DNA of 64,000 nt. Source: Candidatus Amulumruptor caecigallinarius. GTDB taxonomy: Bacteria > Bacteroidota > Bacteroidia > Bacteroidales > Muribaculaceae. Below the pieces are notes generated by a model. It worked only from the letters and a program-made list of their open reading frames with translations. It had not been told where the DNA came from and did not search any database. The position numbers and the translations under genes are program-made. This document shows positions 1 through 64,000 of this stretch, one piece after another. Each line of letters opens with the position of its first letter. The first letter of the stretch is position 1. The stretch is taken from the NCBI GenBank assembly GCA_023665605.1, contig JAMPDP010000001.1, positions 269,164 through 333,163 of the forward strand, given 5' to 3'.

Positions 1-763
1 CGTAATCGCGGAGGGTGTCGATGGTGATACCGCCTGACGACTCTATCTCTGCACGACCGTTGATGAGCTTCACGGCCTCGCGTGTACGCTCGGGGGTAAA
101 GTTGTCGAGCATTATGCGATCCACATTCAGGGCGAGAGCCTCCTCAATCTCAGGAGTGTTGCGCACCTCCACTTCAATCTTGAGATTCTTCCCCTTCTCG
201 CGGCAATACTCGCGGGCACGGTTCACGGCGTTGGTAATGCCGCCGGCGAAGTCCACGTGGTTATCCTTGATGAGAATCATGTCAAAGAGGCCGATGCGGT
301 GGTTGTGGCCGCCACCTATCTTCACCGCCTCCTTCTCAAGCATACGCATACCCGGGGTGGTCTTGCGAGTGTCGAGCACCTTGGTTTTGAGGCCGCTGAG
401 GCGATCCTGATACTTGGCGGTGGTTGTGGCGATGCCGCTCATGCGCTGCATGATGTTGAGCATGGTGCGCTCCGTCTGGAGCAGCGAGCGCACGGGACCC
501 TCCACGACGAAAGCCACGTCGCCGGGCTTCACGCGCTCCCCGTCGTTGATGAATACCGTCATCTTCAGCGAGGGGTCAAACTTCTCGAACACCTGCCGGG
601 CCACGTCGACACCGGCGAGGACGCCCTCCTCCTTGACGATGAGCTTCTGCCGGCCCATGGCATCGGCAGGGATGGTGGAGAGAGTGGTATGGTCACCATC
701 GCCTACATCCTCGGCGAAAGCGAGCGTCAGGAGGTCATCGACCAGTTCGTCACGAGATTTCAT
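1..763 (-). CDS. nadC: Nicotinate-nucleotide pyrophosphorylase (carboxylating), partial
   Basis: Quinolinate phosphoribosyltransferase, which makes nicotinate mononucleotide from quinolinate and PRPP in de novo NAD synthesis in the cytoplasm. The gene runs off the left edge, so its C-terminal end is missing; about 254 codons are visible. Translation from the ATG at 763 begins MKSRDELVDDLLTLAFAEDV and carries the family signatures LDTRKTTPG, then KIGGGHNHRIGL and LIKDNHVDF, the PRPP and quinolinate binding region. It is divergent from dnaA. A -7 element about 20 bases upstream supports the start. A second NAD gene, nadE, lies far away at 24284. Confidence 0.93.
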   Translation of the reverse strand, partial: MKSRDELVDDLLTLAFAEDVGDGDHTTLSTIPADAMGRQKLIVKEEGVLAGVDVARQVFEKFDPSLKMTVFINDGERVKPGDVAFVVEGPVRSLLQTERTMLNIMQRMSGIATTTAKYQDRLSGLKTKVLDTRKTTPGMRMLEKEAVKIGGGHNHRIGLFDMILIKDNHVDFAGGITNAVNRAREYCREKGKNLKIEVEVRNTPEIEEALALNVDRIMLDNFTPERTREAVKLINGRAEIESSGGITIDTLRDY

Positions 764-1196
764 ATATTAATGTGTTATGATTACCTTTGTGCAAAGGTAG
801 CGATAATCCGCCAAGCGACAAGCGCAATGACAGCCGGCATGCCACGCCCTACGCACGGGAGCCGCCGGGAAGATGTCTATTTGAAAAGATTATAAATAAG
901 CGGATGCGGCGGCGATGTGAAAAAATAGTGGAGAAATGTTAAATGGGCCGTTACCGTGGCTCAAGGAATGAAATAATGCGATGAGCAACATCCACAATAT
1001 CCGACAAATCAGCCCGTTGGCAAAACAGATGCGTAAGAGGCGCATAAGTAACTGACACACAATATAGTTGCACTACCGCTGAAAAATGCAAGAAAAACGG
1101 CGGTTTATTTTCAACATTTTTTTCGCGACTTTTGCAAAGGTTTGTCCGACCCCGCCAATGTAAGCAGACGAGTATCACCGGCAAGCCATTGATGAA
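764..1196. other. nadC-dnaA intergenic region
   Basis: This divergent spacer of about 430 bases holds the nadC promoter at its left end. Near 1131-1141, upstream of dnaA, a GACTTTTGC sequence resembles a -7 element with mismatches to TAnnTTTG. I looked for DnaA boxes (TTATCCACA) and saw only one weak resemblance near 986-995, so an origin is not supported here. A small minus-strand frame across the dnaA promoter has no recognisable protein features. Confidence 0.5.
782..799 (-). promoter_or_regulatory. nadC promoter -7 element inside a palindrome
   Basis: The minus strand reads TACCTTTGC, matching the Bacteroidetes -7 motif TAnnTTTG, about 20 bases before the nadC start. The site is a near-perfect palindrome: TACCTTTG, a two-base centre, then CAAAGGTA. 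The same motif is therefore also presented on the plus strand, towards dnaA. Confidence 0.6.
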
Positions 1197-2594
1197 ATGC
1201 AATCCTCCACGAAACACACACAACTCTGGGCACAGTGTCAGGCCATACTGAAAGACAACCTGCCGGCTGAGCAGTATGACACCTGGTTCAGTCCAGTCCG
1301 GTCAATGAGCTATGAGAATGGCGCGTTGACTATCGACGTGCCCTCACCGTTTTTCGTAGAGCAGATTGAGGAGCGTTTCTTCAAAATTCTGAAGGCTACG
1401 CTGCACAAAGTGTACGGCCCCGGGGTGAAGCTCTTCTACCACTTCGACCAGGTGGCGGATGCTCCTGAGACCGGCGTGAGGATGCGCTCCGAGGAGCCAA
1501 GCCGTGCCGTGGGTCTGCGCAAGGCTCCGCCGGTGCCGGTAAGCCCGTTTGAGCAAGCACCGCTCCCTGACATTGACTCACAGCTTAATCCGCGCTACAC
1601 CTTTGAGAACTATTGCTCCAGCGAGTCCAACAAGGTGGCACGCTCCATCGGCGAGGCAATAGCGTCAAACCCCAAAATCAAGACATTCAACCCCCTGTTT
1701 ATCTTCGGTCCTACGGGTGTGGGCAAGACACACCTGATACAGGCGATAGGCATCCGCATCAAGGAGCGGAACCCCGAGCAGAGGGTGCTCTACATCACGT
1801 CGCGACTGTTTGAGAGCCAGTTTACCACGGCCCTGCAGCGCGGGCGCATCAATGACTTCATCAACTTCTACCAGAGCATCGACACGCTCATCATTGATGA
1901 CATTCAGGACCTGATGGGGAAGGATAAAACTCAGAACACGTTCTTCCACATCTTCAACCACCTGCACCAGAACCAGAAGCAGCTGATTCTCTCCAGCGAC
2001 TGCCGTCCGGCCAACCTTGACGGGATGGAGGCGCGACTGCTCTCACGCTTCAAGTGGGGCATGACGGTGGAGTTGGAGAAACCTGACCTGGAGCTTCGGC
2101 GTGAAGTGCTTGAGAAGAAATCAGAGCAGGATGGTCTGGAAATACCCCGCGAGGTACTTGACTATATCGCCGGTCATGTTACCGAGAGCATCCGTGACCT
2201 TGACGGCATCATCTCATCGCTTATAGGCCACGCCGCCATCCTCAACCGGCCTGTGACCATCGATCTGGCACGTCGCGTGGTGGCCAACGCCGTGCGCGTG
2301 AGCCGGAAGCAGATCAACTTCGAGATGATCACGCAGCAGGTTAGCACCCACTTCAAGATAGAGCCGGATGCCATATTCACCAAGAGCCGCAAGCGTGAGG
2401 TGAGCGACGCACGCCAGATGATAATGTACATGGCCAAGAAGCACGCCGGGATGGCACTGAAGGCCATAGGCACACGCCTATCACGCTCGCATGCCACGGT
2501 GCTCTATGCGTGCCGCAACATCGAGGAGCGTCTGAGCGTGGAGAAGGAGCTTCAGGATACCGTTACAGCCATCGAGTCGACGCTGTTGCAGTGA
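1197..2594 (+). CDS. dnaA: Chromosomal replication initiator protein DnaA
   Basis: Initiator ATPase that binds DnaA boxes and opens the origin. The 465-residue length is normal. The N-terminal domain is followed by a variable linker and an AAA+ domain with Walker A GPTGVGKTH (near residues 170-178) and Walker B LIIDDIQ. The C-terminal domain IV carries the DNA-binding signature RLSRSHATVLYACR. The ATG at 1197 is chosen because an overlapping ATG at 1192 is out of frame. The gene is convergent with the Rel gene, with only 9 bases between the two stop codons, so no dedicated terminator fits between them. Confidence 0.98.
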   Translation: MQSSTKHTQLWAQCQAILKDNLPAEQYDTWFSPVRSMSYENGALTIDVPSPFFVEQIEERFFKILKATLHKVYGPGVKLFYHFDQVADAPETGVRMRSEEPSRAVGLRKAPPVPVSPFEQAPLPDIDSQLNPRYTFENYCSSESNKVARSIGEAIASNPKIKTFNPLFIFGPTGVGKTHLIQAIGIRIKERNPEQRVLYITSRLFESQFTTALQRGRINDFINFYQSIDTLIIDDIQDLMGKDKTQNTFFHIFNHLHQNQKQLILSSDCRPANLDGMEARLLSRFKWGMTVELEKPDLELRREVLEKKSEQDGLEIPREVLDYIAGHVTESIRDLDGIISSLIGHAAILNRPVTIDLARRVVANAVRVSRKQINFEMITQQVSTHFKIEPDAIFTKSRKREVSDARQMIMYMAKKHAGMALKAIGTRLSRSHATVLYACRNIEERLSVEKELQDTVTAIESTLLQ

Positions 2595-2603
2595 CGCACA
2601 CCG

Positions 2604-4844
2604 TCAGGCGTTGCGCCGGACATCCTTTACACCCTTGACGGTTTTGATTTTCTTAATCAACGAGGTAAGGACGCGCGAGTCGGCTATGCCCACTACAAGG
2701 AAGCCCTGAAAGATACCGTCGTGGGCATCAATGGAGATGTTGCGCAGGGTGACACCTTTCTCCTTATTAATCATTGAAGTGATGTTGGTGACAATGCCGA
2801 TGTCATCCTGTCCGATTACGCGGAGTGTGGCGCCAAACGTGCTCCCGCTCCCTTCACCGGCCCAGCGGGTGGTGATGATGCGGTATGGATAGCGTTCACG
2901 CAGATGCAGGGCGTTGGGGCAGTCCGTGCGGTGAACCTTGACGGCACCCTCAGCACTGATGAATCCCACAACGGGGTCGCCGAAAATGGGGTTGCAGCAC
3001 TTGGCGAGACGATAGTTGATGCCGCGCAGATCAGCGCCGCCAATCACCAGCACGTCATCAGGGCGGGAGCCATCACTCTCCTCCGGCTTGGTTTCAGCCA
3101 ACACGAATTCACCGGCAGAGCGGGTCTCGCCGGCGGAGTCGCCTCGGTGAGCCTCAGAGTCATAGGCTGTGATAACCGAGTCGATGTCCAGCTTGTCATC
3201 GGCAATGGCTGCGTAGAACTCAGTGACAGTCTTGTAGCCGAGACGCTTGATCATCCTCATCAGCACGGCCTCGTCGAGCTCGAGCTTGCGGTTCTTGAAG
3301 CGCCGCTGCAGCATCTCGCGGGCAAGCTCGGCATTACGGTTCGCAGCCTCGTTAAGGGTCTGACGTATCTTGTTGCGGGCTTTGGAAGTGACCACGAAGT
3401 TGAGCCAGTCCTGCTTGGGGGCTTGCCCGGGAGCAGTGAGTATCTCCACGGTGTCGCCGCTGGCCAGACGATGGTTGAGCTTGCGCACCTTACCATTAAC
3501 CTTACCCCCGGTGCATCGGCACCCGAGACCGGAGTGGATGTTGAACGCGAAGTCAAGCACGGTGGCTCCCATGGGGAGCTTGTGGATGTCACCCTTGGGC
3601 GTGAATACGAACACCTCCTTGTCATAGAGATCCATGGAGATGTTTTTCATCATCTCCATAGGGCCTGTCTCGGCGCTTTCGAGGATGTCGCGGATGGAAT
3701 TCATCCATGTATCGAGACCCTCCTCGGCCTTCCCGCCCTTGTATTTCCAGTGGGCAGCGAGACCCTTCTCGGCAATGAGATCCATGCGACGGGTGCGTAT
3801 CTGCACCTCCACCCATCGGGCATCCGCACCCTTGACGGTGATGTGCAGGCTTTCGTAGCCGTTGCTTTTGGGTATGGAGAGCCAGTCCTTCAAGCGGCTT
3901 GGATTGGGCTGATACATCTCCGTGACCACTGAGTATGCGAGCCAGCAGTCAGCCTTCTCGCGCCGTAGGGGTGTGTCTATGATGATGCGTATGGCGAAGA
4001 GGTCATAGATATGGTCAAGGTCGTTGTGCTGCTTGCGGAGCTTGTTCCAAATGGAGTAGATGGACTTGGTGCGTCCCTTAATGTCAAACTTGATGCCGGC
4101 CTCCTCAAGCCGCTTCTTCAGCGGGGCGATGAAGTCAGCTATATAGGCATCGCGTACGGCTTTAGTCTCGTTGAGGCGTCGGGCGATGGAGGTGTAAGTG
4201 TCGCGGCGGGTGTATTTGAGCGACATATCCTCAAGCTGCCCCTTGATTGCATACAGCCCCAGGCGATGAGCCAAGGGGGCATAGAGGTAGAGGGCCTCGA
4301 AGGCAATGTCCTGCACACGCTTCTCGTCAGGGTGATGGTTGATGGCCTTCATCAGCTCAAGACGCCCTACTATCATTATGATGATCACGCGGATGTCACG
4401 CGCGAAGGTGAGCAGCAGGTTGCGGTAGTTGTCGCTGGCCACGGCCGCGCCATGGCCATAGAGACTTGTCACCTTGGAGATGCCGCGAATCAGGTTAGCG
4501 ACATCTTCGCCCCACTCCTTCTCAATCTCGTTATCGAACGCGGCATCATCGCCGGGGAGGCGGAGGCTGAAAAGTATCATGGCCACCACCATATTGCGAT
4601 CCGGCGATATGTTCTCGCAGAGCGACAAGGCAGAGGTGAGGTTGCGCATCAAGGGGTGAAAGCCCATGGCCCCTCGTGTCATGGGGCGCTCGGCGGCAAT
4701 GCGGCTGATGGTATCACGCAGTCGGCTCACATCATCAGCCGTGGCAACGTCGGCAGTGGCGCGCAGCACTCGGCGGTAGAGCTCGGGGAGTCGGCTCCGC
4801 TCATCGGCATTGAGTGATATATTGTTGACGGCTTCCTTGGTCAT
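2604..4844 (-). CDS. relA: Rel-type (p)ppGpp synthetase with degenerate hydrolase domain
   Basis: Long RelA/SpoT homologue (746 residues) making the stringent-response alarmone (p)ppGpp. Visible order: a HD-like N-terminal domain, a synthetase domain (GRTKSIYSIW, YDLFAIRIII, IPKSNGYESLH, VEVQIRT, GLAAHWKYK), a TGS domain (VFVFTPKGDIHKLP), a cysteine-containing region (LAKCCNPIFGDPVVG) and a C-terminal ACT domain. The synthetase residues look intact. In the HD domain the usual HDxxED motif is replaced by FSLRLPGDD near residues 92-100, so hydrolase activity is probably lost. It is the last gene of a minus-strand run starting at guaB. A second, SpoT-like enzyme would be expected elsewhere in the genome. 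Confidence 0.93.
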   Translation of the reverse strand: MTKEAVNNISLNADERSRLPELYRRVLRATADVATADDVSRLRDTISRIAAERPMTRGAMGFHPLMRNLTSALSLCENISPDRNMVVAMILFSLRLPGDDAAFDNEIEKEWGEDVANLIRGISKVTSLYGHGAAVASDNYRNLLLTFARDIRVIIIMIVGRLELMKAINHHPDEKRVQDIAFEALYLYAPLAHRLGLYAIKGQLEDMSLKYTRRDTYTSIARRLNETKAVRDAYIADFIAPLKKRLEEAGIKFDIKGRTKSIYSIWNKLRKQHNDLDHIYDLFAIRIIIDTPLRREKADCWLAYSVVTEMYQPNPSRLKDWLSIPKSNGYESLHITVKGADARWVEVQIRTRRMDLIAEKGLAAHWKYKGGKAEEGLDTWMNSIRDILESAETGPMEMMKNISMDLYDKEVFVFTPKGDIHKLPMGATVLDFAFNIHSGLGCRCTGGKVNGKVRKLNHRLASGDTVEILTAPGQAPKQDWLNFVVTSKARNKIRQTLNEAANRNAELAREMLQRRFKNRKLELDEAVLMRMIKRLGYKTVTEFYAAIADDKLDIDSVITAYDSEAHRGDSAGETRSAGEFVLAETKPEESDGSRPDDVLVIGGADLRGINYRLAKCCNPIFGDPVVGFISAEGAVKVHRTDCPNALHLRERYPYRIITTRWAGEGSGSTFGATLRVIGQDDIGIVTNITSMINKEKGVTLRNISIDAHDGIFQGFLVVGIADSRVLTSLIKKIKTVKGVKDVRRNA

Positions 4845-4859
4845 AAACGTGAGTCAGGG

Positions 4860-5474
4860 TTAGGCAGAGGGAAGTTGGAGGTGGTCCATCATGGTGCCGA
4901 AGAAGTTTCGGTCACCCATGTATCGAAATCCCATGCTCTGATATAGAGTCCGGGCGGGAGCATTATCCTTCTCCACAAGCAGTCCGGCAGGCTTACCGGC
5001 TGCTTGGGCGCGGGCGATGGCTCCCCTGAGCAGAGCCTTGGCCACCCCGTTGCCGCGATGTTCGGGCCATACGGCGAGAGTGTCGATGTAATATTCGTCG
5101 GCACCGGTCTCGTCAGGTATTACGTCCGGGAACTGCATACCGAGGCGTGACGTAGCCATGCGGATAAACACTTCGCGAAGGATACGCAGACGGGCGCCAT
5201 CGTAAGCGACTACCACGCCGGCTGAGGAACCGTCGGGGCAGCGAGCTATCAGGGAGTTGAGATATGAATACTGCGTGTCATCACGGGCAGCGAGGGCTGC
5301 AAACATATCTGTAACATCATCGATGGAAGCTCCATATTGGCCGAAGCTCTCCATGCACAATTCGGGTGTCACAGCCATGACGATGGCGCGTGCAATGTCG
5401 CGGGCATCCCCGGGTCCGGCCGGCATAATCTGTACATTCACAGGTGTGATATTGCTGGTGTCCATATCGCTCAT
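4860..5474 (-). CDS. GNAT family N-acetyltransferase
   Basis: Acyl-CoA dependent N-acetyltransferase of unknown substrate. The C-terminal half shows the GNAT core: YYIDTLAVWPEHRGNGVAKALL (strand 4 and the R/Q-x-x-G-x-G/A acetyl-CoA loop, here RGNGVA), then a DNAPARTLYQSMGFRYMG motif typical of the fold's last strand-helix. An open frame extends upstream to 5606, overlapping mutL, but the extension is a low-complexity Pro/Ser stretch. I chose the ATG at 5474 because a TATATTTG promoter element lies at 5483-5490. The ATG at 5465 is an alternative. The gene is 15 bases upstream of the Rel gene and may be co-transcribed with it. Confidence 0.82.
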   Translation of the reverse strand: MSDMDTSNITPVNVQIMPAGPGDARDIARAIVMAVTPELCMESFGQYGASIDDVTDMFAALAARDDTQYSYLNSLIARCPDGSSAGVVVAYDGARLRILREVFIRMATSRLGMQFPDVIPDETGADEYYIDTLAVWPEHRGNGVAKALLRGAIARAQAAGKPAGLLVEKDNAPARTLYQSMGFRYMGDRNFFGTMMDHLQLPSA

Positions 5475-5481
5475 AATCAAT

Positions 5482-5490
5482 GCAAATATA
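5482..5490 (-). promoter_or_regulatory. -7 promoter element for the GNAT gene
   Basis: The minus strand reads TATATTTGC, a full match to TAnnTTTG. Only 8 bases separate its G from the ATG at 5474, which implies a very short or absent 5' leader. Confidence 0.5.
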
Positions 5491-5562
5491 ACGCTTTTTC
5501 CGCCACGGTGTTCACCGAAATTTATTAACTCGTGGAGGGAAGTAGCGTCGGTGGCGGGGTGG

Positions 5563-7560
5563 TTAGGCGAGGAGGTCGGCGAGGAGGTCGGCGGGGAGGG
5601 TGGCAAGGACTTTGCGGCCGTCGGGGAGTAGGGCCGGGGTGGGCAGGCGGAAGAGGTCAGCCAGAAGGTGTTCCATCTCCATCAGGCTCAAGCGGTGACC
5701 GTGGCGGATGGCCCCGGCTCGGGCCATCCCCATAGCGATGGCACTGCGGAGCCCCTCGGCACCGGTGCTGTCAGTATCGGTTATCTCCTCGATGAGGCTG
5801 AGCACGGCGGCAGCTACATTGCTGTCTGCCAGAGGTGCAGGTACGGCTGTGACTTGCCAGGCCCCATCATCGGCGGGAGCCATATCGAAGCCCGCGTGGC
5901 GCAGGTCGGGGAGCACAGAGTCAATCACTGATGTCTGTGCCGGTGAGAGTTCCACGCGCTCCGGGAAGAGGAGAGTCTGCGAGGGGATGTCGGAATTAGA
6001 GAGACGGCGGAGGTGATCGTGATAGAGCACGTTGACGTGTGCACGATGTTGGTCCACCACCATGATGCCGTCGTGTGAGAGGGTTACTATATAGCGACCC
6101 TTCACCTGAAAGGCGCCGGGGACAGCCGTTTCTCCGGCATCAAAACCGGTGATCTCAGCCGGGGCTACCGCAGAATCGCTGAGGTTGTCAGGCAGCATAT
6201 CGAAGCCACCGGACGCCGATTGGGGGGTATCTGCGTCCGGGAGGTCATCAGAGCCGTTGAGGGCACTTGCTCTCATGCCGGCTGTCGAGCCCTCGCCACG
6301 ACGGAAATTGTCGTAGAGCGCTTCCCAGCCGGTGACACTGGCGCCCCCATTGAGGCGGCTTCCGGCGTAGCCACCCGTGCGGGGACGTCCCGAGAAATCG
6401 CCTGAGACAAGCTGCGTGCCACCCTCAGAGGCCGGGTGACAGCTTGAAGCAGAGGTGTCAAAGGGGTTGTAGTTTATATCCACATCCACGCTGTGTTCAG
6501 CCTCACTGTCAGGGTTGAAGGCCGGAATGTCCGGTACATCATTACTCTCGAAGTCTATTGCAGGCACCACATTATATTTGCCCATGGACTCCCTTACGGC
6601 AGCTACGAGAATCTGGCGTATAGCCATCTCATTCTCGAACTTTATCTCGTTCTTGGTAGGATGGATGTTGACATCAATGCTGTCCGGGTCCACCTTGAAA
6701 TCGATGAAGAAGTTGGGCTTGGCATCATGGGCTATAAGGTTGTCATAGCATTGCATCACCGCCTTCTGAAATACCGGGTGGCGCATATTGCGGCCATTGA
6801 CGGTGAGAAACTGGAGTGCCCCCTTTTTGCGGGCTGTCTCGGGTAGGCCGATGTAGCCCTTGATGGTGACGATAGAGGTGTCCGTCTCCACGGGGATAAG
6901 CTGGCTGCCGAGTGTCTTGCCGAACAGGTCTGTGATGCGCTGCTTCACCGAGGTCTTGGCCAGTCGATGAACGGTGACATCGTTGTGAATCAGCGTCAGA
7001 TCCACCTCAGGGTTAACAAGCGCGAGCCGCTCGAACTCTTTGACTACCGCTGAAAACTCCACAGAGTCCTTCTTGAGAAACTTGCGGCGGGCGGGGACGT
7101 TGAAAAAGAGGTTTTTAACCGAGAGGTTGCTACCGGCCGGACATCCGCAGGGTTCCTGCGCGGTGACACGCGAACCGCTGATTTCAAGACGTGTACCCAC
7201 GGCATCAGCCTCACGACGCGTACGCAGTTCCACTTGAGCCACCGCACATATAGAGGCCAGAGCCTCGCCGCGAAATCCCATGGTGTGAAGCGTGAACAGG
7301 TCGGCGGCAGCACGAATCTTGGAAGTGGCGTGGCGCTCGAAAGCCAAGCGCGCGTCAGTGTCGCTCATGCCGCAGCCGTCATCCACCACCTGAATCAGCG
7401 TACGACCGGCATCCTTTATGACGATGGTGATATGCTTGGCGCCGGCATCCACAGCGTTCTCCACCAGCTCCTTTACCACCGAAGCGGGTTGCTGGATCAC
7501 TTCACCGGCAGCAATCTGGTTAGCCACCGAGTCAGGCAGAAGGTGTATAACGTCACTCAT
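5563..7560 (-). CDS. mutL: DNA mismatch repair protein MutL
   Basis: GHKL ATPase that couples MutS mismatch recognition to downstream repair. N-terminal motifs are clear: VKELVENAVDAGA, DDGCGM, ATSKI and GFRGEALASI. The C-terminal dimerisation domain begins near residue 490. Where endonuclease-type MutL proteins have DQHAxxExxxxE, this one has DQHRAHVNVLYHD at about residue 503, and a PDGRKV sequence sits near residue 646 where those proteins have CPHGRP. The nicking activity is therefore probably absent. Its start overlaps the end of the OstA-like gene by 8 bases, so the two are likely co-transcribed. The last codons are built on repeated ctcgccgac-like units. Confidence 0.96.
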   Translation of the reverse strand: MSDVIHLLPDSVANQIAAGEVIQQPASVVKELVENAVDAGAKHITIVIKDAGRTLIQVVDDGCGMSDTDARLAFERHATSKIRAAADLFTLHTMGFRGEALASICAVAQVELRTRREADAVGTRLEISGSRVTAQEPCGCPAGSNLSVKNLFFNVPARRKFLKKDSVEFSAVVKEFERLALVNPEVDLTLIHNDVTVHRLAKTSVKQRITDLFGKTLGSQLIPVETDTSIVTIKGYIGLPETARKKGALQFLTVNGRNMRHPVFQKAVMQCYDNLIAHDAKPNFFIDFKVDPDSIDVNIHPTKNEIKFENEMAIRQILVAAVRESMGKYNVVPAIDFESNDVPDIPAFNPDSEAEHSVDVDINYNPFDTSASSCHPASEGGTQLVSGDFSGRPRTGGYAGSRLNGGASVTGWEALYDNFRRGEGSTAGMRASALNGSDDLPDADTPQSASGGFDMLPDNLSDSAVAPAEITGFDAGETAVPGAFQVKGRYIVTLSHDGIMVVDQHRAHVNVLYHDHLRRLSNSDIPSQTLLFPERVELSPAQTSVIDSVLPDLRHAGFDMAPADDGAWQVTAVPAPLADSNVAAAVLSLIEEITDTDSTGAEGLRSAIAMGMARAGAIRHGHRLSLMEMEHLLADLFRLPTPALLPDGRKVLATLPADLLADLLA

Positions 7561-9523
7561 CGTCAGGGAGATCTGAGGAAGTTAGGTCAGCGTTGCCTTC
7601 GGGAGCGTCAACCTCGGGGATTGCAGTTGCCGGGGTTTCCGGCTCGGGTGACTCCGGCTGAGGTGGCTCGCCATCGGTAGTTTCGGGCAGAGGGATATCA
7701 GTCTCCGCATCGGTCGGAGCCGGAGCGAGCAGAGCGGGGGCAAATTGCTCGGACTCGTCGGGGTCATCCTTGCGGCGCCGCGGGTCGTACTTGCTTATGT
7801 CAAAGGACTGACCCGTGTCGATGGGTTTGAGGAAGCCGTCAGGGTCACGGGTGGGTTCAAACACGTCATCAGGAGATGTGGGGCGCAGCTTCTCCATCCA
7901 CTTGAAGCGCGGCAGGAAGTAGCTCCCCTTCTTGGCAAGGTAGAGGGGCACGACTCGCCCGGAAGTCTCGGGCCACATCCTGATGGTGTCCACCTGTCCA
8001 TCCTTGAAGTACGCATCCATGAAACTGCTCTCCGAAAAGGCATACTTGTTATAGGCCGAGTCGCTTTCCATCGGGAACATGATGGTCTGGACGTTGCCCT
8101 CAACATAGAGGCGCGTGATTACCGAGTCGTTGAACCAAGCGGTCATACGATTGCCGCTGAGCTGGTCAAAGCAATCTTCCAGGATGTGCTGCGACATCAG
8201 GCCAAAGTCCGGCAGGTGTGCTCGGTCGGCGGTAGAGTCGTTGATGTGCACCTCGATGACGTTGCCGAATATCTGCTTGTCACCGTTCCACACCACCGGA
8301 GAGTAGAACATCCTCATCATCGAGTCCACGTCGCAGATGCTCATGGAGTCACATATGCCCTGCATATCCGTGCGGAAGAATCTGACACCGTGGAAAGCAT
8401 TGGTGATACGGATAGAGTCCGGGAGGAGCATGAAGGCGTTGATGGTGTCGCCGTGGAGGTAGAGCGTGTCCGAGCCGCCACGGTATTGCTTGGCCAGGGC
8501 ACGGCCGGTGACGAATGCGCTGTCACGCAACTCATCATAGAATCCGTAGGCACCATGAAGGCTCGACTCATTGGCCGAGTCAACGAGCACCACGTTGCCC
8601 CAGCCTTCACCTTTGCCCACCGACCGGTCATAGAACAGCGTGTCAGCAGTGAGCGTGTTCCCCTTCTTGGAGATTACGGTAGAGCGGTCATAGAGGTCAC
8701 CCACGCCATTGTTGGTGTTATACACGCCCGAGGAGCTGAGGATAGTGCCGTCACGGTTGATGATGCGCGTCGGAGCGGAGATGCGGGCTATATGGGTGTT
8801 GGTGTTGTAGTGGAGGATGTCGGTGTACATCAACAGTGTGTCGCCGTCGTCACGCAGCGAGCGGAGCTCTACGTTGTCGTAGAAGTCGGCATCCTTGGTG
8901 TTGGGGTAATACTCACCGCGCAGCGACTCCAGACGGTTTTGCTTGTCGGTGAGGACTCCTCCCACGTCATAGAAGCCGTAGTTCTGCCCCAGATCGTAAT
9001 AAAAGATGTCTGTGACGAGCTTCACATCACGGTTAATGAGCCTGACGGGTACGCCGGGACGTCCGTAGAGCGTGGCAAACTCGTCAGGACCGTTGTAGTT
9101 GAGCTCGTCGCCATAGACAAAGAGCGTGTCGCCCTGCTCCATGCGCACGTTGGAGAAGGCATCCAGCGAGTTGGTCTTGTCGTAGAAGTGGGCACTGTCG
9201 CAGTACATGTACATATCGCCCTTGCGAAACACCACGTTGCCGCGCAGGAGCTGATACTCGCCACCGCTCACGTTCTGGTCCATGTTGAGCATATCGGCAT
9301 GCTCCAGAAACACCTTGCCGGGGGCGTGACGGTCAGCGGTCGGAATGGTGGGCTTGATGGGTTGAGCCTGCGCAGCGGCAGCAGGCCGCGAAGGTGCCTT
9401 GGGCTTCGCCTTCTGGCTGACAGCCATGGCAGGGACGCACACCGCGGCAAGGAGGACGATGGCACTCCATGACGACAACCGGCGACGGCGCAACGGACTG
9501 CTGTTATGCTTCCGGGAGCTCAA
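7553..9523 (-). CDS. OstA-like protein (LptA/LptD N-domain family)
   Basis: Probable periplasmic or outer-membrane protein of LPS transport. After a signal peptide (RRRRLSSWSAIVLLAAVCVPAMA) the protein has successive OstA-type beta repeats, for example LLRGNVVFRKGDMYMYCDSA, then DTLFVYGDELNYNG and RGEYYPNTKDADFYDNVEL. This repeat family forms the jellyroll bridge in LptA and LptD. The C-terminal 70 residues are Pro/Glu/Asp-rich and probably disordered. No in-frame ATG precedes the signal peptide, so a TTG at 9523 (or 9493) is the likely start. It sits between a SurA-like chaperone and mutL. Its exact role in LPS export is inference. Confidence 0.85.
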   Translation of the reverse strand: MSSRKHNSSPLRRRRLSSWSAIVLLAAVCVPAMAVSQKAKPKAPSRPAAAAQAQPIKPTIPTADRHAPGKVFLEHADMLNMDQNVSGGEYQLLRGNVVFRKGDMYMYCDSAHFYDKTNSLDAFSNVRMEQGDTLFVYGDELNYNGPDEFATLYGRPGVPVRLINRDVKLVTDIFYYDLGQNYGFYDVGGVLTDKQNRLESLRGEYYPNTKDADFYDNVELRSLRDDGDTLLMYTDILHYNTNTHIARISAPTRIINRDGTILSSSGVYNTNNGVGDLYDRSTVISKKGNTLTADTLFYDRSVGKGEGWGNVVLVDSANESSLHGAYGFYDELRDSAFVTGRALAKQYRGGSDTLYLHGDTINAFMLLPDSIRITNAFHGVRFFRTDMQGICDSMSICDVDSMMRMFYSPVVWNGDKQIFGNVIEVHINDSTADRAHLPDFGLMSQHILEDCFDQLSGNRMTAWFNDSVITRLYVEGNVQTIMFPMESDSAYNKYAFSESSFMDAYFKDGQVDTIRMWPETSGRVVPLYLAKKGSYFLPRFKWMEKLRPTSPDDVFEPTRDPDGFLKPIDTGQSFDISKYDPRRRKDDPDESEQFAPALLAPAPTDAETDIPLPETTDGEPPQPESPEPETPATAIPEVDAPEGNADLTSSDLPDDE

Positions 9524-9554
9524 CCTTGACGGGTGTTAGTGATTTACCTGCGTG

Positions 9555-10946
9555 TCAATACTCAGTAGTGGCACTCGACTTGCGTAGCCATCCGGCGTGC
9601 TCAAACTCGCAGTTGCGCCATGCAGGCTCGATGCGTATGTAGGTTTCGGCAATCTTCTTGTCCAGCCACTCGCGGAGTATGTCACTCTTGCGCTTCTTCT
9701 CATACATCTCGCGGATGGTGGTGTAGTCATCGGCGAGGTTAGCCTTGTGACCGGCGATGCGGCTTGTGAGCTTCACCATGGCCACGATGTCGGAGTTGCG
9801 CTTGGGGTCCTTCATCACAAACGGGCGTGATATGTCGCCGGGCTGCATGGATGCCACCTGACGGCTCACTTCCTGAGGAAGTTGGCTCATCTCGAACCGT
9901 GCGTTGCCGGTCTGCTCGTTGACCATGACGCCGCGGTTGTTGCGGGTATCCTTATCCTGCGAGATGTAGCGCGCGGCCTCCTCAAATGTGAACTTGCCGC
10001 CTACCATGTCGGCACGGATGGAGTCCATGCGACCGAGGGCATCGGTAAGTGCCTGGTTGGTGACCTTGGGGCGCAGCAGAATGTGGCGCGTGTTCACGCG
10101 GTCGCCGCGGCGGTCTATGAGCTGAATGATATGGTAGCCATACTGGCTCTCCACAATCTTTGACACACGCTTCGGGTCACTGAGGTTGAATGCCACGGTG
10201 GCATACGCCGGGTCGAGGCTTGCGCGGCCCATGTAGCCTATCTCACCACCGCGCACCGAGCTGCCGGGATCCTCGCTGTGGAGGATGGCAAGCGTCGAGA
10301 ACTGGCTTTCGCCGGAGTTGATCTTGTCACTGTACTCACGCAGCCGAGCCTTCACATCCTCAATCTCCTCACGGGGAATGACCGGCTGAATGGTCATAAT
10401 CTGCACCTCCACCTGAGTGGGGATGTAGGGGATGCTGTCATCCGGTAGCTGGTCGAAATACTTTCGTACATCCGAGGGGGTAACTTTCAGATCCTTGGTG
10501 AGGCTCTCCTGCACCTGACGGATGCGCGAGGTGTTGCGCATGTTCACTGTCATCTCCTCGCGGAGCTCCGGGAGTGTCTTGTGGAAATATTGCTCCACCT
10601 TCTCGCGAGTGCCTAAGTTGGCAATGAAATAGTTGAGTCGGCTCTCCACCTGGTTTGTCACCAGGCTCTCGGAGATTTCCACGGTGTCCACTTCGGCCTG
10701 ATGGAGATAGAGCTTCTCCACGGCTAACTGCTCGGGGATGACGCAGTAAGGGTCACCGGGGATACTGGTATTCTCATATTTATATTGGTCATAGGCCTCC
10801 TCAATCTGGGAGCGCCAGATGGGCTCGTCGCCCACTACCCATGCCACCTCCTCGACCACGTTATTGTCACGTGTCTGCGCGACAATGCCGACCACTGTTG
10901 TCAGGGTCGGCACCGCCAGAAGGATGAGTCTTGTGCGTATGTTCAC
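9555..10946 (-). CDS. SurA-like peptidylprolyl isomerase
   Basis: Periplasmic chaperone with parvulin-type isomerase domains, expected to help outer-membrane proteins fold. From a GTG at 10946 the protein starts MNIRTRLILLAVPTLTTVVG, a signal peptide. A SurA N-domain follows, then a parvulin domain (QVEVQIMTIQP through GEIGYMGRASLDPAYATVAF and YGYHIIQLIDRRGDRVNTRHILL) and a second, more divergent one. About 463 residues is close to the length of SurA. The open frame extends to a TTG at 10997 inside a palindrome, which I consider leader. It lies 31 bases upstream of the OstA-like gene in the same direction. Confidence 0.88.
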   Translation of the reverse strand: MNIRTRLILLAVPTLTTVVGIVAQTRDNNVVEEVAWVVGDEPIWRSQIEEAYDQYKYENTSIPGDPYCVIPEQLAVEKLYLHQAEVDTVEISESLVTNQVESRLNYFIANLGTREKVEQYFHKTLPELREEMTVNMRNTSRIRQVQESLTKDLKVTPSDVRKYFDQLPDDSIPYIPTQVEVQIMTIQPVIPREEIEDVKARLREYSDKINSGESQFSTLAILHSEDPGSSVRGGEIGYMGRASLDPAYATVAFNLSDPKRVSKIVESQYGYHIIQLIDRRGDRVNTRHILLRPKVTNQALTDALGRMDSIRADMVGGKFTFEEAARYISQDKDTRNNRGVMVNEQTGNARFEMSQLPQEVSRQVASMQPGDISRPFVMKDPKRNSDIVAMVKLTSRIAGHKANLADDYTTIREMYEKKRKSDILREWLDKKIAETYIRIEPAWRNCEFEHAGWLRKSSATTEY

Positions 10947-10983
10947 GTTATGATGATATAAGCGTCTGATTAGCTGTAATGTT

Positions 10984-11004
10984 ATGCACCTTGTCAAGGT
11001 GCAT
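10984..11004. repeat. Inverted repeat between two parvulin genes
   Basis: Two 10-base arms, ATGCACCTTG (10984-10993) and CAAGGTGCAT (10995-11004), flank a single central base. The repeat lies 11 bases after the stop of the upstream parvulin gene and about 40 bases before the SurA-like start. In RNA it would form an 8-bp stem with a 5-base loop. An ACCTTGTCAAG core recurs in the last codons of the upstream gene. Confidence 0.55.
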
Positions 11005-11015
11005 TTGTGCCCGGA

Positions 11016-12968
11016 TTACTTTACCTTGTCAAGCACCTGACGGTTCACCGTCACGGGGTATTTGGCTCGGAGCTCCTCAATCCATGCCTTCTCCAGAGCG
11101 TTCTGATAGTCGGCACCTACGGCACCACGCACGTCACGCGCCTCCTCGGGCTGGTCGATTACCTTGCCGTTCCACTTGAAGTAGGCCTTCAGTCTGTTGC
11201 CGCTCAAGTCAGGCACCGGGCCGTCAAATGCTATGGCATCCACCACCGGGTTGTCACCCTTGGCATAAAGCACCCGCTCAGCACGGGCATTGCGCCCGAA
11301 CTCCTTGCGGATGGCATCAGGCACGAGCTCGTCAGCCATCTTGTTATTGTCAAGCCAGTTGTGGGCGGCAAGAGCCACCGAGTCATTCTCGGCGAACACG
11401 ATGATGCCCTTGAAGTGGGGCTTGTCCCATGCGTAGTCTGCACGGTGTTCTTCGAAGAATTTCTCCAGTCCGGCCTCATCCTTGAGAGCCTTGTCCCACA
11501 CGGTGGCGTTGCTGACGTTGAACAGCAGGATGCCGTCGCGGTACTCGCGCAGGAGGTTGGCATAGTCGGGATGCTGTGCGGGGAGGTCGGCAATGGCCAT
11601 CTCGCGAGCATCACTCTCCATGGTGCCCTTGGCGGCATCGCGGAATATCTCCATCCAGGTGTCCACGCTCATGGCGGTGTCCACAGGCATATGTTTTGCT
11701 ATGTCAGCGGCAGTAATTTTGGTTTTACCCACCTTGGCCACTTCCACCTTGGTCATGGCACTTATTGCTGCCACGGCAGCCGAGTCAGGAGTGCCGCCCT
11801 TGGCAATCACGGCCTTCACCTTGGCGATGCCCTTGTCGGAGAGGGTACCCTTGTATTGCTTGACAAACTTGTCGGTCTGCGCCTGCTGAGCCATCATGGC
11901 GCGGTCATCGCGGCCCATCATGCGCAGGATGCTCTCGCGGGCCTCGGCATAAGAGGGAGTACCCTTGTGGTCATGGCGCATGATGATGTGCCAGCCGAAA
12001 GCGCTCTCCACGGGGCGCGTCACTTCACCATCGGCAGCGGCAAATGCAGCTGCCTCAAACGGGGGTACCATCTCGCCCACACCGAACCAGGGGAGCTGGC
12101 CGCCATTGGCGGCGGTGCCGCGATCCTGACTCTCCCGGCGGGCCATGTCGGCAAACTCCTCAGGGGTTGCGTTCTTCACCAGCTCGTAGATGGAGTCAAT
12201 GGCCACCTTGGCTGCGGCAGCCTCCTCGGGCATGACGCCGCGCGTCATCTTCATAATATGACTCACGCTCACCTTGCCGGGATCCGGCTTTATGTCGTTG
12301 ACGCGGATGATGTGGAACCCGAAGGGTGTCTCCATCACCTCCGATACACTCCCTACGGGTGTCTCATAGGCCACATCCTCGAATGTATAGGGATAAGCGT
12401 TGGCACGCATCCACCCCATGTGACCCTTGTTGCGCTTGGCCTGCGGATCAATGGACCACTTCTCGGCCACCACTTCCAGAGGCTCCACGCCGGTGACTAT
12501 CAGCGTGCGGAGCGAGTCGAGGCGTGCCTTCACCGAGTCATCGGCCTCGGGGGAACCGCCCTTGCGGAGCATCACGTGGCTCACATCCACGATGCGGTCC
12601 ATGTGGGAGTAGATGTCGTTGATGAGCCGGTTCTCGGTGGCGGAGTCGGTCATGTAAGGCTTGGCCAGATCTCGGCGGCTGGCAGCGAGCTCATCGATAA
12701 AAGCTGCGGTGGTGTCAAGACCCTGGGCCTCAGCATCAGCCACCTTGAGCTTGTAGTTGATGAACATCTCCAGATATTGCTCGGGCGTCTGAGGCTCAAG
12801 CTGCTGGGTGTTGTTCTTGTTATAGAGATACTCGAATTCGCTCAGGCGAACCTCCTTGCCGTTGACGGTCATGATGACGGGGTCGCCGGCGGCGGAGGGG
12901 CTCTTGGCCATTACTGCTGCGGCTATGGTGGCGACAGCGGCAAGGGGAATGAGGAGGCGTCGTTTCAT
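11016..12968 (-). CDS. Multi-domain parvulin peptidylprolyl isomerase
   Basis: Periplasmic foldase with two recognisable parvulin domains. It begins with a signal peptide (MKRRLLIPLAAVATIAAAVMA) and a SurA/PpiD-like N-domain (VNGKEVRLSEFEYLYNKN). The first parvulin domain runs from about residue 128 (DVSHVMLRKGG, GHMGWMRANAYPYTFEDVAY, FGFHIIRVNDI), and the second from about residue 232 (VSHIMKMTRG, GQLPWFGVGEMVPPFEAAAF, FGWHIIMRHDHKG). The C-terminal half also resembles the family but is divergent. There is no N-terminal membrane anchor beyond the signal peptide, unlike PpiD. It is followed by the SurA-like gene and preceded by guaB on the same strand. Confidence 0.88.
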   Translation of the reverse strand: MKRRLLIPLAAVATIAAAVMAKSPSAAGDPVIMTVNGKEVRLSEFEYLYNKNNTQQLEPQTPEQYLEMFINYKLKVADAEAQGLDTTAAFIDELAASRRDLAKPYMTDSATENRLINDIYSHMDRIVDVSHVMLRKGGSPEADDSVKARLDSLRTLIVTGVEPLEVVAEKWSIDPQAKRNKGHMGWMRANAYPYTFEDVAYETPVGSVSEVMETPFGFHIIRVNDIKPDPGKVSVSHIMKMTRGVMPEEAAAAKVAIDSIYELVKNATPEEFADMARRESQDRGTAANGGQLPWFGVGEMVPPFEAAAFAAADGEVTRPVESAFGWHIIMRHDHKGTPSYAEARESILRMMGRDDRAMMAQQAQTDKFVKQYKGTLSDKGIAKVKAVIAKGGTPDSAAVAAISAMTKVEVAKVGKTKITAADIAKHMPVDTAMSVDTWMEIFRDAAKGTMESDAREMAIADLPAQHPDYANLLREYRDGILLFNVSNATVWDKALKDEAGLEKFFEEHRADYAWDKPHFKGIIVFAENDSVALAAHNWLDNNKMADELVPDAIRKEFGRNARAERVLYAKGDNPVVDAIAFDGPVPDLSGNRLKAYFKWNGKVIDQPEEARDVRGAVGADYQNALEKAWIEELRAKYPVTVNRQVLDKVK

Positions 12969-13036
12969 CGCTCGTAATGAGGTTCTGAGGGTGTTGGGTG
13001 CTTTTCCTGATGGTTATTTAGAGAGGAGATCGAGAG

Positions 13037-13054
13037 CCGGGGGCAAGCCCCCGG
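13037..13054 (-). terminator. GC-rich hairpin after guaB
   Basis: CCGGGGG and CCCCCGG arms flank CAAG, giving a 7-bp GC-only stem that begins 5 bases after the guaB stop codon. There is no T-run after it on the minus strand, so it may slow or partly terminate transcription, or protect the guaB 3' end, rather than being a complete intrinsic terminator. Confidence 0.45.
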
Positions 13055-13058
13055 AGTA

Positions 13059-14576
<1,518 letters not shown>

Positions 14577-14706
14577 TCAAAATTCTCCAATCACGCTTAC
14601 TAAAAAACAATAACGTGCGACCAAAGCGGCGAAACGCATATTGCATTAAGAGCGGTCCCTGTGAGCGGTCCCTGTTTTCCAACTGAGATGTTCACATTTC
14701 TTATTA

Positions 14707-15031
14707 AGAGGTTGTTTAAAAACAAATGTGAACCGAGAGGTTGCGCATTTTTGAGCTAATCTGCTTTCACCGAGGAGGGAATGTAGCGAGCTACATGACC
14801 GACGAATGAAAGCGGAGTAGCCAAAAAGGCGCAATGCTTAAGCTAATTTCAAATCCATTAATTATTATGACCGACATTTACCATATAAAGACATTGCCCT
14901 CCCACCGAATCTGCCGGGCATCTTGACAGCTCGCCCTCAATCGCATAGCTCGCTATGCTCAATCGGACGAACTGCCAATATACTCCGGCATATCCGGCCT
15001 CTCGATTCACATTTGTTTTTAAACAACCTCT
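14707..15031. mobile_element. MITE-like foldback element with terminal inverted repeats
   Basis: The ends are inverted repeats of about 34 bases with one mismatch; the left begins AGAGGTTGTTTAAAAACAAA. Inside are two separate imperfect foldbacks. The left module (about 14745-14833) pairs TTGCGC with GCGCAA and CTGCTTTCA with TGAAAGCGG, ending in an apical TGTAGC-GA-GCTACA. The right module pairs TGCCGG with CCGGCA, ending in CATAGC-TC-GCTATG. The apical sequences are roughly reverse complements of each other, so the element looks like two inverted modules. It encodes no protein. No clear target-site duplication is visible. It fills most of the guaB-panC spacer. Confidence 0.65.
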
Positions 15032-15055
15032 AAACCACCTCTAAAAATTTTTCTG

Positions 15056-15064
15056 TAACTTTGC
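15056..15064 (+). promoter_or_regulatory. panC promoter -7 element
   Basis: TAACTTTGC is an exact match to TAnnTTTG, 58 bases upstream of the panC ATG and just outside the right end of the foldback element. Confidence 0.65.
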
Positions 15065-15122
15065 AGTCTGTTATGCACGGCACGCCCACCGAGCGTTGCC
15101 GGCCTGTAGATACCGACTTAAC

Positions 15123-15980
15123 ATGGACATCATAACTACTGTCAAGGAGCTGAAGGAGCGCATGGCCGCAGAGAAGGCCGGTGGTCGCTCCGTGGGTCTC
15201 GTGCCGACTATGGGGGCTCTGCACCCCGGACACATCTCGCTGGTGGAGCGAGCACGCGCCGACAACGATGTGGTAGCCGTCAGCGTCTTCGTAAACCCCA
15301 CGCAGTTCAACAACCCCACAGACCTTGCCACATATCCCCGCACCCTCGATGCCGACTGCCGGCTCCTTGAGCAGGCGGGTGTCGACGTGGTGTTTGCCCC
15401 AACACCTGAGGAGGTGTATCCCGAGCCCGACACACGCGTGTTTAACCTCGGTCCCGTTGCCGAAGTGATGGAGGGTGCCATGCGGCCGGGGCACTTCAAC
15501 GGCGTGGCCCAGATAGTGAGCCGACTCTTTGACTATGTGCGCCCCACTCGCGCCTACTTCGGCGAGAAGGACTTCCAACAGATAGCGGTAATCCGCCGCA
15601 TGGCTGCTCTGGAGGGGATGACAGATATCGAGATTGTCCCCTGCCCCATCGTCCGCGAAGCTGACGGCCTGGCCATGAGCAGCCGCAACGTCCGCCTCAG
15701 CCCCGAGGAGCGGGCTGTGGCTCCGGTCATCCACCGCACGCTGGCCGAGAGTCTCACATGGGCACCAAGTCACACCGTGGACGAGACGAAGCGTTACGTC
15801 ATTGACACCGTCAACTCATTTCCCTTCACAAGGGTGGAGTACTACGAGATAGTAGACGGTGCCACCATGCAGCCCATCGCCGAATGGGATGACTCCGACG
15901 AGCCCGTGGGTTGCATCACCTGCTACGTCGGCGATGTCCGTCTGATCGACAACATACGCTACCCCCGCCGGAAGCAGTAA
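15123..15980 (+). CDS. panC: Pantothenate synthetase
   Basis: Joins pantoate and beta-alanine using ATP to make pantothenate (vitamin B5). Starting at the ATG at 15123 the protein begins [14 protein letters not shown]. It has the ATP-binding HIGH-type motif [16 protein letters not shown], the substrate loop [33 protein letters not shown] and the KMSKS-like [13 protein letters not shown]. About 285 residues is normal. The frame is open upstream to 15096 but the extra residues match nothing in the family. It is followed 44 bases later by panD, which supplies beta-alanine, so the pair forms one pathway unit. Confidence 0.97.
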
Positions 15981-16027
15981 TCCCCCACCCCAATTCCCCT
16001 TAACCTCATCCCCAAGAGAGAGCCATG

Positions 16028-16387
16028 ATGCAAGTGGAAGTGCTCAAAAGCAAGATTCACCGCGTGACGGTGACACAGAGCAATCTCGATTACATAGGAA
16101 GCATCACCATTGACCAGGACCTGATGGATGCCGCCGCAATCATACCCGGCGAGCGCGTCTATATCGTGGACAACAACAACGGCGAGCGCTTTGACACATA
16201 TACCATCCCCGGCGAGCGAGGGTCAGGCATGATATGCCTCAACGGCGCGGCCGCACGCAAGGTGCAGCCAGGCGATATCATCATCATTATGAGTTATGCC
16301 TTGATGCCGCTCGATGAGGCCCGCGACTTCAAGCCCGCATTAGTCTTTCCCGACACCGCCACCAACCGTCTCCTCCCCAATTCCTAA
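16028..16387 (+). CDS. panD: Aspartate 1-decarboxylase
   Basis: Pyruvoyl enzyme converting aspartate to beta-alanine for pantothenate synthesis. The self-cleavage site YIGSIT is present. Starting from the second of two tandem ATGs (16028 rather than 16025) places cleavage between Gly24 and Ser25, the canonical numbering, which is why I chose it. Further family motifs are [15 protein letters not shown] and [20 protein letters not shown]. The length of about 119 residues fits. It lies downstream of panC in the same direction. Confidence 0.96.
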
Positions 16388-16450
16388 CCCTACGCCGCAC
16401 ACTCCGGTCGCGGCCCACCTCCCCGTCACTCCCAACACCTACACCCCTAT

Positions 16451-17794
16451 ATGTTTGAGAACCTAAGCGAAAGGCTTGAGCGCAGCTTCAAGATGCTCAA
16501 GGGCCAGGGCAAGATTACCGAAATCAACGTGGCCGAGACCCTCAAGGATGTGCGTCGCGCACTCCTTGACGCCGATGTCAACTATAAGGTAGCCAAGCAG
16601 TTTACCGATACCGTCAAGCAGAAAGCTCTGGGTCAGAACGTCATCACAGCCGTCAAGCCCCAGGAGCTCATGGTGAAGATTGTCCATGACGAGCTCGCCA
16701 CCCTCATGGGCAGCGAGGCCTCCAAGCTCAACCTCAGCGGAAATCCCACAGTCATCCTGATGTCAGGCCTCCAGGGCTCCGGCAAAACCACATTCTCAGG
16801 CAAGCTCGCACGCAAGCTCAAGAGCGAGCAGGGGAGGCGACCCCTTCTGGTGGCCGGCGACGTATACCGTCCTGCCGCCATCGACCAGCTGAAGGTGCTC
16901 GGCGAGCAGATTGGCGTGCCTGTCTACACCGAGGAGGGCGTCAAGGACCCCGTCAAGCTCGCACTGAACGGCATCGCCTACGCCAAGGCTCACCACCTTG
17001 ACCTTGTCATCATCGACACCGCCGGACGCCTCGCCGTCGACGAGCAGATGATGGCTGAAATCGAAGCCATCAAGAAAGCCGTCAAGCCTCAGGAGACTCT
17101 CTTCGTGGTTGACTCCATGACCGGCCAGGACGCCGTCAACACCGCGCGCGAGTTCAACGAACGCCTCGACTTTGACGGCGTAGTGCTCACCAAGCTCGAC
17201 GCTGACAACCGCGGTGGCGCTGCCCTTTCTATCCGTACCGTCGTCACCAAGCCCATCAAGTTCGTGGGCACCGGAGAGAAGCTCGAAGCCATCGACACCT
17301 TCCACCCCGACCGCATGGCCGACCGCATCCTCGGCATGGGCGACATCGTCAGCCTCGTCGAGCGCGCACAGAACGCCTTTGATCAGAAGGAAGCCATGGA
17401 GCTTGAGAAGAAGCTGGCACGCAACCAGTTTAACTTCGATGACTTCCTCAAACAGATCCATCAGATCAAGAAGATGGGCAACCTCAAAGACCTCGCTGCC
17501 ATGATTCCCGGCGTAGGCAAGGCCATCAAGGACATTGACATCGACGACAACGCCTTCAAGAGTATCGAAGCCATCATCGGCTCAATGACCAAGGAAGAGC
17601 GTGCCAAGCCCGAGATCATCAACGCCAGCCGCCGCCAGCGCATAGCACGCGGCTCCGGCACAGGCATCGCCGAAGTCAACCGTCTGCTCAAGCAGTTTGA
17701 CCAGATGCGACAGATGATGCGCATGGTCAACGGCGCCAAAAAGAACCCCATGGCCATGATGCGCCAGATGCGCCAGGCCGGGCGCCCCCGCTGA
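16451..17794 (+). CDS. ffh: Signal recognition particle GTPase Ffh
   Basis: Protein subunit of the signal recognition particle, which binds signal sequences on ribosomes and delivers them to FtsY. The N-domain is followed by the G-domain with [28 protein letters not shown] and [10 protein letters not shown], then a methionine-rich M-domain near the C-terminus ([18 protein letters not shown]). The SRP RNA-binding helix-turn-helix segment [23 protein letters not shown] is visible. Length of 447 residues is normal. It sits between panD and folD with short spacers. Confidence 0.98.
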
Positions 17795-17834
17795 CGCTCA
17801 CCACTCCGACAATACACCCAACACCCTCACCACC

Positions 17835-18722
17835 ATGCAACTTATTGACGGTAAAAAAGTAGCCGACGACATCAAGCGCGAAATCTCCGAGCAAGTCACC
17901 GCAATGCTTGAAGCCGGCGGAAAGCGCCCTCACCTCGCAGCCATCCTCGTAGGCCACGACGGAGGCTCCGAAACATACGTAGCCCACAAGGTGAAAGCCT
18001 GCGAGCAGTGCGGCTTCCGCTCCACACTCATCCGCTACGAAGATGACGTCACCGAAGAAGAACTCCTCGCAGCCATCCACGGGCTCAACAACGACCCCGA
18101 TGTAGACGGCTTCATCGTCCAGCTCCCCCTCCCCCGACACATCGACGAGCAGCGCGTCATCGAAGCCATTGACTATCGCAAAGATGTTGATGGTTTCCAC
18201 CCCGTCAACGTCGGCCGTATGTCCATAGGTCTCCCCTGCTTCCTCAGTGCCACACCCGCAGGTATCCTCGAGCTCCTCAGCCGCTACAATGTCCCCACCA
18301 AAGGCGCGCGTTGCGTAGTGCTCGGCCGCAGCAACATCGTCGGCAAACCTGTCGCACAGCTTATGATGCAGAAGCACCAGCCCGGCGACGCTACCGTCAC
18401 CGTATGCCACAGCGCCACACGCGACCTCAAGGAAATCTGCCGACAGGCCGACATCATCATCGCAGCCCTCGGGCGCCCCGGCTTCGTCACCGAAGACATG
18501 GTCAAGGAAGGTGCTACCGTCATCGACGTGGGAACCACCCGCGTTCCTGACTCCACCAAGAAGAGCGGTTTCCGCCTCAGCGGCGACGTAGACTTCGAGC
18601 ACGTAGCCCCCAAGTGCGCCTTCATCACCCCGGTTCCCGGCGGCGTAGGCCCCATGACCATCTGCTCGCTGATGCAGAACACCCTGCTCGCTGCCCGCGC
18701 CGACATTTACCCCAAACCCTAA
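17835..18722 (+). CDS. folD: Bifunctional methylenetetrahydrofolate dehydrogenase/cyclohydrolase
   Basis: Interconverts 5,10-methylene-, methenyl- and 10-formyl-tetrahydrofolate using NADP. Signatures are [20 protein letters not shown] with the catalytic lysine, [11 protein letters not shown], the dinucleotide-binding [15 protein letters not shown] and the C-terminal [18 protein letters not shown]. The length of 295 residues is usual. It is the last protein gene of the plus-strand run panC-panD-ffh-folD. Folate metabolism is also represented by folP near 54056. Confidence 0.97.
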
Positions 18723-18886
18723 ACCCATTCTACTACTCTCTCCCGTTCCGTTCCACTACCCTATTCTCCCACTATTCATCGGGAAGCCATTACATCCATT
18801 TCACTCCCGTTACTCCTGACAAAGGGAGCATATGGCAACTTCCAACGGGTTCACGACAAAAAATTGCAACAAAATTACGTCGCACT

Positions 18887-18919
18887 CTTGCATATTAGCC
18901 ACGAAAGGCTTACCTTTGC
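18887..18919 (+). promoter_or_regulatory. tRNA-His promoter (-33 and -7)
   Basis: CTTG at 18887-18890 and TACCTTTGC at 18911-18919 are separated by 20 bases, the spacing expected for the Bacteroidetes -33/-7 pair. The tRNA begins about 46 bases after the -7 element. Confidence 0.65.
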
Positions 18920-18965
18920 AGCGTCTTTAAGACTAACACGCCCACGGTGGCGGGTTATTCAACAT

Positions 18966-19040
<75 letters not shown>

Positions 19041-19058
19041 CAAACCTTAATGAAGCTA

Positions 19059-19096
19059 CGTCGGCTCGCGAGTGATTCGCGGGCCGACGCATTTTT
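19059..19096 (+). terminator. Intrinsic terminator after tRNA-His
   Basis: A long stem, CGTCGGC followed by TCGCGA pairing with TTCGCGG followed by GCCGACG, is succeeded by CATTTTTA. Confidence 0.8.
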
Positions 19097-19147
19097 ACAT
19101 CACACCGCCCCACGCGCAGAAGCCACTTTGGCGACGCGATGGAATTA

Positions 19148-19274
19148 AGAGGTTGTTTAAAAACAAATGTGAACCGAGAGGTTGCGCATTTTTGAGCCAA
19201 TCTGCTTTCACCGAGGAGGGAATGTAGCGAGCTACAAGACCGACGAATGAAAGCGGAGTAGCCAAGAAGGCGCA
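19148..19274. repeat. Truncated copy of the foldback repeat
   Basis: It matches the left module of the element at 14707-14833 over 127 bases with only about three substitutions, then diverges sharply after GGCGCA. The TIR, both stem pairs and the apical TGTAGC-GA-GCTACA are retained, but the right module and right TIR are missing. It lies just after the tRNA-His terminator and ends about 75 bases before the stop of the NlpC/P60 gene. Confidence 0.7.
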
Positions 19275-19349
19275 GCTGACCGCCGCGCCTGTCACAAGCT
19301 GAACCAAAAGAAAGAGGAACCGCTGTCGAGTCGTCTCGCTCCTGATGCC

Positions 19350-20048
19350 TCAGAGGCGAGCGGAGGCGGAAACTTCAGTGCCGAGCATACGGCGAGCACC
19401 AATGAAGTGGCGCGAGTAGTAGCCGTTATCCGGGAATGACTGGTAAGTGACTCCGCGCCGTGTGGAGGCATGAATGAACTCGCAGGAGCCGTCGGCGGGA
19501 TCCACTGAAACCACCATTGCCACATGCCCCACATTACCCTTGCCGGAGGAGCGGGAGCTGAAGAAGAGCAGGTCGCCTGGCATGAGCTCGTCAAGCGCAA
19601 CGGTGCGACCCTGCGTATATTGCGAGCGTGAGGAGCGCTCCAAGGTCATGCCGAAGTGGCTGTACACCCACCCCATGAAGCCGGAGCAGTCAAACGCCGA
19701 GGGACCGGATGCGCCCAGGCGGTAACGCGTGCCAAGAAAGCGTGCGGCATAGTCCACAAGCTTGGTGGCGAGGGGGGAGTGCGCCATGTCGGCAGCAGAG
19801 TAGGTGGGATGAAGCGCGAAAGGCGACATGTCGCGGGCATTGAGCGCGGCACGCTGCAAGAAAGTGAGAGCTTCCTCCTCATCGTCACCGGCAGCGGGAG
19901 TCTCGTTGACGGTGACTGCCGGCTTGGCCGCAGGCTTAGCCTTGGCGGCAGTACGCTGCGGAGCCTTGCGTGATGAACGCTTGGCCTCGGCCGTGAAGGG
20001 GAGTGAAAATGTAAGGAGAGTAGCGAAAAGGATTGTTGTCAGCTTCAT
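19350..20048 (-). CDS. NlpC/P60 family cell-wall hydrolase
   Basis: Probable secreted peptidoglycan endopeptidase that cuts stem peptides. It has a signal peptide (MKLTTILFATLLTFSLPFTAEA), a Lys/Ala-rich linker, then a C-terminal NlpC/P60 domain. This domain contains the catalytic cysteine in SAFDCSGFMGWVY, the first histidine in GNVGHVAMVVSV and the second polar residue in CEFIHASTRRG. ATG at 20048 is preferred over the in-frame TTG three bases upstream. A -7 element lies 45 bases upstream. The C-terminal tail ends close to the truncated repeat copy. Confidence 0.92.
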   Translation of the reverse strand: MKLTTILFATLLTFSLPFTAEAKRSSRKAPQRTAAKAKPAAKPAVTVNETPAAGDDEEEALTFLQRAALNARDMSPFALHPTYSAADMAHSPLATKLVDYAARFLGTRYRLGASGPSAFDCSGFMGWVYSHFGMTLERSSRSQYTQGRTVALDELMPGDLLFFSSRSSGKGNVGHVAMVVSVDPADGSCEFIHASTRRGVTYQSFPDNGYYSRHFIGARRMLGTEVSASARL

Positions 20049-20092
20049 CAAGGGAGCACGTGAAGGGAGTGTGATGAGCTCCGTTCACGATT

Positions 20093-20101
20093 GCAAAGTT
20101 A
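20093..20101 (-). promoter_or_regulatory. -7 element for the NlpC/P60 gene
   Basis: TAACTTTGC on the minus strand, an exact TAnnTTTG match, 45 bases upstream of the ATG. Confidence 0.65.
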
Positions 20102-20464
20102 CCCATAAAGAGCCGCGCAGACAACGCACGACCGCACCAAGTGTTAAATATGATAAATTTTCACATTTCACCACGCATTAATACCATTATTCACATCTGT
20201 TAACAAGCACACCTCTAAAGCCAATCGTCTCGGCTCATCTTTACCTTGACCTCCAACATATTGAACATAAATCACGTCCGAGAGCAGAGACTGAAATTGA
20301 AATATCGCGTAAAAACACAAAGGGCCACCTCAATAGGCAGCCCCTTATGCTATGCAAAATTCAGATGTATTTGTTAAATATCCATCATAAAGATTACAAA
20401 ACTTTGCAATAATTAACCAAATATTTATGGTTAATTAGCTTCTATCAGAAAATTGTTGTCCCGC
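20102..20464. other. AT-rich intergenic region with hairpins
   Basis: This gene-free stretch of about 360 bases separates the lipoprotein gene from the NlpC/P60 promoter. It holds a probable terminator at 20311-20346 and a perfect 9-bp AT-rich inverted repeat at 20410-20437 (TAATTAACC, 10-base loop, GGTTAATTA). An AAACTTTGC sequence at 20399-20407 is one mismatch from a plus-strand -7 element. No coding frame is convincing. Confidence 0.5.
20311..20346 (-). terminator. Probable terminator after the lipoprotein gene
   Basis: On the minus strand an AAGGG/CCCTT-based stem with an imperfect inner helix is followed by TTTGTGTTTTT. It lies about 120 bases beyond the lipoprotein stop codon. Confidence 0.4.
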
Positions 20465-21001
20465 TCACGAACCAACCTTGGAGAAGTAGACCTTCTGCTC
20501 GGGGTTATTGAGTTCAAGACTCATCAGCGAACGTGCACGGTCTATCTCCACATCTTCCATCACGCCGTAACGTGACAGGTCGGCGCGGAACAGACGCTCC
20601 ACCTCGGGACGCCAGATGGCCACGGCAGCCGAATCCCCGGCCACGTCCACCTTGATGGATGCCATATCGTAAGAGATCACCAGATCATCCTGGTCATCCA
20701 CGTCTGTCTCCCAATGTCCCGTGGCCGATGCTGTGGCAGTGACAGCTGCAGTGCCGCCGGCGGGTGTGATGTCATAGCTGTTGGTGAAGGTCACCGGTCC
20801 CTCGCTCTTGCTCTGGTCTTTCTGGAACTCAATGGTGGTGAGAGATGTAGCCAAAGCAGCCTGCGGGAGACTCAGGGTTACATCCCCGGGGTTCTTGGCC
20901 TGCCACTTGCCGGCAATGTCGGGACCACTGCTGCATGCTGATAGCATAGTTGCCGCACACACAGCGGCAATGCCGGCGAGGGCTGATGTGAAACGTTTCA
21001 T
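20465..21001 (-). CDS. Predicted lipoprotein of unknown function
   Basis: A lipoprotein of about 178 residues with a basic N-terminus (MKRFTSALAGIAAVCAATM) and a lipobox LSAC followed by SSGPD, so it should be lipidated on the cysteine. The mature part has a GKWQAKNPGDVTLSL segment, two stretches of alternating polar and hydrophobic residues, and an acidic WETDVDDQDDLVISYDM. I do not recognise a named family; lipocalin-like or calycin-like beta structure is possible. An ATG two codons upstream (21007) is equally plausible. It follows the large TPR lipoprotein gene on the same strand. Confidence 0.75.
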   Translation of the reverse strand: MKRFTSALAGIAAVCAATMLSACSSGPDIAGKWQAKNPGDVTLSLPQAALATSLTTIEFQKDQSKSEGPVTFTNSYDITPAGGTAAVTATASATGHWETDVDDQDDLVISYDMASIKVDVAGDSAAVAIWRPEVERLFRADLSRYGVMEDVEIDRARSLMSLELNNPEQKVYFSKVGS

Positions 21002-21105
21002 AGTCATATCGTTTTGGAGGTCGCTTAGAGCAACCCATTATAATACTTACAATTAAATAACATCCACCCTCGCCGGGAGGTTCAGCACATCATCTCCTCA
21101 CCAAT

Positions 21106-24100
21106 CTACTCCTCCGCCCCCTCTGGGATGTCGGTTGACGGAGGTGCAACCGGCGTAAACAACGGCTTGTCCTCCGGCTGCGGCGCAGCCGGCGTAGTAA
21201 CGGGCTCTGTCGGCGTAGTCATGGGCTCAGCCGGTGACACAGGGCGACGCAACGTCGGGGAGAGCTCGGGAACAGGGATGTCATAGGGCTCCTCCTCGTC
21301 AGGCGTGACAGGAATGGGTGTCACCAACGGGGGCTCTTGCGGCGTACGCTGCGGGGCTGTTTCCGGCGAGCTCGGAGTGGGTTCCTCCGGCACGGTGCTT
21401 TCATCGGCCTCAGGATACATCTCGGCCGGCGATGGGTATTCGTCAGGCGGAAGCACGGCTTCGTGGGTGCGCAGGTCGGTCTCCTCTCCAATAGCTTGCA
21501 GATACTCCTCAAAGGAGCGTCCCTGCTTGAGAAGCAGATCGAAGTTAGCTTCGCTGATGGGGATGGCACGCACGCCGGGTGGCAGCGAGAAAGAACGGGA
21601 GAGGATAGTTCGGTAATGGTTGAGCTCACGTTCGTTGGCGAAGCCTTTCACCAACAGCACCCCGAGCTGTCCGAAGGTGAGCTGCTCCAGATCGAAGTCG
21701 CGCACCACGAAGGTGGCGAAGTTGTGGCGCGCCACGTCATAGAGCAAAGTCCGCGGGTTGACCTGCCCGAGGTCATAGATAAAGGCAAGCATCTGCGGTG
21801 CCGACGGATCGAGGGTTACTTTCAGCGGTTCGTCGGGATTGGGGAGAGTGGAGTCGCCGGGAGCAAGCAGGCGCGTGTCCCACACCATAGCACGCATATT
21901 GCTTGCTGTGTGGTGCAGCTTGCGACCCTGAGCGAGACCCTTCAGGTAGGCGGAGGCAATGGGAGTGATGTCGGTATCAGGATATTTCTGAAGCAGCTCC
22001 TTGAGCGTGGAAGCGAACAGGTCAGGCTTATCCTCGGTGACGTAGGTCAGAGCTTCCAGAAACATGAACTTGGGCATAATCTTGCTCAGCGGGTAGTCTC
22101 GCTGCATCAGTTCATAGTTGGCATGCACCTCAGCGTTGCGGTTGGCCATATAATCATTGAGAGTGGCTGCGTACAGCTCCTCCTGACGGGTGTCCATCTC
22201 CCGCAGACGTGCCAAGTAGTCCGGATTAGCCATGGCCTGACCCAGTGGGCTCTCGGGAAATTCGCTGACTATCCGCTGACGATACTTCTCGGCCTCAGCC
22301 ATGTCTCCCTGACGAACGTACATCAGGTAGAGGTTGTAATATACGTCCGGGCGATACACATTATCCGGATAACGCGACATCAACAGGTCAAACTCCGCGC
22401 GTGCGGCATCAAAGTCTTCGAGCTTGTCCTTTAGGATGAGACCCATGTTGTAGAGACCTTCCTGCACTATATCGTTGGCATTGACCTTTTCGGCATCGGT
22501 CTTGGGGATGTTCTTCAAGTAATACTCCGGCTCCTCGGGATTTTCCTCAGCGGCCATCAGGCGACGTTGTTCATCATCGTTGACACCCTCGGCACCGGAC
22601 GCTGCAATACTGTCAGTGGCAAGCTCGTCGCTATCGGCATCGGTCTCGAAGTCGCTCATTGAGAACTCCTGACGGTTGCGGCGGCGCCAGTTGTCTTCAA
22701 GCTTTCGTGAGCCCCAGAGCTTCTGGAACGCCTGCTTGCCGGAGGCCACGGCTGACCGATTGTAGAAATACCATGACTTGTCGGTGGATAACGACATCGG
22801 TGTGGCCACGTTATTGTCGGGCAACGGTTGGCGATTGGCCACCTGCTCGGCCATATACTCCTCGCGTTTGGCCTGTTCGGCCTCCTCCTCACGCTTGCGC
22901 TTGGCTTCGTCTGCCAGACGGCGGCATACTTCCATCTGCTCATCGGCGCTCATGGCAGCGAGGGTAAGCAGTGAGTCCTGAAGGTGTACATTCTGGGCGT
23001 AGACGGCAAGCTCGTCAAGCACGTCGCTGCGGCGGCGTATACTGTCCAGACCCGGGTAGTCGTCGGGGAGCTGCGGCACAGCTTCGCTGTAGCATGGCTG
23101 CGCCAGGTCGTAGCGCTGTTGGGTGAAGTATATGCGACCCAGAGCGAGTGAGGCCAGAGCCTTGTCATAGCCGCCACGGGTGGATTCGCGGATGGCTGAC
23201 GAGTAGGCATCAATGGCCTCGGCGGTGTCGCGCCGACTCATATACAGATTGCCGATGGCGTAATACACCTGGTCAAGGTACTCCTTGTTGCGGTCATAGC
23301 GGGTCATGCGGCGCAGAGCCTTGACCTCGGGTTCGATGTCTGTGCCTTCATACACTTCGCTCTGGCGGATGCGGGCGTTGAACTTGGTGCGGTAGTCGGC
23401 CGCCGATGATGTGCCGGCGCGGTGAAATGCCTTGTACGCGTCCCCTTTGCGCCCCAGCTCCGAGAGCACCTGCCCCAAGAGGAAATTGACACGCATCTTC
23501 TGCGAGCCGGAGGTGTAGTGCAGCAGGGCTTCGAGTTCGGGCACTGCCTCCTCATAGCGGTGCTGACGAACGTAGAGGTCGGCGCGGTCAAAGTGATAGA
23601 GACCTTTGAGAGTGTTGTTGGTAAGCTCGTCCGGCTTGATGCGGTTTATCACCCCCTCGGCCTCATAGAGCCACCCTTCTGCCAGATAACAGCGCGCCTC
23701 CCAGAGCTGCGCCTCCGTAACAGTGCCCGTCAGCCATCGGAAGTGCTTGCTGATATACAGAAATGTGGCTGCCGCGCCTGAGAAGTCGCCGTTGAAATAC
23801 TGGCTCCGGCCCATCATCATCCACGCATTGTGCAGGAAGGGATTATACTCTGAGCGGCGCATCCATTCTTTGTAATTCTGATCATACTGCTTGCCGGGCT
23901 GCTTGCGCGGCTTCTTCTTGATGGAGCGGAGCTGAATGGCCTTCTGGGCCTTCTCGATGGAACGGTCAAAGTTGCCCGACGGCTGCGGAGCCTTGGGGTC
24001 GGCCTTAGCCTCTACGGGGTGCAGGTAGAGGCGCTTGGAGTAATCATCCTGATAGGTGGCCTCAAGCTGCTTTATGGTCTCTTTGAAATGCTCGTCACCG

Positions 24101-24246
24101 TTGTAGTATATGTTATAGCGGGTGATAAGCGCCTGATACTTGCGGGTGGCGGCATTGTTGCGCCTCGGCGAGCATGAAGCCAGAGCCACCACTGCCACGA
24201 TGGCGAGGAGGAATATGGCGACGTGTGTCTTGCTGAGGCGCATCAT
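21106..24246 (-). CDS. SprE/PorW-like TPR lipoprotein
   Basis: Large (about 1,046 residues) outer-envelope lipoprotein with lipobox ALASC and the start SPRRNNAATRKYQALITRYN, which resembles the N-terminus of SprE/PorW proteins of the type IX secretion and gliding machinery. Tetratricopeptide-like helical repeats run through most of the protein (for example FNGDFSGAAATFLYIS, VRQHRYEEAVPELEALL, YFTQQRYDLAQPCYSEA). The last 140 residues are Pro/Thr/Glu-rich. The ATG at 24246 is favoured over an in-frame TTG at 24255. Whether this strain has a complete type IX system cannot be judged from this window, so a general envelope role remains possible. Confidence 0.78.
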   Translation of the reverse strand: MMRLSKTHVAIFLLAIVAVVALASCSPRRNNAATRKYQALITRYNIYYNGDEHFKETIKQLEATYQDDYSKRLYLHPVEAKADPKAPQPSGNFDRSIEKAQKAIQLRSIKKKPRKQPGKQYDQNYKEWMRRSEYNPFLHNAWMMMGRSQYFNGDFSGAAATFLYISKHFRWLTGTVTEAQLWEARCYLAEGWLYEAEGVINRIKPDELTNNTLKGLYHFDRADLYVRQHRYEEAVPELEALLHYTSGSQKMRVNFLLGQVLSELGRKGDAYKAFHRAGTSSAADYRTKFNARIRQSEVYEGTDIEPEVKALRRMTRYDRNKEYLDQVYYAIGNLYMSRRDTAEAIDAYSSAIRESTRGGYDKALASLALGRIYFTQQRYDLAQPCYSEAVPQLPDDYPGLDSIRRRSDVLDELAVYAQNVHLQDSLLTLAAMSADEQMEVCRRLADEAKRKREEEAEQAKREEYMAEQVANRQPLPDNNVATPMSLSTDKSWYFYNRSAVASGKQAFQKLWGSRKLEDNWRRRNRQEFSMSDFETDADSDELATDSIAASGAEGVNDDEQRRLMAAEENPEEPEYYLKNIPKTDAEKVNANDIVQEGLYNMGLILKDKLEDFDAARAEFDLLMSRYPDNVYRPDVYYNLYLMYVRQGDMAEAEKYRQRIVSEFPESPLGQAMANPDYLARLREMDTRQEELYAATLNDYMANRNAEVHANYELMQRDYPLSKIMPKFMFLEALTYVTEDKPDLFASTLKELLQKYPDTDITPIASAYLKGLAQGRKLHHTASNMRAMVWDTRLLAPGDSTLPNPDEPLKVTLDPSAPQMLAFIYDLGQVNPRTLLYDVARHNFATFVVRDFDLEQLTFGQLGVLLVKGFANERELNHYRTILSRSFSLPPGVRAIPISEANFDLLLKQGRSFEEYLQAIGEETDLRTHEAVLPPDEYPSPAEMYPEADESTVPEEPTPSSPETAPQRTPQEPPLVTPIPVTPDEEEPYDIPVPELSPTLRRPVSPAEPMTTPTEPVTTPAAPQPEDKPLFTPVAPPSTDIPEGAEE

Positions 24247-24283
24247 CAGGTTCAATCAGTATAAATCAGGCCTATCCGGGAGG

Positions 24284-26191
24284 TCAGCTGAGGCTGTCCA
24301 GTTGAGCGAGCCACAAGCGCGAGGAGGCGTCGGAGGGCATACGCCAGTCGCCGCGCGGCGACAGGCACACACTGCCCACCTTGGGGCCGTCAGGCAGGCA
24401 GCTCCTTTTGAACTGCTGGGCGAAGAACCGGCGGTAGAAGGTCTTGAGCCACTTGAGTATAACTTCGCGCGAGAACCGCCCGTCAAAGGCTATGACGGCC
24501 AACCGAAGCACGCGGCGAGGCTCAGTGCCGAAGCGCAACATATGATAGAGGAAGAAGTCATGCAGCTCATACGGCCCGACGAGGTCTTCGGTGACCTGTG
24601 CTATCTGTCCGTCGGCCGTGGCGGGAAGGAGCTCCGGTGAGATGGGGGTGGAGAGCACGTCAAGGAGGGCTTCGCGAACACGGCTGTCGGTGGTGATGTC
24701 GGCTTCGTGGCGTACAAGACGGCTTACAAGGGTCTTCGGGACTCCGGCGTTCACGCCATACATGCTCATGTGGTCGCCATTGTACGTAGCCCAACCGAGT
24801 GCGAGCTCGGAGAGGTCGCCCGTGCCGAGCACTATCGCGCCGGCCTGATTGGCGATGTCCATGAGTATCTGCGTGCGCTCGCGGGCCTGGGAGTTCTCAT
24901 AGGTCACATCATGCACCTCCGGGTCATGGCCGATGTCGGCAAAGTGCTGCTCCACGGCTTTGACAATGCTCACCTCGCGGATGCTGACGCCCAATCGTTC
25001 CATCAGCGTCAGGGCGTTGCGGTGAGTGCGACCGGTGGTGCCGAAGCCGGGCATAGTCACACCGATAATCCCCTTACGGTCAAGGCCGAGGCGGTCAAAG
25101 GCGCGGACGGCCACAAGCAGAGCAAGTGTGGAGTCCAGGCCACCGCTGATGCCTACCACGAGCGAGCGCCCCTTGATGAAGTCGAGGCGGCGTGCCAGAC
25201 CGGCAGTCTGTATGCTCAGAATATCCTCACAACGCTCTCGCCCCTTGGCATCATCCGGTGGGAGGAACGGCAAGGGGTTGACAGAGCGAAGAAGGGTTTT
25301 GCGGGATTCCGTCGATGCGGGAGCGAGAAAAATCTCTGATGTAGACGGTGCGGTGTTGCCACCAAGCTCTCGGGCGCGGGTGTCACCGAATGTGGTGTTG
25401 TGGAGCCGGTCATGGCGCAGCGCGGCGATGTCTATGTCAGCCACAGTGATGCGGGAGTCAGAGTCCCAGCGGGGCTTCTCGGCCAGGATGCGCCCGTTCT
25501 CAGCTATGATGCCTTTGCCGTCAAACACCAGGTCGGTACTCGACTCGCCAAACCCCGCGCCGGCATATACATAGCCGCAGATGCAACGCGATGACTGCCC
25601 GCTCACAAGGTCACGCAAGTAGGCGTATTTCCCTATCACATCATCGCTGGCAGAGGGATTGAATATTACCTCGGCTCCGGCCAGGGCGAGACGCGATGAC
25701 GGGGGCACCGGAGCCCAGAGGTCTTCGCAGATTTCCACGCCCACCTTCACGCCGGCCACTTCCACTACACGCGCCATGTAGCCCGCAGGCGCGGGATGCC
25801 ACCAGCGACGCTCATAGAACTCATTGTAGTTTGGCACATATGTTTTGAGGGTCTCGATGCGTTTTCCGTCAGGCCCGATGATAGCGGCCACATTGACCAG
25901 CCCTCCCTCCATACGCTTAGGGTAGCCCACTATGATGGCGAGCGTCCGCAGCCGCTTCACTTCTTCCTGCAGGCGATCCACGGCCTCAGCAGCGGCGGCA
26001 AGCAGGGTGTCGGTATGGAACAGGTCTCCGCACGTATAACCCGTGATGCACATCTCGGGAAAAAGAGCTATCTCCACGCCTATCTGCTCCAGGCGGGGAA
26101 GCAAGGCGAGGATGGCCTCGACATTATGGTCTACATCAGCAGGCTGCACCGGTGGGGTGACAGCCGCTACGCGCAAATATCCGTCATGCAT
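24284..26191 (-). CDS. nadE: Glutamine-dependent NAD+ synthetase
   Basis: Last step of NAD synthesis, amidating nicotinate adenine dinucleotide with ammonia from glutamine. The N-terminal nitrilase-type amidase domain has its Glu (ALFPEMCITGYTCGD), Lys (LKTYVPNYNEFYERRWW) and Cys (VGVEICEDLWAP). The C-terminal synthetase domain has the pyrophosphate loop GISGGLDSTLALLV and GTGDLSELALGWATYNGDHM. The length of 635 residues fits the two-domain form. An 8-bp inverted repeat lies 50-80 bases upstream. It follows the glycosyltransferase gene on the same strand. Confidence 0.97.
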   Translation of the reverse strand: MHDGYLRVAAVTPPVQPADVDHNVEAILALLPRLEQIGVEIALFPEMCITGYTCGDLFHTDTLLAAAAEAVDRLQEEVKRLRTLAIIVGYPKRMEGGLVNVAAIIGPDGKRIETLKTYVPNYNEFYERRWWHPAPAGYMARVVEVAGVKVGVEICEDLWAPVPPSSRLALAGAEVIFNPSASDDVIGKYAYLRDLVSGQSSRCICGYVYAGAGFGESSTDLVFDGKGIIAENGRILAEKPRWDSDSRITVADIDIAALRHDRLHNTTFGDTRARELGGNTAPSTSEIFLAPASTESRKTLLRSVNPLPFLPPDDAKGRERCEDILSIQTAGLARRLDFIKGRSLVVGISGGLDSTLALLVAVRAFDRLGLDRKGIIGVTMPGFGTTGRTHRNALTLMERLGVSIREVSIVKAVEQHFADIGHDPEVHDVTYENSQARERTQILMDIANQAGAIVLGTGDLSELALGWATYNGDHMSMYGVNAGVPKTLVSRLVRHEADITTDSRVREALLDVLSTPISPELLPATADGQIAQVTEDLVGPYELHDFFLYHMLRFGTEPRRVLRLAVIAFDGRFSREVILKWLKTFYRRFFAQQFKRSCLPDGPKVGSVCLSPRGDWRMPSDASSRLWLAQLDSLS

Positions 26192-26241
26192 GGCAGTGAG
26201 CTGGTGATGTTAGTGTGACAGGGAAATATGTGTTTACAATA

Positions 26242-26271
26242 TACTTATAACACACACTCCATATATAAGTA
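26242..26271. repeat. Inverted repeat upstream of nadE
   Basis: TACTTATA (26242-26249) and TATAAGTA (26264-26271) flank 14 bases. The site lies between the glycosyltransferase stop and nadE and may be an operator or an AT-rich hairpin. Confidence 0.4.
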
Positions 26272-26297
26272 ACGCGACGGAGGGAGAAAATAATGTG

Positions 26298-27329
26298 TCA
26301 GAAGGAGGATTTGCCTGCCGTGATGGCTGAAAAAGTGCGGTGCCGACGCAGATAGTACTGTGCGAGCAGGCTTATGCGGGGGCCGGTGCTTTGCTTCAGG
26401 AGGTTCGCGGAGGGTGAGGGGATGTCGGCGTAATGCTCGCGCACCATGCGGCGGTAGTCGCGGTGGGCACCGATGATGGCGGAAGCATTGCGCCACTTCA
26501 ACGTCACCACAAACATACCCCAGGCAAGAGTGTCGAGCAGCCGGCGACGCAACAGTGCCTTCCGGCGCACTTTATTGGGGAGGTTCTTGTGGAGCATCAG
26601 CAGCGAGTTGCGGAAGTTGAGGTAAGTCTTGCGCGGAGAGTCCGCAGGCAGCGATCCTCCACCCAGGTGCCACACACGGCTCTCTGGCACCACGGCGATG
26701 TCATCGCCCGCCAGACGCAGCCTCCAGCACAGGTCTATCTCCTCCATATGGGCAAAGAAGAGCGGGTCGAGTCCCCCGGCAGCGAGGTAACGCTCGGTGC
26801 GAACCATCAGGCAGGCTCCTGTTGCCCAGTCCACAAGGCGGGCATCGTCATATTGGCCAAAGTCGGTCTCCACATGCCCCATTACGCGCCCGCGACAGTA
26901 GGGATAGCCGTCGCGGTCCAGGAAGCCGCCGGAGGCACCCGCGTACTCGAAGCGGAACGGCTCGTTGAGGCTCAGCACCTTGGGTTGCACAGCGGCGGTG
27001 GCGGGGTGGGTCTCCATGTAGCGGTAGAGGGGCGTCAGCCAGTCATCTTTAACCTCCACATCGCTGTTGAGGAGCACCGTGTAGCAGCGTCCGGTGCGGC
27101 GGATGGCCTCATTGTACCCTTCGGCATAACCCAAGTTAGTGGGAAAACTTATCACCTGCACTTGTGGGAACTCCTCTGCGAGGAGCCGCAGGGAGTCGTC
27201 AGTGGAGCCGTTGTCGGCCACTATGATGTCGGCAATGCCGGCTGGTGTGTTGGCAATGACGGACGGCAGATAAGAGCGCAGCAGCTTAGCGCCGTTCCAG
27301 TTGAGTATTATGACCGCTACTGGTTTCAT
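26298..27329 (-). CDS. Family 2 glycosyltransferase
   Basis: GT-A fold glycosyltransferase, probably adding a sugar to a cell-surface glycan. The N-terminus MKPVAVIILNWNGAKLL is followed by IIVADNGSTDDS, VLLNSDVEVKDDWL (the DxD-like metal site is SDV) and FAHMEEIDLCWRLRLAGDDI, the ED-type catalytic region of this family. Its ATG overlaps the stop of the upstream acyltransferase gene (ATGA), which fixes the start at 27329 and indicates translational coupling. The donor and acceptor are unknown; the coupling to a lipid A-type acyltransferase suggests an envelope lipid or LPS role. Confidence 0.9.
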   Translation of the reverse strand: MKPVAVIILNWNGAKLLRSYLPSVIANTPAGIADIIVADNGSTDDSLRLLAEEFPQVQVISFPTNLGYAEGYNEAIRRTGRCYTVLLNSDVEVKDDWLTPLYRYMETHPATAAVQPKVLSLNEPFRFEYAGASGGFLDRDGYPYCRGRVMGHVETDFGQYDDARLVDWATGACLMVRTERYLAAGGLDPLFFAHMEEIDLCWRLRLAGDDIAVVPESRVWHLGGGSLPADSPRKTYLNFRNSLLMLHKNLPNKVRRKALLRRRLLDTLAWGMFVVTLKWRNASAIIGAHRDYRRMVREHYADIPSPSANLLKQSTGPRISLLAQYYLRRHRTFSAITAGKSSF

Positions 27330-28192
27330 GGTTGAACGTCTGTGGTTTGCGGGAGGGTGACGGGATGCTTCCAGCGGTTGTGGCTCCAAAGCCACCCGGC
27401 GGGGTCGGCGACGATGTTCTCTTCCAGAAGCCGTACATACTTCTCAGTGAGCTCGCCGGGTGCAAGGGTGGAGGCATCGTCGGCCATGGGCACTATGCTC
27501 ACGCGGTAATGGCCGCGGCGCTCGCGAAGCATCCGCATATACACCACCGGGGCTTTGAGCTTGCGGGCAAGGTGCTCGGTGCCGCTTATCATCAGTGTGG
27601 GCCGGTGGAGGAAAGTGGTGAGGTGGCCGGGGTCGGAATGGCTTGGTTTCTGGTCACTCATAAAGCCCGTCATGGAAGGGCGTCCGGTAGCGCGCAGGCG
27701 CAGCAGGTCGCGGATCACATTGTTCTTCTTGAAGCTGAGCGAGCCGAAGCGGGAGCGGAGCTTAAGGAAGAAGTGATCAGCGCGGGCGTTGCGCAACGGG
27801 CGGTACACCTGGGCAAACACGGGGCTGTTTTCGGCATGGCTCCAGAGGGTAATGGAGGGTGCCCACTCCCAGTTGCCGGTGTGAGCGAAGTAAGCTATGA
27901 GGGTTTTGCCTTGGCGCAGATACTCATCGACGAGCTCCACGTTCTCGTAAATCACGCGCCGCTTCATCTCCTTGTCACTGATGCTCAACAGTTTTATCGA
28001 CTCCACAAAGTTGTCGGCGAAGCGGCGATAGAACTCGCGGCTGATTTTGCGGATTTCCGCGGGCGACTTTTCGGGGAATGACCGCTCCAGATTGGTACGG
28101 ACCACACGACGGCGATAACGCACTATGTGATAAAGGATGGGTGCCAGCAGGTCTGACACCCTGTAAAGCGCCCACATCGGGAGCCAGGTCAT
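27326..28192 (-). CDS. LpxL/HtrB-type lipid A acyltransferase
   Basis: Membrane-associated acyltransferase that adds a secondary acyl chain to lipid A or a related lipid. The protein begins MTWLPMWALYRVSDLLAPIL, an N-terminal hydrophobic anchor, and has the catalytic HX4D/E motif as HTGNWEW, then GFMSDQKPS and a C-terminal DPAGWLWSHNRWKH typical of the family. The ATG at 28192 overlaps the mtaB stop (ATGA). With mtaB upstream and the glycosyltransferase downstream it forms a tightly coupled trio. The acyl specificity cannot be read from sequence. Confidence 0.92.
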   Translation of the reverse strand: MTWLPMWALYRVSDLLAPILYHIVRYRRRVVRTNLERSFPEKSPAEIRKISREFYRRFADNFVESIKLLSISDKEMKRRVIYENVELVDEYLRQGKTLIAYFAHTGNWEWAPSITLWSHAENSPVFAQVYRPLRNARADHFFLKLRSRFGSLSFKKNNVIRDLLRLRATGRPSMTGFMSDQKPSHSDPGHLTTFLHRPTLMISGTEHLARKLKAPVVYMRMLRERRGHYRVSIVPMADDASTLAPGELTEKYVRLLEENIVADPAGWLWSHNRWKHPVTLPQTTDVQP

Positions 28193-29529
28193 AAGGCTGC
28201 CACCTCCCCTCTGAGCAAGCACTCTCCCTCATCAAGGCCGCAGATCTCAGTCAGACGCACCGGCACGATGGTTCCGGCCAACGAGTCATCAGCCTCCACG
28301 GCCACTCGCAGATAGTTGTCGGTGAATCCGAGCAACGGCGTGTCTGTGTCACCCTCTTTTCGGTGCTCGAGTAGCACGGGGCGCGTTGTGCCGATGAAGC
28401 GCGCGGCAAATGAACGCACCTTGCTCTCGCTCAGGCGCAGCATCTCGGCAGTACGCCGCTGACGGTCGGCCGTGTTCACCACCCCGTCAAGGGTGAGGGC
28501 GCGGGTGCCTGGACGCTCGCTGTATGGGAACACGTGCAGACGCGATATGTCAAGGCTCTCCACCAGCCGGCGCGAGAGCTGATACTCCTCCTCGGTCTCG
28601 CCGCGTGCGCCGGTGATGAGGTCCACGCCTATGAAGGCATCAGGCATGGCACTGCGGATGGCAGCCACCTTGGCGACAAACAGTGCCGTGTCATAGTGGC
28701 GACGCATGAGCCGGAGCACGGTGTCGGAACCGCTTTGCAGCGGGGTGTGGAAGTGGGGCATGAAACTGCGTGACCCGGCCACGAAGCTGATGATGTCGTC
28801 ACTGAGCAAATCAGGCTCTATGGATGAGATGCGGTAACGGTCTATCCCCTCCACCTTGTCCAGCTCGCGTATCAGGTCAAGCAGCGTGTCTGAGCGGCCT
28901 TTGCCGAAGTCACCGATGTTCACGCCGGTGAGCACTATCTCGCGCCCTCCGTCAGCGGCAACTTGCTGTGCCTGTGCCAAGAGCTTGTCGATTGTGCCAC
29001 TGCGGCTGCGCCCGCGAGCCATCGGAATGGTGCAGTATGAGCAATAGTAGTCACACCCGTCCTGCACTTTGAGAAAGTGGCGGGTACGGTCGTCCGCGGA
29101 GCAGGCCGGCACAAACTCGCGGAGCTCACGCGAGGGGGGCACCTCGGTCACGGGGGCATGCTCTGCTTCCCAGCGGTCAAGGTACTCGGCAATGCGGCTC
29201 TTGGCATTGGTGCCAATCACGATGTCAACTCCCTCGATACCGCTCACTTCCTTGGGCTTTAATTGGGCGTAGCACCCGGTCACCAGCACCGTGGCATGCG
29301 GATGCCTCCGCACTATGCCTCGTATGGCCTGACGGCACTTCTTGTCGGCAAGCTCGGTGACGCTGCAGGTGTTCACCACCACCAAGTCAGGTTCCTCCCC
29401 ATCAGCAGCGCGCACGAAGCCTCTTTCGGCAAGCTGACGTCCCACCGAAGAACTTTCGGCAAAGTTGAGCTTGCAGCCGAAGGTGCGGAACATCACGCGG
29501 CGTGTACCGAAAGTGTCATTGTTAATCAT
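28189..29529 (-). CDS. mtaB: tRNA t6A37 methylthiotransferase MtaB
   Basis: Radical SAM enzyme that converts t6A37 in tRNA to ms2t6A37. It has the MtaB-type N-terminal domain start RTFGCKLNFAES with its iron-sulfur cysteines (GCK, NTCSV, VTGCYAQ), the radical SAM motif CDYYCSYC (near residue 160), the central SPDLL-like IEPDLLSDD region and a C-terminal TRAM domain. The GCKLN motif separates MtaB from MiaB and RimO. The length of 446 residues is normal. It overlaps the acyltransferase gene by four bases. Confidence 0.94.
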   Translation of the reverse strand: MINNDTFGTRRVMFRTFGCKLNFAESSSVGRQLAERGFVRAADGEEPDLVVVNTCSVTELADKKCRQAIRGIVRRHPHATVLVTGCYAQLKPKEVSGIEGVDIVIGTNAKSRIAEYLDRWEAEHAPVTEVPPSRELREFVPACSADDRTRHFLKVQDGCDYYCSYCTIPMARGRSRSGTIDKLLAQAQQVAADGGREIVLTGVNIGDFGKGRSDTLLDLIRELDKVEGIDRYRISSIEPDLLSDDIISFVAGSRSFMPHFHTPLQSGSDTVLRLMRRHYDTALFVAKVAAIRSAMPDAFIGVDLITGARGETEEEYQLSRRLVESLDISRLHVFPYSERPGTRALTLDGVVNTADRQRRTAEMLRLSESKVRSFAARFIGTTRPVLLEHRKEGDTDTPLLGFTDNYLRVAVEADDSLAGTIVPVRLTEICGLDEGECLLRGEVAAL

Positions 29530-29622
29530 GCAATGTGATGGTGGTAGGTTACTTAGAGCGCTCCTCAGGCACTTCTGTCGCGGAGACTCAGCACCTGCAC
29601 GTCATACCCCGCGGTCTCCCTC

Positions 29623-29871
29623 TCAGGGATTGTATAGGTCGGGGTTGAAGAAGTTAAGAATCTCCATGGAGTGCTCCAGCAGTGCGGGAGCCGGCCCCGC
29701 AGGATAGAGAGCAGCGGCCTCTGTGTAATCATTGATAGCCTCACGGCGGCGCTGGAGGCTCCAGAGTAGCTTGCCGCGGCTCACCAGCAGGTCAGCCTTG
29801 CTCTGGGCGTTGGCAGTGCCTTGGATTTTTGCAGTCAGCTCTGCTATGGCATTTGTGTCAGCCGTGGTCAT
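29623..29871 (-). CDS. Small TPR-like protein abutting tRNA-Leu
   Basis: An 82-residue protein beginning MTTADTNAIAELTAKI with a single TPR-like helix pair (LLVSRGKLLWSLQRRREAIN, DYTEAAALYPAG) and ending in MEILNFFNPDLYNP. I recall this tail from short conserved Bacteroidetes proteins of unknown function. Its ATG begins one base after the 3' end of the upstream tRNA-Leu on the same strand. No leader or ribosome-binding site is therefore possible after tRNA processing. Confidence 0.75.
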   Translation of the reverse strand: MTTADTNAIAELTAKIQGTANAQSKADLLVSRGKLLWSLQRRREAINDYTEAAALYPAGPAPALLEHSMEILNFFNPDLYNP

Positions 29872-29872
29872 G

Positions 29873-29956
29873 TGCTCGAAGCGGGACTCGAACCCGCACA
29901 GCCGCGATGGCCAAGGGATTTTAAGTCCCTCGTGTCTACCATTCCACCATTCGAGC
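29873..29956 (-). tRNA. tRNA-Leu (TAA anticodon)
   Basis: The acceptor GCTCGAA pairs with TTCGAGC with discriminator A. The sequence has the class II TGGTGGAATGGTAGACAC D-arm of tRNA-Leu, an anticodon stem GAGGGA-like arm around the anticodon TAA, a long variable arm and a T arm GCGGG/CCCGC. CCA is not encoded. The following base is immediately succeeded by the ATG of a small gene. Confidence 0.95.
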
Positions 29957-30029
29957 AGCCCTATATCAGGCTAAGAGGCCTGTTTAGGGTGAGGGCGGAG
30001 CTTTCGCCCCGCTAATGGGCTCAGATAAA

Positions 30030-30065
30030 TCTTATAAGTCTTATAAATCTTATAAGTCTTATAAG
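30030..30065. repeat. Four tandem 9-bp units with palindromic core
   Basis: Four consecutive copies of TCTTATAAG, the second ending in A, sit between the zinc-ribbon gene stop and tRNA-Leu. Each perfect unit contains the 8-bp palindrome CTTATAAG. The array could be a slippage product or a multi-site operator. Confidence 0.8.
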
Positions 30066-30076
30066 TCAACCGGCGT

Positions 30077-30847
30077 TTAGGCGTTCTCGGTGACGCCGGC
30101 GAGCTCGGGGTCAATCATGATGCGGCCGCAATACTCGCAGACGATAATCTTCTTGTGGAGCTTAATCTCCATCTGCTTCTGCGGCGGGATGCGGTTGAAG
30201 CAGCCACCGCATGCATTGCGCTGGATGTAGACGATACCCAGGCCGTTGCGGGCGTTCTTGCGGATGCGCTTGAAGGCGGTGAGGGTGCGGGCATCAATCT
30301 CGGGTTCGATGGCCTTGGCCTGCTCGCGGAGGTTCTCCTCATCCTGCTTGGTCTCGTTGACAATTTCTTCGAGCTCGGCGCGCTTCTCTGCGAGCACATG
30401 CTCCTGGTCGGCGAGCTTCTCGCGGGTAGATGCGGCCTCCACATTCTTCATGTCGATAGCACGCTCAGCCTCTACGATATGCTTCTGGGCGAGCTCGATC
30501 TCCAACGTCTGGAACTCTATCTCCTTGGTCAGAAGGTCAAACTCGCGGTTGTTGCGCACCTCGTCGAGCTGCTTCTTGTATTTCTCAATCTTGGCCTGGG
30601 CCTCGTTGATTTTCTCCTTTTCGGCGAGGCTCTTCTTGCGGAGGTCTTCCACTTCGCGCTTCTGGTTCTCGATGCGCGTCTGGAGGCCGGCTACGTTGTC
30701 TTCAAGGTCGCGCACCTCCAGAGGAAGCTCTCCGCGCACCGTGCGGATGCGGTCAATCTGCGACAGGAGGGTCTGCAGCTTGTAGAGGCTCTTGAGGCGC
30801 TCCTCAACGGAGTGGGTCTGCTCGGCTTGTTTGTTGTCTGTGGCCAT
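30077..30847 (-). CDS. Coiled-coil protein with C4 zinc ribbon
   Basis: A 256-residue protein with a long heptad-rich coiled coil (about residues 20-190) followed by a zinc ribbon with CGGCFNRI and CEYCGRIM as the two Cys-x-x-Cys knuckles. This architecture is the zf-RING_7 family found across bacteria, of uncertain molecular role; nucleic-acid binding has been proposed for relatives. It lies 6 bases downstream of the NIF3-like gene, a pairing seen in other genomes. The start MATDNKQAEQ is unambiguous. Confidence 0.9.
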   Translation of the reverse strand: MATDNKQAEQTHSVEERLKSLYKLQTLLSQIDRIRTVRGELPLEVRDLEDNVAGLQTRIENQKREVEDLRKKSLAEKEKINEAQAKIEKYKKQLDEVRNNREFDLLTKEIEFQTLEIELAQKHIVEAERAIDMKNVEAASTREKLADQEHVLAEKRAELEEIVNETKQDEENLREQAKAIEPEIDARTLTAFKRIRKNARNGLGIVYIQRNACGGCFNRIPPQKQMEIKLHKKIIVCEYCGRIMIDPELAGVTENA

Positions 30848-30853
30848 TGTGGA

Positions 30854-31645
30854 TTACAGATATAATATTGGGTTTGTTTCTCGTGATTGCTGAACTGCAA
30901 AGTTAGGAAATTTTTCCCTAATAATGCGCTCTATGATTGACTTGGTACATTCCTCGCTCTCGAAGTGGCCGATGTCGGCCAACAGTATGCGCGGCGCATA
31001 GTCCACAAACTTGTGGTAGGAGGTGTCGGAGGTGACATAGGCATCAGCACCGGCAGCTATGGCCATGTCAATCATGGAGGAGCCGCTGCCGCCGCACAGA
31101 GCCACCCGGCTCACTGATCGGCGTCCGGGACGCTTGTCGGGATCGGAGCTGCGCACTACCGGCGAGCGCATGGCTCTCTTGACTCGCTCCACGAAGACTT
31201 CCCACTCCTCGGGCTCAGGGAGCGAGCCGATGGCACCGCCACCACTGCGGGTGTCGAGGGGAGTGACATCGCGCAGACCGAGCCGCGAGGCTATCACATG
31301 CGACACGCCGTAAGGAGCCGGGGCATTGTCAAGCGCGGTGTGGAGGGCATAGATGCCCACCCCCTTGTCTATGGCGCGGAGCACGGTCTGTTCCACCATA
31401 GTGAGTCCGGTGATGCTTTTCAGCCCGCTGAACAGTGAGGGGTGATGGCTCACCACCATGTTGCAGCCGCGTGCCACGGCCTCATCGACTCTCTCGGGAG
31501 AGGCATCGACGCACACAAGCACGCCGGTACACACCCGCTGCGGGTCGCCCACCTGCCAGCCGCAGTTGTCATAACCTTCCTGGAGCTGCAGTGGAGCGCG
31601 CTCCTCAAGGGCAGCTGCTATATCGGCACAGCGCAGTTCTGTCAT
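30854..31645 (-). CDS. NIF3-like dinuclear metal protein
   Basis: NIF3/YbgI (DUF34) family protein, usually a toroidal hexamer binding two metals; a GTP cyclohydrolase-like or metal-maintenance role has been proposed but is not settled. Metal-site motifs are [10 protein letters not shown] near residue 66 and [10 protein letters not shown] near the C-terminus. The length of 263 residues is the short form, without the inserted PII-like domain of longer relatives. Its ATG overlaps the aspS stop (ATGA). Confidence 0.92.
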
Positions 31646-33405
31646 TTCTTGTCGGCTGGCTCCGCCAGACGGATGCAGAGCTCCTGAAGCTGCGAGTCAT
31701 CGATAGCGCTCGGAGCGTCTATCATGGTGTCGCGGCCGGAGTTGTTCTTGGGGAATGCTATGACATCACGTATCGAGTCAAGCCCGGCAAGGATGCTCAC
31801 GAAGCGGTCAAAGCCAAAGGCGAGGCCGCCGTGAGGGGGTGCTCCGAACTTGAAGGCATCCATAAGGAAGCCAAACTTATAGCGGGCATCCTCGTCGCTG
31901 AGGCCAAGGAGCTTGAACATCTTCTGCTGCAGGTCACTCTCATGGATACGGATTGAGCCACCCCCGAGCTCGTTGCCGTTCACCACCATGTCGTAGGCTG
32001 TGGCGCGGACCTCGCCGGTGGCAGTGTCGAGCTTGTCGATATCCTCCGGGTTGGGTGACGTGAAGGGGTGGTGCATGGCGTAGTAGCGCTGAGTCTCGTC
32101 ATCCCACTCAAACAGAGGGAAGTCTATCACCCACAGGCAGCTGAACTTCTGCGGGTCACGCAGACCGAGACGTGAGCCCATCTCCAGACGGAGCTCGCAG
32201 AGCTGCTTGCGGGTCTTCATAGTGGCACCGGCGAGGATGAGCATCAGGTCGCCGGGCTTTGCTCCACCCTTGTCGAGCCATCCACGGAGCTGGTCGTCTG
32301 TGAAGAACTTGCCCACGGAACTCTTGATGGAGCCGTCGACTTCGAGCTTCACCCACATCATGCCCTTGGCGCCAACCTGCGGACGCTTCACAAAGTCGGT
32401 GAGCTGGTCGAGCTGCTTGCGGGTGTAACCGGCGCAGCCGGGAGCGACGATGGCTCCCACATACTCGGCATCGTCCATCACGCTGAAACCGCTGCCGGCG
32501 GTGAGCTCCTTCAGCTCCACAAACTCCATGCCGAAGCGGGTGTCAGGCTTGTCGGAGCCGTACAGACGCATGGCATCGGCCCAGGTCATGCGGGGGAACG
32601 GGTCGGTGAAGTCTATATCCTTCACATACTTGAAGATATGTTTCACCAGACCCTCAAACATCTGCAGCACATCCTCCTGCTCGACGAACGACATCTCGCA
32701 GTCGATCTGTGTGAACTCGGGCTGACGGTCGGCGCGCAGGTCTTCGTCACGGAAGCACTTCACTATCTGGAAGTAACGGTCGAAGCCGCTCACCATAAGC
32801 AGCTGCTTGAACGTCTGGGGGGACTGCGGCAGGGCGTAGAACTCGCCGGGATTCATGCGCGAGGGCACCACGAAGTCGCGGGCACCCTCGGGGGTGGACT
32901 TGATGAGTACGGGGGTCTCCACTTCCAGGAAGCCCTTGGAGTCGAGATAACGGCGTATCTCGAAGGCCATGCGGTGACGCAGCTCAAGGTTGCGGCGCAC
33001 AGCGTTGCGGCGCAGGTCGAGGTAACGGAAGCGCAAACGCAGCTCATCGCCGCCATCGGTGTCATCCTCAATGGTGAAGGGGGGTACCTCCGAAGGGTTA
33101 AGCACCTTCAGCTCCGTGGCGGCAATCTCGATGTCGCCGGTGGGGAGGTTGGGGTTCTTGGAGGTACGCTCGGTGACTGTACCGGTCACCTGCACCACAT
33201 ACTCGCGCCCGAGCTTGTTGGCAGCTTCGGTCAGAACGACGTTGTCTTCCTCAGTGAAGACTATCTGGGTGATACCGTAGCGGTCACGGAGGTCTACAAA
33301 GGTCATGCCGCCCATCTTGCGGGTGCGTTGCACCCACCCGGCGAGTGTCACCGTGGTGCCGGCATCGGCGAGACGAAGCTCGCCGCATGTTTTGGTTCTG
33401 AACAT
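31642..33405 (-). CDS. aspS: Aspartyl-tRNA synthetase
   Basis: Class II synthetase charging tRNA-Asp. The N-terminal OB-fold anticodon-binding domain ([24 protein letters not shown]) precedes the catalytic domain. That domain has motif 1, motif 2 ([18 protein letters not shown]) and motif 3 ([13 protein letters not shown]), with the bacterial insertion domain between motifs 2 and 3. The length of 587 residues is normal for the bacterial type. It lies downstream of lpxA and is coupled to the NIF3-like gene. Confidence 0.98.
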
Positions 33406-33465
33406 GTTATCAGTGATATGGACCGGGAGGGTGTGGCCACACTCCCGCAGGTGTGTTTGTCTGGA

Positions 33466-34242
33466 TTATACGTAACCGCGAATGATGCCGCGCTTGGAGT
33501 TGCGCACGAACATTACTATCTCGTCGCGCTCGGCAGTGGCGGGAAGTTCGGCCTCTATGCGCTCCACAGCATCGGTGTTGTTGAGGCCGGAGAGGTAGAG
33601 GTAACGGTAGATTTCCTGGATTTCGCGGATCACTTCGCTGGAGAAGTTGCGGCGGCGCAGCCCCACTGAGTTGATGCCGGCGTAGGCTATCGGCTCACGG
33701 GCAGCTTTGACGTAGGGGGGGATATCCTTGTTGATGAGCGCACCGCCCTGAATCATCACGTGTGCGCCAATGTGGCAGAACTGGTGCACAAGAGCACCGC
33801 CGCCTATGATGGCATAGTTGTCCACCACCACCTCGCCGGCAAGTTGGGTGGCATTGCTCATTATCACATGGTCGCCCACTACGCAATCATGTGCCACGTG
33901 GCAGTAAGCCATAATCAGACAGTTCTTACCCACCACGGTACGCCCCTTGGCGGCGGTGCCGCGGTTTACGGTGACGCACTCGCGGATCACGGTGTTGTCG
34001 CCGATGATGGCCGTGGTCTCCTCACCGCGGAATTTCAGATCCTGCGGGATGGCGGAGATGACAGCTCCGGGGAAGATGGTGACGTTCTTGCCGATACGCG
34101 CACCCTCGAGGATGGTGACATTGCTGCCGATACGTGTGCCTTCGCCGATCTCCACATTCTTGTCGATGGTGACGAACGGCTCGATTACCACGGTATCGGC
34201 AATCTTGGCGTCGGGGTGGACGTAGCTTAACGGTTGCTTCAT
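33466..34242 (-). CDS. lpxA: UDP-GlcNAc acyltransferase
   Basis: First enzyme of lipid A synthesis, transferring a 3-hydroxyacyl chain from ACP to UDP-GlcNAc. The left-handed beta-helix hexapeptide repeats are obvious (for example IGEGTRIGSNVTILEGARIG), the catalytic histidine lies in MAYCHVAHDCVVGD, and the family motifs IQGGALINKDIPPYVKA and INSVGLRRRNF are present. It is 38 bases downstream of the fused lpxC/fabZ gene, as is common in Bacteroidetes. Confidence 0.97.
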   Translation of the reverse strand: MKQPLSYVHPDAKIADTVVIEPFVTIDKNVEIGEGTRIGSNVTILEGARIGKNVTIFPGAVISAIPQDLKFRGEETTAIIGDNTVIRECVTVNRGTAAKGRTVVGKNCLIMAYCHVAHDCVVGDHVIMSNATQLAGEVVVDNYAIIGGGALVHQFCHIGAHVMIQGGALINKDIPPYVKAAREPIAYAGINSVGLRRRNFSSEVIREIQEIYRYLYLSGLNNTDAVERIEAELPATAERDEIVMFVRNSKRGIIRGYV

Positions 34243-34280
34243 TGCTCTTTCGGTGTGTTTTTATGAAATAGAGGTGAAGG

Positions 34281-35663
34281 TCACTTGTTCTTGATAATCT
34301 GTGCCATGAACTCGCACTCGGTGACAATCTTGTCACCGACGAAGGCGTAACCCTTCATCACGGCGCATCCGCGGCGAAGCTCTGTCATGAACGACACGTG
34401 GAACAGCAGCGTGTCGCCCGGCACCACCTTCTGACGGAACTTCACGTTGTCTATCTTCATGAAGTAGGTGCTGTAATGCTCAGGATCGGGAAGCTGCGAG
34501 AGCACCAGGATGCCTCCGGTCTGAGCCATAGCTTCCACCTGGAGTACGCCGGGCATCACCGGTTCCTGCGGGAAGTGGCCCTGGAAGAAGGGCTCGTTGG
34601 TGGTCACATTCTTCACGCCGACTATGTAATTGGTGCCGCGCTCTATGATTTTGTCAATAAGCAGGAACGGATAGCGGTGAGGCAGCAGGTCGCGGATCTG
34701 GTTGTTGTCAAGCAGTGCAGGCTTGTTGGGGTCATAAACCGGGGCTTGCACCTCCTGGCGCTTCAGTTCCTTACGCACTTTCTTGGCGAAGGTGGTGTTG
34801 ATGGTGTGCCCGGGGCGTGTGGCTATCACCTTACCGCGCAGGGGGCGGCCTATCAGTGCAAGGTCGCCAATCACGTCAAGCAGCTTGTGGCGAGCGGGCT
34901 CGTTGGCATAGGCCAGAGGGCGATTGTTGATGTAGCCGAACTCGCTCACGTCCTTGCGGGGAACGTTCATCAGGTCGGCCAGTCGGTCAAGCTCGCTCTG
35001 GGGCATCTCGCGGTCATACACCACGATGGCGTTGTCGAGGTCGCCACCCTTTATCAGGCCGGCCTTGAGCAGCGGCTCCACCTCACGGACGAATACGAAA
35101 GTGCGGCTCCCGCTCACCTCTGTCGCGAAGCTGTCAAGGCTCTCAAGAGCGGCATACTGGTTGGAGAGAACGGGGGAGTCGAAGTCCACCATCACGTCTA
35201 AGCTGAAGTGGTCGTCGGGGAGTACCACGATGGAAGCTCCGGTGGCCTCATCTTTCAGCTCCATGCGCTGACGCACGATGTAAAACTCCTTGTCGGCGTT
35301 CTGCTCGTCAAGGCCGCAGGCAGCGATTTTCTCCACATACTCGCGGGAGCTGCCGTCAAGTATAGGCATCTCCGCACCGTTAAGCTCAATGATGCAATTG
35401 TCGATGCCGGCGGCGTAGAGAGCTGCCATGGCGTGTTCTATGGTGCTGACGGAGGCTTCTCCCTTGGTCACTGTGGTGCCTCGGTCGGTGCTGACCACGT
35501 TCTCGGCCACGGCATCAACCTCGGGGGCTCCGTCGAGGTCGGTGCGACGGAATTTGTAGCCGGTGCCTTCGGGCGCGGGGTTGAAGGTGGCTGTAATCTG
35601 TGCTCCGGTATGCAAGCCCTTTCCGCTGACGCTGAACGGGGCCTTTAAGGTTATCTGCTTCAT
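34281..35663 (-). CDS. lpxC/fabZ: Bifunctional LpxC deacetylase / FabZ dehydratase
   Basis: Fusion protein typical of Bacteroidetes. Residues 1-300 are LpxC, the committed zinc deacetylase of lipid A synthesis, with [18 protein letters not shown] and the C-terminal [16 protein letters not shown]. Residues 310-460 are FabZ, a 3-hydroxyacyl-ACP dehydratase of fatty-acid synthesis, with [14 protein letters not shown] and the active-site [20 protein letters not shown]. Fusing the two couples the shared 3-hydroxyacyl precursor pool to lipid A. It is flanked by lpxD and lpxA. Confidence 0.97.
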
Positions 35664-35801
35664 ATCTGGGGTGTCTTTGATTGCGGGTGGGAGAAATGAG
35701 ATGATTGGAGTCGTATGTGGGTGAGAGTGGCTGTGGGCTGCGACCGTTGGGTGAGAGTGGGAGGAAACGGAAGGAAGTGGCTGCCGTTGGGAACCGTTGG
35801 G

Positions 35802-36806
35802 TTAGCCTTTGGCTCGACCTTTGAACAGATCGCCAAGACGCTTTATGTACACCACATTTTTGGCATACTCACGCATTGGGATAGCCGGTGAACCCATGTA
35901 GCGTGCGCCGTCAGGGATGGACGAGGCCACGCCGCTCTGGGCACCGATCTGCACGCCGTCGCCCACGCTGATGTGGCCGGCAAGTCCCACCTGACCGCCT
36001 ATCATGCAACGGCTGCCTACCTTGGTGCTCCCGGCAATGCCGGCCTGCGCGGCCATCACGGTATGGGCCCCCACGCGGCAGTTGTGGGCCACCTGGATGA
36101 GGTTGTCGAGCTTCACGCCATGCTCCACCACGGTGGAACCCATCGTAGCGCGGTCAACAGTGGTGTTGGCGCCAATCTCCACGTCATCGCCGATGGTGAC
36201 GTTGCCTATCTGGGGGATTTTCTCGTAGCCGTTGGCTCCGGGAGCGAATCCGAATCCGTCAGCACCTATCACTGCTCCGGAGTGGATGATGCAGCGCGCG
36301 CCGATCTTGCAGCCGTGATACACCTTGGCACCGGGATATATGACCGTACCGGGGCCAATCTCAACGCCTGTGCCTACATAAGCCTGCGGGTAGATCTTCA
36401 CATCGTCGGCAAGCTGAGTGCCATCGCCCACGTAGGCGAACGCACCTATATATATATGCTCGCCCAGAGTGGCACCGCGGCCTATGTGGCTCGGCTCCTC
36501 AATCCCCTCGGGATGCTTCTGGAGCATCTGCTGGGCCATGGTTAGCAGGTGGGCGACCGTGGCATACGGGTCGTCCACTCGTATCAGTGTCGCACTCACG
36601 GGGTGCTCGGCCACAAAGTCGCGGCGCACCAACACCGCTGAGGAGCCGGTCTTGTAGATGTAAGGCGTGTATTTCGGATTGGCCAGGAATGAGAGGGCTC
36701 CGGGGCCCCCCTCCTCGATTTTGGCGAAGTCGTTGATGAGGACGTCACCGTCACCCTCTACGGTTCCGCCCACCATTCCGGCTATCTGATTGGCTGTAAA
36801 TTCCAT
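35802..36806 (-). CDS. lpxD: UDP-3-O-acylglucosamine N-acyltransferase
   Basis: Third enzyme of lipid A synthesis, adding the N-linked 3-hydroxyacyl chain. It starts [20 protein letters not shown] with the uridine-binding N-domain, followed by hexapeptide repeats and the catalytic region [27 protein letters not shown]. The frame extends to 36839, but the family N-terminus and a -7-like element at 36836-36844 support 36806. It heads the lpxD-lpxC/fabZ-lpxA unit. The spacer to lpxC/fabZ (35664-35801) contains repeated GTTGGG and GGTGAGAGTGG units. Confidence 0.96.
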
Positions 36807-36835
36807 TCTTTTGAAGTATGGGTGTGTTACAATGT

Positions 36836-36844
36836 GCAAAGTTC
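36836..36844 (-). promoter_or_regulatory. Possible -7 element for lpxD
   Basis: GAACTTTGC on the minus strand differs from TAnnTTTG at the first base, 29 bases upstream of the lpxD ATG. Confidence 0.4.
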
Positions 36845-36882
36845 GTAAAAAAATCCGAATTTCACGTCATAAGCCTCGCGGG

Positions 36883-37569
36883 TCACTTCACCTTGAACAT
36901 ATATCCGGCGGTGACTTCTATCGAAGTGACGCGCGAGGCGTTGAAGGTATCGGCTTTACTCCCCGGGAAGACGTTCCCAAGACCGTAGTAATAGCGTGCT
37001 TCTATGAGCACGCTCTGACGCGGGGTTACGCGCCACTCGCACCCTATGCCGGCGGTGATGCCGTAGTCTATCCGGTGGCTGGCATCGAGGGTCAGCTCGT
37101 CTGTCTGACGATCCTTGGGATAGGGCGATGAGGGGAGGGCTGCGGAGTGATAGTCGAAATTGGCACTTATCTTGTCTGACACCATGAAGGCTATCTCGGG
37201 ACCGAGGTTGATGAAGCACTTGAACCGCTTGGGGCCGAAGAAGATATGCGTCATCACCGGAATGTCAATGTACGTCAGGGTACGCTTGTAGCTCCAGGGC
37301 ATCCCGGGGTCATAGCTCTCGGCCCAGCCGCGCTGGGCTATGTTGACCTCGGCCATCACGCCCACGCACTTCTCCTCGGCATAGCGCACGGCAGCGCCGG
37401 CGGTGAAGCCAGTGAGCATACCCTGGTCTACGCGTGGCGAGAACGACATCTGCGACATTGTGGCTCCCGCATGTGCTCCCACGCTAAGCCTTGGGGCATA
37501 TGTGCGTTGAGCAGCCGCGGGCAGCACTGCCGCTATCATAATGGCTGTTATAATGGCTTTCAAGCGCAT
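36883..37569 (-). CDS. Outer-membrane beta-barrel protein (porin family)
   Basis: A small predicted beta-barrel (228 residues) with a signal peptide (MRLKAIITAIMIAAVLPAAAQ), alternating aromatic/hydrophobic strands (GVMAEVNIAQRGW, TLTYIDIPVMTHIFF, YGITAGIGCEWRV) and a terminal strand ending in GYMFKVK. It resembles the OMP_b-brl_2/PorT-like group of Bacteroidetes. The frame is open to 37647, overlapping the upstream gene, but the signal peptide fixes the start at 37569. It follows the LysM protein gene by 74 bases. Confidence 0.85.
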   Translation of the reverse strand: MRLKAIITAIMIAAVLPAAAQRTYAPRLSVGAHAGATMSQMSFSPRVDQGMLTGFTAGAAVRYAEEKCVGVMAEVNIAQRGWAESYDPGMPWSYKRTLTYIDIPVMTHIFFGPKRFKCFINLGPEIAFMVSDKISANFDYHSAALPSSPYPKDRQTDELTLDASHRIDYGITAGIGCEWRVTPRQSVLIEARYYYGLGNVFPGSKADTFNASRVTSIEVTAGYMFKVK

Positions 37570-37643
37570 ATCACCGTAAATGAAGGGGCCGGTGCCTCCT
37601 GCCTTGTGATGCAACTGAATGTTATGCCTGTAAGCACGGAAGT

Positions 37644-39443
37644 TCAAAGGTCCTGATAGTCAATGGTTCCCGTGGGGCGGAGATTTACGAAGTATATCTT
37701 CTCGTTGTAGAGCCCGGCGCCCTCGGTGCGCGTTAGTTTGAACCCGTTCTGCACCCCTTGATATGAGGGAGCATCGGCTCCAAGGCTACCATGGCCGGCC
37801 TTGAGGGCTCGCAGCAGGAAGATGCCGGTGTCGAAACCCATCACGCCGGGGTGCGGCACGGAGGAGCCCATCGGCTGACCGTACCATTGCCGATAGGCAT
37901 CGGTGACGCGCTTGGTGTAGCGGTCGTCAGGGTCGTCGATGAAGCGGGAGTAGTATGTGGCTCCGAGTTTGTGGAGGTTCTCCTTGGTCTCGCCGCGATA
38001 GGTGATCCACTCAGGATAGCCGAATATCGTGATGTCGGCGGGGCGGTCGGTGCGCGCCTCCATGACTGTCGACAGGAGCTTGTTGAGGTCGCGCTGGCTC
38101 ATCTGCACAGGCACCACCACCATCTCGGCGGCATCTTCGAAGCCGTCACGGAGCTGCTCCGTGGCGAGGCTGCCGGCATACACCACCTCCTTGAAGGGAA
38201 TGCCGCGTGAAGTCAGCTCAGCCACGAGTGCTTCCTGAAGGGTGGTCTTCTCTTTAGGAGCATCCGCGGGGCGCACAAGGGCTATCTGACGGTCGCGGTA
38301 ACGGTCAATGAAGCCGTTCACAGCTTTGCCAATCATTACTTCATGGGGCACGTTACCCTGGATTACGTAGGGGTTGTGGCGGAAGCTGTCGTCGCGAACC
38401 GAGAAGAGGTTGAGTACCCATACTTTGTTATCTTCGCCCCACTGAGCCAGACGGCTCAGTCGGTGAAGCCTCTCATCGGGGGCTATCACCACAGCCGCCT
38501 CCTTGAGTTTAGGGGTGGAGAGAGCCTGTGCGAAAGCCTCCTCTGTGTTGCCGGCATCGAGCGTGGTGATGTGGATAGGCACGTCAAACTCACGCAGGGT
38601 ATCGACGGCAAGCAGAAAGCCTTTGTAGAACTCCAGATAATGATCGGCATCACGTGTGCGCTTGTCAGCCTCTGCGTCAAAGGGGAGCATCACGGCAATG
38701 GAGAGTGCGTCAGCCTGGCGGAGCTCCCGCTCGCGTGCCTCAACCTCATCCTTCACGGGAGTGGTGCTTACTGATGCCTCCCGGGCAGTCGCGGCTCCGC
38801 CGGAGGGCATCGCGGCTTCACCTTTCGTAGCGGTCGCAGAGTTTGCAGGAGTTGTGGGATTAACGGTAGCAGTTGCCTCGGAGGCAGCAGCCGATGTGAG
38901 CGAACCGGTGGGTATCACCAGCGTCATGCCGGCTTTGAGTCCGGAGCGGGTGGCGGGGTTGGCGGCCATGAGCTGTTCGGTGGTGATACCGTAGCGGTTA
39001 GATATGCCGTAGATGGTTTCGCCGCGCACCACTACATGCCTTACGGTGCCATCCACGCTCACGGCATCGTTCTTAGCGGCTCCGGCTTTGACGGCCTCAT
39101 ATGAGATTGTGGAGGCAGAGGTGCTTGCGGTGTCCGTTGGAGCTGCTCCTTCCTTGGAGGGTGCCATGAATGCTTCAACGGGGAAGTAGAGGTTGGCATC
39201 GGCCTTAACACCGTCATATACCGTTGGGTTGAAGCTGATTATCTCCTCCTGGGTAAGGCCCAACTTGCGGCTGAGCGAGTAGAGGGTCTCTTTGGACTGT
39301 GCCTTATAGTAATAGTAACGCTTGCCGTTTATCTCGCGCACGGGGAGGTCGGTGACCTTCAGTGCCAGGGCATCGGCGGCTCCGGCAATTGTGAGGAGCA
39401 GGCCCGTGGCTAGTGTGGTGAGGCGGCGCAGGGTGGGTGTCAT
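37644..39443 (-). CDS. LysM protein with periplasmic-binding-protein fold
   Basis: A secreted protein with a signal peptide, two LysM peptidoglycan-binding repeats (about residues 43-90, SKETLYSLSRKLGLTQEEII; and 135-178, GETIYGISNRYGITTEQLM), a Ser/Thr/Ala linker, and a C-terminal half (about 245-599) like the Leu/Ile/Val-binding type I fold (SIAVMLPFDAEADKR, GFLLAVDTL, HPGVMGFDTGIFLL). It is encoded 29 bases downstream of a class A penicillin-binding protein. The combination recalls the E. coli PBP1A activator LpoA, whose C-domain has a related fold; a similar job here is inference. Confidence 0.88.
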   Translation of the reverse strand: MTPTLRRLTTLATGLLLTIAGAADALALKVTDLPVREINGKRYYYYKAQSKETLYSLSRKLGLTQEEIISFNPTVYDGVKADANLYFPVEAFMAPSKEGAAPTDTASTSASTISYEAVKAGAAKNDAVSVDGTVRHVVVRGETIYGISNRYGITTEQLMAANPATRSGLKAGMTLVIPTGSLTSAAASEATATVNPTTPANSATATKGEAAMPSGGAATAREASVSTTPVKDEVEARERELRQADALSIAVMLPFDAEADKRTRDADHYLEFYKGFLLAVDTLREFDVPIHITTLDAGNTEEAFAQALSTPKLKEAAVVIAPDERLHRLSRLAQWGEDNKVWVLNLFSVRDDSFRHNPYVIQGNVPHEVMIGKAVNGFIDRYRDRQIALVRPADAPKEKTTLQEALVAELTSRGIPFKEVVYAGSLATEQLRDGFEDAAEMVVVPVQMSQRDLNKLLSTVMEARTDRPADITIFGYPEWITYRGETKENLHKLGATYYSRFIDDPDDRYTKRVTDAYRQWYGQPMGSSVPHPGVMGFDTGIFLLRALKAGHGSLGADAPSYQGVQNGFKLTRTEGAGLYNEKIYFVNLRPTGTIDYQDL

Positions 39444-39472
39444 CGGTTTCTGAATAGGTAATCTGTGTGTTA

Positions 39473-41878
39473 TCAGTCAAACATCCCCTCTATGGAGGTT
39501 TCGGCGGCATCACTGTCGGCATCGCCGGTGTCGTCATAGTCGCCGTAATATTCTTTTTCGCAGAGGTTTACGTCGGCGGGGAAGTTAAACTTAGTACTTT
39601 GGCTGTAAGGGAGCGACTTGTCGGCGTAGACCTTCTTCATGAACAGGCCGTAGATCGGCAGGGCCATTGATGCGCCCTGACCATAGGCCATGGAGTTGAA
39701 GTGGATGAAGCGTTCGTCACCGCCAACCCATGTTCCGGCCACAAGTTCGGGCGTGAAGCCCATGAACCAGCCGTCGGCATTGTAGTTGGTGGTACCGGTC
39801 TTACCGCCCATCTCCGCTGTGAGGTTGTAGGGCGGACGGCGCACACGCGAACCGGTACCGCTGTTCACCACATTCATCAGCATTGAAAGAATGCGATAAT
39901 ACGCCTTTTCGCTAATTACTTCGGTGTAACGTGGAGTGAAGTCAGTGATGATGTTGCCCTGAGCATCAGCTATGGCGGTGACATACATCGGGGCTGCGCG
40001 CATACCCTTGTTGGCAAACGCAGTGTATGCGCTCACCATCTCCTGTACCGACACATCGCAGGGGCCGAGGGCGAGCGACATCACCGGGTCAAGGTGTGAG
40101 TTGATGCCGAAGTTGTGCATCTGGCGCACAAGCTCGTTGGGCGACAGCTCAGCTATCAGGCGTGCCGAAATCCAGTTGTTTGAGTTCGTCAACGCCCAGC
40201 GGAGGTCCACCATCTCGCCTACGCGGGCTTTGCCGGCGTTGCGAGGCATCCATACCTGACCGTTTTCATCGGTGAGCACCGGTTGGGTGTTACTCATCAC
40301 GTCGCAGGGGGTGAACCCTTCCTCCATGGCGTAGGTGTAGAGGAACGGCTTCACCGTTGAACCAATCTGGCGGCGCCCGGTGGACACCATGTCATACTGG
40401 AAGAAGGGGAAACTCGGACCACCCACATATGCCTTCACGGCGCCCGTCTTGGGGTCCATAGCCATAAAGCCGGTGCGGAGGAATGACTTGTGGTAGAGCA
40501 CCGAGTCGAGGGGACTCATCACGGTGTCCACGGGACCGGAGTAGCTGAACACCTTCATGTCACGTGGCGTGCGGAACGCGGCATCTATCTCCTCCTTGGA
40601 GTAGCCTGCCTTGCGCATCAACCGGTAACGCTCGGTGTTCTTGACAGCCTGACGGATGAGGTGGCTGACGCGTATCTCCGAGATTTCGGCCCGGTCAGAG
40701 GAATAAGGGGCATACTTTGAGCCGCGCTTCTCGCGGAAGAAGGCCGGCTGCAGGTAGCCTCCGAGGTGCTGGTTCACAGCCTCCTCGGCATATTGCTGCA
40801 TACGCGAGTCAATGGTGGTGTATATCTTCAGACCATCGTTGTATATGTCATAGCGCGTGCCGTCAGGCTTGGGATTCTTCTCGACCCACCCGTAGAGGGG
40901 ATTTGTGGCCCAGGCGAGAGAGTCGTCGCGATATTTCTGCTCCTCCCAGGATTGGTAGTCGCTGCGCACCGGATACTTGGCGCGTAGCATCCGGCGGAGC
41001 TCCTCGCGGAAGTAAGGTGCCGGGCCACTCTTGTGGTCAACCTTGTGGAAGTCAAGTTTGAGCGGTAGCTGCTTGATAGAGTCCGCCTCGGCAGAGGTGA
41101 GCATCCCGGCGCGCTCCATCTGGTCTATCACCACGTTGCGACGGTCAAGGGTACGCTCGGGGTGACGTACGGGATTGTAGAGAGCGGGATTTTTCACCAT
41201 TCCCACCAGCATCGCAGCCTCCTGGATGTTGAGGTCCTTGGGATCCTTGCCGAAATACACCCATGCCGCGCTCTTGATGCCCACGGCATTGTAGAGGAAG
41301 TCAAACTGGTTGAGATACATCTTCAGTATCTCATCCTTGGAGTAATACCGCTCCAACTTCACGGCAATCATCCACTCGATAGGCTTCTGGAGTGCGCGGC
41401 TAAGCAAGCCGTCACTCTCGGGCGAGTATAGCTGCTTGGCGAGCTGCTGAGTGAGGGTGGAGCCGCCGCCCGCGTTCTTCTGGCGCAGCAGGAGGGTCTT
41501 GAAGCCCACGCGCATCAGTGCCCGCAGGTCAATGCCCGAATGGTCATTGTAACGCACATCCTCCGTGGCGATCAGGGCGTTAGTGACGTTTGGCGAAATC
41601 TCGTCAAAGTCGGCATACACACGGTTGCCCGTATTGCGGAAGAAGCGGCCCATCTCCTGACCGTCAGCAGTGTATATCACAGATGCGAAGCGGTCCTGGG
41701 GGTTCTTCAGCTGCTCGATGTCAGGCATATAGCCTATCACACCTTTGTATATAAGTATCATGAAGACAATCAGGGCCACAAAAGCGAGGCCCAGGCACAC
41801 CCACATCATCGGGATGAGGCGGCGCACCAGGGGTGTCTTTCTGCTGCTGCGTTTACGGGGAGAAGAAGCGTCTGACAT
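39473..41878 (-). CDS. Class A penicillin-binding protein (PBP1A-like)
   Basis: Bifunctional peptidoglycan synthase anchored in the inner membrane. From the ATG at 41878 the protein has a basic cytoplasmic tail, one membrane helix (MMWVCLGLAFVALIVFMILI), a GT51 glycosyltransferase domain (ATEDVRYNDHSGID, GGSTLTQQLAKQLY) and a transpeptidase domain with GSTVKP (catalytic serine), SNN and KTG motifs. The acidic C-terminal tail is short. A -7 element lies 21 bases upstream. It heads an operon with the LysM protein and a beta-barrel protein. Confidence 0.96.
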   Translation of the reverse strand: MSDASSPRKRSSRKTPLVRRLIPMMWVCLGLAFVALIVFMILIYKGVIGYMPDIEQLKNPQDRFASVIYTADGQEMGRFFRNTGNRVYADFDEISPNVTNALIATEDVRYNDHSGIDLRALMRVGFKTLLLRQKNAGGGSTLTQQLAKQLYSPESDGLLSRALQKPIEWMIAVKLERYYSKDEILKMYLNQFDFLYNAVGIKSAAWVYFGKDPKDLNIQEAAMLVGMVKNPALYNPVRHPERTLDRRNVVIDQMERAGMLTSAEADSIKQLPLKLDFHKVDHKSGPAPYFREELRRMLRAKYPVRSDYQSWEEQKYRDDSLAWATNPLYGWVEKNPKPDGTRYDIYNDGLKIYTTIDSRMQQYAEEAVNQHLGGYLQPAFFREKRGSKYAPYSSDRAEISEIRVSHLIRQAVKNTERYRLMRKAGYSKEEIDAAFRTPRDMKVFSYSGPVDTVMSPLDSVLYHKSFLRTGFMAMDPKTGAVKAYVGGPSFPFFQYDMVSTGRRQIGSTVKPFLYTYAMEEGFTPCDVMSNTQPVLTDENGQVWMPRNAGKARVGEMVDLRWALTNSNNWISARLIAELSPNELVRQMHNFGINSHLDPVMSLALGPCDVSVQEMVSAYTAFANKGMRAAPMYVTAIADAQGNIITDFTPRYTEVISEKAYYRILSMLMNVVNSGTGSRVRRPPYNLTAEMGGKTGTTNYNADGWFMGFTPELVAGTWVGGDERFIHFNSMAYGQGASMALPIYGLFMKKVYADKSLPYSQSTKFNFPADVNLCEKEYYGDYDDTGDADSDAAETSIEGMFD

Positions 41879-41898
41879 TGAGAGTGTACAGGTAATAT

Positions 41899-41907
41899 GC
41901 AAAGTTA
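41899..41907 (-). promoter_or_regulatory. -7 element for the PBP1A operon
   Basis: TAACTTTGC on the minus strand, an exact match, 20 bases before the ATG at 41878. Confidence 0.65.
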
Positions 41908-42011
41908 CGCATTTTCCCTCATATACGAAAATCCCCGTTTCACCCCATCTTGCACCTCAGATGGAGTCGCTCAGTGTGAAGCAAATGTTTTGCAGCATTA
42001 ACATTCGTTAA

Positions 42012-42043
42012 CTTGGATGGGTGCGAACTTTTCCGTTACTTTG
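42012..42043 (+). promoter_or_regulatory. Promoter of the small orphan gene
   Basis: CTTG at 42012-42015 and TTACTTTG at 42036-42043 (one mismatch to TAnnTTTG) are 20 bases apart. Transcription from here would leave a pyrimidine-rich leader of over 200 bases before the ATG at 42264. Confidence 0.5.
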
Positions 42044-42263
42044 TTGTATTATTTACAGAGATTGATTTTTCCCTCTCTCCTGATTGGTTTCGCTTACGCT
42101 GATTTTCAGCAGTTTGTATTGCCGAAAATCTTTCCCTCGACCTTATTCAACACATTTTCGTCTGCCACTTGCGAAACCGGTTGTTTGCCCTTCAGCTGTT
42201 AGCTGCTTTTTATTCTTAGTTTTCCAAAAAATTTCTTTACCAATTCTTCTTTCAGATTGTATC
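42044..42263 (+). other. Long leader of the small orphan gene
   Basis: About 220 bases between the promoter and the small gene, rich in T and C. No known riboswitch is recognisable and no upstream frame looks conserved. Its length is unusual beside the short leaders elsewhere in the window. Confidence 0.4.
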
Positions 42264-42458
42264 ATGGACAACATTTTTGACTACGCCATCACCCCGATTT
42301 TCGGGCTGCTCGCAGGTACCTCCGCCGCATCCCCGGCTGCCGTTGCTTCGTATCCTTACGTATCCGAATGGATGTCTGACGAGGCCGTCACGCCTGACGA
42401 CTCTGATGCTTCACTCAGTGCTCCGCGCCGTTCACGCCGCAAGGTGATTGCCCTCTGA
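42264..42458 (+). CDS. Small protein of unknown function (64 residues)
   Basis: The frame starting MDNIFDYAITPIFGLLAGTS encodes 64 residues: a moderately hydrophobic first half, an acidic middle (SDEAVTPDDSDASL) and a basic C-terminus (RRSRRKVIAL). Codon use is G/C-rich at third positions, like the neighbouring genes, which argues that it is translated. It has its own promoter with correct spacing and a strong hairpin 100 bases downstream, and it is the only plus-strand unit among minus-strand genes. I do not recognise the family. There is no clear signal peptide or long membrane helix. Confidence 0.6.
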   Translation: MDNIFDYAITPIFGLLAGTSAASPAAVASYPYVSEWMSDEAVTPDDSDASLSAPRRSRRKVIAL

Positions 42459-42556
42459 AACACAAAAGGTCAAAGACCTTAATCCACAAGGAGATAGCTT
42501 CCTAAGAAAGACTGCACACCCCTCCCAATAGATTACATCCCCTCCCCTCCTCGCTG

Positions 42557-42589
42557 ACGCCCCGCTCCCACAAAGAGCGGGGCGTCAAC
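42557..42589. terminator. Perfect 13-bp hairpin, probable bidirectional terminator
   Basis: TGACGCCCCGCTC and GAGCGGGGCGTCA arms flank a 7-base loop. It lies between the small orphan gene and the convergent membrane-protein gene, whose stop is 13 bases away. The T-run is weak (TTAATT) on the plus side. Confidence 0.65.
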
Positions 42590-42601
42590 GCGTTAATTAC
42601 T

Positions 42602-44170
42602 TCATCGCCGGGCATAGACGCAAAACCGACTGAACACCATCAACGGCGACTCACTGCCGTAAATCAATTCATAGCCCAAGCGTTCAGGCGAATCCCCGTC
42701 ACGCCCATAAGCCACCACTAAAATATCAGCAACTTTAGAACCTTCAGCAGCTGCACGCTCATCCTCCATCTCGGGAGTAGCTCCGAACTGGCGAAACCAG
42801 TGTTTGGAGGCCGGAAGTGCGCGGGTGGTGAGCCCCAGACCAAAGTCAAGGCCGTCAGCATACAGGATGCGCGGTGAGCTGATAGCATGTTTTAAGCACC
42901 ACTCTGTTATGGCTGCATCGGCCAGCTCGGTATCGTTGGGAGTGTAGGTGCCGCGAAGCAGTTCGCTGCCCCACAATCCGTGGCGCAGGCAAGGAAGCAT
43001 AAAGAGCACTAATGCGGCAGGCCACAACTTTACTGCCCGGTTCGCCCAACGCCCGGGCAAACAGCTCAGCACCATCCCAATACCCCATGAGCAGAGGCAG
43101 ATGCCGGCAAACCCTATGATTTGCAGGTAGTATGGCCAAAGCATGGTGGAGATGGTGACGAATACCATCAAGGCGGTTGCGCAAAGCGGCAGCCAGCGAC
43201 GGAAATGGAACTTGAGGAAGGCCAACAGGCTGCCTGCGAGGATAAGAATGACCGGTATCAGTATCTTGATGTCAGCGCAACAGATGTCTCGGAAGTGCTC
43301 CACAAAGTCGTGAAGCAGATTCTTCTCTGAACCGGTTATGCCGGTGGTGGCGAGAGTGTTGACGAAGTATTCATGGATAAAACCTCCCATTGCACCGACA
43401 CTCAGCAGATAGACAGCGAAGGGGACGCAGAGTGCTACAATTCCCGCGATGCCCGCTCCTATGTACTTTATACAGAACCCGCCGCGTGAGGGAATCAAGC
43501 ATATCAACGCCCCGACAACGAAGATGCCGCCTATTGCCGCGAAGCTCCATTTGATAAGCAGTAACGCTGCTATGCAGACACCGCTCCAGAACGCATTGGC
43601 AAGGGTGAGCAATGCGGGCGAGCGCATACCCGTCACCATCACATAAAGAAGATATGCAAGCGGCAGCTGTGCATAAGTCTCCGCGCGGGTTTCGATGAAT
43701 TGCAGCGTCAAGAACCAAATGACAGGCATTGCGGCGGCAGCCCACATTGCTCGCCGAGCATCGCCGAGAATCCTTATGGCAGTCAACCAGCTGAAATACA
43801 GAGCACCGGCCATCACGGGAGCAATCGTCAGCATCATCCCCACATAGGATGTGTGCGAAATCAGATAAGCAACCATGTGGATGAGCCACAGCAGCGGACC
43901 TTTGCTGTCGGTGAAGTCTACATAGGGGATGAGTCCGTTCGCCCATGCCTTTCCGCCCATGAAAAACATCGCTGAGTCCACATGTTGCACATAGGGCGAA
44001 TGGAGCCAAGGGTTGTCGCGGCTTGACAGAAAGACCGCCACGCACATATACACCACCAGAATCAGCCCATATTTCAGTCGCTCCTTACCCGACAGACCGC
44101 AATGCGCCATTGCGTATGAGGGACATGGAGCTTCATGCGTGACTGTTGCCGTGGGTCGAAGATGTCTCAT
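42602..44170 (-). CDS. Polytopic membrane protein, GT-C glycosyltransferase-like
   Basis: A 522-residue integral membrane protein with about ten hydrophobic helices. After the first helix comes DSAMFFMGGKAWANGLIPYVDFTDSKGPLLWLIH. In GT-C enzymes that use polyprenyl-phosphate sugars, this position carries an acidic residue and a 'YxDFxDxKxP'-type motif, so a glycosyltransferase role is likely. The C-terminal part is soluble. Its ATG at 44170 overlaps the aminopeptidase stop (ATGA), which supports the chosen start despite a later ATG at the AHCGLSGKERLKYG segment. Substrate unknown. Confidence 0.75.
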   Translation of the reverse strand: MRHLRPTATVTHEAPCPSYAMAHCGLSGKERLKYGLILVVYMCVAVFLSSRDNPWLHSPYVQHVDSAMFFMGGKAWANGLIPYVDFTDSKGPLLWLIHMVAYLISHTSYVGMMLTIAPVMAGALYFSWLTAIRILGDARRAMWAAAAMPVIWFLTLQFIETRAETYAQLPLAYLLYVMVTGMRSPALLTLANAFWSGVCIAALLLIKWSFAAIGGIFVVGALICLIPSRGGFCIKYIGAGIAGIVALCVPFAVYLLSVGAMGGFIHEYFVNTLATTGITGSEKNLLHDFVEHFRDICCADIKILIPVILILAGSLLAFLKFHFRRWLPLCATALMVFVTISTMLWPYYLQIIGFAGICLCSWGIGMVLSCLPGRWANRAVKLWPAALVLFMLPCLRHGLWGSELLRGTYTPNDTELADAAITEWCLKHAISSPRILYADGLDFGLGLTTRALPASKHWFRQFGATPEMEDERAAAEGSKVADILVVAYGRDGDSPERLGYELIYGSESPLMVFSRFCVYARR

Positions 44171-45492
44171 AGGTTGTAGAAGCGTGTGAAGGCAGCGATA
44201 GTGGCGATGTGGTCAGCGGCGGAGGCTGTCTCGCGGATGCTGTGCATGGCCCAGAGGGGGGCACCCATGTCTACGCCACGAAGGGGGATTTGAGAGGTGA
44301 GAATATTGCCCAAAGTGGAGCCGCCGGCCACGTCAGAGTGGTTGACGAAATATTGCACGGGCACTCCGGCCTCCTCACAGACAGAGCGGAACACAGCTGC
44401 GGAGTCTGCGTCAGTCATGTATTTGCAGTTTGCGTTAATCTTGATGACGGGACCGCCGCCTAACACAGGATGGTTAGTGGGGTCATGCTTCTCGGGATAG
44501 TTCGGATGGATGCCGTGGGCGTTATCGGCCGACACCATGAACGATGCCGCCACTCCGCGCAGATAGTCCTCCTCCGTGCCTCCCAAAGCCATTGTGACGC
44601 GGCGCAAAGTTTGCTCCAGAATGGGTGACGCGGCACCCTGCTTGGTGCCTGAGCCGGTCTCCTCGTTGTCGAATATCGCCATGACGCGTGTCTGGCGGCG
44701 ACCAGCCTCGGCAGCTGTCAAGGCACTTACGGCAGCGTGCACCATGGAGAGGTCATCAAGACGCCCCGCGCTGATGAACTTGCCGTGCAAGCCGAGCTGG
44801 CACGCCGGGGTCACATCGTAGAGCGTCATGTCAAAGTCCAGAATGTCCATAGGGTCAATCGACGCCTCTGCGGCTATAAGATGCCGGAGCAGGCCGTGCC
44901 GCTCAGTCTCGCCACTTACCATTCCGAGCACAGGGAGCATATCCTTCTGCCGTGAGAGCGGATTGCCGTCGTTCACACCTCGGTTAAAGTGTATTGCCAG
45001 ATGCGGGATGGTGAGCAGCGGATGATTGAAGCGCACGTTCATGCGGGTCGGATTCAGCGGGTCGGAACTCCTGACGATGACCCTGCCGGCCATCGAGAGC
45101 GGACGGTCAAACCATGTGTAGAGAATCGGGCCGCCATACACCTCGGTGTTGAGCTTCACAATGCCTCCTTCGCAGAGCATCTCCGCCGACGGCTTGATAC
45201 GGAATCCCGGTGAGTCGCTGTGTGCCGAGATTATGCGAAATCCCTCGGCGGGCTCCCCCTCGCCGGCGATGAAGGCCATCAGAGCCGAATCGTTGAAAGT
45301 GACGTAATAACGACCACCGGCCTTGACATCCCATTTCAGTCTCGGGTCAAGGCAGGTAAAGCCCTCGGCCCGGAGGATTTCACGCAGGGTGTCAACAGCC
45401 AGAAAGTTACAAGGTGAAGCGTCGATGAAGTTCATCAACCCGCGGACGGTGGCACCATAGCGGGCAGAGGTGTTATTATCAGAGGTGTGCAT
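44167..45492 (-). CDS. M18 family metalloaminopeptidase
   Basis: Cytoplasmic zinc aminopeptidase of the aspartyl aminopeptidase (M18) family, removing N-terminal residues from peptides. Metal ligands are visible in ISAHSDSPGFRIKP, the FDNEETGSGTKQGA segment with the catalytic glutamates, and the C-terminal VNHSDVAGGSTLGNI. The length of 441 residues is normal. A -7 element (TATCTTTG) is present 28 bases upstream. The stop overlaps the next gene's start. Confidence 0.94.
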   Translation of the reverse strand: MHTSDNNTSARYGATVRGLMNFIDASPCNFLAVDTLREILRAEGFTCLDPRLKWDVKAGGRYYVTFNDSALMAFIAGEGEPAEGFRIISAHSDSPGFRIKPSAEMLCEGGIVKLNTEVYGGPILYTWFDRPLSMAGRVIVRSSDPLNPTRMNVRFNHPLLTIPHLAIHFNRGVNDGNPLSRQKDMLPVLGMVSGETERHGLLRHLIAAEASIDPMDILDFDMTLYDVTPACQLGLHGKFISAGRLDDLSMVHAAVSALTAAEAGRRQTRVMAIFDNEETGSGTKQGAASPILEQTLRRVTMALGGTEEDYLRGVAASFMVSADNAHGIHPNYPEKHDPTNHPVLGGGPVIKINANCKYMTDADSAAVFRSVCEEAGVPVQYFVNHSDVAGGSTLGNILTSQIPLRGVDMGAPLWAMHSIRETASAADHIATIAAFTRFYNL

Positions 45493-45519
45493 GAGTTGAC
45501 GTAAACGATATCCAATTCA

Positions 45520-45527
45520 CAAAGATA
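45520..45527 (-). promoter_or_regulatory. -7 element for the M18 aminopeptidase gene
   Basis: TATCTTTG on the minus strand, an exact TAnnTTTG match, 27 bases before the ATG at 45492. Confidence 0.6.
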
Positions 45528-45587
45528 GCTAATTTCAACCCTCATTTGCAAACGGTCGGAGGCGCTGTCGGAGGCAAGTCGCAGAAT

Positions 45588-45637
45588 AGCTTAAAAATGC
45601 GCAACCTCACGGGTCACATTTGTATTCAAACTACCTC
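45588..45637. repeat. Degenerate fragment of the foldback repeat
   Basis: These 50 bases match, in inverted orientation, the outer end of the foldback repeats at 14707 and 19148 with about six substitutions (for example AAAAATGCGCAACCTC and CACATTTGT are retained). The stem-forming modules are absent. Confidence 0.6.
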
Positions 45638-45675
45638 AAAAAAAAGATTGCCGGAAACTTCACAGCCTCCGGCAA
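45637..45675 (-). terminator. Intrinsic terminator for the peptide-transporter unit
   Basis: On the minus strand TTGCCGG and CCGGCAA arms enclose a 14-base loop and are followed directly by TCTTTTTTTT. This ends the M28-SufE-POT transcription unit. Confidence 0.8.
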
Positions 45676-45848
45676 CCGAGATTGTATTGAATTGGGGAAA
45701 ATATCAGGTTAGGTGTTGTTGCGGAGCCCGGGGATATCCGCGGGCTTCTTATTGCCACAACAAACAAACGGGAAGTTTGTTCACGCGTTGTGCTGAATTT
45801 TCGTGGAGCATGAAGCTACCAATCATTCAGCAGGTGCAAAGGGGGGTG
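45676..45848. other. Intergenic segment with two further hairpins
   Basis: Between the terminator and the transporter stop lie two inverted repeats: AGCCCG...CGGGCT around GGATATCC (45725-45746), and AACAAAC-GGGAA-GTTTGTT (45763-45781). No coding frame is supported. As they lie in the 3' untranslated part of the transporter mRNA they could act as processing or protective structures. Confidence 0.45.
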
Positions 45849-47381
45849 TCAGGCTGCGTCGTCAGTGACCCTTTCGAGCCACTTGACCATGCCGAACATC
45901 ACGCCCATTGAAACGATGCACACGGCGAAGAACACTGCCCATGCCTCCCAGATGGGCCACTTGTTGTACATCAGCGGACCAATCCAGAGGAGCAGGTTGC
46001 CCACGGCAGTGGCACCAAGCCAGAGACCCTGGCAAAGGCCCTGCATATGCCTTGGGGCCACTTTGCTGACAAACGAGAGCCCCAACGGTGAGATAAACAG
46101 CTCAGCCACCGTTAGGAAGAAGTATAGCAGAATGAGCACCCAGGGGCCGGTGCGCATGGCATCCTTGGCAGCGGGAGCGAGCTCGTTGAATTCGCTTGCC
46201 GAGGGATAGCCCTGAATATAGGAGAACACAGCCAGGAAGAGATAAGCCAATCCGGCGAGACCCATGCCGATAGCAATCTTGCGGGGTGTGGAGATCTCAC
46301 GACCGCGGCGGCTGAGCGATGCGAACAGCCACATGATGACCGGCGTGAGCACAATCACGAAGAAGGGATTCACGGCCTGCCATATTTCGGGAGCTATGGT
46401 GTCGGTGTTGACGAAGTCACGGGCGAATAGCGACAGCGACGTGCCGTTCTGGTGGAATGAGAACCAGAAGAAAATCACGATGCCGAGCACAGCGAAGAGA
46501 GCGTACATGCGCTGCTTGATCTCGCGTGCCATGGCGCGACGCTCCTCGGCAGAGTAAGTGACAGCCTCAGCCTTCTCCTTGCGTGCGGGTGAGGGTAGCC
46601 CTTTCTTAGTGGCGATGAAGATGATGAGCGAGATGAGCATCGCGGCCACAGATGCGATGAAGGAGTAGTGGATGCCGGTGTTGAACACCTCAAGATACTG
46701 AGTGCAGAATGCCTGAACATCCTCCACGTGGTGTCCGACGTTCTCGGAGATCATCGTGTAGAGGTTGTTGAGGTTCTCGTCGTTCATACTGTCAGTGACG
46801 CTCAGATACTTGTGGCACATAGCGGGCAGGTCGGCACTGTACTTCATGCCGTGCACGCCGAGCCACCAGCTGCGCAGCATGGGGGCCACGAAGGGCGCGA
46901 TGAGTCCGCCCACATTGATGAACACATAGAAAATCTGGAAGCCGGAGTCGCGCTGCGAGGCATACTTGGGGTTGTCATAGAGCTGACCGACAATGGCCTG
47001 AAGGTTTCCCTTGAACAGGCCGTTGCCGAAGGCTATGAGGAACAGCGCCACGCAAGTAACGGTAAGGAGCCAGGTATGGTTGGCGGGTGTAGCGAGAATG
47101 GGAATGGCGAGCACCACGTAGCCGGCGGTCATCACTATCAGGCCGGAGATGATGGTGCCTTTATAATTCTGCGTGCGGTCAGCAATCACACCTCCCACCA
47201 GACTCAGCACGTAGATGCCGGCATAGAAGAAAGAGTAGATGAGAGTGCTCTGCTCCTCGGGCAACCCGAATTTGGAGCACAGGAACAGCACGAGCACGGC
47301 GTTCATGATGTAGTAGCCGAAGCGCTCGCCCATATTGCTGAGGGCGGCAGGGATTAGACCCGGGGGCTGGTTTTTAAACAT
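45849..47381 (-). CDS. POT family proton-coupled peptide transporter
   Basis: Major-facilitator type di/tripeptide importer in the inner membrane, 510 residues with about 12-14 helices. Family signatures include the N-terminal GERFGYYIMNAVLVLFLCSKFG, the GGVIADRTQNYKGTIISG loop and GNGLFKGNLQAIVGQLYD. The charged cluster near residue 260-290 is an inserted loop common in bacterial relatives. It is transcribed after SufE and the M28 peptidase and ends at a clear terminator. The adjacent M18 and M28 peptidases suggest a local peptide-use theme. Confidence 0.93.
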   Translation of the reverse strand: MFKNQPPGLIPAALSNMGERFGYYIMNAVLVLFLCSKFGLPEEQSTLIYSFFYAGIYVLSLVGGVIADRTQNYKGTIISGLIVMTAGYVVLAIPILATPANHTWLLTVTCVALFLIAFGNGLFKGNLQAIVGQLYDNPKYASQRDSGFQIFYVFINVGGLIAPFVAPMLRSWWLGVHGMKYSADLPAMCHKYLSVTDSMNDENLNNLYTMISENVGHHVEDVQAFCTQYLEVFNTGIHYSFIASVAAMLISLIIFIATKKGLPSPARKEKAEAVTYSAEERRAMAREIKQRMYALFAVLGIVIFFWFSFHQNGTSLSLFARDFVNTDTIAPEIWQAVNPFFVIVLTPVIMWLFASLSRRGREISTPRKIAIGMGLAGLAYLFLAVFSYIQGYPSASEFNELAPAAKDAMRTGPWVLILLYFFLTVAELFISPLGLSFVSKVAPRHMQGLCQGLWLGATAVGNLLLWIGPLMYNKWPIWEAWAVFFAVCIVSMGVMFGMVKWLERVTDDAA

Positions 47382-47437
47382 AGCCGGTTGTTTTGCAGTG
47401 GTGGTTTATGATAACTGGTTTAAGGTACTTCTGATTG

Positions 47438-47872
47438 TCAGGCCTGAGCTTCCTGCTTGGCCTTGAATGCCAAGGCATAAGCCTTGAGCTGCTTCACCAT
47501 GGCGAGGAGGCCGTTGGAGCGCGTTGGGCTGAGGTGCTCCGACAGGCCGATGCGGTCAATGAACGAGAGGGGCGTGGAGAGCACCTCGTCAGGGGTAGCC
47601 CCTTCAAGCACGCGTGTCAGCAGTGCTATGATGCCCTTCACAATCATGGCGTCAGAGTCGGCATGGAAGTGCATTCTGCCCTGAGCGTCAAGGTCAGCAT
47701 CGAGCCACACACGGCTCTGGCACCCCTCAATTAGGTTGTCGGGTGTCTTGAGCTTCTCGTCCATCGGGGCAAGCTGGTTGCCCAGGTCTATAAGAAGGGA
47801 GTAGCGGTCCATCCAGTCGTCGAAGTCGCTGAACTCCTCCACTATCTCTTCCTGGCGTTGGTTTATATCCAT
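47438..47872 (-). CDS. SufE-type sulfur acceptor protein
   Basis: Small protein (144 residues) that takes persulfide sulfur from a cysteine desulfurase and stimulates iron-sulfur cluster assembly. The active cysteine is in NLIEGCQSRVWL (near residue 51), with typical MIVKGIIALLTRVLEG and LSPTRSNGL segments. It lies 10 bases after the M28 peptidase gene and before the peptide transporter. The suf genes themselves are not in this window; a SufT-like factor is at 52861. Confidence 0.93.
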   Translation of the reverse strand: MDINQRQEEIVEEFSDFDDWMDRYSLLIDLGNQLAPMDEKLKTPDNLIEGCQSRVWLDADLDAQGRMHFHADSDAMIVKGIIALLTRVLEGATPDEVLSTPLSFIDRIGLSEHLSPTRSNGLLAMVKQLKAYALAFKAKQEAQA

Positions 47873-47882
47873 AGTCTGTGCG

Positions 47883-48977
47883 TCAGTCGTTTGGTGATTC
47901 GTGGTATATGGTGGAGAGGACGGCCGTGCCCACTGCCTTTAGTGTGGCGGAATCTATAATGGCCATATCGTCAGCCATAGTGTGCCAGTATGGCGGGAAA
48001 GTGCCGGTGACAGCGTTGTCGCTCTCTATAATGTCTATACAAGGGATGCCCGCTGCGTTGACGGGGAGATGGTCGTCAGTAACTCCGCCGCCACGCTGCA
48101 TGATGAAACGCGAGCCGAAGCCCTCGGCGCGAGCGCGGCCCCAAACCTTAGCCACAATCTGCGGGGCGTATTGTGATGAAAAGTATTCGGCATTGAAAGT
48201 CGCATCCTTGCCACCCACCATATCCAGAAGTATGCCGTAGCGGGGAAGGTTGGAGCTGTCGTATGGCATATTGGCAGCCCAGTGCTGGGATCCAAGGCAC
48301 CATGTAAGTTCACTGCCGGATAACCCCGTGTCGCTACCGCAATCCTCTGCATCAACAAAGAGCAGGTCAACCCCCACTTGCGGGGCTTGGAGACCAAGCT
48401 GGCGGGCTATTTCAAGGAGTACACCGACACCGGAGGCCCCATCGTTGGCTCCCGGGATAGGCTTGCTGCGGTTGGCGGGGTTCGGGTCTTGGTCAGCCAC
48501 GGGGCGAGTATCGTAATGCGCGAGCAGGAGCACCCGTTTAGCGGCTGTGGGATTGAAACGTCCCATAATATTATTGATGGACAGACTCTTCCCATGCGCA
48601 TCGGTGACAGTGGCCCGCTGTTCCATGACGGTGTCGGCACCGTGACTTCTAAGAGTTTCTACGATGAAACGCTCGCACGCCGCATGACCCGGGGTGCCGT
48701 TAACGCGGGGCCCCATAGCGACTTGACGGGCAACGTAGGCGTAAGCAGTGTCAGCATCGAAGGTCACCGGTATTTCTGCTGCTTGGTGCGCTGCGGCAGA
48801 GTCAATGGTCGCGCCATCACCCTCTCCACGCGAGGCCGATGCACCGGAACATCCGGAGGCAATGCCACAGCCGGCAACCATCAAGGCCCCCATTACGACA
48901 ATAGCTCCCTTGGGCGAGCCATGAAGGCTGCGCCGTAGGGCGGCACAAAGGGCCGGGATGGAGGCTCGGAGTCTCAT
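47883..48977 (-). CDS. M28 family zinc peptidase / glutaminyl cyclase-like lipoprotein
   Basis: Secreted zinc enzyme of the M28 group, close to bacterial glutaminyl-peptide cyclotransferases. The N-terminus has a basic region and a hydrophobic segment with possible lipobox cysteines (LMVAGC and GIASGC). Metal-binding motifs are LLLAHYDTRPVAD, GANDGASGVGVLLEIAR, VDAEDCGS and TDDHLPVNAAGI. A -7 element only 5 bases before the ATG suggests a nearly leaderless mRNA. It heads a unit with SufE and a peptide transporter. Peptidase versus cyclase activity cannot be decided by eye. Confidence 0.88.
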   Translation of the reverse strand: MRLRASIPALCAALRRSLHGSPKGAIVVMGALMVAGCGIASGCSGASASRGEGDGATIDSAAAHQAAEIPVTFDADTAYAYVARQVAMGPRVNGTPGHAACERFIVETLRSHGADTVMEQRATVTDAHGKSLSINNIMGRFNPTAAKRVLLLAHYDTRPVADQDPNPANRSKPIPGANDGASGVGVLLEIARQLGLQAPQVGVDLLFVDAEDCGSDTGLSGSELTWCLGSQHWAANMPYDSSNLPRYGILLDMVGGKDATFNAEYFSSQYAPQIVAKVWGRARAEGFGSRFIMQRGGGVTDDHLPVNAAGIPCIDIIESDNAVTGTFPPYWHTMADDMAIIDSATLKAVGTAVLSTIYHESPND

Positions 48978-48981
48978 ACCC

Positions 48982-48990
48982 GCAAAGTTA
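48982..48990 (-). promoter_or_regulatory. -7 element for the M28 unit
   Basis: TAACTTTGC on the minus strand; its G is separated by only 5 bases from the ATG at 48977. Confidence 0.6.
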
Positions 48991-49094
48991 CAAAAATGTC
49001 ACAAACCCCGGGCCTCCCGGAGTAGAAAATCATAGCAAACGTGTGAATTATTTATGACTACCGTCGCCACGAACGATAACCCTGCTACCGGGAG

Positions 49095-49325
49095 CTAATC
49101 GGAAATGATGTCGCAATGGTCAGTCAGAAGGTGACGGGCTTCAGCAAGGTCTGAGACATCAACCATCAGGCGTACTTCACCCAGAGTGTTGAAGCCGATG
49201 GGATAGATGGATGAGAATGTGGCGTTGTCAAGAATGCTCTCTATACCGTTGGCTGCGAGCATCCCCCGGGCTATTGCCGCCGCCGGAAGATCCGGGAAAG
49301 TCGCCGCAAGAACTAATTGTGACAT
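49095..49325 (-). CDS. DUF2007 protein
   Basis: A 76-residue protein of the DUF2007 ('putative signal transducing protein') family: MSQLVLAATFPDLPAAAIAR, then LAANGIESILDNATFS and VRLMVDVSDLAEARHLLTDH, giving a ferredoxin-like alpha/beta fold. The function is unknown; the fold resembles small regulatory domains such as P-II-like proteins. It stands alone on the minus strand between the M28 unit and the structured-RNA locus. Confidence 0.85.
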   Translation of the reverse strand: MSQLVLAATFPDLPAAAIARGMLAANGIESILDNATFSSIYPIGFNTLGEVRLMVDVSDLAEARHLLTDHCDIISD

Positions 49326-49524
49326 TGAAGTGATTTAAACTTTGTTGCAGAACGTGGTTTCAGAACGTATTATTCGAGTCTTTGAAATTCAGATCACCGT
49401 GCCCGTACACGGGCATACATTATATATATAATGGTGCTTCGTGTGCTATTACACCCCTGTTTTCACGCTTTTTCACTAAATATTCCCGCATTACACATAA
49501 TTGCATTTAAATAACTGAACTATA

Positions 49525-49557
49525 TTTGTTTGACGCAAAATCTATGCTTACCTTTGC
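49525..49557 (+). promoter_or_regulatory. Strong orphan promoter for a non-coding transcript
   Basis: TTTG at 49525-49528 and TACCTTTGC at 49549-49557, 20 bases apart, are an ideal Bacteroidetes -33/-7 pair. No open reading frame follows on the plus strand. Confidence 0.75.
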
Positions 49558-49563
49558 AGTGGA

Positions 49564-49773
49564 ATATTAGTGTTCATATCTGTTACTTCTCTAACCCAAT
49601 CTTAAATCACTTTGTTCCCGCAACGCTGTATTCGGCGAGCATTGGAGCTGACAACAGCCGGGAACGTATCTGAAAAACACACATTTCTCTCCTTCAATAT
49701 AGGATAATACGCATTTGATTATTCACTGAAGGGAAGCCTCACCCACGCGTCCGGACGGACTCGGGTGAGGCTT
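49564..49773 (+). ncRNA. Structured RNA candidate, about 200 nt, 6S-like shape
   Basis: The segment is bounded by an orphan promoter and a strong terminator and contains no credible reading frame. It folds as a rod: outer GTGTT/AACAC (and ATATT/AATAT) close a large asymmetric internal bubble. A terminal arm follows, in which GTTCCCG pairs with CGGGAAC, GCTGT with ACAGC and TCGGC with GCTGA around an apical loop. That outline, a closing stem, wide central bubble and long interrupted arm, resembles 6S RNA, the RNA polymerase regulator. The assignment to 6S is inference from shape only; a different small RNA is possible. The start is placed about 7 bases after the -7 element. Confidence 0.6.
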
Positions 49774-49780
49774 GTTATTA
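49734..49780. terminator. Bidirectional terminator
   Basis: AAGCCTCACCC and GGGTGAGGCTT arms form a perfect 11-bp stem around an inner GTCCGGAC palindrome, followed on the plus strand by GTTATTATT. It ends the RNA transcript on the plus strand and lies just beyond the fcl stop on the minus strand. Confidence 0.8.
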
Positions 49781-50863
49781 TTGGTCGTGCAGATACCAGT
49801 CATATATGCGGCGCACCCCCTCGGGTAGCTCCACGCGGTGATGCCACCCCATGCCGTGAAGTTTGCTCACATCTGTGAGTTTGCGCATCACGCCGTCAGG
49901 CTTGGACGAATCCCAGCGAATCTCACCCTTGAAGCCCACAACGTCGGCAATCATGCGTGCAGCTTCGCCGATGGTATGCTCCACGCCTGTACCTACGTTA
50001 ATGTGGCAGTTACGCACCTCAGTGTCACCATCAGCATAAGTGTCGCGGAAGTCGACGTTGAGCAGCACATGCACCGAGGCATCGGCCATCTCTTCGCTCC
50101 ATAGAAACTCGCGCAGAGGGGTGCCGGTGCCCCAAAGGGTCACACGCCCCGGCTCAATGCCATACTTGCTGAGAATGGCAAGAATGTCGCTCTCAGCGGC
50201 GGAGCCATCCACGCCCTCCACGGGACGGCGTGTCAGGTCGCGGCGCACACCTTCCATATCCCCCTCGCCCAACAGGTGTGCCAGATGTATCTTGCGCACC
50301 ATAGCGGGGAGCACGTGAGAGTTCTCCAAGTGGAAGTTGTCGTTGGGGCCATAGAGATTGGTGGGCATCACGGCGATGTAATTGGTGCCATACTGGAGGT
50401 TGAAGCTCTCACACATCTTCAGTCCGGCGATTTTGGCCAGAGCATAGGGCTCATTGGTGTACTCCAACGGCGATGTCAGCAGGGCCTCCTCGCGCATAGG
50501 CTGCGGAGCTTCACGGGGATAGATGCAGGTGCTCCCCAGAAAGAGGAGCCGCTTCACGCCATGGCGCCATGCCTCGCCAATCACGTTCTGCTGAATCTGG
50601 AGATTCTGATAGATAAAGTCCGCGCGATAACGGCTGTTGGCCATGATGCCACCAACCTTGGCAGCAGCAAGCACCACTGCATCAGGACGCTCCGCATCGA
50701 AGAACTCGCGCACGGCCACACCATCCATAAGGTCAAGCTCGGCGTGGGTGCGCCCTGTCAGGTTGGTGTAGCCGCGGCGGAGCAGGTTGTTCCAGATGGC
50801 GGATCCTACCAGACCGCGATGTCCGGCCACATATATCTTGGCGTTCTTGTCAATCAATGTCAT
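49778..50863 (-). CDS. fcl: GDP-L-fucose synthase
   Basis: Epimerase-reductase that makes GDP-L-fucose from GDP-4-keto-6-deoxymannose, using NADPH. It has the Rossmann start VAGHRGLVGSAIWNNLLRRG, the catalytic Ser region FLGSTCIYPREAPQP, the YALAKIAGLKMCESF YxxxK motif and MPTNLYGPNDNFHLENSH. The length of 361 residues is slightly long through an inserted DMEGVRRDLTRRPVEGVDGS segment. It lies 27 bases after gmd, the preceding enzyme of the pathway, so the pair supplies fucose for surface glycans. Confidence 0.96.
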   Translation of the reverse strand: MTLIDKNAKIYVAGHRGLVGSAIWNNLLRRGYTNLTGRTHAELDLMDGVAVREFFDAERPDAVVLAAAKVGGIMANSRYRADFIYQNLQIQQNVIGEAWRHGVKRLLFLGSTCIYPREAPQPMREEALLTSPLEYTNEPYALAKIAGLKMCESFNLQYGTNYIAVMPTNLYGPNDNFHLENSHVLPAMVRKIHLAHLLGEGDMEGVRRDLTRRPVEGVDGSAAESDILAILSKYGIEPGRVTLWGTGTPLREFLWSEEMADASVHVLLNVDFRDTYADGDTEVRNCHINVGTGVEHTIGEAARMIADVVGFKGEIRWDSSKPDGVMRKLTDVSKLHGMGWHHRVELPEGVRRIYDWYLHDQ

Positions 50864-50890
50864 AGCAAGCCTGCTTACGTTACGATACCA

Positions 50891-51979
50891 TTACTTTACG
50901 ATGCCCTTTTCGAGGTATTCGGCAAGGTTGGTGCGCACCTTCTCGCCGGCGCGCTCGGCAGCGACCTTGAGCATATCAGAGTCGACCATGATGCGCACGA
51001 GGTCCTCAAACGAGGTCTTCTGCGGGTCCCAGCCAAGTTTGGCACGCGCCTTGGTGGGGTCGCCCCACAGGTTGACCACGTCAGTGGGACGGTAGAAGTC
51101 TGGGCTCACCTCCACCACTGTGCGTCCTGTCTTCACATCGATACCCTTCTCATCAATGCCTTCACCCTCCCAGCGAAGCTCGATGCCGGCATAGCGGAAT
51201 GCAAGGGTGGCAAATTCGCGCACAGAGTGCTGCTCGCCGGTAGCTATCACGTAGTCCTCGGGGTGCTCCTGCTGGAGTATCAGCCACATACACTCCACAT
51301 AGTCTCTGGCATAGCCCCAGTCACGAAGGCTCGAGAGGTTACCCAGCATGAGTACATCCTGCTTGCCCTGCGCTATGCGAGCGGCGGCAAGTGAGATCTT
51401 GCGGGTGACGAAGGTTTCGCCTCGGCGCTCGCTCTCGTGGTTAAACAGTATGCCCGAGCAGCAATACATCCCGTAGGCTTCACGATACTCCTTGATGATC
51501 CAGTAGCCGTAGAGCTTGGCCACGGCATAAGGGGAGTAGGGGTGGAAGGGGGTGTTCTCGTTCTGCGGCACCTCCTCCACTTTACCATAGAGCTCGCTGG
51601 TGGAGGCCTGATAGATGCGGCAGGTGTCGGTCAGGCCGAGCTGACGCACAGCCTCGAGCACACGCAGCACTCCCACGGCATCCACGTCGGCAGTAAACTC
51701 GGGTGCATCGAAGCTCACCTGCACATGGCTCTGGGCCGCGAGGTTGTAGATTTCATCAGGGCGGACCTTACCGACAAGCTGGAGCACGCTCATGGAGTCA
51801 GTGAGGTCGGCATAATGAAGGTGAAAGTTCTTGTGACCCTCGAGCTCGGCGATGCGCTCGCGGTAGTCCACGGAGTTGCGTCGGATGGCGCCATGCACGT
51901 CGTAGCCCTTGCTGAGGAGAAACTCAGCGAGAAACGACCCGTCTTGCCCGGTGACGCCGGTGATGAGAGCTGTTTTCAT
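50891..51979 (-). CDS. gmd: GDP-mannose 4,6-dehydratase
   Basis: Converts GDP-mannose to GDP-4-keto-6-deoxymannose, the precursor of GDP-fucose. The NADP-binding [20 protein letters not shown], the [18 protein letters not shown] segment, the catalytic [11 protein letters not shown] and [21 protein letters not shown] YxxxK motif are present, with [16 protein letters not shown] later. The length of 362 residues is usual. Its ATG directly follows the lpxH stop codon without a gap, so translation is probably coupled. Confidence 0.97.
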
Positions 51980-52774
51980 TTATAGTGTGTCTTGTTTAAT
52001 ATTTTCATTATAAGCATCTGCGCCCGGAGCCTGAATCACCCGAATGTTTTCGCCGTCGAATGCGGCATAGTCACCCGGGGCGGTAATCCAGTCACTCAGA
52101 ATTATTACCCGCGAATCAGTCCCCACCGTCACATCCACCGGTGCGTGACGGTGGCCGTAGATGAAGAAGTCCACATGCGGTGTGGCGGGGTCAGCCTCAT
52201 ATTCACGCGAGAACGCTACAAGCGGCTCGGCGGCAGGGTCGGTGACCCGCAGAGCTCCGGGCGATTTCAGCCCGGCTTTGCGGGAGCCGGCCGACCAGCC
52301 ATGGGCTATCGCCATGGTCCATCGCGGGTGTACGCTGGCATACAGACGGCGGCACAGCTTGTTACGGAACACCCGCCGCAGTATGCGGAAATCCAGGGGG
52401 CGCTCACCCACACCATCACCATGATCCAGAAAGAACCGTTTGCCATGAAGCTCACGGATAATGGGGCCGTCCACCACCTCCAGACCTATTTCAGAAGGGA
52501 GGTAGTCGAAAATCCACATATCATGGTTGCCGCGCACCCATGTCAGCTTCACACCGCTGTCAGCCAGACGCGCCAGCTCTCCGAAGAACCTCACGAAGCC
52601 GCGAGGCACCACTGACCGGTACTCAAACCAGAAGTCCAGCGCATCTCCCAGCAGATATATCTCCGTGGCATCACGCCCCATGCGGCGCAAGGTATCCACC
52701 ACGCGCTGCTCATGCTCGCGGGGATGAGCCTCATAGCGGGCTCCGAGGTGCATGTCTGCCAGAAAGTAGATCAT
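51980..52774 (-). CDS. lpxH: UDP-2,3-diacylglucosamine pyrophosphatase
   Basis: Metallophosphoesterase of the fourth lipid A step, cleaving UDP-diacylglucosamine to lipid X and UMP at the inner membrane face. Metal motifs are clear: FLADMHLGA, LGDALDFWFEY, WVRGNHDMW, LDHGDGVGE and FIYGHRHAPVD. The length of 264 residues fits. It is grouped with fucose genes here, away from the lpxD-lpxC/fabZ-lpxA cluster about 16 kb away. Confidence 0.94.
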   Translation of the reverse strand: MIYFLADMHLGARYEAHPREHEQRVVDTLRRMGRDATEIYLLGDALDFWFEYRSVVPRGFVRFFGELARLADSGVKLTWVRGNHDMWIFDYLPSEIGLEVVDGPIIRELHGKRFFLDHGDGVGERPLDFRILRRVFRNKLCRRLYASVHPRWTMAIAHGWSAGSRKAGLKSPGALRVTDPAAEPLVAFSREYEADPATPHVDFFIYGHRHAPVDVTVGTDSRVIILSDWITAPGDYAAFDGENIRVIQAPGADAYNENIKQDTL

Positions 52775-52860
52775 CGGTGGGATTGGGTTCTATGGATGGA
52801 CGGGGGTAAGTGTGTTGAGTACGGGGCCCGGTATGGCTCATTATCAGCAGCCGGTACGGG

Positions 52861-53184
52861 TCACAGGAAGCCGAGGTCGAGCTTGGCCTCCTCGCTCATC
52901 ATGTCCTTGGTCCACTCGGGTTCAAAGACTATGCGGATATCCACGCTCTTGACACCCTCGATGCTCTCGAGCTTGATGCGCGCATCATCAATTATGAAGT
53001 CAGCGGCCGGACAGTTGGGAGCAGTAAGGGTCATGTCGATGGCGAGATTGCCCTCGTCATCGAGGTCTATCTTGTATATCAGGCCGAGGGAGTAGATGTC
53101 AACGGGTATCTCCGGGTCGAAGACCGTGCGGAGCATTGCCACTACCTTCTCCTCGATGGCCAGATGTTGCTCAGGGGTAAGCAT
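52861..53184 (-). CDS. SufT/MIP18-like iron-sulfur assembly factor
   Basis: A 107-residue DUF59 family protein, implicated in iron-sulfur protein maturation. The typical fold is visible: VVAMLRTVFDPEIPVDIYSLGLIYKI then MTLTAPNCPAADFIIDDA, with the conserved cysteine in TAPNCP, and WTKDMMSEEAKLDLGFL at the end. It is the distal gene after folP and cdaA on the minus strand. A SufE-type protein is encoded about 5 kb away. Confidence 0.92.
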   Translation of the reverse strand: MLTPEQHLAIEEKVVAMLRTVFDPEIPVDIYSLGLIYKIDLDDEGNLAIDMTLTAPNCPAADFIIDDARIKLESIEGVKSVDIRIVFEPEWTKDMMSEEAKLDLGFL

Positions 53185-53260
53185 TTATTTGTAGCTGTTG
53201 TTATATAGAGGTATATTTTCGTGAGTTATGTGACGGATTGGAGCGGTCCGTTTAGCGATG

Positions 53261-54046
53261 TCAAGGCTTGTTCTCCGGCATCACGGCACTGAGACGGTGT
53301 TCCAGATCGGAGGTGCTAAGGCGCGTATAGAGCTTGCCGCGATGAGCCACGGAGATGTTGCCGGTTTCCTCACTCACCACGATGGCCAGAGCATCGGTGG
53401 CCTGAGCTATGCCGAGAGCAGAGCGGTGCCGCAAACCCAGCGAGCGGGGCACGTTGGTGTCATGGCTCACAGGCAGGATGCAGCCGGCCGACATCAGCCG
53501 GAAGCTGTCCACTATCAATGCGCCGTCATGCAGCGGGGAGTTCTTGAAGAATATGTTCTCGATAAGGCGAGTGTTGATGGTGGCGTCAATGATGTCGCCG
53601 CTTTTTTCGTAACTCTCCAGCGACATACTCTGGCGTATCACTATCAATGCGCCCGTCTTGCTCTTGGCCATCGACATGCACGCGTAGACTATCGGCACTA
53701 CATATTGCCGTCCGTTTATCTCATTGTCAGCCTTGCGGTTGTGGCGGAAGAAGTTATGCAGAAACCGCCACCGTTTATGGTCACCCACCTCCACCAGAAA
53801 TCGTTTGATCTGATCCTGAAAGAGGATCACGAGCACCAGCAGGCCGATGCTCATGAACTTATCAAGAATGGTGCCCATCAGCCTCATCTCCAGCACCTGC
53901 GACGTAAACACCCAAACCACGATGAGCGACAACACGCCTATGAAGATGTTCATCGTGCCGCTCTCCTTCATGATGCGGTAGAGGTAGAAGAGCAGGAGGC
54001 CGACGATGGCTATGTCGAATGCGTCGCGTATGCCGAAGGGTTCCAT
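53261..54046 (-). CDS. cdaA: Diadenylate cyclase CdaA
   Basis: Membrane-bound enzyme that makes the second messenger c-di-AMP from two ATP. Three N-terminal transmembrane helices (about residues 10-85) precede a DAC domain with the catalytic DGALIVDSFRLMSAGC and the nucleotide-binding GLRHRSALGIAQATD (RHR motif), then VVSEETGNISVAHRG. The length of 261 residues matches CdaA. It follows folP by 9 bases, a neighbourhood seen in other Bacteroidetes. No c-di-AMP receptor is recognisable in the window. Confidence 0.95.
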   Translation of the reverse strand: MEPFGIRDAFDIAIVGLLLFYLYRIMKESGTMNIFIGVLSLIVVWVFTSQVLEMRLMGTILDKFMSIGLLVLVILFQDQIKRFLVEVGDHKRWRFLHNFFRHNRKADNEINGRQYVVPIVYACMSMAKSKTGALIVIRQSMSLESYEKSGDIIDATINTRLIENIFFKNSPLHDGALIVDSFRLMSAGCILPVSHDTNVPRSLGLRHRSALGIAQATDALAIVVSEETGNISVAHRGKLYTRLSTSDLEHRLSAVMPENKP

Positions 54047-54055
54047 CTGCGCAGG

Positions 54056-54943
54056 TCAGTGAGAGTGTGGTGTGTGTTGTGATGATAATGAGGGAAGGAA
54101 AGAGCAGAGCTCAACGGCCTGGGCTGCTTCGCGGGTGTCATGCACACGCAGGATGGATGCGCCGCGCAGTATGGCCATGGTGTTGACAGCCGTTGTGGCT
54201 GCCAAAGCATCGTCGGAGGTGATGTGCAGCGGACGGCATATCATGGACTTGCGGCTCACTCCGGCGAGCACCGGCGCATCAAGAGCATCGCGCAGCAGAG
54301 CCAGAGCATCAAGCAGTTCATAGTTCTGCTCCACGGTTTTGGCAAACCCGAATCCGGGATCCACAATCACGTCATTCACCCCCGCCAGACGCAACAGGCG
54401 GAGCTTGCGGGAGAGCGTTTCGAGCACATCTGCCACCACCCCGTCGGTGTAGTCGGTGAGAGCTTGCATGGTGGCCGGCGTGCCTCGCATATGCATCAGC
54501 ACGTAGGGGCATCTCAGCTCAGCCACCGTGGCGAGCATCGCCGGATCGCCGTCAAGGCCGCTGATGTCATTGATGATGTCAGCTCCAAGGGATGCCACAG
54601 CTTCTCGGGCCACGTCTGCTCGAAACGTGTCTACCGACACCGGAATACCCGGAGCTACCCGCCGCAGAGCCTCCAGCCCGAGTTCGAGGCGCCTCAGCTC
54701 CTCATCGGGTGCCACCACCTCCGCACCTGGGCGCGTGGAGCATGCTCCCACGTCGAGCATATCGGCACCGCTGGCCACAAGAGCCTCCACACGCTTCTCT
54801 ACATCCTCACGCCGCAGTGTGCGTGAGCCGGCAAAAAACGAGTCCGGCGTCAAGTTGACAATACCCATCACGGCCGGCCTCTCAAACCTGAGAAGCCGCC
54901 CCTTGACATTGATTGTGAAAGCCTTGAACAAGCACGTGCTCAT
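54056..54943 (-). CDS. folP: Dihydropteroate synthase
   Basis: Condenses p-aminobenzoate with the pterin pyrophosphate to give dihydropteroate in folate synthesis, the sulfonamide target. The signatures MGIVNLTPDSFFAGSRT, DMLDVGACSTRPGA, VSVDTFRADVAREAV, DIINDISGLDGD and VDPGFGFAKTVEQNYELL are all present. The length of 295 residues is normal. The ATG at 54943 is chosen over a TTG at 54952 that falls within the promoter: the -7 element ends only 6 bases before the ATG. It heads the folP-cdaA-DUF59 unit. Confidence 0.95.
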   Translation of the reverse strand: MSTCLFKAFTINVKGRLLRFERPAVMGIVNLTPDSFFAGSRTLRREDVEKRVEALVASGADMLDVGACSTRPGAEVVAPDEELRRLELGLEALRRVAPGIPVSVDTFRADVAREAVASLGADIINDISGLDGDPAMLATVAELRCPYVLMHMRGTPATMQALTDYTDGVVADVLETLSRKLRLLRLAGVNDVIVDPGFGFAKTVEQNYELLDALALLRDALDAPVLAGVSRKSMICRPLHITSDDALAATTAVNTMAILRGASILRVHDTREAAQAVELCSFLPSLSSQHTPHSH

Positions 54944-54949
54944 ACCCCA

Positions 54950-54957
54950 CAAAGATA
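54950..54957 (-). promoter_or_regulatory. -7 element for folP
   Basis: TATCTTTG on the minus strand, an exact TAnnTTTG match, with 6 bases to the ATG at 54943. Confidence 0.6.
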
Positions 54958-55027
54958 CGCTTTTCCCCCGTCACCCCCAAATCAAATTCCTTAGAGGTTG
55001 CCACGGAAAGCCGGACTCCGGCTCCTC

Positions 55028-55063
55028 CCAAGTTGTTGACAATCCTGCCAAGTTATTGACAAT
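55028..55063 (+). promoter_or_regulatory. Direct repeat upstream of nrdJ, possible operator
   Basis: CCAAGTTGTTGACAAT (55028-55043) is repeated as CCAAGTTATTGACAAT (55048-55063), one mismatch in 16 bases. The start-to-start distance is 20 bases, two helical turns. The repeat lies about 110 bases upstream of the nrdJ ATG. It does not resemble the NrdR box. Confidence 0.6.
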
Positions 55064-55172
55064 TGTTGCCGATAACGGGAATTTTTGGCAATTTTGCACC
55101 GGTCGAAGTTGACCGTTTCCGGCAACTCCGACTGCCCCGCCATCCTTAAAACATCACCTTAACTCTTTGCAG

Positions 55173-57737
55173 ATGAGCAACGACACATCAACCTCCACCA
55201 CTTATACCTACGACGAAGCCCTCGCCGCCACTCTTGACTATTTCAAGGGCGACCAACTCGCGGCAACCGTATGGGTAGGTAAGTATGCCTTGAAAAACAG
55301 CGAGGGCGACATCTTCGAGAAGACGCCCGCCGATATGCACCGCCGTATCGCCCGAGAGATAGCGCGCATCGAGAACCAGTACCCCAACCCGATGAGCGAG
55401 GACGAAATCTACAGCCTACTCGATGAATTCCGTTACATCGTGCCTCAGGGTTCTCCCATGAGCGGCATCGGCAACAACCTCCAGGTGGGCTCGCTCAGCA
55501 ATTGCTTCGTTATAGGCCTTGACGGGCGCCCTGATAGCTACGGTGGCGTTATCAAGATTGACGAGGAGCAGGTGCAGCTGATGAAGCGGCGCGGTGGTGT
55601 GGGCCATGACCTCAGCCACATCCGCCCCAAGGGCACCCCTGTGAAAAACTCCGCTCTCACATCCACCGGCATCGTGCCCTTCATGGAGCGTTACAGCAAC
55701 TCTACTCGCGAAGTGGCTCAGGATGGCCGCCGCGGCGCACTGATGCTCACAGTCAGCATCAAACACCCCGAGAGCGAGCAGTTTGTTGATGCCAAGCTCG
55801 TTGAGGGGAAAATCACCGGTGCCAATGTGAGCGTTCGCATCGACGACGCATTTATGAATGCCGCGGTCGACGGCAAGCCATATGTGCAGCAGTATCCCAC
55901 AGACAGCGACACCCCCATGGTTACGCGCGAAATCAATGCCAAAGCCCTGTGGGACAAGATTATCCACAATGCGTGGGCCTCTGCTGAACCGGGAGTGCTC
56001 TTCTGGGACACCATCACCCGCGAGAGCGTCCCTGACTGCTACGCCGACCTCGGCTTCCGCACCATCTCCACCAACCCCTGCGGCGAGATACCCCTCTGCC
56101 CTTACGACAGCTGCCGCCTGCTCGCCATCAACTTATACAGCTACGTGCGCGACCCATTCACCGACCACGCCACCTTTGACTTCGATCTCTTCAGAACTCA
56201 CGTGGCCAAGGCACAGCGCATCATGGACGACATCATCGACCTCGAAAAGGAGAAAATCGACACCATCCTTGCCAAGGTGGAGCGCGACCCGGAGACCGAT
56301 GAGGTAAAGCAGACCGAACGACACCTCTGGCAGAAGATTCGCGAGAAAACCCTCAAGGGGCGCCGCACAGGCGTGGGCACCACCGGCGAGGGTGACATGA
56401 TTGCCGCCCTCGGCCTCAAATACGGCACTCCGGAGGCCACGGACTTCTCCGAGAAAGTGCACCGTGCGTTGGCGCTCGCCGCTTACGGTTCATCCGTGAC
56501 GCTTGCTGAGGAGCGCGGGGCATTCGAGATTTACTCTACTGACCGTGAGAAGGACAACCCCTTCGTGAACCGTCTCCGCGAGGCTGACCCCAAGCTCTAC
56601 GAGCGCATGGCGCGCATCGGTCGCCGAAACATCGCCTGCCTCACCATAGCCCCCACCGGCACCGTGAGCCTGATGACCCGCACCACCTCCGGCATCGAGC
56701 CGGTGTTCCAGCCGGTGTACAAGCGTCGCCGCAAGGTGAACCCCTCGGATGTCAATGCCCGCGTGGACTATGTGGACGAGACCGGCGACGCCTTCGAGGA
56801 ATACATTGTCTACCATCCCAAGTTCATCACTTGGATGGAGAGTCAGGGCATCGAAGTGCGGCAGGATTACACCTCCGACGAGATAGCCGCCCTGGTGGCA
56901 CGCTCACCCTATGCCGGGGCCACAGCCAACGATGTTGACTGGCTCGAAAAGGTGCGTATGCAGGGCCGCGTCCAGAAGTGGGTGGACCACTCCATCTCCG
57001 TCACCATCAACCTTCCCGCCGATGTTAGCGAGGAACTCGTGGGACGTCTCTACATGGAGGCATGGCGCTGCGGCTGCAAGGGATGCACCGTCTATCGCGA
57101 CGGCTGCCGTTCAGGCGTGCTCGTGGCAGTGGAGAAGGAGGCCAAGAAGGAGAAGGAGGCCGCCTCTCAGGGCGCTGCACTTGTGCCCCACGTACACAAG
57201 CGCCCCGTGGAGCTCGAGGCCGATGTGGTTCGCTTCCAGAACAACAAGGAGAAGTGGATAGCCTTCGTCGGGCTGATGGATGGCAAGCCTTACGAGATTT
57301 TCACCGGTCTTGCCGACGATGAAGACGGCATCTTCTGCCCCAAGAGCGTAAGCCATGGCAAGATTATCAAAGCCATAGACGAGAACGGCAACAAGCGCTA
57401 CGACTTCCAGTTCATCAACAAGCGCGGCTACAAGACCACCATCGAAGGCCTCAGCGACAAGTTCAATCCCGAGTACTGGAACTACGCCAAGCTCATCTCC
57501 GGTGTCCTCCGCTACGGTATGCCAATCGACCAGGTACTCAAGCTCGTTGGCGGCCTCTCGCTTGACTCCGAGAGCATCAACACATGGAAGATGGGCGTAG
57601 AGCGTGCTCTCAAGCGCTACCTCCCCGACGGCACCAAAGCCAGCGGTCAGAAGTGCCCCCACTGCGGCAACGAAACCCTCGTCTACCAGGAAGGCTGCCT
57701 GATCTGCACCAGCTGCGGCACCTCCAAGTGCGGCTAA
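55173..57737 (+). CDS. nrdJ: Class II (B12-dependent) ribonucleotide reductase
   Basis: Adenosylcobalamin-dependent enzyme that reduces ribonucleotides to deoxyribonucleotides as a single chain, so no radical-generating second subunit is needed. Markers: SLSNCFVIGLDG with the active-site cysteine, LMKRRGGVGHDLSHIRPKG, NPCGEIPLCPYDSCRL with the radical-site cysteine, CKGCTVYRDGCRSGVL and a C-terminal zinc-ribbon CPHCGNETLVYQEGC followed by CTSCGTSKCG. The length of about 854 residues fits the family. ATG at 55173 is preferred to an upstream TTG. No B12 riboswitch is visible upstream; a direct repeat is. Confidence 0.95.
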   Translation: MSNDTSTSTTYTYDEALAATLDYFKGDQLAATVWVGKYALKNSEGDIFEKTPADMHRRIAREIARIENQYPNPMSEDEIYSLLDEFRYIVPQGSPMSGIGNNLQVGSLSNCFVIGLDGRPDSYGGVIKIDEEQVQLMKRRGGVGHDLSHIRPKGTPVKNSALTSTGIVPFMERYSNSTREVAQDGRRGALMLTVSIKHPESEQFVDAKLVEGKITGANVSVRIDDAFMNAAVDGKPYVQQYPTDSDTPMVTREINAKALWDKIIHNAWASAEPGVLFWDTITRESVPDCYADLGFRTISTNPCGEIPLCPYDSCRLLAINLYSYVRDPFTDHATFDFDLFRTHVAKAQRIMDDIIDLEKEKIDTILAKVERDPETDEVKQTERHLWQKIREKTLKGRRTGVGTTGEGDMIAALGLKYGTPEATDFSEKVHRALALAAYGSSVTLAEERGAFEIYSTDREKDNPFVNRLREADPKLYERMARIGRRNIACLTIAPTGTVSLMTRTTSGIEPVFQPVYKRRRKVNPSDVNARVDYVDETGDAFEEYIVYHPKFITWMESQGIEVRQDYTSDEIAALVARSPYAGATANDVDWLEKVRMQGRVQKWVDHSISVTINLPADVSEELVGRLYMEAWRCGCKGCTVYRDGCRSGVLVAVEKEAKKEKEAASQGAALVPHVHKRPVELEADVVRFQNNKEKWIAFVGLMDGKPYEIFTGLADDEDGIFCPKSVSHGKIIKAIDENGNKRYDFQFINKRGYKTTIEGLSDKFNPEYWNYAKLISGVLRYGMPIDQVLKLVGGLSLDSESINTWKMGVERALKRYLPDGTKASGQKCPHCGNETLVYQEGCLICTSCGTSKCG

Positions 57738-57831
57738 GAGCGGCACTCTGACAACACCTTATTCCAATCCGGGCAATTCCCAAGTGCAGGAGGGGATTTG
57801 AATTTGGTGGCCGTATGTCGGGAAAAATTCG

Positions 57832-57871
57832 TACCTTTGCGTGTCTGAATTATGCAGTCAGACACGCAAAG
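57832..57871 (+). promoter_or_regulatory. efp promoter embedded in a 14-bp inverted repeat
   Basis: The -7 element TACCTTTGC (57832-57840) overlaps the left arm CTTTGCGTGTCTGA (57835-57848) of a perfect inverted repeat whose right arm, TCAGACACGCAAAG, is at 57858-57871, with a 9-base centre. Transcription would begin inside the left arm, about 70 bases before the efp ATG. Confidence 0.7.
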
Positions 57872-57916
57872 TTTTATTCGTCAATCAATTACACTCACTC
57901 CACTACCATATAAGCT

Positions 57917-58483
57917 ATGGCTACTACCGCAGATTTCAAGAACGGCATGTGCCTCGACATCGACGGCAACTACTTCTTCATCGTAGAGTTCCTTCACGTT
58001 AAGCCGGGCAAAGGCCCCGCTTTCGTACGCACCAAGCTCAAGAACGTGCGCACAGGCCGCGTGATAGACAAGACCTGGAACTCCGGCGTAAAGGTTAACG
58101 AGGTGCGCATCGAGCGCCGTCCCTATCAGTTCCTCTACAAGGATGAGATGGGCTACAACTTCATGCACACCGAGACCTTCGAGCAGGTGGCCATCAACGG
58201 CGACAGCATCGACGGCGTGCAGTTTCTCAAGGAGGGCGACATCTGCGAGGCTATGGTGCAGAGCGCCACTGAGGAGATACTGACCTGCGAGATGCCCACC
58301 AATGTGGTTCTTGAGATCACCTATACCGAACCCGGCATCAAGGGTGACACCGCCACCAACACTCTGAAGCCCGCCACCGTAGAGACCGGTGCCGAGGTGC
58401 GTGTGCCCCTGTTCTGCAACACCGGCGACAAAATCAAGGTCGACACCCGCGACGGTTCCTACGTAGAGCGCGTAAAGGCCTGA
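57917..58483 (+). CDS. efp: Elongation factor P
   Basis: Translation factor that relieves ribosome stalling at proline runs. The KOW-like N-domain has the tip loop [10 protein letters not shown] with the lysine that can be modified, followed by [16 protein letters not shown]. The two OB-fold domains end in [19 protein letters not shown]. The length of 188 residues is exact for the family. No modification enzyme (EpmA or deoxyhypusine-type) is present in this window. A long stem-loop follows the gene. Confidence 0.97.
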
Positions 58484-58516
58484 GCCGCTCTCTCCACTCA
58501 TCACACTTCATGCAAT

Positions 58517-58572
58517 GAGAGCCACAACGTGCCTCGTGCGCGCTTCTGCGAGCGCCGCCGGGGCACGCTCTC
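58517..58572 (+). terminator. Long stem-loop between efp and the flavodiiron gene
   Basis: GAGAG/CTCTC and CGTGCC/GGCACG stems with a further GC-rich inner stem form a 56-base hairpin downstream of efp. No T-run follows, so it may be a partial terminator or a 3' stabilising structure. Confidence 0.5.
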
Positions 58573-58604
58573 GTTACTGACCCACTCACCAGCCCACTCA
58601 CCCG

Positions 58605-59807
58605 ATGAACGTCAAGAACATCACTGACCGTGTGACATACTGCGGCGTGAATGACCGCACCACCGCCAAGTTCGAGAACCTATGGTCGCTCCCGTACGGA
58701 GTGACTTACAACAGCTACATAGTGCGCGGGTCCGAAGGTGCCGCTATCATAGAGGGCTGCGAGGCCGGCCACGCCTCACGCTTCATAGGCAACGTAATCG
58801 AGGCCCTCAACGGCGGCAAGCCTGACTATCTTGTGGTGAACCATGTGGAGCCCGACCACTCCGGGGCCATCCCGATGATCAAGACCATGTGGCCCGACAT
58901 CAAGATAGTGGGCAACGTCAAGACCATCGAGATGATCAAGGGGTTCTACGGCGTGAAGACCGGCACTATCGAGGTGCGCGAGGGTGACACCATCGGCCTC
59001 GGCGACCGCACGCTCCGCTTCTTCCTCACCCCCATGACCCACTGGCCCGAAACCATGGTGACTTATCTTGAAGAGGAGGGAGTGGCATTCACCGGCGACA
59101 TATTCGGCTGCTTCGGAGCCCTGGACGGTGCCGTCAGCGATGACGAGATGGCCGATGCCCGCCGATACTTTGACGAGATGCGCCGCTACTACGCCTGCAT
59201 CGTGGCCAAGTACGGGGTGTTTGCCCAAAAGACCCTCGCCAAGCTCGCCCCGCTCAACATCACGCGCCTGTGCTCCACCCACGGCCCCGTGTGGCATTCC
59301 CTGCGCGAGGAGGTCATAGGCCTGTGGAGCCGCTGGGCTGCCTTCGAGGCAGATCCCGGCGTCGTGGTGGCATACGGCAGTATGTACGGTAGCACAGCCG
59401 AGATGGCTGAGGAGCTTGCCATGCGCCTTGCCGCCAAGGGAATACGCGAAATTCGCGTACACGACCTTAGCCACGCTCCCCTGAGCCGTGTGCTCGCCGA
59501 CGTGATGCGCTTCAACGGTCTCGTGCTGGCATCACCCACCTACAACACAGAAATCTACCCCCCGGTGGCAGCTCTCGTCGAGGCCATCATCAGCCGCGGC
59601 ATCAAGAACCGGCACGTGGCCATCACCGGCTCATACACATGGGGCGGTCAGGCTGTGCGCAAACTCGGCACACGTCTTGCCGAGACGGGGCTCAACATCC
59701 TCTCCCCCACCGCCGAGATGAAGCAGAGCCTCATCGGGGCCGTCAAGCCTCAGCTTGACGAAATCGCCGCCGCCATGGCTCAGAACTGCCTCCAGCCCGC
59801 CCGATGA
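58605..59807 (+). CDS. Flavodiiron protein (FprA-type)
   Basis: Oxygen- or nitric-oxide-reducing enzyme that protects anaerobes. An N-terminal metallo-beta-lactamase-like domain carries the diiron ligands in NHVEPDHSGA (H-x-E-x-D), the H in MTHWPET and the D in TGDIFGCFG, with a further His in CSTHGPVWH. A C-terminal flavodoxin domain binds FMN (VAYGSMYGSTAEMA, SPTYNTEIYPPV, SYTWGGQAVRKL). The length of 400 residues is typical. Its stop overlaps the ATG of the next gene (ATGA). Confidence 0.95.
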   Translation: MNVKNITDRVTYCGVNDRTTAKFENLWSLPYGVTYNSYIVRGSEGAAIIEGCEAGHASRFIGNVIEALNGGKPDYLVVNHVEPDHSGAIPMIKTMWPDIKIVGNVKTIEMIKGFYGVKTGTIEVREGDTIGLGDRTLRFFLTPMTHWPETMVTYLEEEGVAFTGDIFGCFGALDGAVSDDEMADARRYFDEMRRYYACIVAKYGVFAQKTLAKLAPLNITRLCSTHGPVWHSLREEVIGLWSRWAAFEADPGVVVAYGSMYGSTAEMAEELAMRLAAKGIREIRVHDLSHAPLSRVLADVMRFNGLVLASPTYNTEIYPPVAALVEAIISRGIKNRHVAITGSYTWGGQAVRKLGTRLAETGLNILSPTAEMKQSLIGAVKPQLDEIAAAMAQNCLQPAR

Positions 59808-61801
59808 ACCGACTCCGAGTCTCCCCTCACAGCCGCATACCGGCCCTCCTGCTGACCTTCATCCTTCTTGCCGGCGCCTCACTTACGGCCTTTGCCGCAG
59901 GCAAGAAGAAGAAGGAAATAGCACCATCGTATGCCTGGACCACGTCGCTCCCCTTGGGCGACATGACCCCGGCGGATATGGACACTTCATACATCGACTA
60001 CTCCCTGCGCTTCATCCCTGCCCTCATCAATGATGCCCGCGCCACTACGGGCAATATGGGAGGCCCCGGACGTGACATGGTGTGGCACACCCGGTCCAAG
60101 GCTGAAAACTTCTACTTCTTCGACCCGCTCACCTACCTCATCCCGCCGCTTAACAGCTTCAAGTTCTACAACACGCGCATCCCTATGACGCTTATGAGCT
60201 ACAATTTCGGAGGCGGCAGCGACAACGGGCAGGATGACCTCAAAGGCATCTTCTCGGGCAATGTCAACAAGCAGATACAGGTGGGAGCCTACCTTGACTA
60301 CCTCTACTCTAAAGGCTCCTATGCGTCGCAGGCTGCCAAGGACTTCACCTACGGCTTCTCCGGCTCATACATGGGCGACCGCTACAAGATGCAGGCATCC
60401 TTCTTCAACTTCAACCTGCTCAACAAGGAGAACGGCGGCATCACCGACGACCGCTATATCACTGACCCGGAAGCCATTCAGGGCATGGGCGTGACATCCG
60501 TCAACGCTAAAAACATCCCCGTCAACCTCAACAACGCCCACACGCGCGTCCGTGGCAATGACTTCTTCATCTCCAACCGCTACTCGTTGGGCTACACACA
60601 CGTTGAACGAGCCGACACCGACACCATTGAGCGCAAGACGTTCATCCCGTTGACCGACCTGATTCTCAACCTCCAGTATCAGACCGGCAGCCACCTCTTT
60701 CAGAACTCTCCGTCAGCTGAAGACACCAAAGACTTCTTCCCGGCCACTTACTATACCACAGACCACACCTACGACCGCACCACCTACCGTCACTTCCTTG
60801 TCACCGCCGGTATCGGGCTGCTTGAAGGGTGTCACAAGTGGGCCAAGATGGGAGTGACAGCGTTCGTCTCTTACGACTACTCCCGTTACGGACTCCCCAC
60901 ATACGGAGAAACCCCGGCGCATCCAGCCGACCCGCTCCCTGACGGATGGCCCACCGCAGACCGCATGAGCCGCAACAAGATAATAGTTGGAGGCCAGCTG
61001 CGGAGCACCAAAGGAAAGTATATCAACTATGACGTTACCGGCCAGATAGCTCTCTCGGGAGCACCGGGCGAGTTTGACGTCAACGGCCACGTCACCGGCT
61101 CGGTGCCGCTGCTCGGCGACACCCTCGGCATCACCGCTTACGGCCGAGTGGCCAACTCCGAGCCGTCGCCGCTGATGCTCACCTACCGGTCAAACCACTG
61201 GTGGTGGCACAACAACTTCTCCAACACGCAGAGCTTCCGCGTCGGCGGCATCCTCAACTTCCGCAAGACAGGCACGCGCCTTGACATCGGCACCGAGACG
61301 CTCACCAACTACGTGTACTTCGACAACCGCGCCCTCCCTGCGCAAGCCTCCGGAGCCACGCAGGTGTTCTGGGCAGCTCTTGACCAGCGGCTGCATCTCG
61401 GACCCGTGCATTGGGACAACCGCATCACATATCAGGCCACATCAGACGAGCACGTGATACCCCTTCCGGCTCTCACCGTCAACTCCAACCTCTACGCTCT
61501 GTTCACCATAGCCCGCGTGCTCCGCATACAGGCGGGCTTGGATGTGAACTACTACACCCGCTACCGTGCGCCGGGCTACCGCCCCGAAACGATGGCGTTC
61601 TACAACCAGTCGCAGGTGCTGTTGGGTAACTATCCCGTAGCCAACGTCTACCTCAACATGAAGCTCTCGCGCGCCACATTCTACGTGATGATGTCGCACG
61701 TGAACCAGGGAATGTTCTCCAACGACTACTTCTCGATGCCGGGCTACCCCATCAATCCCCGCAGATTTCAGGCCGGCATCTGTGTGAACTTTGCCAACTG
61801 A
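59804..61801 (+). CDS. Putative porin (DUF4289-like)
   Basis: A 665-residue outer-membrane beta-barrel protein. After a signal peptide (IPALLLTFILLAGASLTAFA) and a short charged linker (GKKKKEIAP), the body has aromatic-rich strands throughout, for example FYFFDPLTYLIPPLNSFKFY, FYNTRIPMTLMSYNFGG and NVYLNMKLSRATFYVMMSHV, ending in a terminal strand with the usual aromatic (GICVNFAN). It matches the 'putative porin' group common in Bacteroidetes. Its cargo is unknown. The start overlaps the flavodiiron gene, implying coupling. Confidence 0.88.
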   Translation: MNRLRVSPHSRIPALLLTFILLAGASLTAFAAGKKKKEIAPSYAWTTSLPLGDMTPADMDTSYIDYSLRFIPALINDARATTGNMGGPGRDMVWHTRSKAENFYFFDPLTYLIPPLNSFKFYNTRIPMTLMSYNFGGGSDNGQDDLKGIFSGNVNKQIQVGAYLDYLYSKGSYASQAAKDFTYGFSGSYMGDRYKMQASFFNFNLLNKENGGITDDRYITDPEAIQGMGVTSVNAKNIPVNLNNAHTRVRGNDFFISNRYSLGYTHVERADTDTIERKTFIPLTDLILNLQYQTGSHLFQNSPSAEDTKDFFPATYYTTDHTYDRTTYRHFLVTAGIGLLEGCHKWAKMGVTAFVSYDYSRYGLPTYGETPAHPADPLPDGWPTADRMSRNKIIVGGQLRSTKGKYINYDVTGQIALSGAPGEFDVNGHVTGSVPLLGDTLGITAYGRVANSEPSPLMLTYRSNHWWWHNNFSNTQSFRVGGILNFRKTGTRLDIGTETLTNYVYFDNRALPAQASGATQVFWAALDQRLHLGPVHWDNRITYQATSDEHVIPLPALTVNSNLYALFTIARVLRIQAGLDVNYYTRYRAPGYRPETMAFYNQSQVLLGNYPVANVYLNMKLSRATFYVMMSHVNQGMFSNDYFSMPGYPINPRRFQAGICVNFAN

Positions 61802-61845
61802 CGCGCCCATCGGACTCGGCGTCAGAGCCAACAACCGTTCGTACC

Positions 61846-62688
61846 ATGACAACATCTCCATCCTCAGGACGCCCCTCACCCATCCGCGGCCGACTGCCTC
61901 TATATCTGCTGCTGCTCGTTGCCGCCGTGGCACTCATGCTGATGCTCCGCGAGTGCTCCATGGCGCAGAATGGCTCCGCAAGGCACCGTCCGGCAGGTGG
62001 CGACACTCTGAACGTGGCCATCGAATACTCCCCGATGTCGCTCTACCGCTACGCCGACACTCTGGGAGGCTTCAATTATGACGTGATGCGGGCCGTGGCC
62101 ACCGAGGCCGGGATGGATGTGAAGTTTCACCCGCTCACCACCGTCTCTCAGGCCCTCGAAGGGCTCCGGGAGGGGCGCTATGATGTGGTGGTGGCTGATG
62201 TCGCCAATACCGTGGATATGCAGAGCCAAGTGCGCTTCACTGAGCCGACGTTCCTTGACAGGCAAGTGTTGGTGCAGCTTCGCGACAGCGTCACCGGCAA
62301 GCCCCCGGTGAGCTCTCAGCTGCAACTCGCCGGCGACTCGGTGTGGGTGCCCGACGATGAAGCATTCCGCGGACGTGTGGAAGCCCTCGCCCGTGAGATT
62401 GGCGACAGCATCCATGTCATCGCTCTTCCCGAATATGGAGCCGAGCAGCTGGTGATGCTCACCGCAACAGGCCAGATACCGCGAGCGGTGGTCAACGAGG
62501 CCGTAGCCCGCAAGCTCGCAGCGCGCTATCCCGGCATCGACACCTCCGTGGGCATCAGCTTCAATCAGTTCCAGTCATGGATTGTGTCCCCCTCCAACAC
62601 CGCTCTGGCCGACACCCTCGACGCCGCCCTCCGCCGCTTCAAGACCACCCCCGCCTACCGCACCCTCCTCCGCCGCTACAAAAAGTAA
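61846..62688 (+). CDS. Extracellular solute-binding protein (family 3 fold)
   Basis: A 280-residue secreted or membrane-anchored protein with one N-terminal hydrophobic helix (LPLYLLLLVAAVALMLML) and the two-lobe binding fold of amino-acid receptors: GGFNYDVMRAVATEAGMDVK, EGLREGRYDVVVADVANT, RFTEPTFLDRQVLV and the C-terminal SPSNTALADTLDAALRRF. In Bacteroidetes such domains also occur in the MltF-type lytic transglycosylase, but here no transglycosylase domain follows. It is preceded by the porin gene with 44 bases between them. Ligand unknown. Confidence 0.85.
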   Translation: MTTSPSSGRPSPIRGRLPLYLLLLVAAVALMLMLRECSMAQNGSARHRPAGGDTLNVAIEYSPMSLYRYADTLGGFNYDVMRAVATEAGMDVKFHPLTTVSQALEGLREGRYDVVVADVANTVDMQSQVRFTEPTFLDRQVLVQLRDSVTGKPPVSSQLQLAGDSVWVPDDEAFRGRVEALAREIGDSIHVIALPEYGAEQLVMLTATGQIPRAVVNEAVARKLAARYPGIDTSVGISFNQFQSWIVSPSNTALADTLDAALRRFKTTPAYRTLLRRYKK

Positions 62689-62771
62689 CCGCCGGAGATG
62701 GTCATCCTGCCGTAAAAAACTGGAAAAAGCAAATAAAATCCTCTCAGCACGCGGTTTTCACCGAAATTCGC

Positions 62772-62780
62772 TATATTTGC
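62772..62780 (+). promoter_or_regulatory. -7 element for the alpha-amylase gene
   Basis: TATATTTGC is an exact match to TAnnTTTG, about 90 bases upstream of the ATG at 62871. Confidence 0.6.
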
Positions 62781-62870
62781 TTTCTGAACGCTGATACCGG
62801 CTGTTCGTAGCCGGATACCAACGACGCATCCTCTTATACCCCTTCAGATTCTATCTTAACTAATAGCAAT

Positions 62871-64000
62871 ATGAAAAAACTTATGCTCGGCGCCGGGGCG
62901 CTTGCCCTTGCCGCGATGGCCTCGACGGCCGCCATCCACGACCCCAAGGTTCCTGCCGATGAGGTAATCCTCCATGCTTGGTCTTGGTCATTCCCCACCA
63001 TCGCCGAAAACATGAAGGACATCGCCGCTGCCGGCTTCGGCTACGTGCAGACCTCTCCCGCCAACACCTGCTTCGTAGGTGAGGATGGTGGTATGGCTCT
63101 CTTCAGCGAGGAGGGCGACTCTGTCAAGGGAAAGTGGTATTACCACTATCAGCCGACTGACTGGCAGGTGGGTAACTACCAGCTGGGCACCCGTGACCAG
63201 TTCCGCGCTCTTTGCGACAGCGCCCGCAAGTATAATGTGCGCGTGCTGGTGGATGTGCTCCCCAACCACACCGCCTTCGACACTACTGCCGTGCTCTCCA
63301 ACCTGCGCGGCGAAGTTGGTGGCCTTGAGAACCTGTATCACGCCAACGGTCTGACCCCCATCACGGACTACAACGACCGTGACCAGTGCACCACCCGCGC
63401 CATGGGAGGCCTCCCCGACGTGAACACCGAGAACCCCGACTTCCAGCACTACTTCCTCCAGTATATCAACGACCTGATTAACCTCGGTGCCGGCGGCTTC
63501 CGCTACGACACCGCCAAGCACATCGGCGTACACTCCGACCCGCTCGACCCCAAGAGCACCCGCAACAACTTCTGGGACGTGGTGACCGGTCGCGAGAGCG
63601 TAGAGGGCCTGACAATGCTCCAGCCTGACAGCATCTTCATGTATGGCGAGGTGCTCCAGGACAAGAACGTGCCCGAGAAGGAGTATGCCGACTACATGGC
63701 GATGACTGCCAGCTCCTACGGCCACATTGTGCGCGAGATGCTTGAGAAGGCCAACGCCAACGGCGGCGACATCCGTGGCTGGGCTCACTCCTGCGCCCCC
63801 GACAAGCTCGTGACATGGGTAGAGAGCCATGACACCTACTGCAACGCCCACGAAAGTGCCGGCCTCACCGACGACCAGATCCGCATGGGTTGGGTGTTTA
63901 TCACGGCCCGCGACGGCGGCATGCCGCTGTTCTACAGCCGTCCTGCCGGCTCAGGCCCCGGCAATGTGTGGGGTCACAACCGCATCGGCGAGCGTGGCAA
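62871..64000 (+). CDS. Alpha-amylase (GH13), partial
   Basis: Starch-degrading glycoside hydrolase, cut by the right window edge after about 376 codons. The N-terminus is MKKLMLGAGALALAAMASTA, a signal peptide, so the enzyme is exported. Conserved GH13 regions are present in order: VDVLPNHTA (region I), GGFRYDTAKHI with the nucleophile Asp (II), FMYGEVLQD with the acid/base Glu (III) and WVESHDTYC with the transition-state Asp (IV). No SusC/SusD-type partner is within the window. A TATATTTGC promoter element precedes it. Confidence 0.92.
   Translation, partial: MKKLMLGAGALALAAMASTAAIHDPKVPADEVILHAWSWSFPTIAENMKDIAAAGFGYVQTSPANTCFVGEDGGMALFSEEGDSVKGKWYYHYQPTDWQVGNYQLGTRDQFRALCDSARKYNVRVLVDVLPNHTAFDTTAVLSNLRGEVGGLENLYHANGLTPITDYNDRDQCTTRAMGGLPDVNTENPDFQHYFLQYINDLINLGAGGFRYDTAKHIGVHSDPLDPKSTRNNFWDVVTGRESVEGLTMLQPDSIFMYGEVLQDKNVPEKEYADYMAMTASSYGHIVREMLEKANANGGDIRGWAHSCAPDKLVTWVESHDTYCNAHESAGLTDDQIRMGWVFITARDGGMPLFYSRPAGSGPGNVWGHNRIGERG

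Follow-up and report, generated by a model that had tools for sequence, protein, structure and literature searches.

Arrangement of genes around the tRNA-Leu(UAA)-tpr junction

Within the window, that is, the whole stretch of 64,000 nucleotides analyzed here, five features follow one another on the minus strand: the gene of a C4-type zinc-ribbon protein (znrib, Zn_ribbon_9; 30077..30847), a tRNA-Leu(UAA) gene (29872..29956), a small protein gene designated tpr (29623..29871), mtaB coding for the tRNA t6A37 methylthiotransferase (28189..29529), and a lipid A biosynthesis acyltransferase gene (27326..28222) overlapping the end of mtaB. The spacer between znrib and the tRNA (29957..30076, minus strand) is strongly structured (three hairpins, -44.4 kcal/mol, z -5.0) and contains no TAnnTTTG element, and the 93-nt gap between tpr and mtaB has no visible promoter. 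Tandem 9-bp repeats of the CTTATAAG type lie behind znrib (30025..30067); repeats resembling this type are also present behind znrib in the sister species (G001).

Read along the minus strand, the mature body of tRNA-Leu(UAA) extends from 29956 to 29873, followed by a single C at 29872 and then by the ATG (29869..29871) of an 82-codon ORF ending at 29623, just as the earlier note had described. The acceptor stem (GCTCGAA/TTCGAGC) has its last base at 29874 and the discriminator A is 29873; ARAGORN placed tRNA-Leu(TAA) at 29872-29956 of the minus strand, with the C included. CCA is not encoded, and one copy of the gene was found in the genome. No ATG, GTG or TTG occurs 5' of ATG29871 in the tpr frame back to the previous stop codon.

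The status of the single C was assessed by comparison with other tRNA genes. A C directly follows the discriminator in all 44 tRNA rows of the same genome (43 distinct genes, as tRNA-Trp was entered twice; one Rfam hit below the cut-off was left out), while 11 of them encode the complete CCA. The same C was templated in 30/30 tRNAs checked with Rfam end points, which are independent of ARAGORN, in 43/43 tRNAs at the loci examined from the bacterial family, and in 47/48 tRNAs of other Bacteroidales families (30 loci, 15 genomes), the one exception being a row that ARAGORN left unassigned. Being kept in every gene, the C after the discriminator is best read as tRNA position C74, and the spacer is accordingly counted as 0 nt: the start codon of tpr abuts the tRNA gene. 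Across the Bacteroidales tRNA loci examined, C74 is templated practically always and CCA is not, and position 75 varies. The constancy of the templated C74 suggests a 3' processing that retains this base on the tRNA.

Such spacing was found to be a single case. None of 34 tRNA-Leu(TAA) genes of relatives has an ATG-led ORF of at least 60 codons nearer than 18 nt, and within the same genome only tRNA-Gln(CTG) comes near, with a 60-codon ATG-led ORF 3 nt past its C74 (L112).

Among the tRNA loci of the genome that were examined, ARAGORN identified three leucine tRNAs (GAG, TAA and TAG), and tRNA-Leu(UAA) is probably the sole reader of UUA and UUG, although a leucine tRNA gene may have been missed because the genome consists of 19 contigs. 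Strong selection on the expression of a likely sole UUA/UUG reader is to be expected.

The tpr gene and its product

The gene encodes an 82-aa protein with a predicted TPR fold and the C-terminal motif FFNPDLYNP, conserved family-wide. Of 297 genomes of the bacterial family, 267 have a homologue (198/204 among the good ones), as do 35/60 relatives in a separate set. The homologues measure about 75-105 codons, and an FFNPDLYNP-like C-terminus is common to them. The possibility that the ORF is spurious was rejected on the strength of the family-wide count, and the TPR-like gene proposed in the earlier note is real. As the ORF is a conserved gene, the junction is in this sense not a product of chance.

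The Pfam TPR_2 match is below the curated cut-off (E 4.1e-4), and the structure model built from 30 sequences reached a mean pLDDT of 92.7, with the predicted fold beginning at residue 3 and the first helix spanning residues 3-18, so that nothing seems to be missing N-terminally of Met 1. ATG29871 fits the starts of homologues, and the N-termini of the window and sister proteins are alike (MTAD vs MTTAD). A start codon further downstream, conserved in homologues, was looked for in the sequences and not found, and this candidate was rejected by the homologue starts together with the modelled fold, both of which bear out the start assigned earlier. The best solved relative of the protein detected with Foldseek is BF1650 of Bacteroides fragilis (PDB 2KC7; TMq 0.78, 32% identity), which has a similarly small TPR fold, although the Foldseek E is only 4.8e-3. 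TPR helix pairs together with an NPDLYNP-type C-terminal motif are present within the protein's own family.

Conservation of the junction

Conservation of the junction among relatives, which the earlier note had listed for checking, was not borne out. The junction was absent from all 55 homologue loci (L002-L056, the window's own locus excluded), each inspected over as much as 1.5 kb of flanking DNA (3 kb in the case of L031), and tpr was not found beside tRNA-Leu in 29 tRNA-Leu loci of relatives (L058-L086), these being the tRNA matches closest to that of the window rather than a random sample from the 272 matching genomes. The genus has one further genome, that of the sister species, in which tpr and tRNA-Leu reside on different contigs (C6 and C2, respectively). 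The tpr contig of the sister also carries mtaB, at a distance of some 13 kb, and znrib is located on a separate contig. More generally, the neighbours of tpr vary by lineage. The junction is thus private to the species as far as sampled, and a gene rearrangement seems to have produced it. A search of the phage collection returned tRNA-Leu matches only.

With the junction absent from all relatives examined, a conserved regulatory module was rejected. Likewise, feedback through UUA/UUG codons was discarded, as tpr contains 0 TTA and 0 TTG codons; given this codon content and the lack of conservation, nothing points to a regulatory circuit, and the suggestion that the junction links tRNA-Leu supply to the expression of the protein is unsupported.

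A tRNA gene was located within about 1.5 kb of tpr in 6/55 loci, four of them from one genus, and we did not consider this convincing as an enrichment of tpr near tRNA genes. In one other genus (L017, L039, L049 and L050) tRNA-Leu(TAA) follows tpr at a distance of 206-599 nt, the two genes pointing the same way or opposite ways. In another genome (L051, 1147-1408 in gene orientation) two tRNA-Val genes closely precede tpr, but a hairpin and a T-run intervene; tpr has two possible ATGs there, and 4 nt separate the end of the T-run from the later one.

Promoters and proposed transcriptional read-through

The Bacteroidota promoter element TAnnTTTG has been reported at about -7 (PMC7366714) and at -12 to -5 (PMC9723704). 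It occurs within 60 nt upstream of tRNA-Leu(TAA) in 33/33 relatives with enough upstream DNA (L071, which has none, was left out). A weight matrix was built from these sites and applied to 120 nt upstream of each tRNA gene. In the genome under study 30/44 tRNA rows scored at least 9.9 bits, typical tRNA promoters ranging from 9.9 to 17.4 bits, and the best site upstream of tRNA-Leu(UAA), i.e., in the znrib-tRNA spacer, reached 4.2 bits. A missing consensus does not equal a missing promoter, because 14/44 tRNA rows also failed to reach 9.9 bits; half of these (7) were flagged as downstream members of clusters, the other 7 were not.

For tpr, TAnnTTTG was found within 80 nt of the gene in 27/53 homologues, shuffled sequences averaging 2.4; the 53 loci are the 55 mentioned above minus L024 (no tblastn hit) and L025 (no usable ATG). 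The predicted leader of the sister tpr is 2 nt long. Leaderless tpr mRNAs as a family-wide trait were nevertheless rejected, predicted leaders shorter than 10 nt being confined to 4/53 loci, the sister included. In the sister species tRNA-Leu(UAA), tpr and mtaB each have a promoter-like element of their own, that of mtaB being TATATTTG. In the window, the consensus search recognized no promoter for tRNA-Leu(UAA), tpr or mtaB, and site scoring also led us to reject promoters located within the tRNA gene or between tpr and mtaB.

The strongest candidate is located further upstream. The sequence TAACTTTG (30898..30905, minus strand; 16.8 bits), a predicted Bacteroidota primary-sigma -7 element of znrib inside the 3' end of nif3, is the best minus-strand site in 28000-34500 and the only strong one upstream of the tRNA; the second and third best (10.9 and 9.9 bits) fall within the coding sequences of mtaB and aspS. 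TAnnTTTG is present within 110 nt upstream of znrib in 9/10 relatives.

The tRNA and tpr share a strand and abut, with no terminator between them, as is characteristic of co-transcripts: in the 60 nt past tRNA-Leu(UAA) there is no stem of more than 4 pairs and no T-run, and 3' of tRNA-Leu(TAA) in relatives a stem of at least 8 pairs occurs in 19/34 and a T-run of at least 4 in 28/34 cases. In the sister species the hairpin after tRNA-Leu(TAA) is also weak. Regarding the tRNA-mRNA hybrid transcribed from the tRNA promoter, as envisaged earlier, co-transcription is likely, and it is the tRNA promoter that could not be recognized.

A proposed route to a leaderless tpr mRNA and its alternatives

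We propose, with a probability of about one half, that a rearrangement put an apparently single-copy tRNA into a protein operon, and that read-through followed by tRNA 3' maturation releases a leaderless (C)AUG mRNA. The formerly independent tRNA, tpr and mtaB would have been joined in tandem behind znrib, and RNA polymerase starting at the znrib promoter (30898-30905) would read through znrib-tRNA-tpr-mtaB. RNase P would cut at 29956/29957, and the tRNA 3' cut would fall either after A73, leaving an mRNA that begins with CAUG, or after C74, leaving AUG at the very 5' end. The freed tpr mRNA, with little structure predicted early in the ORF, would then be translated as a leaderless message; special regulation would be unneeded, while tRNA maturation and tpr expression would become coupled in cis. 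The start codon is located directly at the tRNA 3' end, the position expected for a tRNA-punctuated leaderless mRNA, and the zero spacing supports the earlier prediction that 3' processing would yield such a message. A more far-reaching version, to which we attach only a tentative, lower weight, holds that the UUA/UUG tRNA, maybe the sole reader of these codons, is made only in the protein operon and is cut 3' exactly at the AUG, so that every mRNA would be leaderless from the outset and made in constant proportion to the tRNA, mtaB lying downstream.

As for the nucleases, the genome encodes a homologue of RNase Z, which scores 278.6 bits, below the family cut-off of 292.95. RNase Z reportedly cleaves on the 3' side of the discriminator and is suppressed by a C directly following it; with one CCA-less substrate in vitro, half of the cuts by the B. 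subtilis enzyme fell 5-6 nt downstream (PMC7479834), and a cut of this kind would destroy the AUG. A precedent for a cut after C74 is offered, by analogy, by Streptomyces coelicolor, where most tRNAs that encode CCA are processed between C74 and C75 (PMC4681348). The structured znrib-tRNA spacer could stop read-through and counts against our explanation. Leaderless mRNAs are also rare in the phylum, about 3.7% of 5' UTRs in B. thetaiotaomicron being shorter than 10 nt (PMC7366714).

The arrangement could otherwise be a neutral accident, in which the genes were joined by rearrangement, a promoter that departs from the consensus and lies in the 120-nt spacer drives the tRNA, and tpr, with weak expression or none, is heading for loss. 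We regard this as rather doubtful, though still a serious competitor. It accords with the junction being private to the species as sampled, with tpr being missed in 30/297 family genomes (incomplete ones included) and thus perhaps dispensable, and with the sequence GAGCAC before the tpr ATG, in which -3 is not A, the base that favours initiation at this position in Flavobacterium (PMC6847099). However, the tpr ORF is intact, with its conserved C-terminus and a confidently predicted fold, and the best promoter site of the spacer scores just 4.2 bits. Alternatively, tpr might be translated from the unprocessed transcript in competition with tRNA maturation, as the precursor contains the AUG and only weak structure is predicted for the beginning of the ORF (-10.9 kcal/mol, z -0.1). 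This appears unlikely to us, the AUG of the unprocessed RNA being preceded by the stable acceptor stem, with no leader and the same unfavourable -3 base, and structure near the start codon is reported to hinder initiation (PMC6847099).

Two further explanations carry still less weight. The 3' ends of tRNA genes are common integration sites and the breakpoint is located at the tRNA end, so the junction might be a scar of an integrated mobile element, or else an assembly misjoin. We consider this very unlikely, since the 3' end of the tRNA is not duplicated in the window (the ground on which the scar was set aside) and the neighbours are housekeeping genes, and, as regards a misjoin, the junction is internal to a 1.59-Mb contig and the tRNA and tpr each have one match in the genome. 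Promoters inside genes do occur generally, and tpr could own one within the tRNA gene; this is the most improbable reading of all, because the tRNA sequence is constrained by its own function and the best site in 29860-29990 scores 2.5 bits against the 9.9-17.4 bits typical of the genome. By this sequence scoring, the separate promoter within the tRNA, which the earlier note had named as evidence to the contrary, was not found.

Comparison with known systems

Should processing proceed as proposed, the locus would demonstrate that a bacterial tRNA, on being matured at its 3' end, can give rise to a translatable leaderless mRNA, and leaderless initiation could be tested cleanly in a phylum not using Shine-Dalgarno signals. 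The locus also illustrates how genes that a rearrangement has deprived of their own promoters can persist within an operon. No bacterial example of a zero-spacer tRNA-mRNA junction was found in the open-access literature, while tRNA-mRNA co-transcripts and leaderless mRNAs are each known already; the junction combines a striking anatomy with ordinary parts in a single species.

Bacterial tRNA-mRNA co-transcripts include tRNA-Trp before secE and tRNA-Thr before tuf, and in the genome studied here tRNA-Trp is followed by an ATG after 14 nt and tRNA-Thr(GGT) by a 394-codon ORF after 101 nt. The junction resembles these systems in having a tRNA and a protein gene on one strand and presumably in one transcript. 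In those systems, however, a leader is left or the mRNA lies upstream, whereas here the spacer is zero, so that tRNA processing would yield a leaderless mRNA. In the tRNA punctuation model of animal mitochondria, excision of tRNAs sets the 5' ends of mRNAs, which have almost no leader. Excision of tRNA-Leu(UAA) would define the 5' end of the tpr mRNA in the same way, although at a single junction of a bacterial chromosome. The E. coli secG leuU transcript, known from a title cited in PMC3985628, is another bacterial co-transcript. Finally, the predicted message would share an AUG at or near the 5' end with the leaderless mRNAs described in Bacteroidota (PMC7366714, PMC9723704, PMC6847099), from which it would differ in that their leader is set by the transcription start and that of tpr by the proposed tRNA cleavage.
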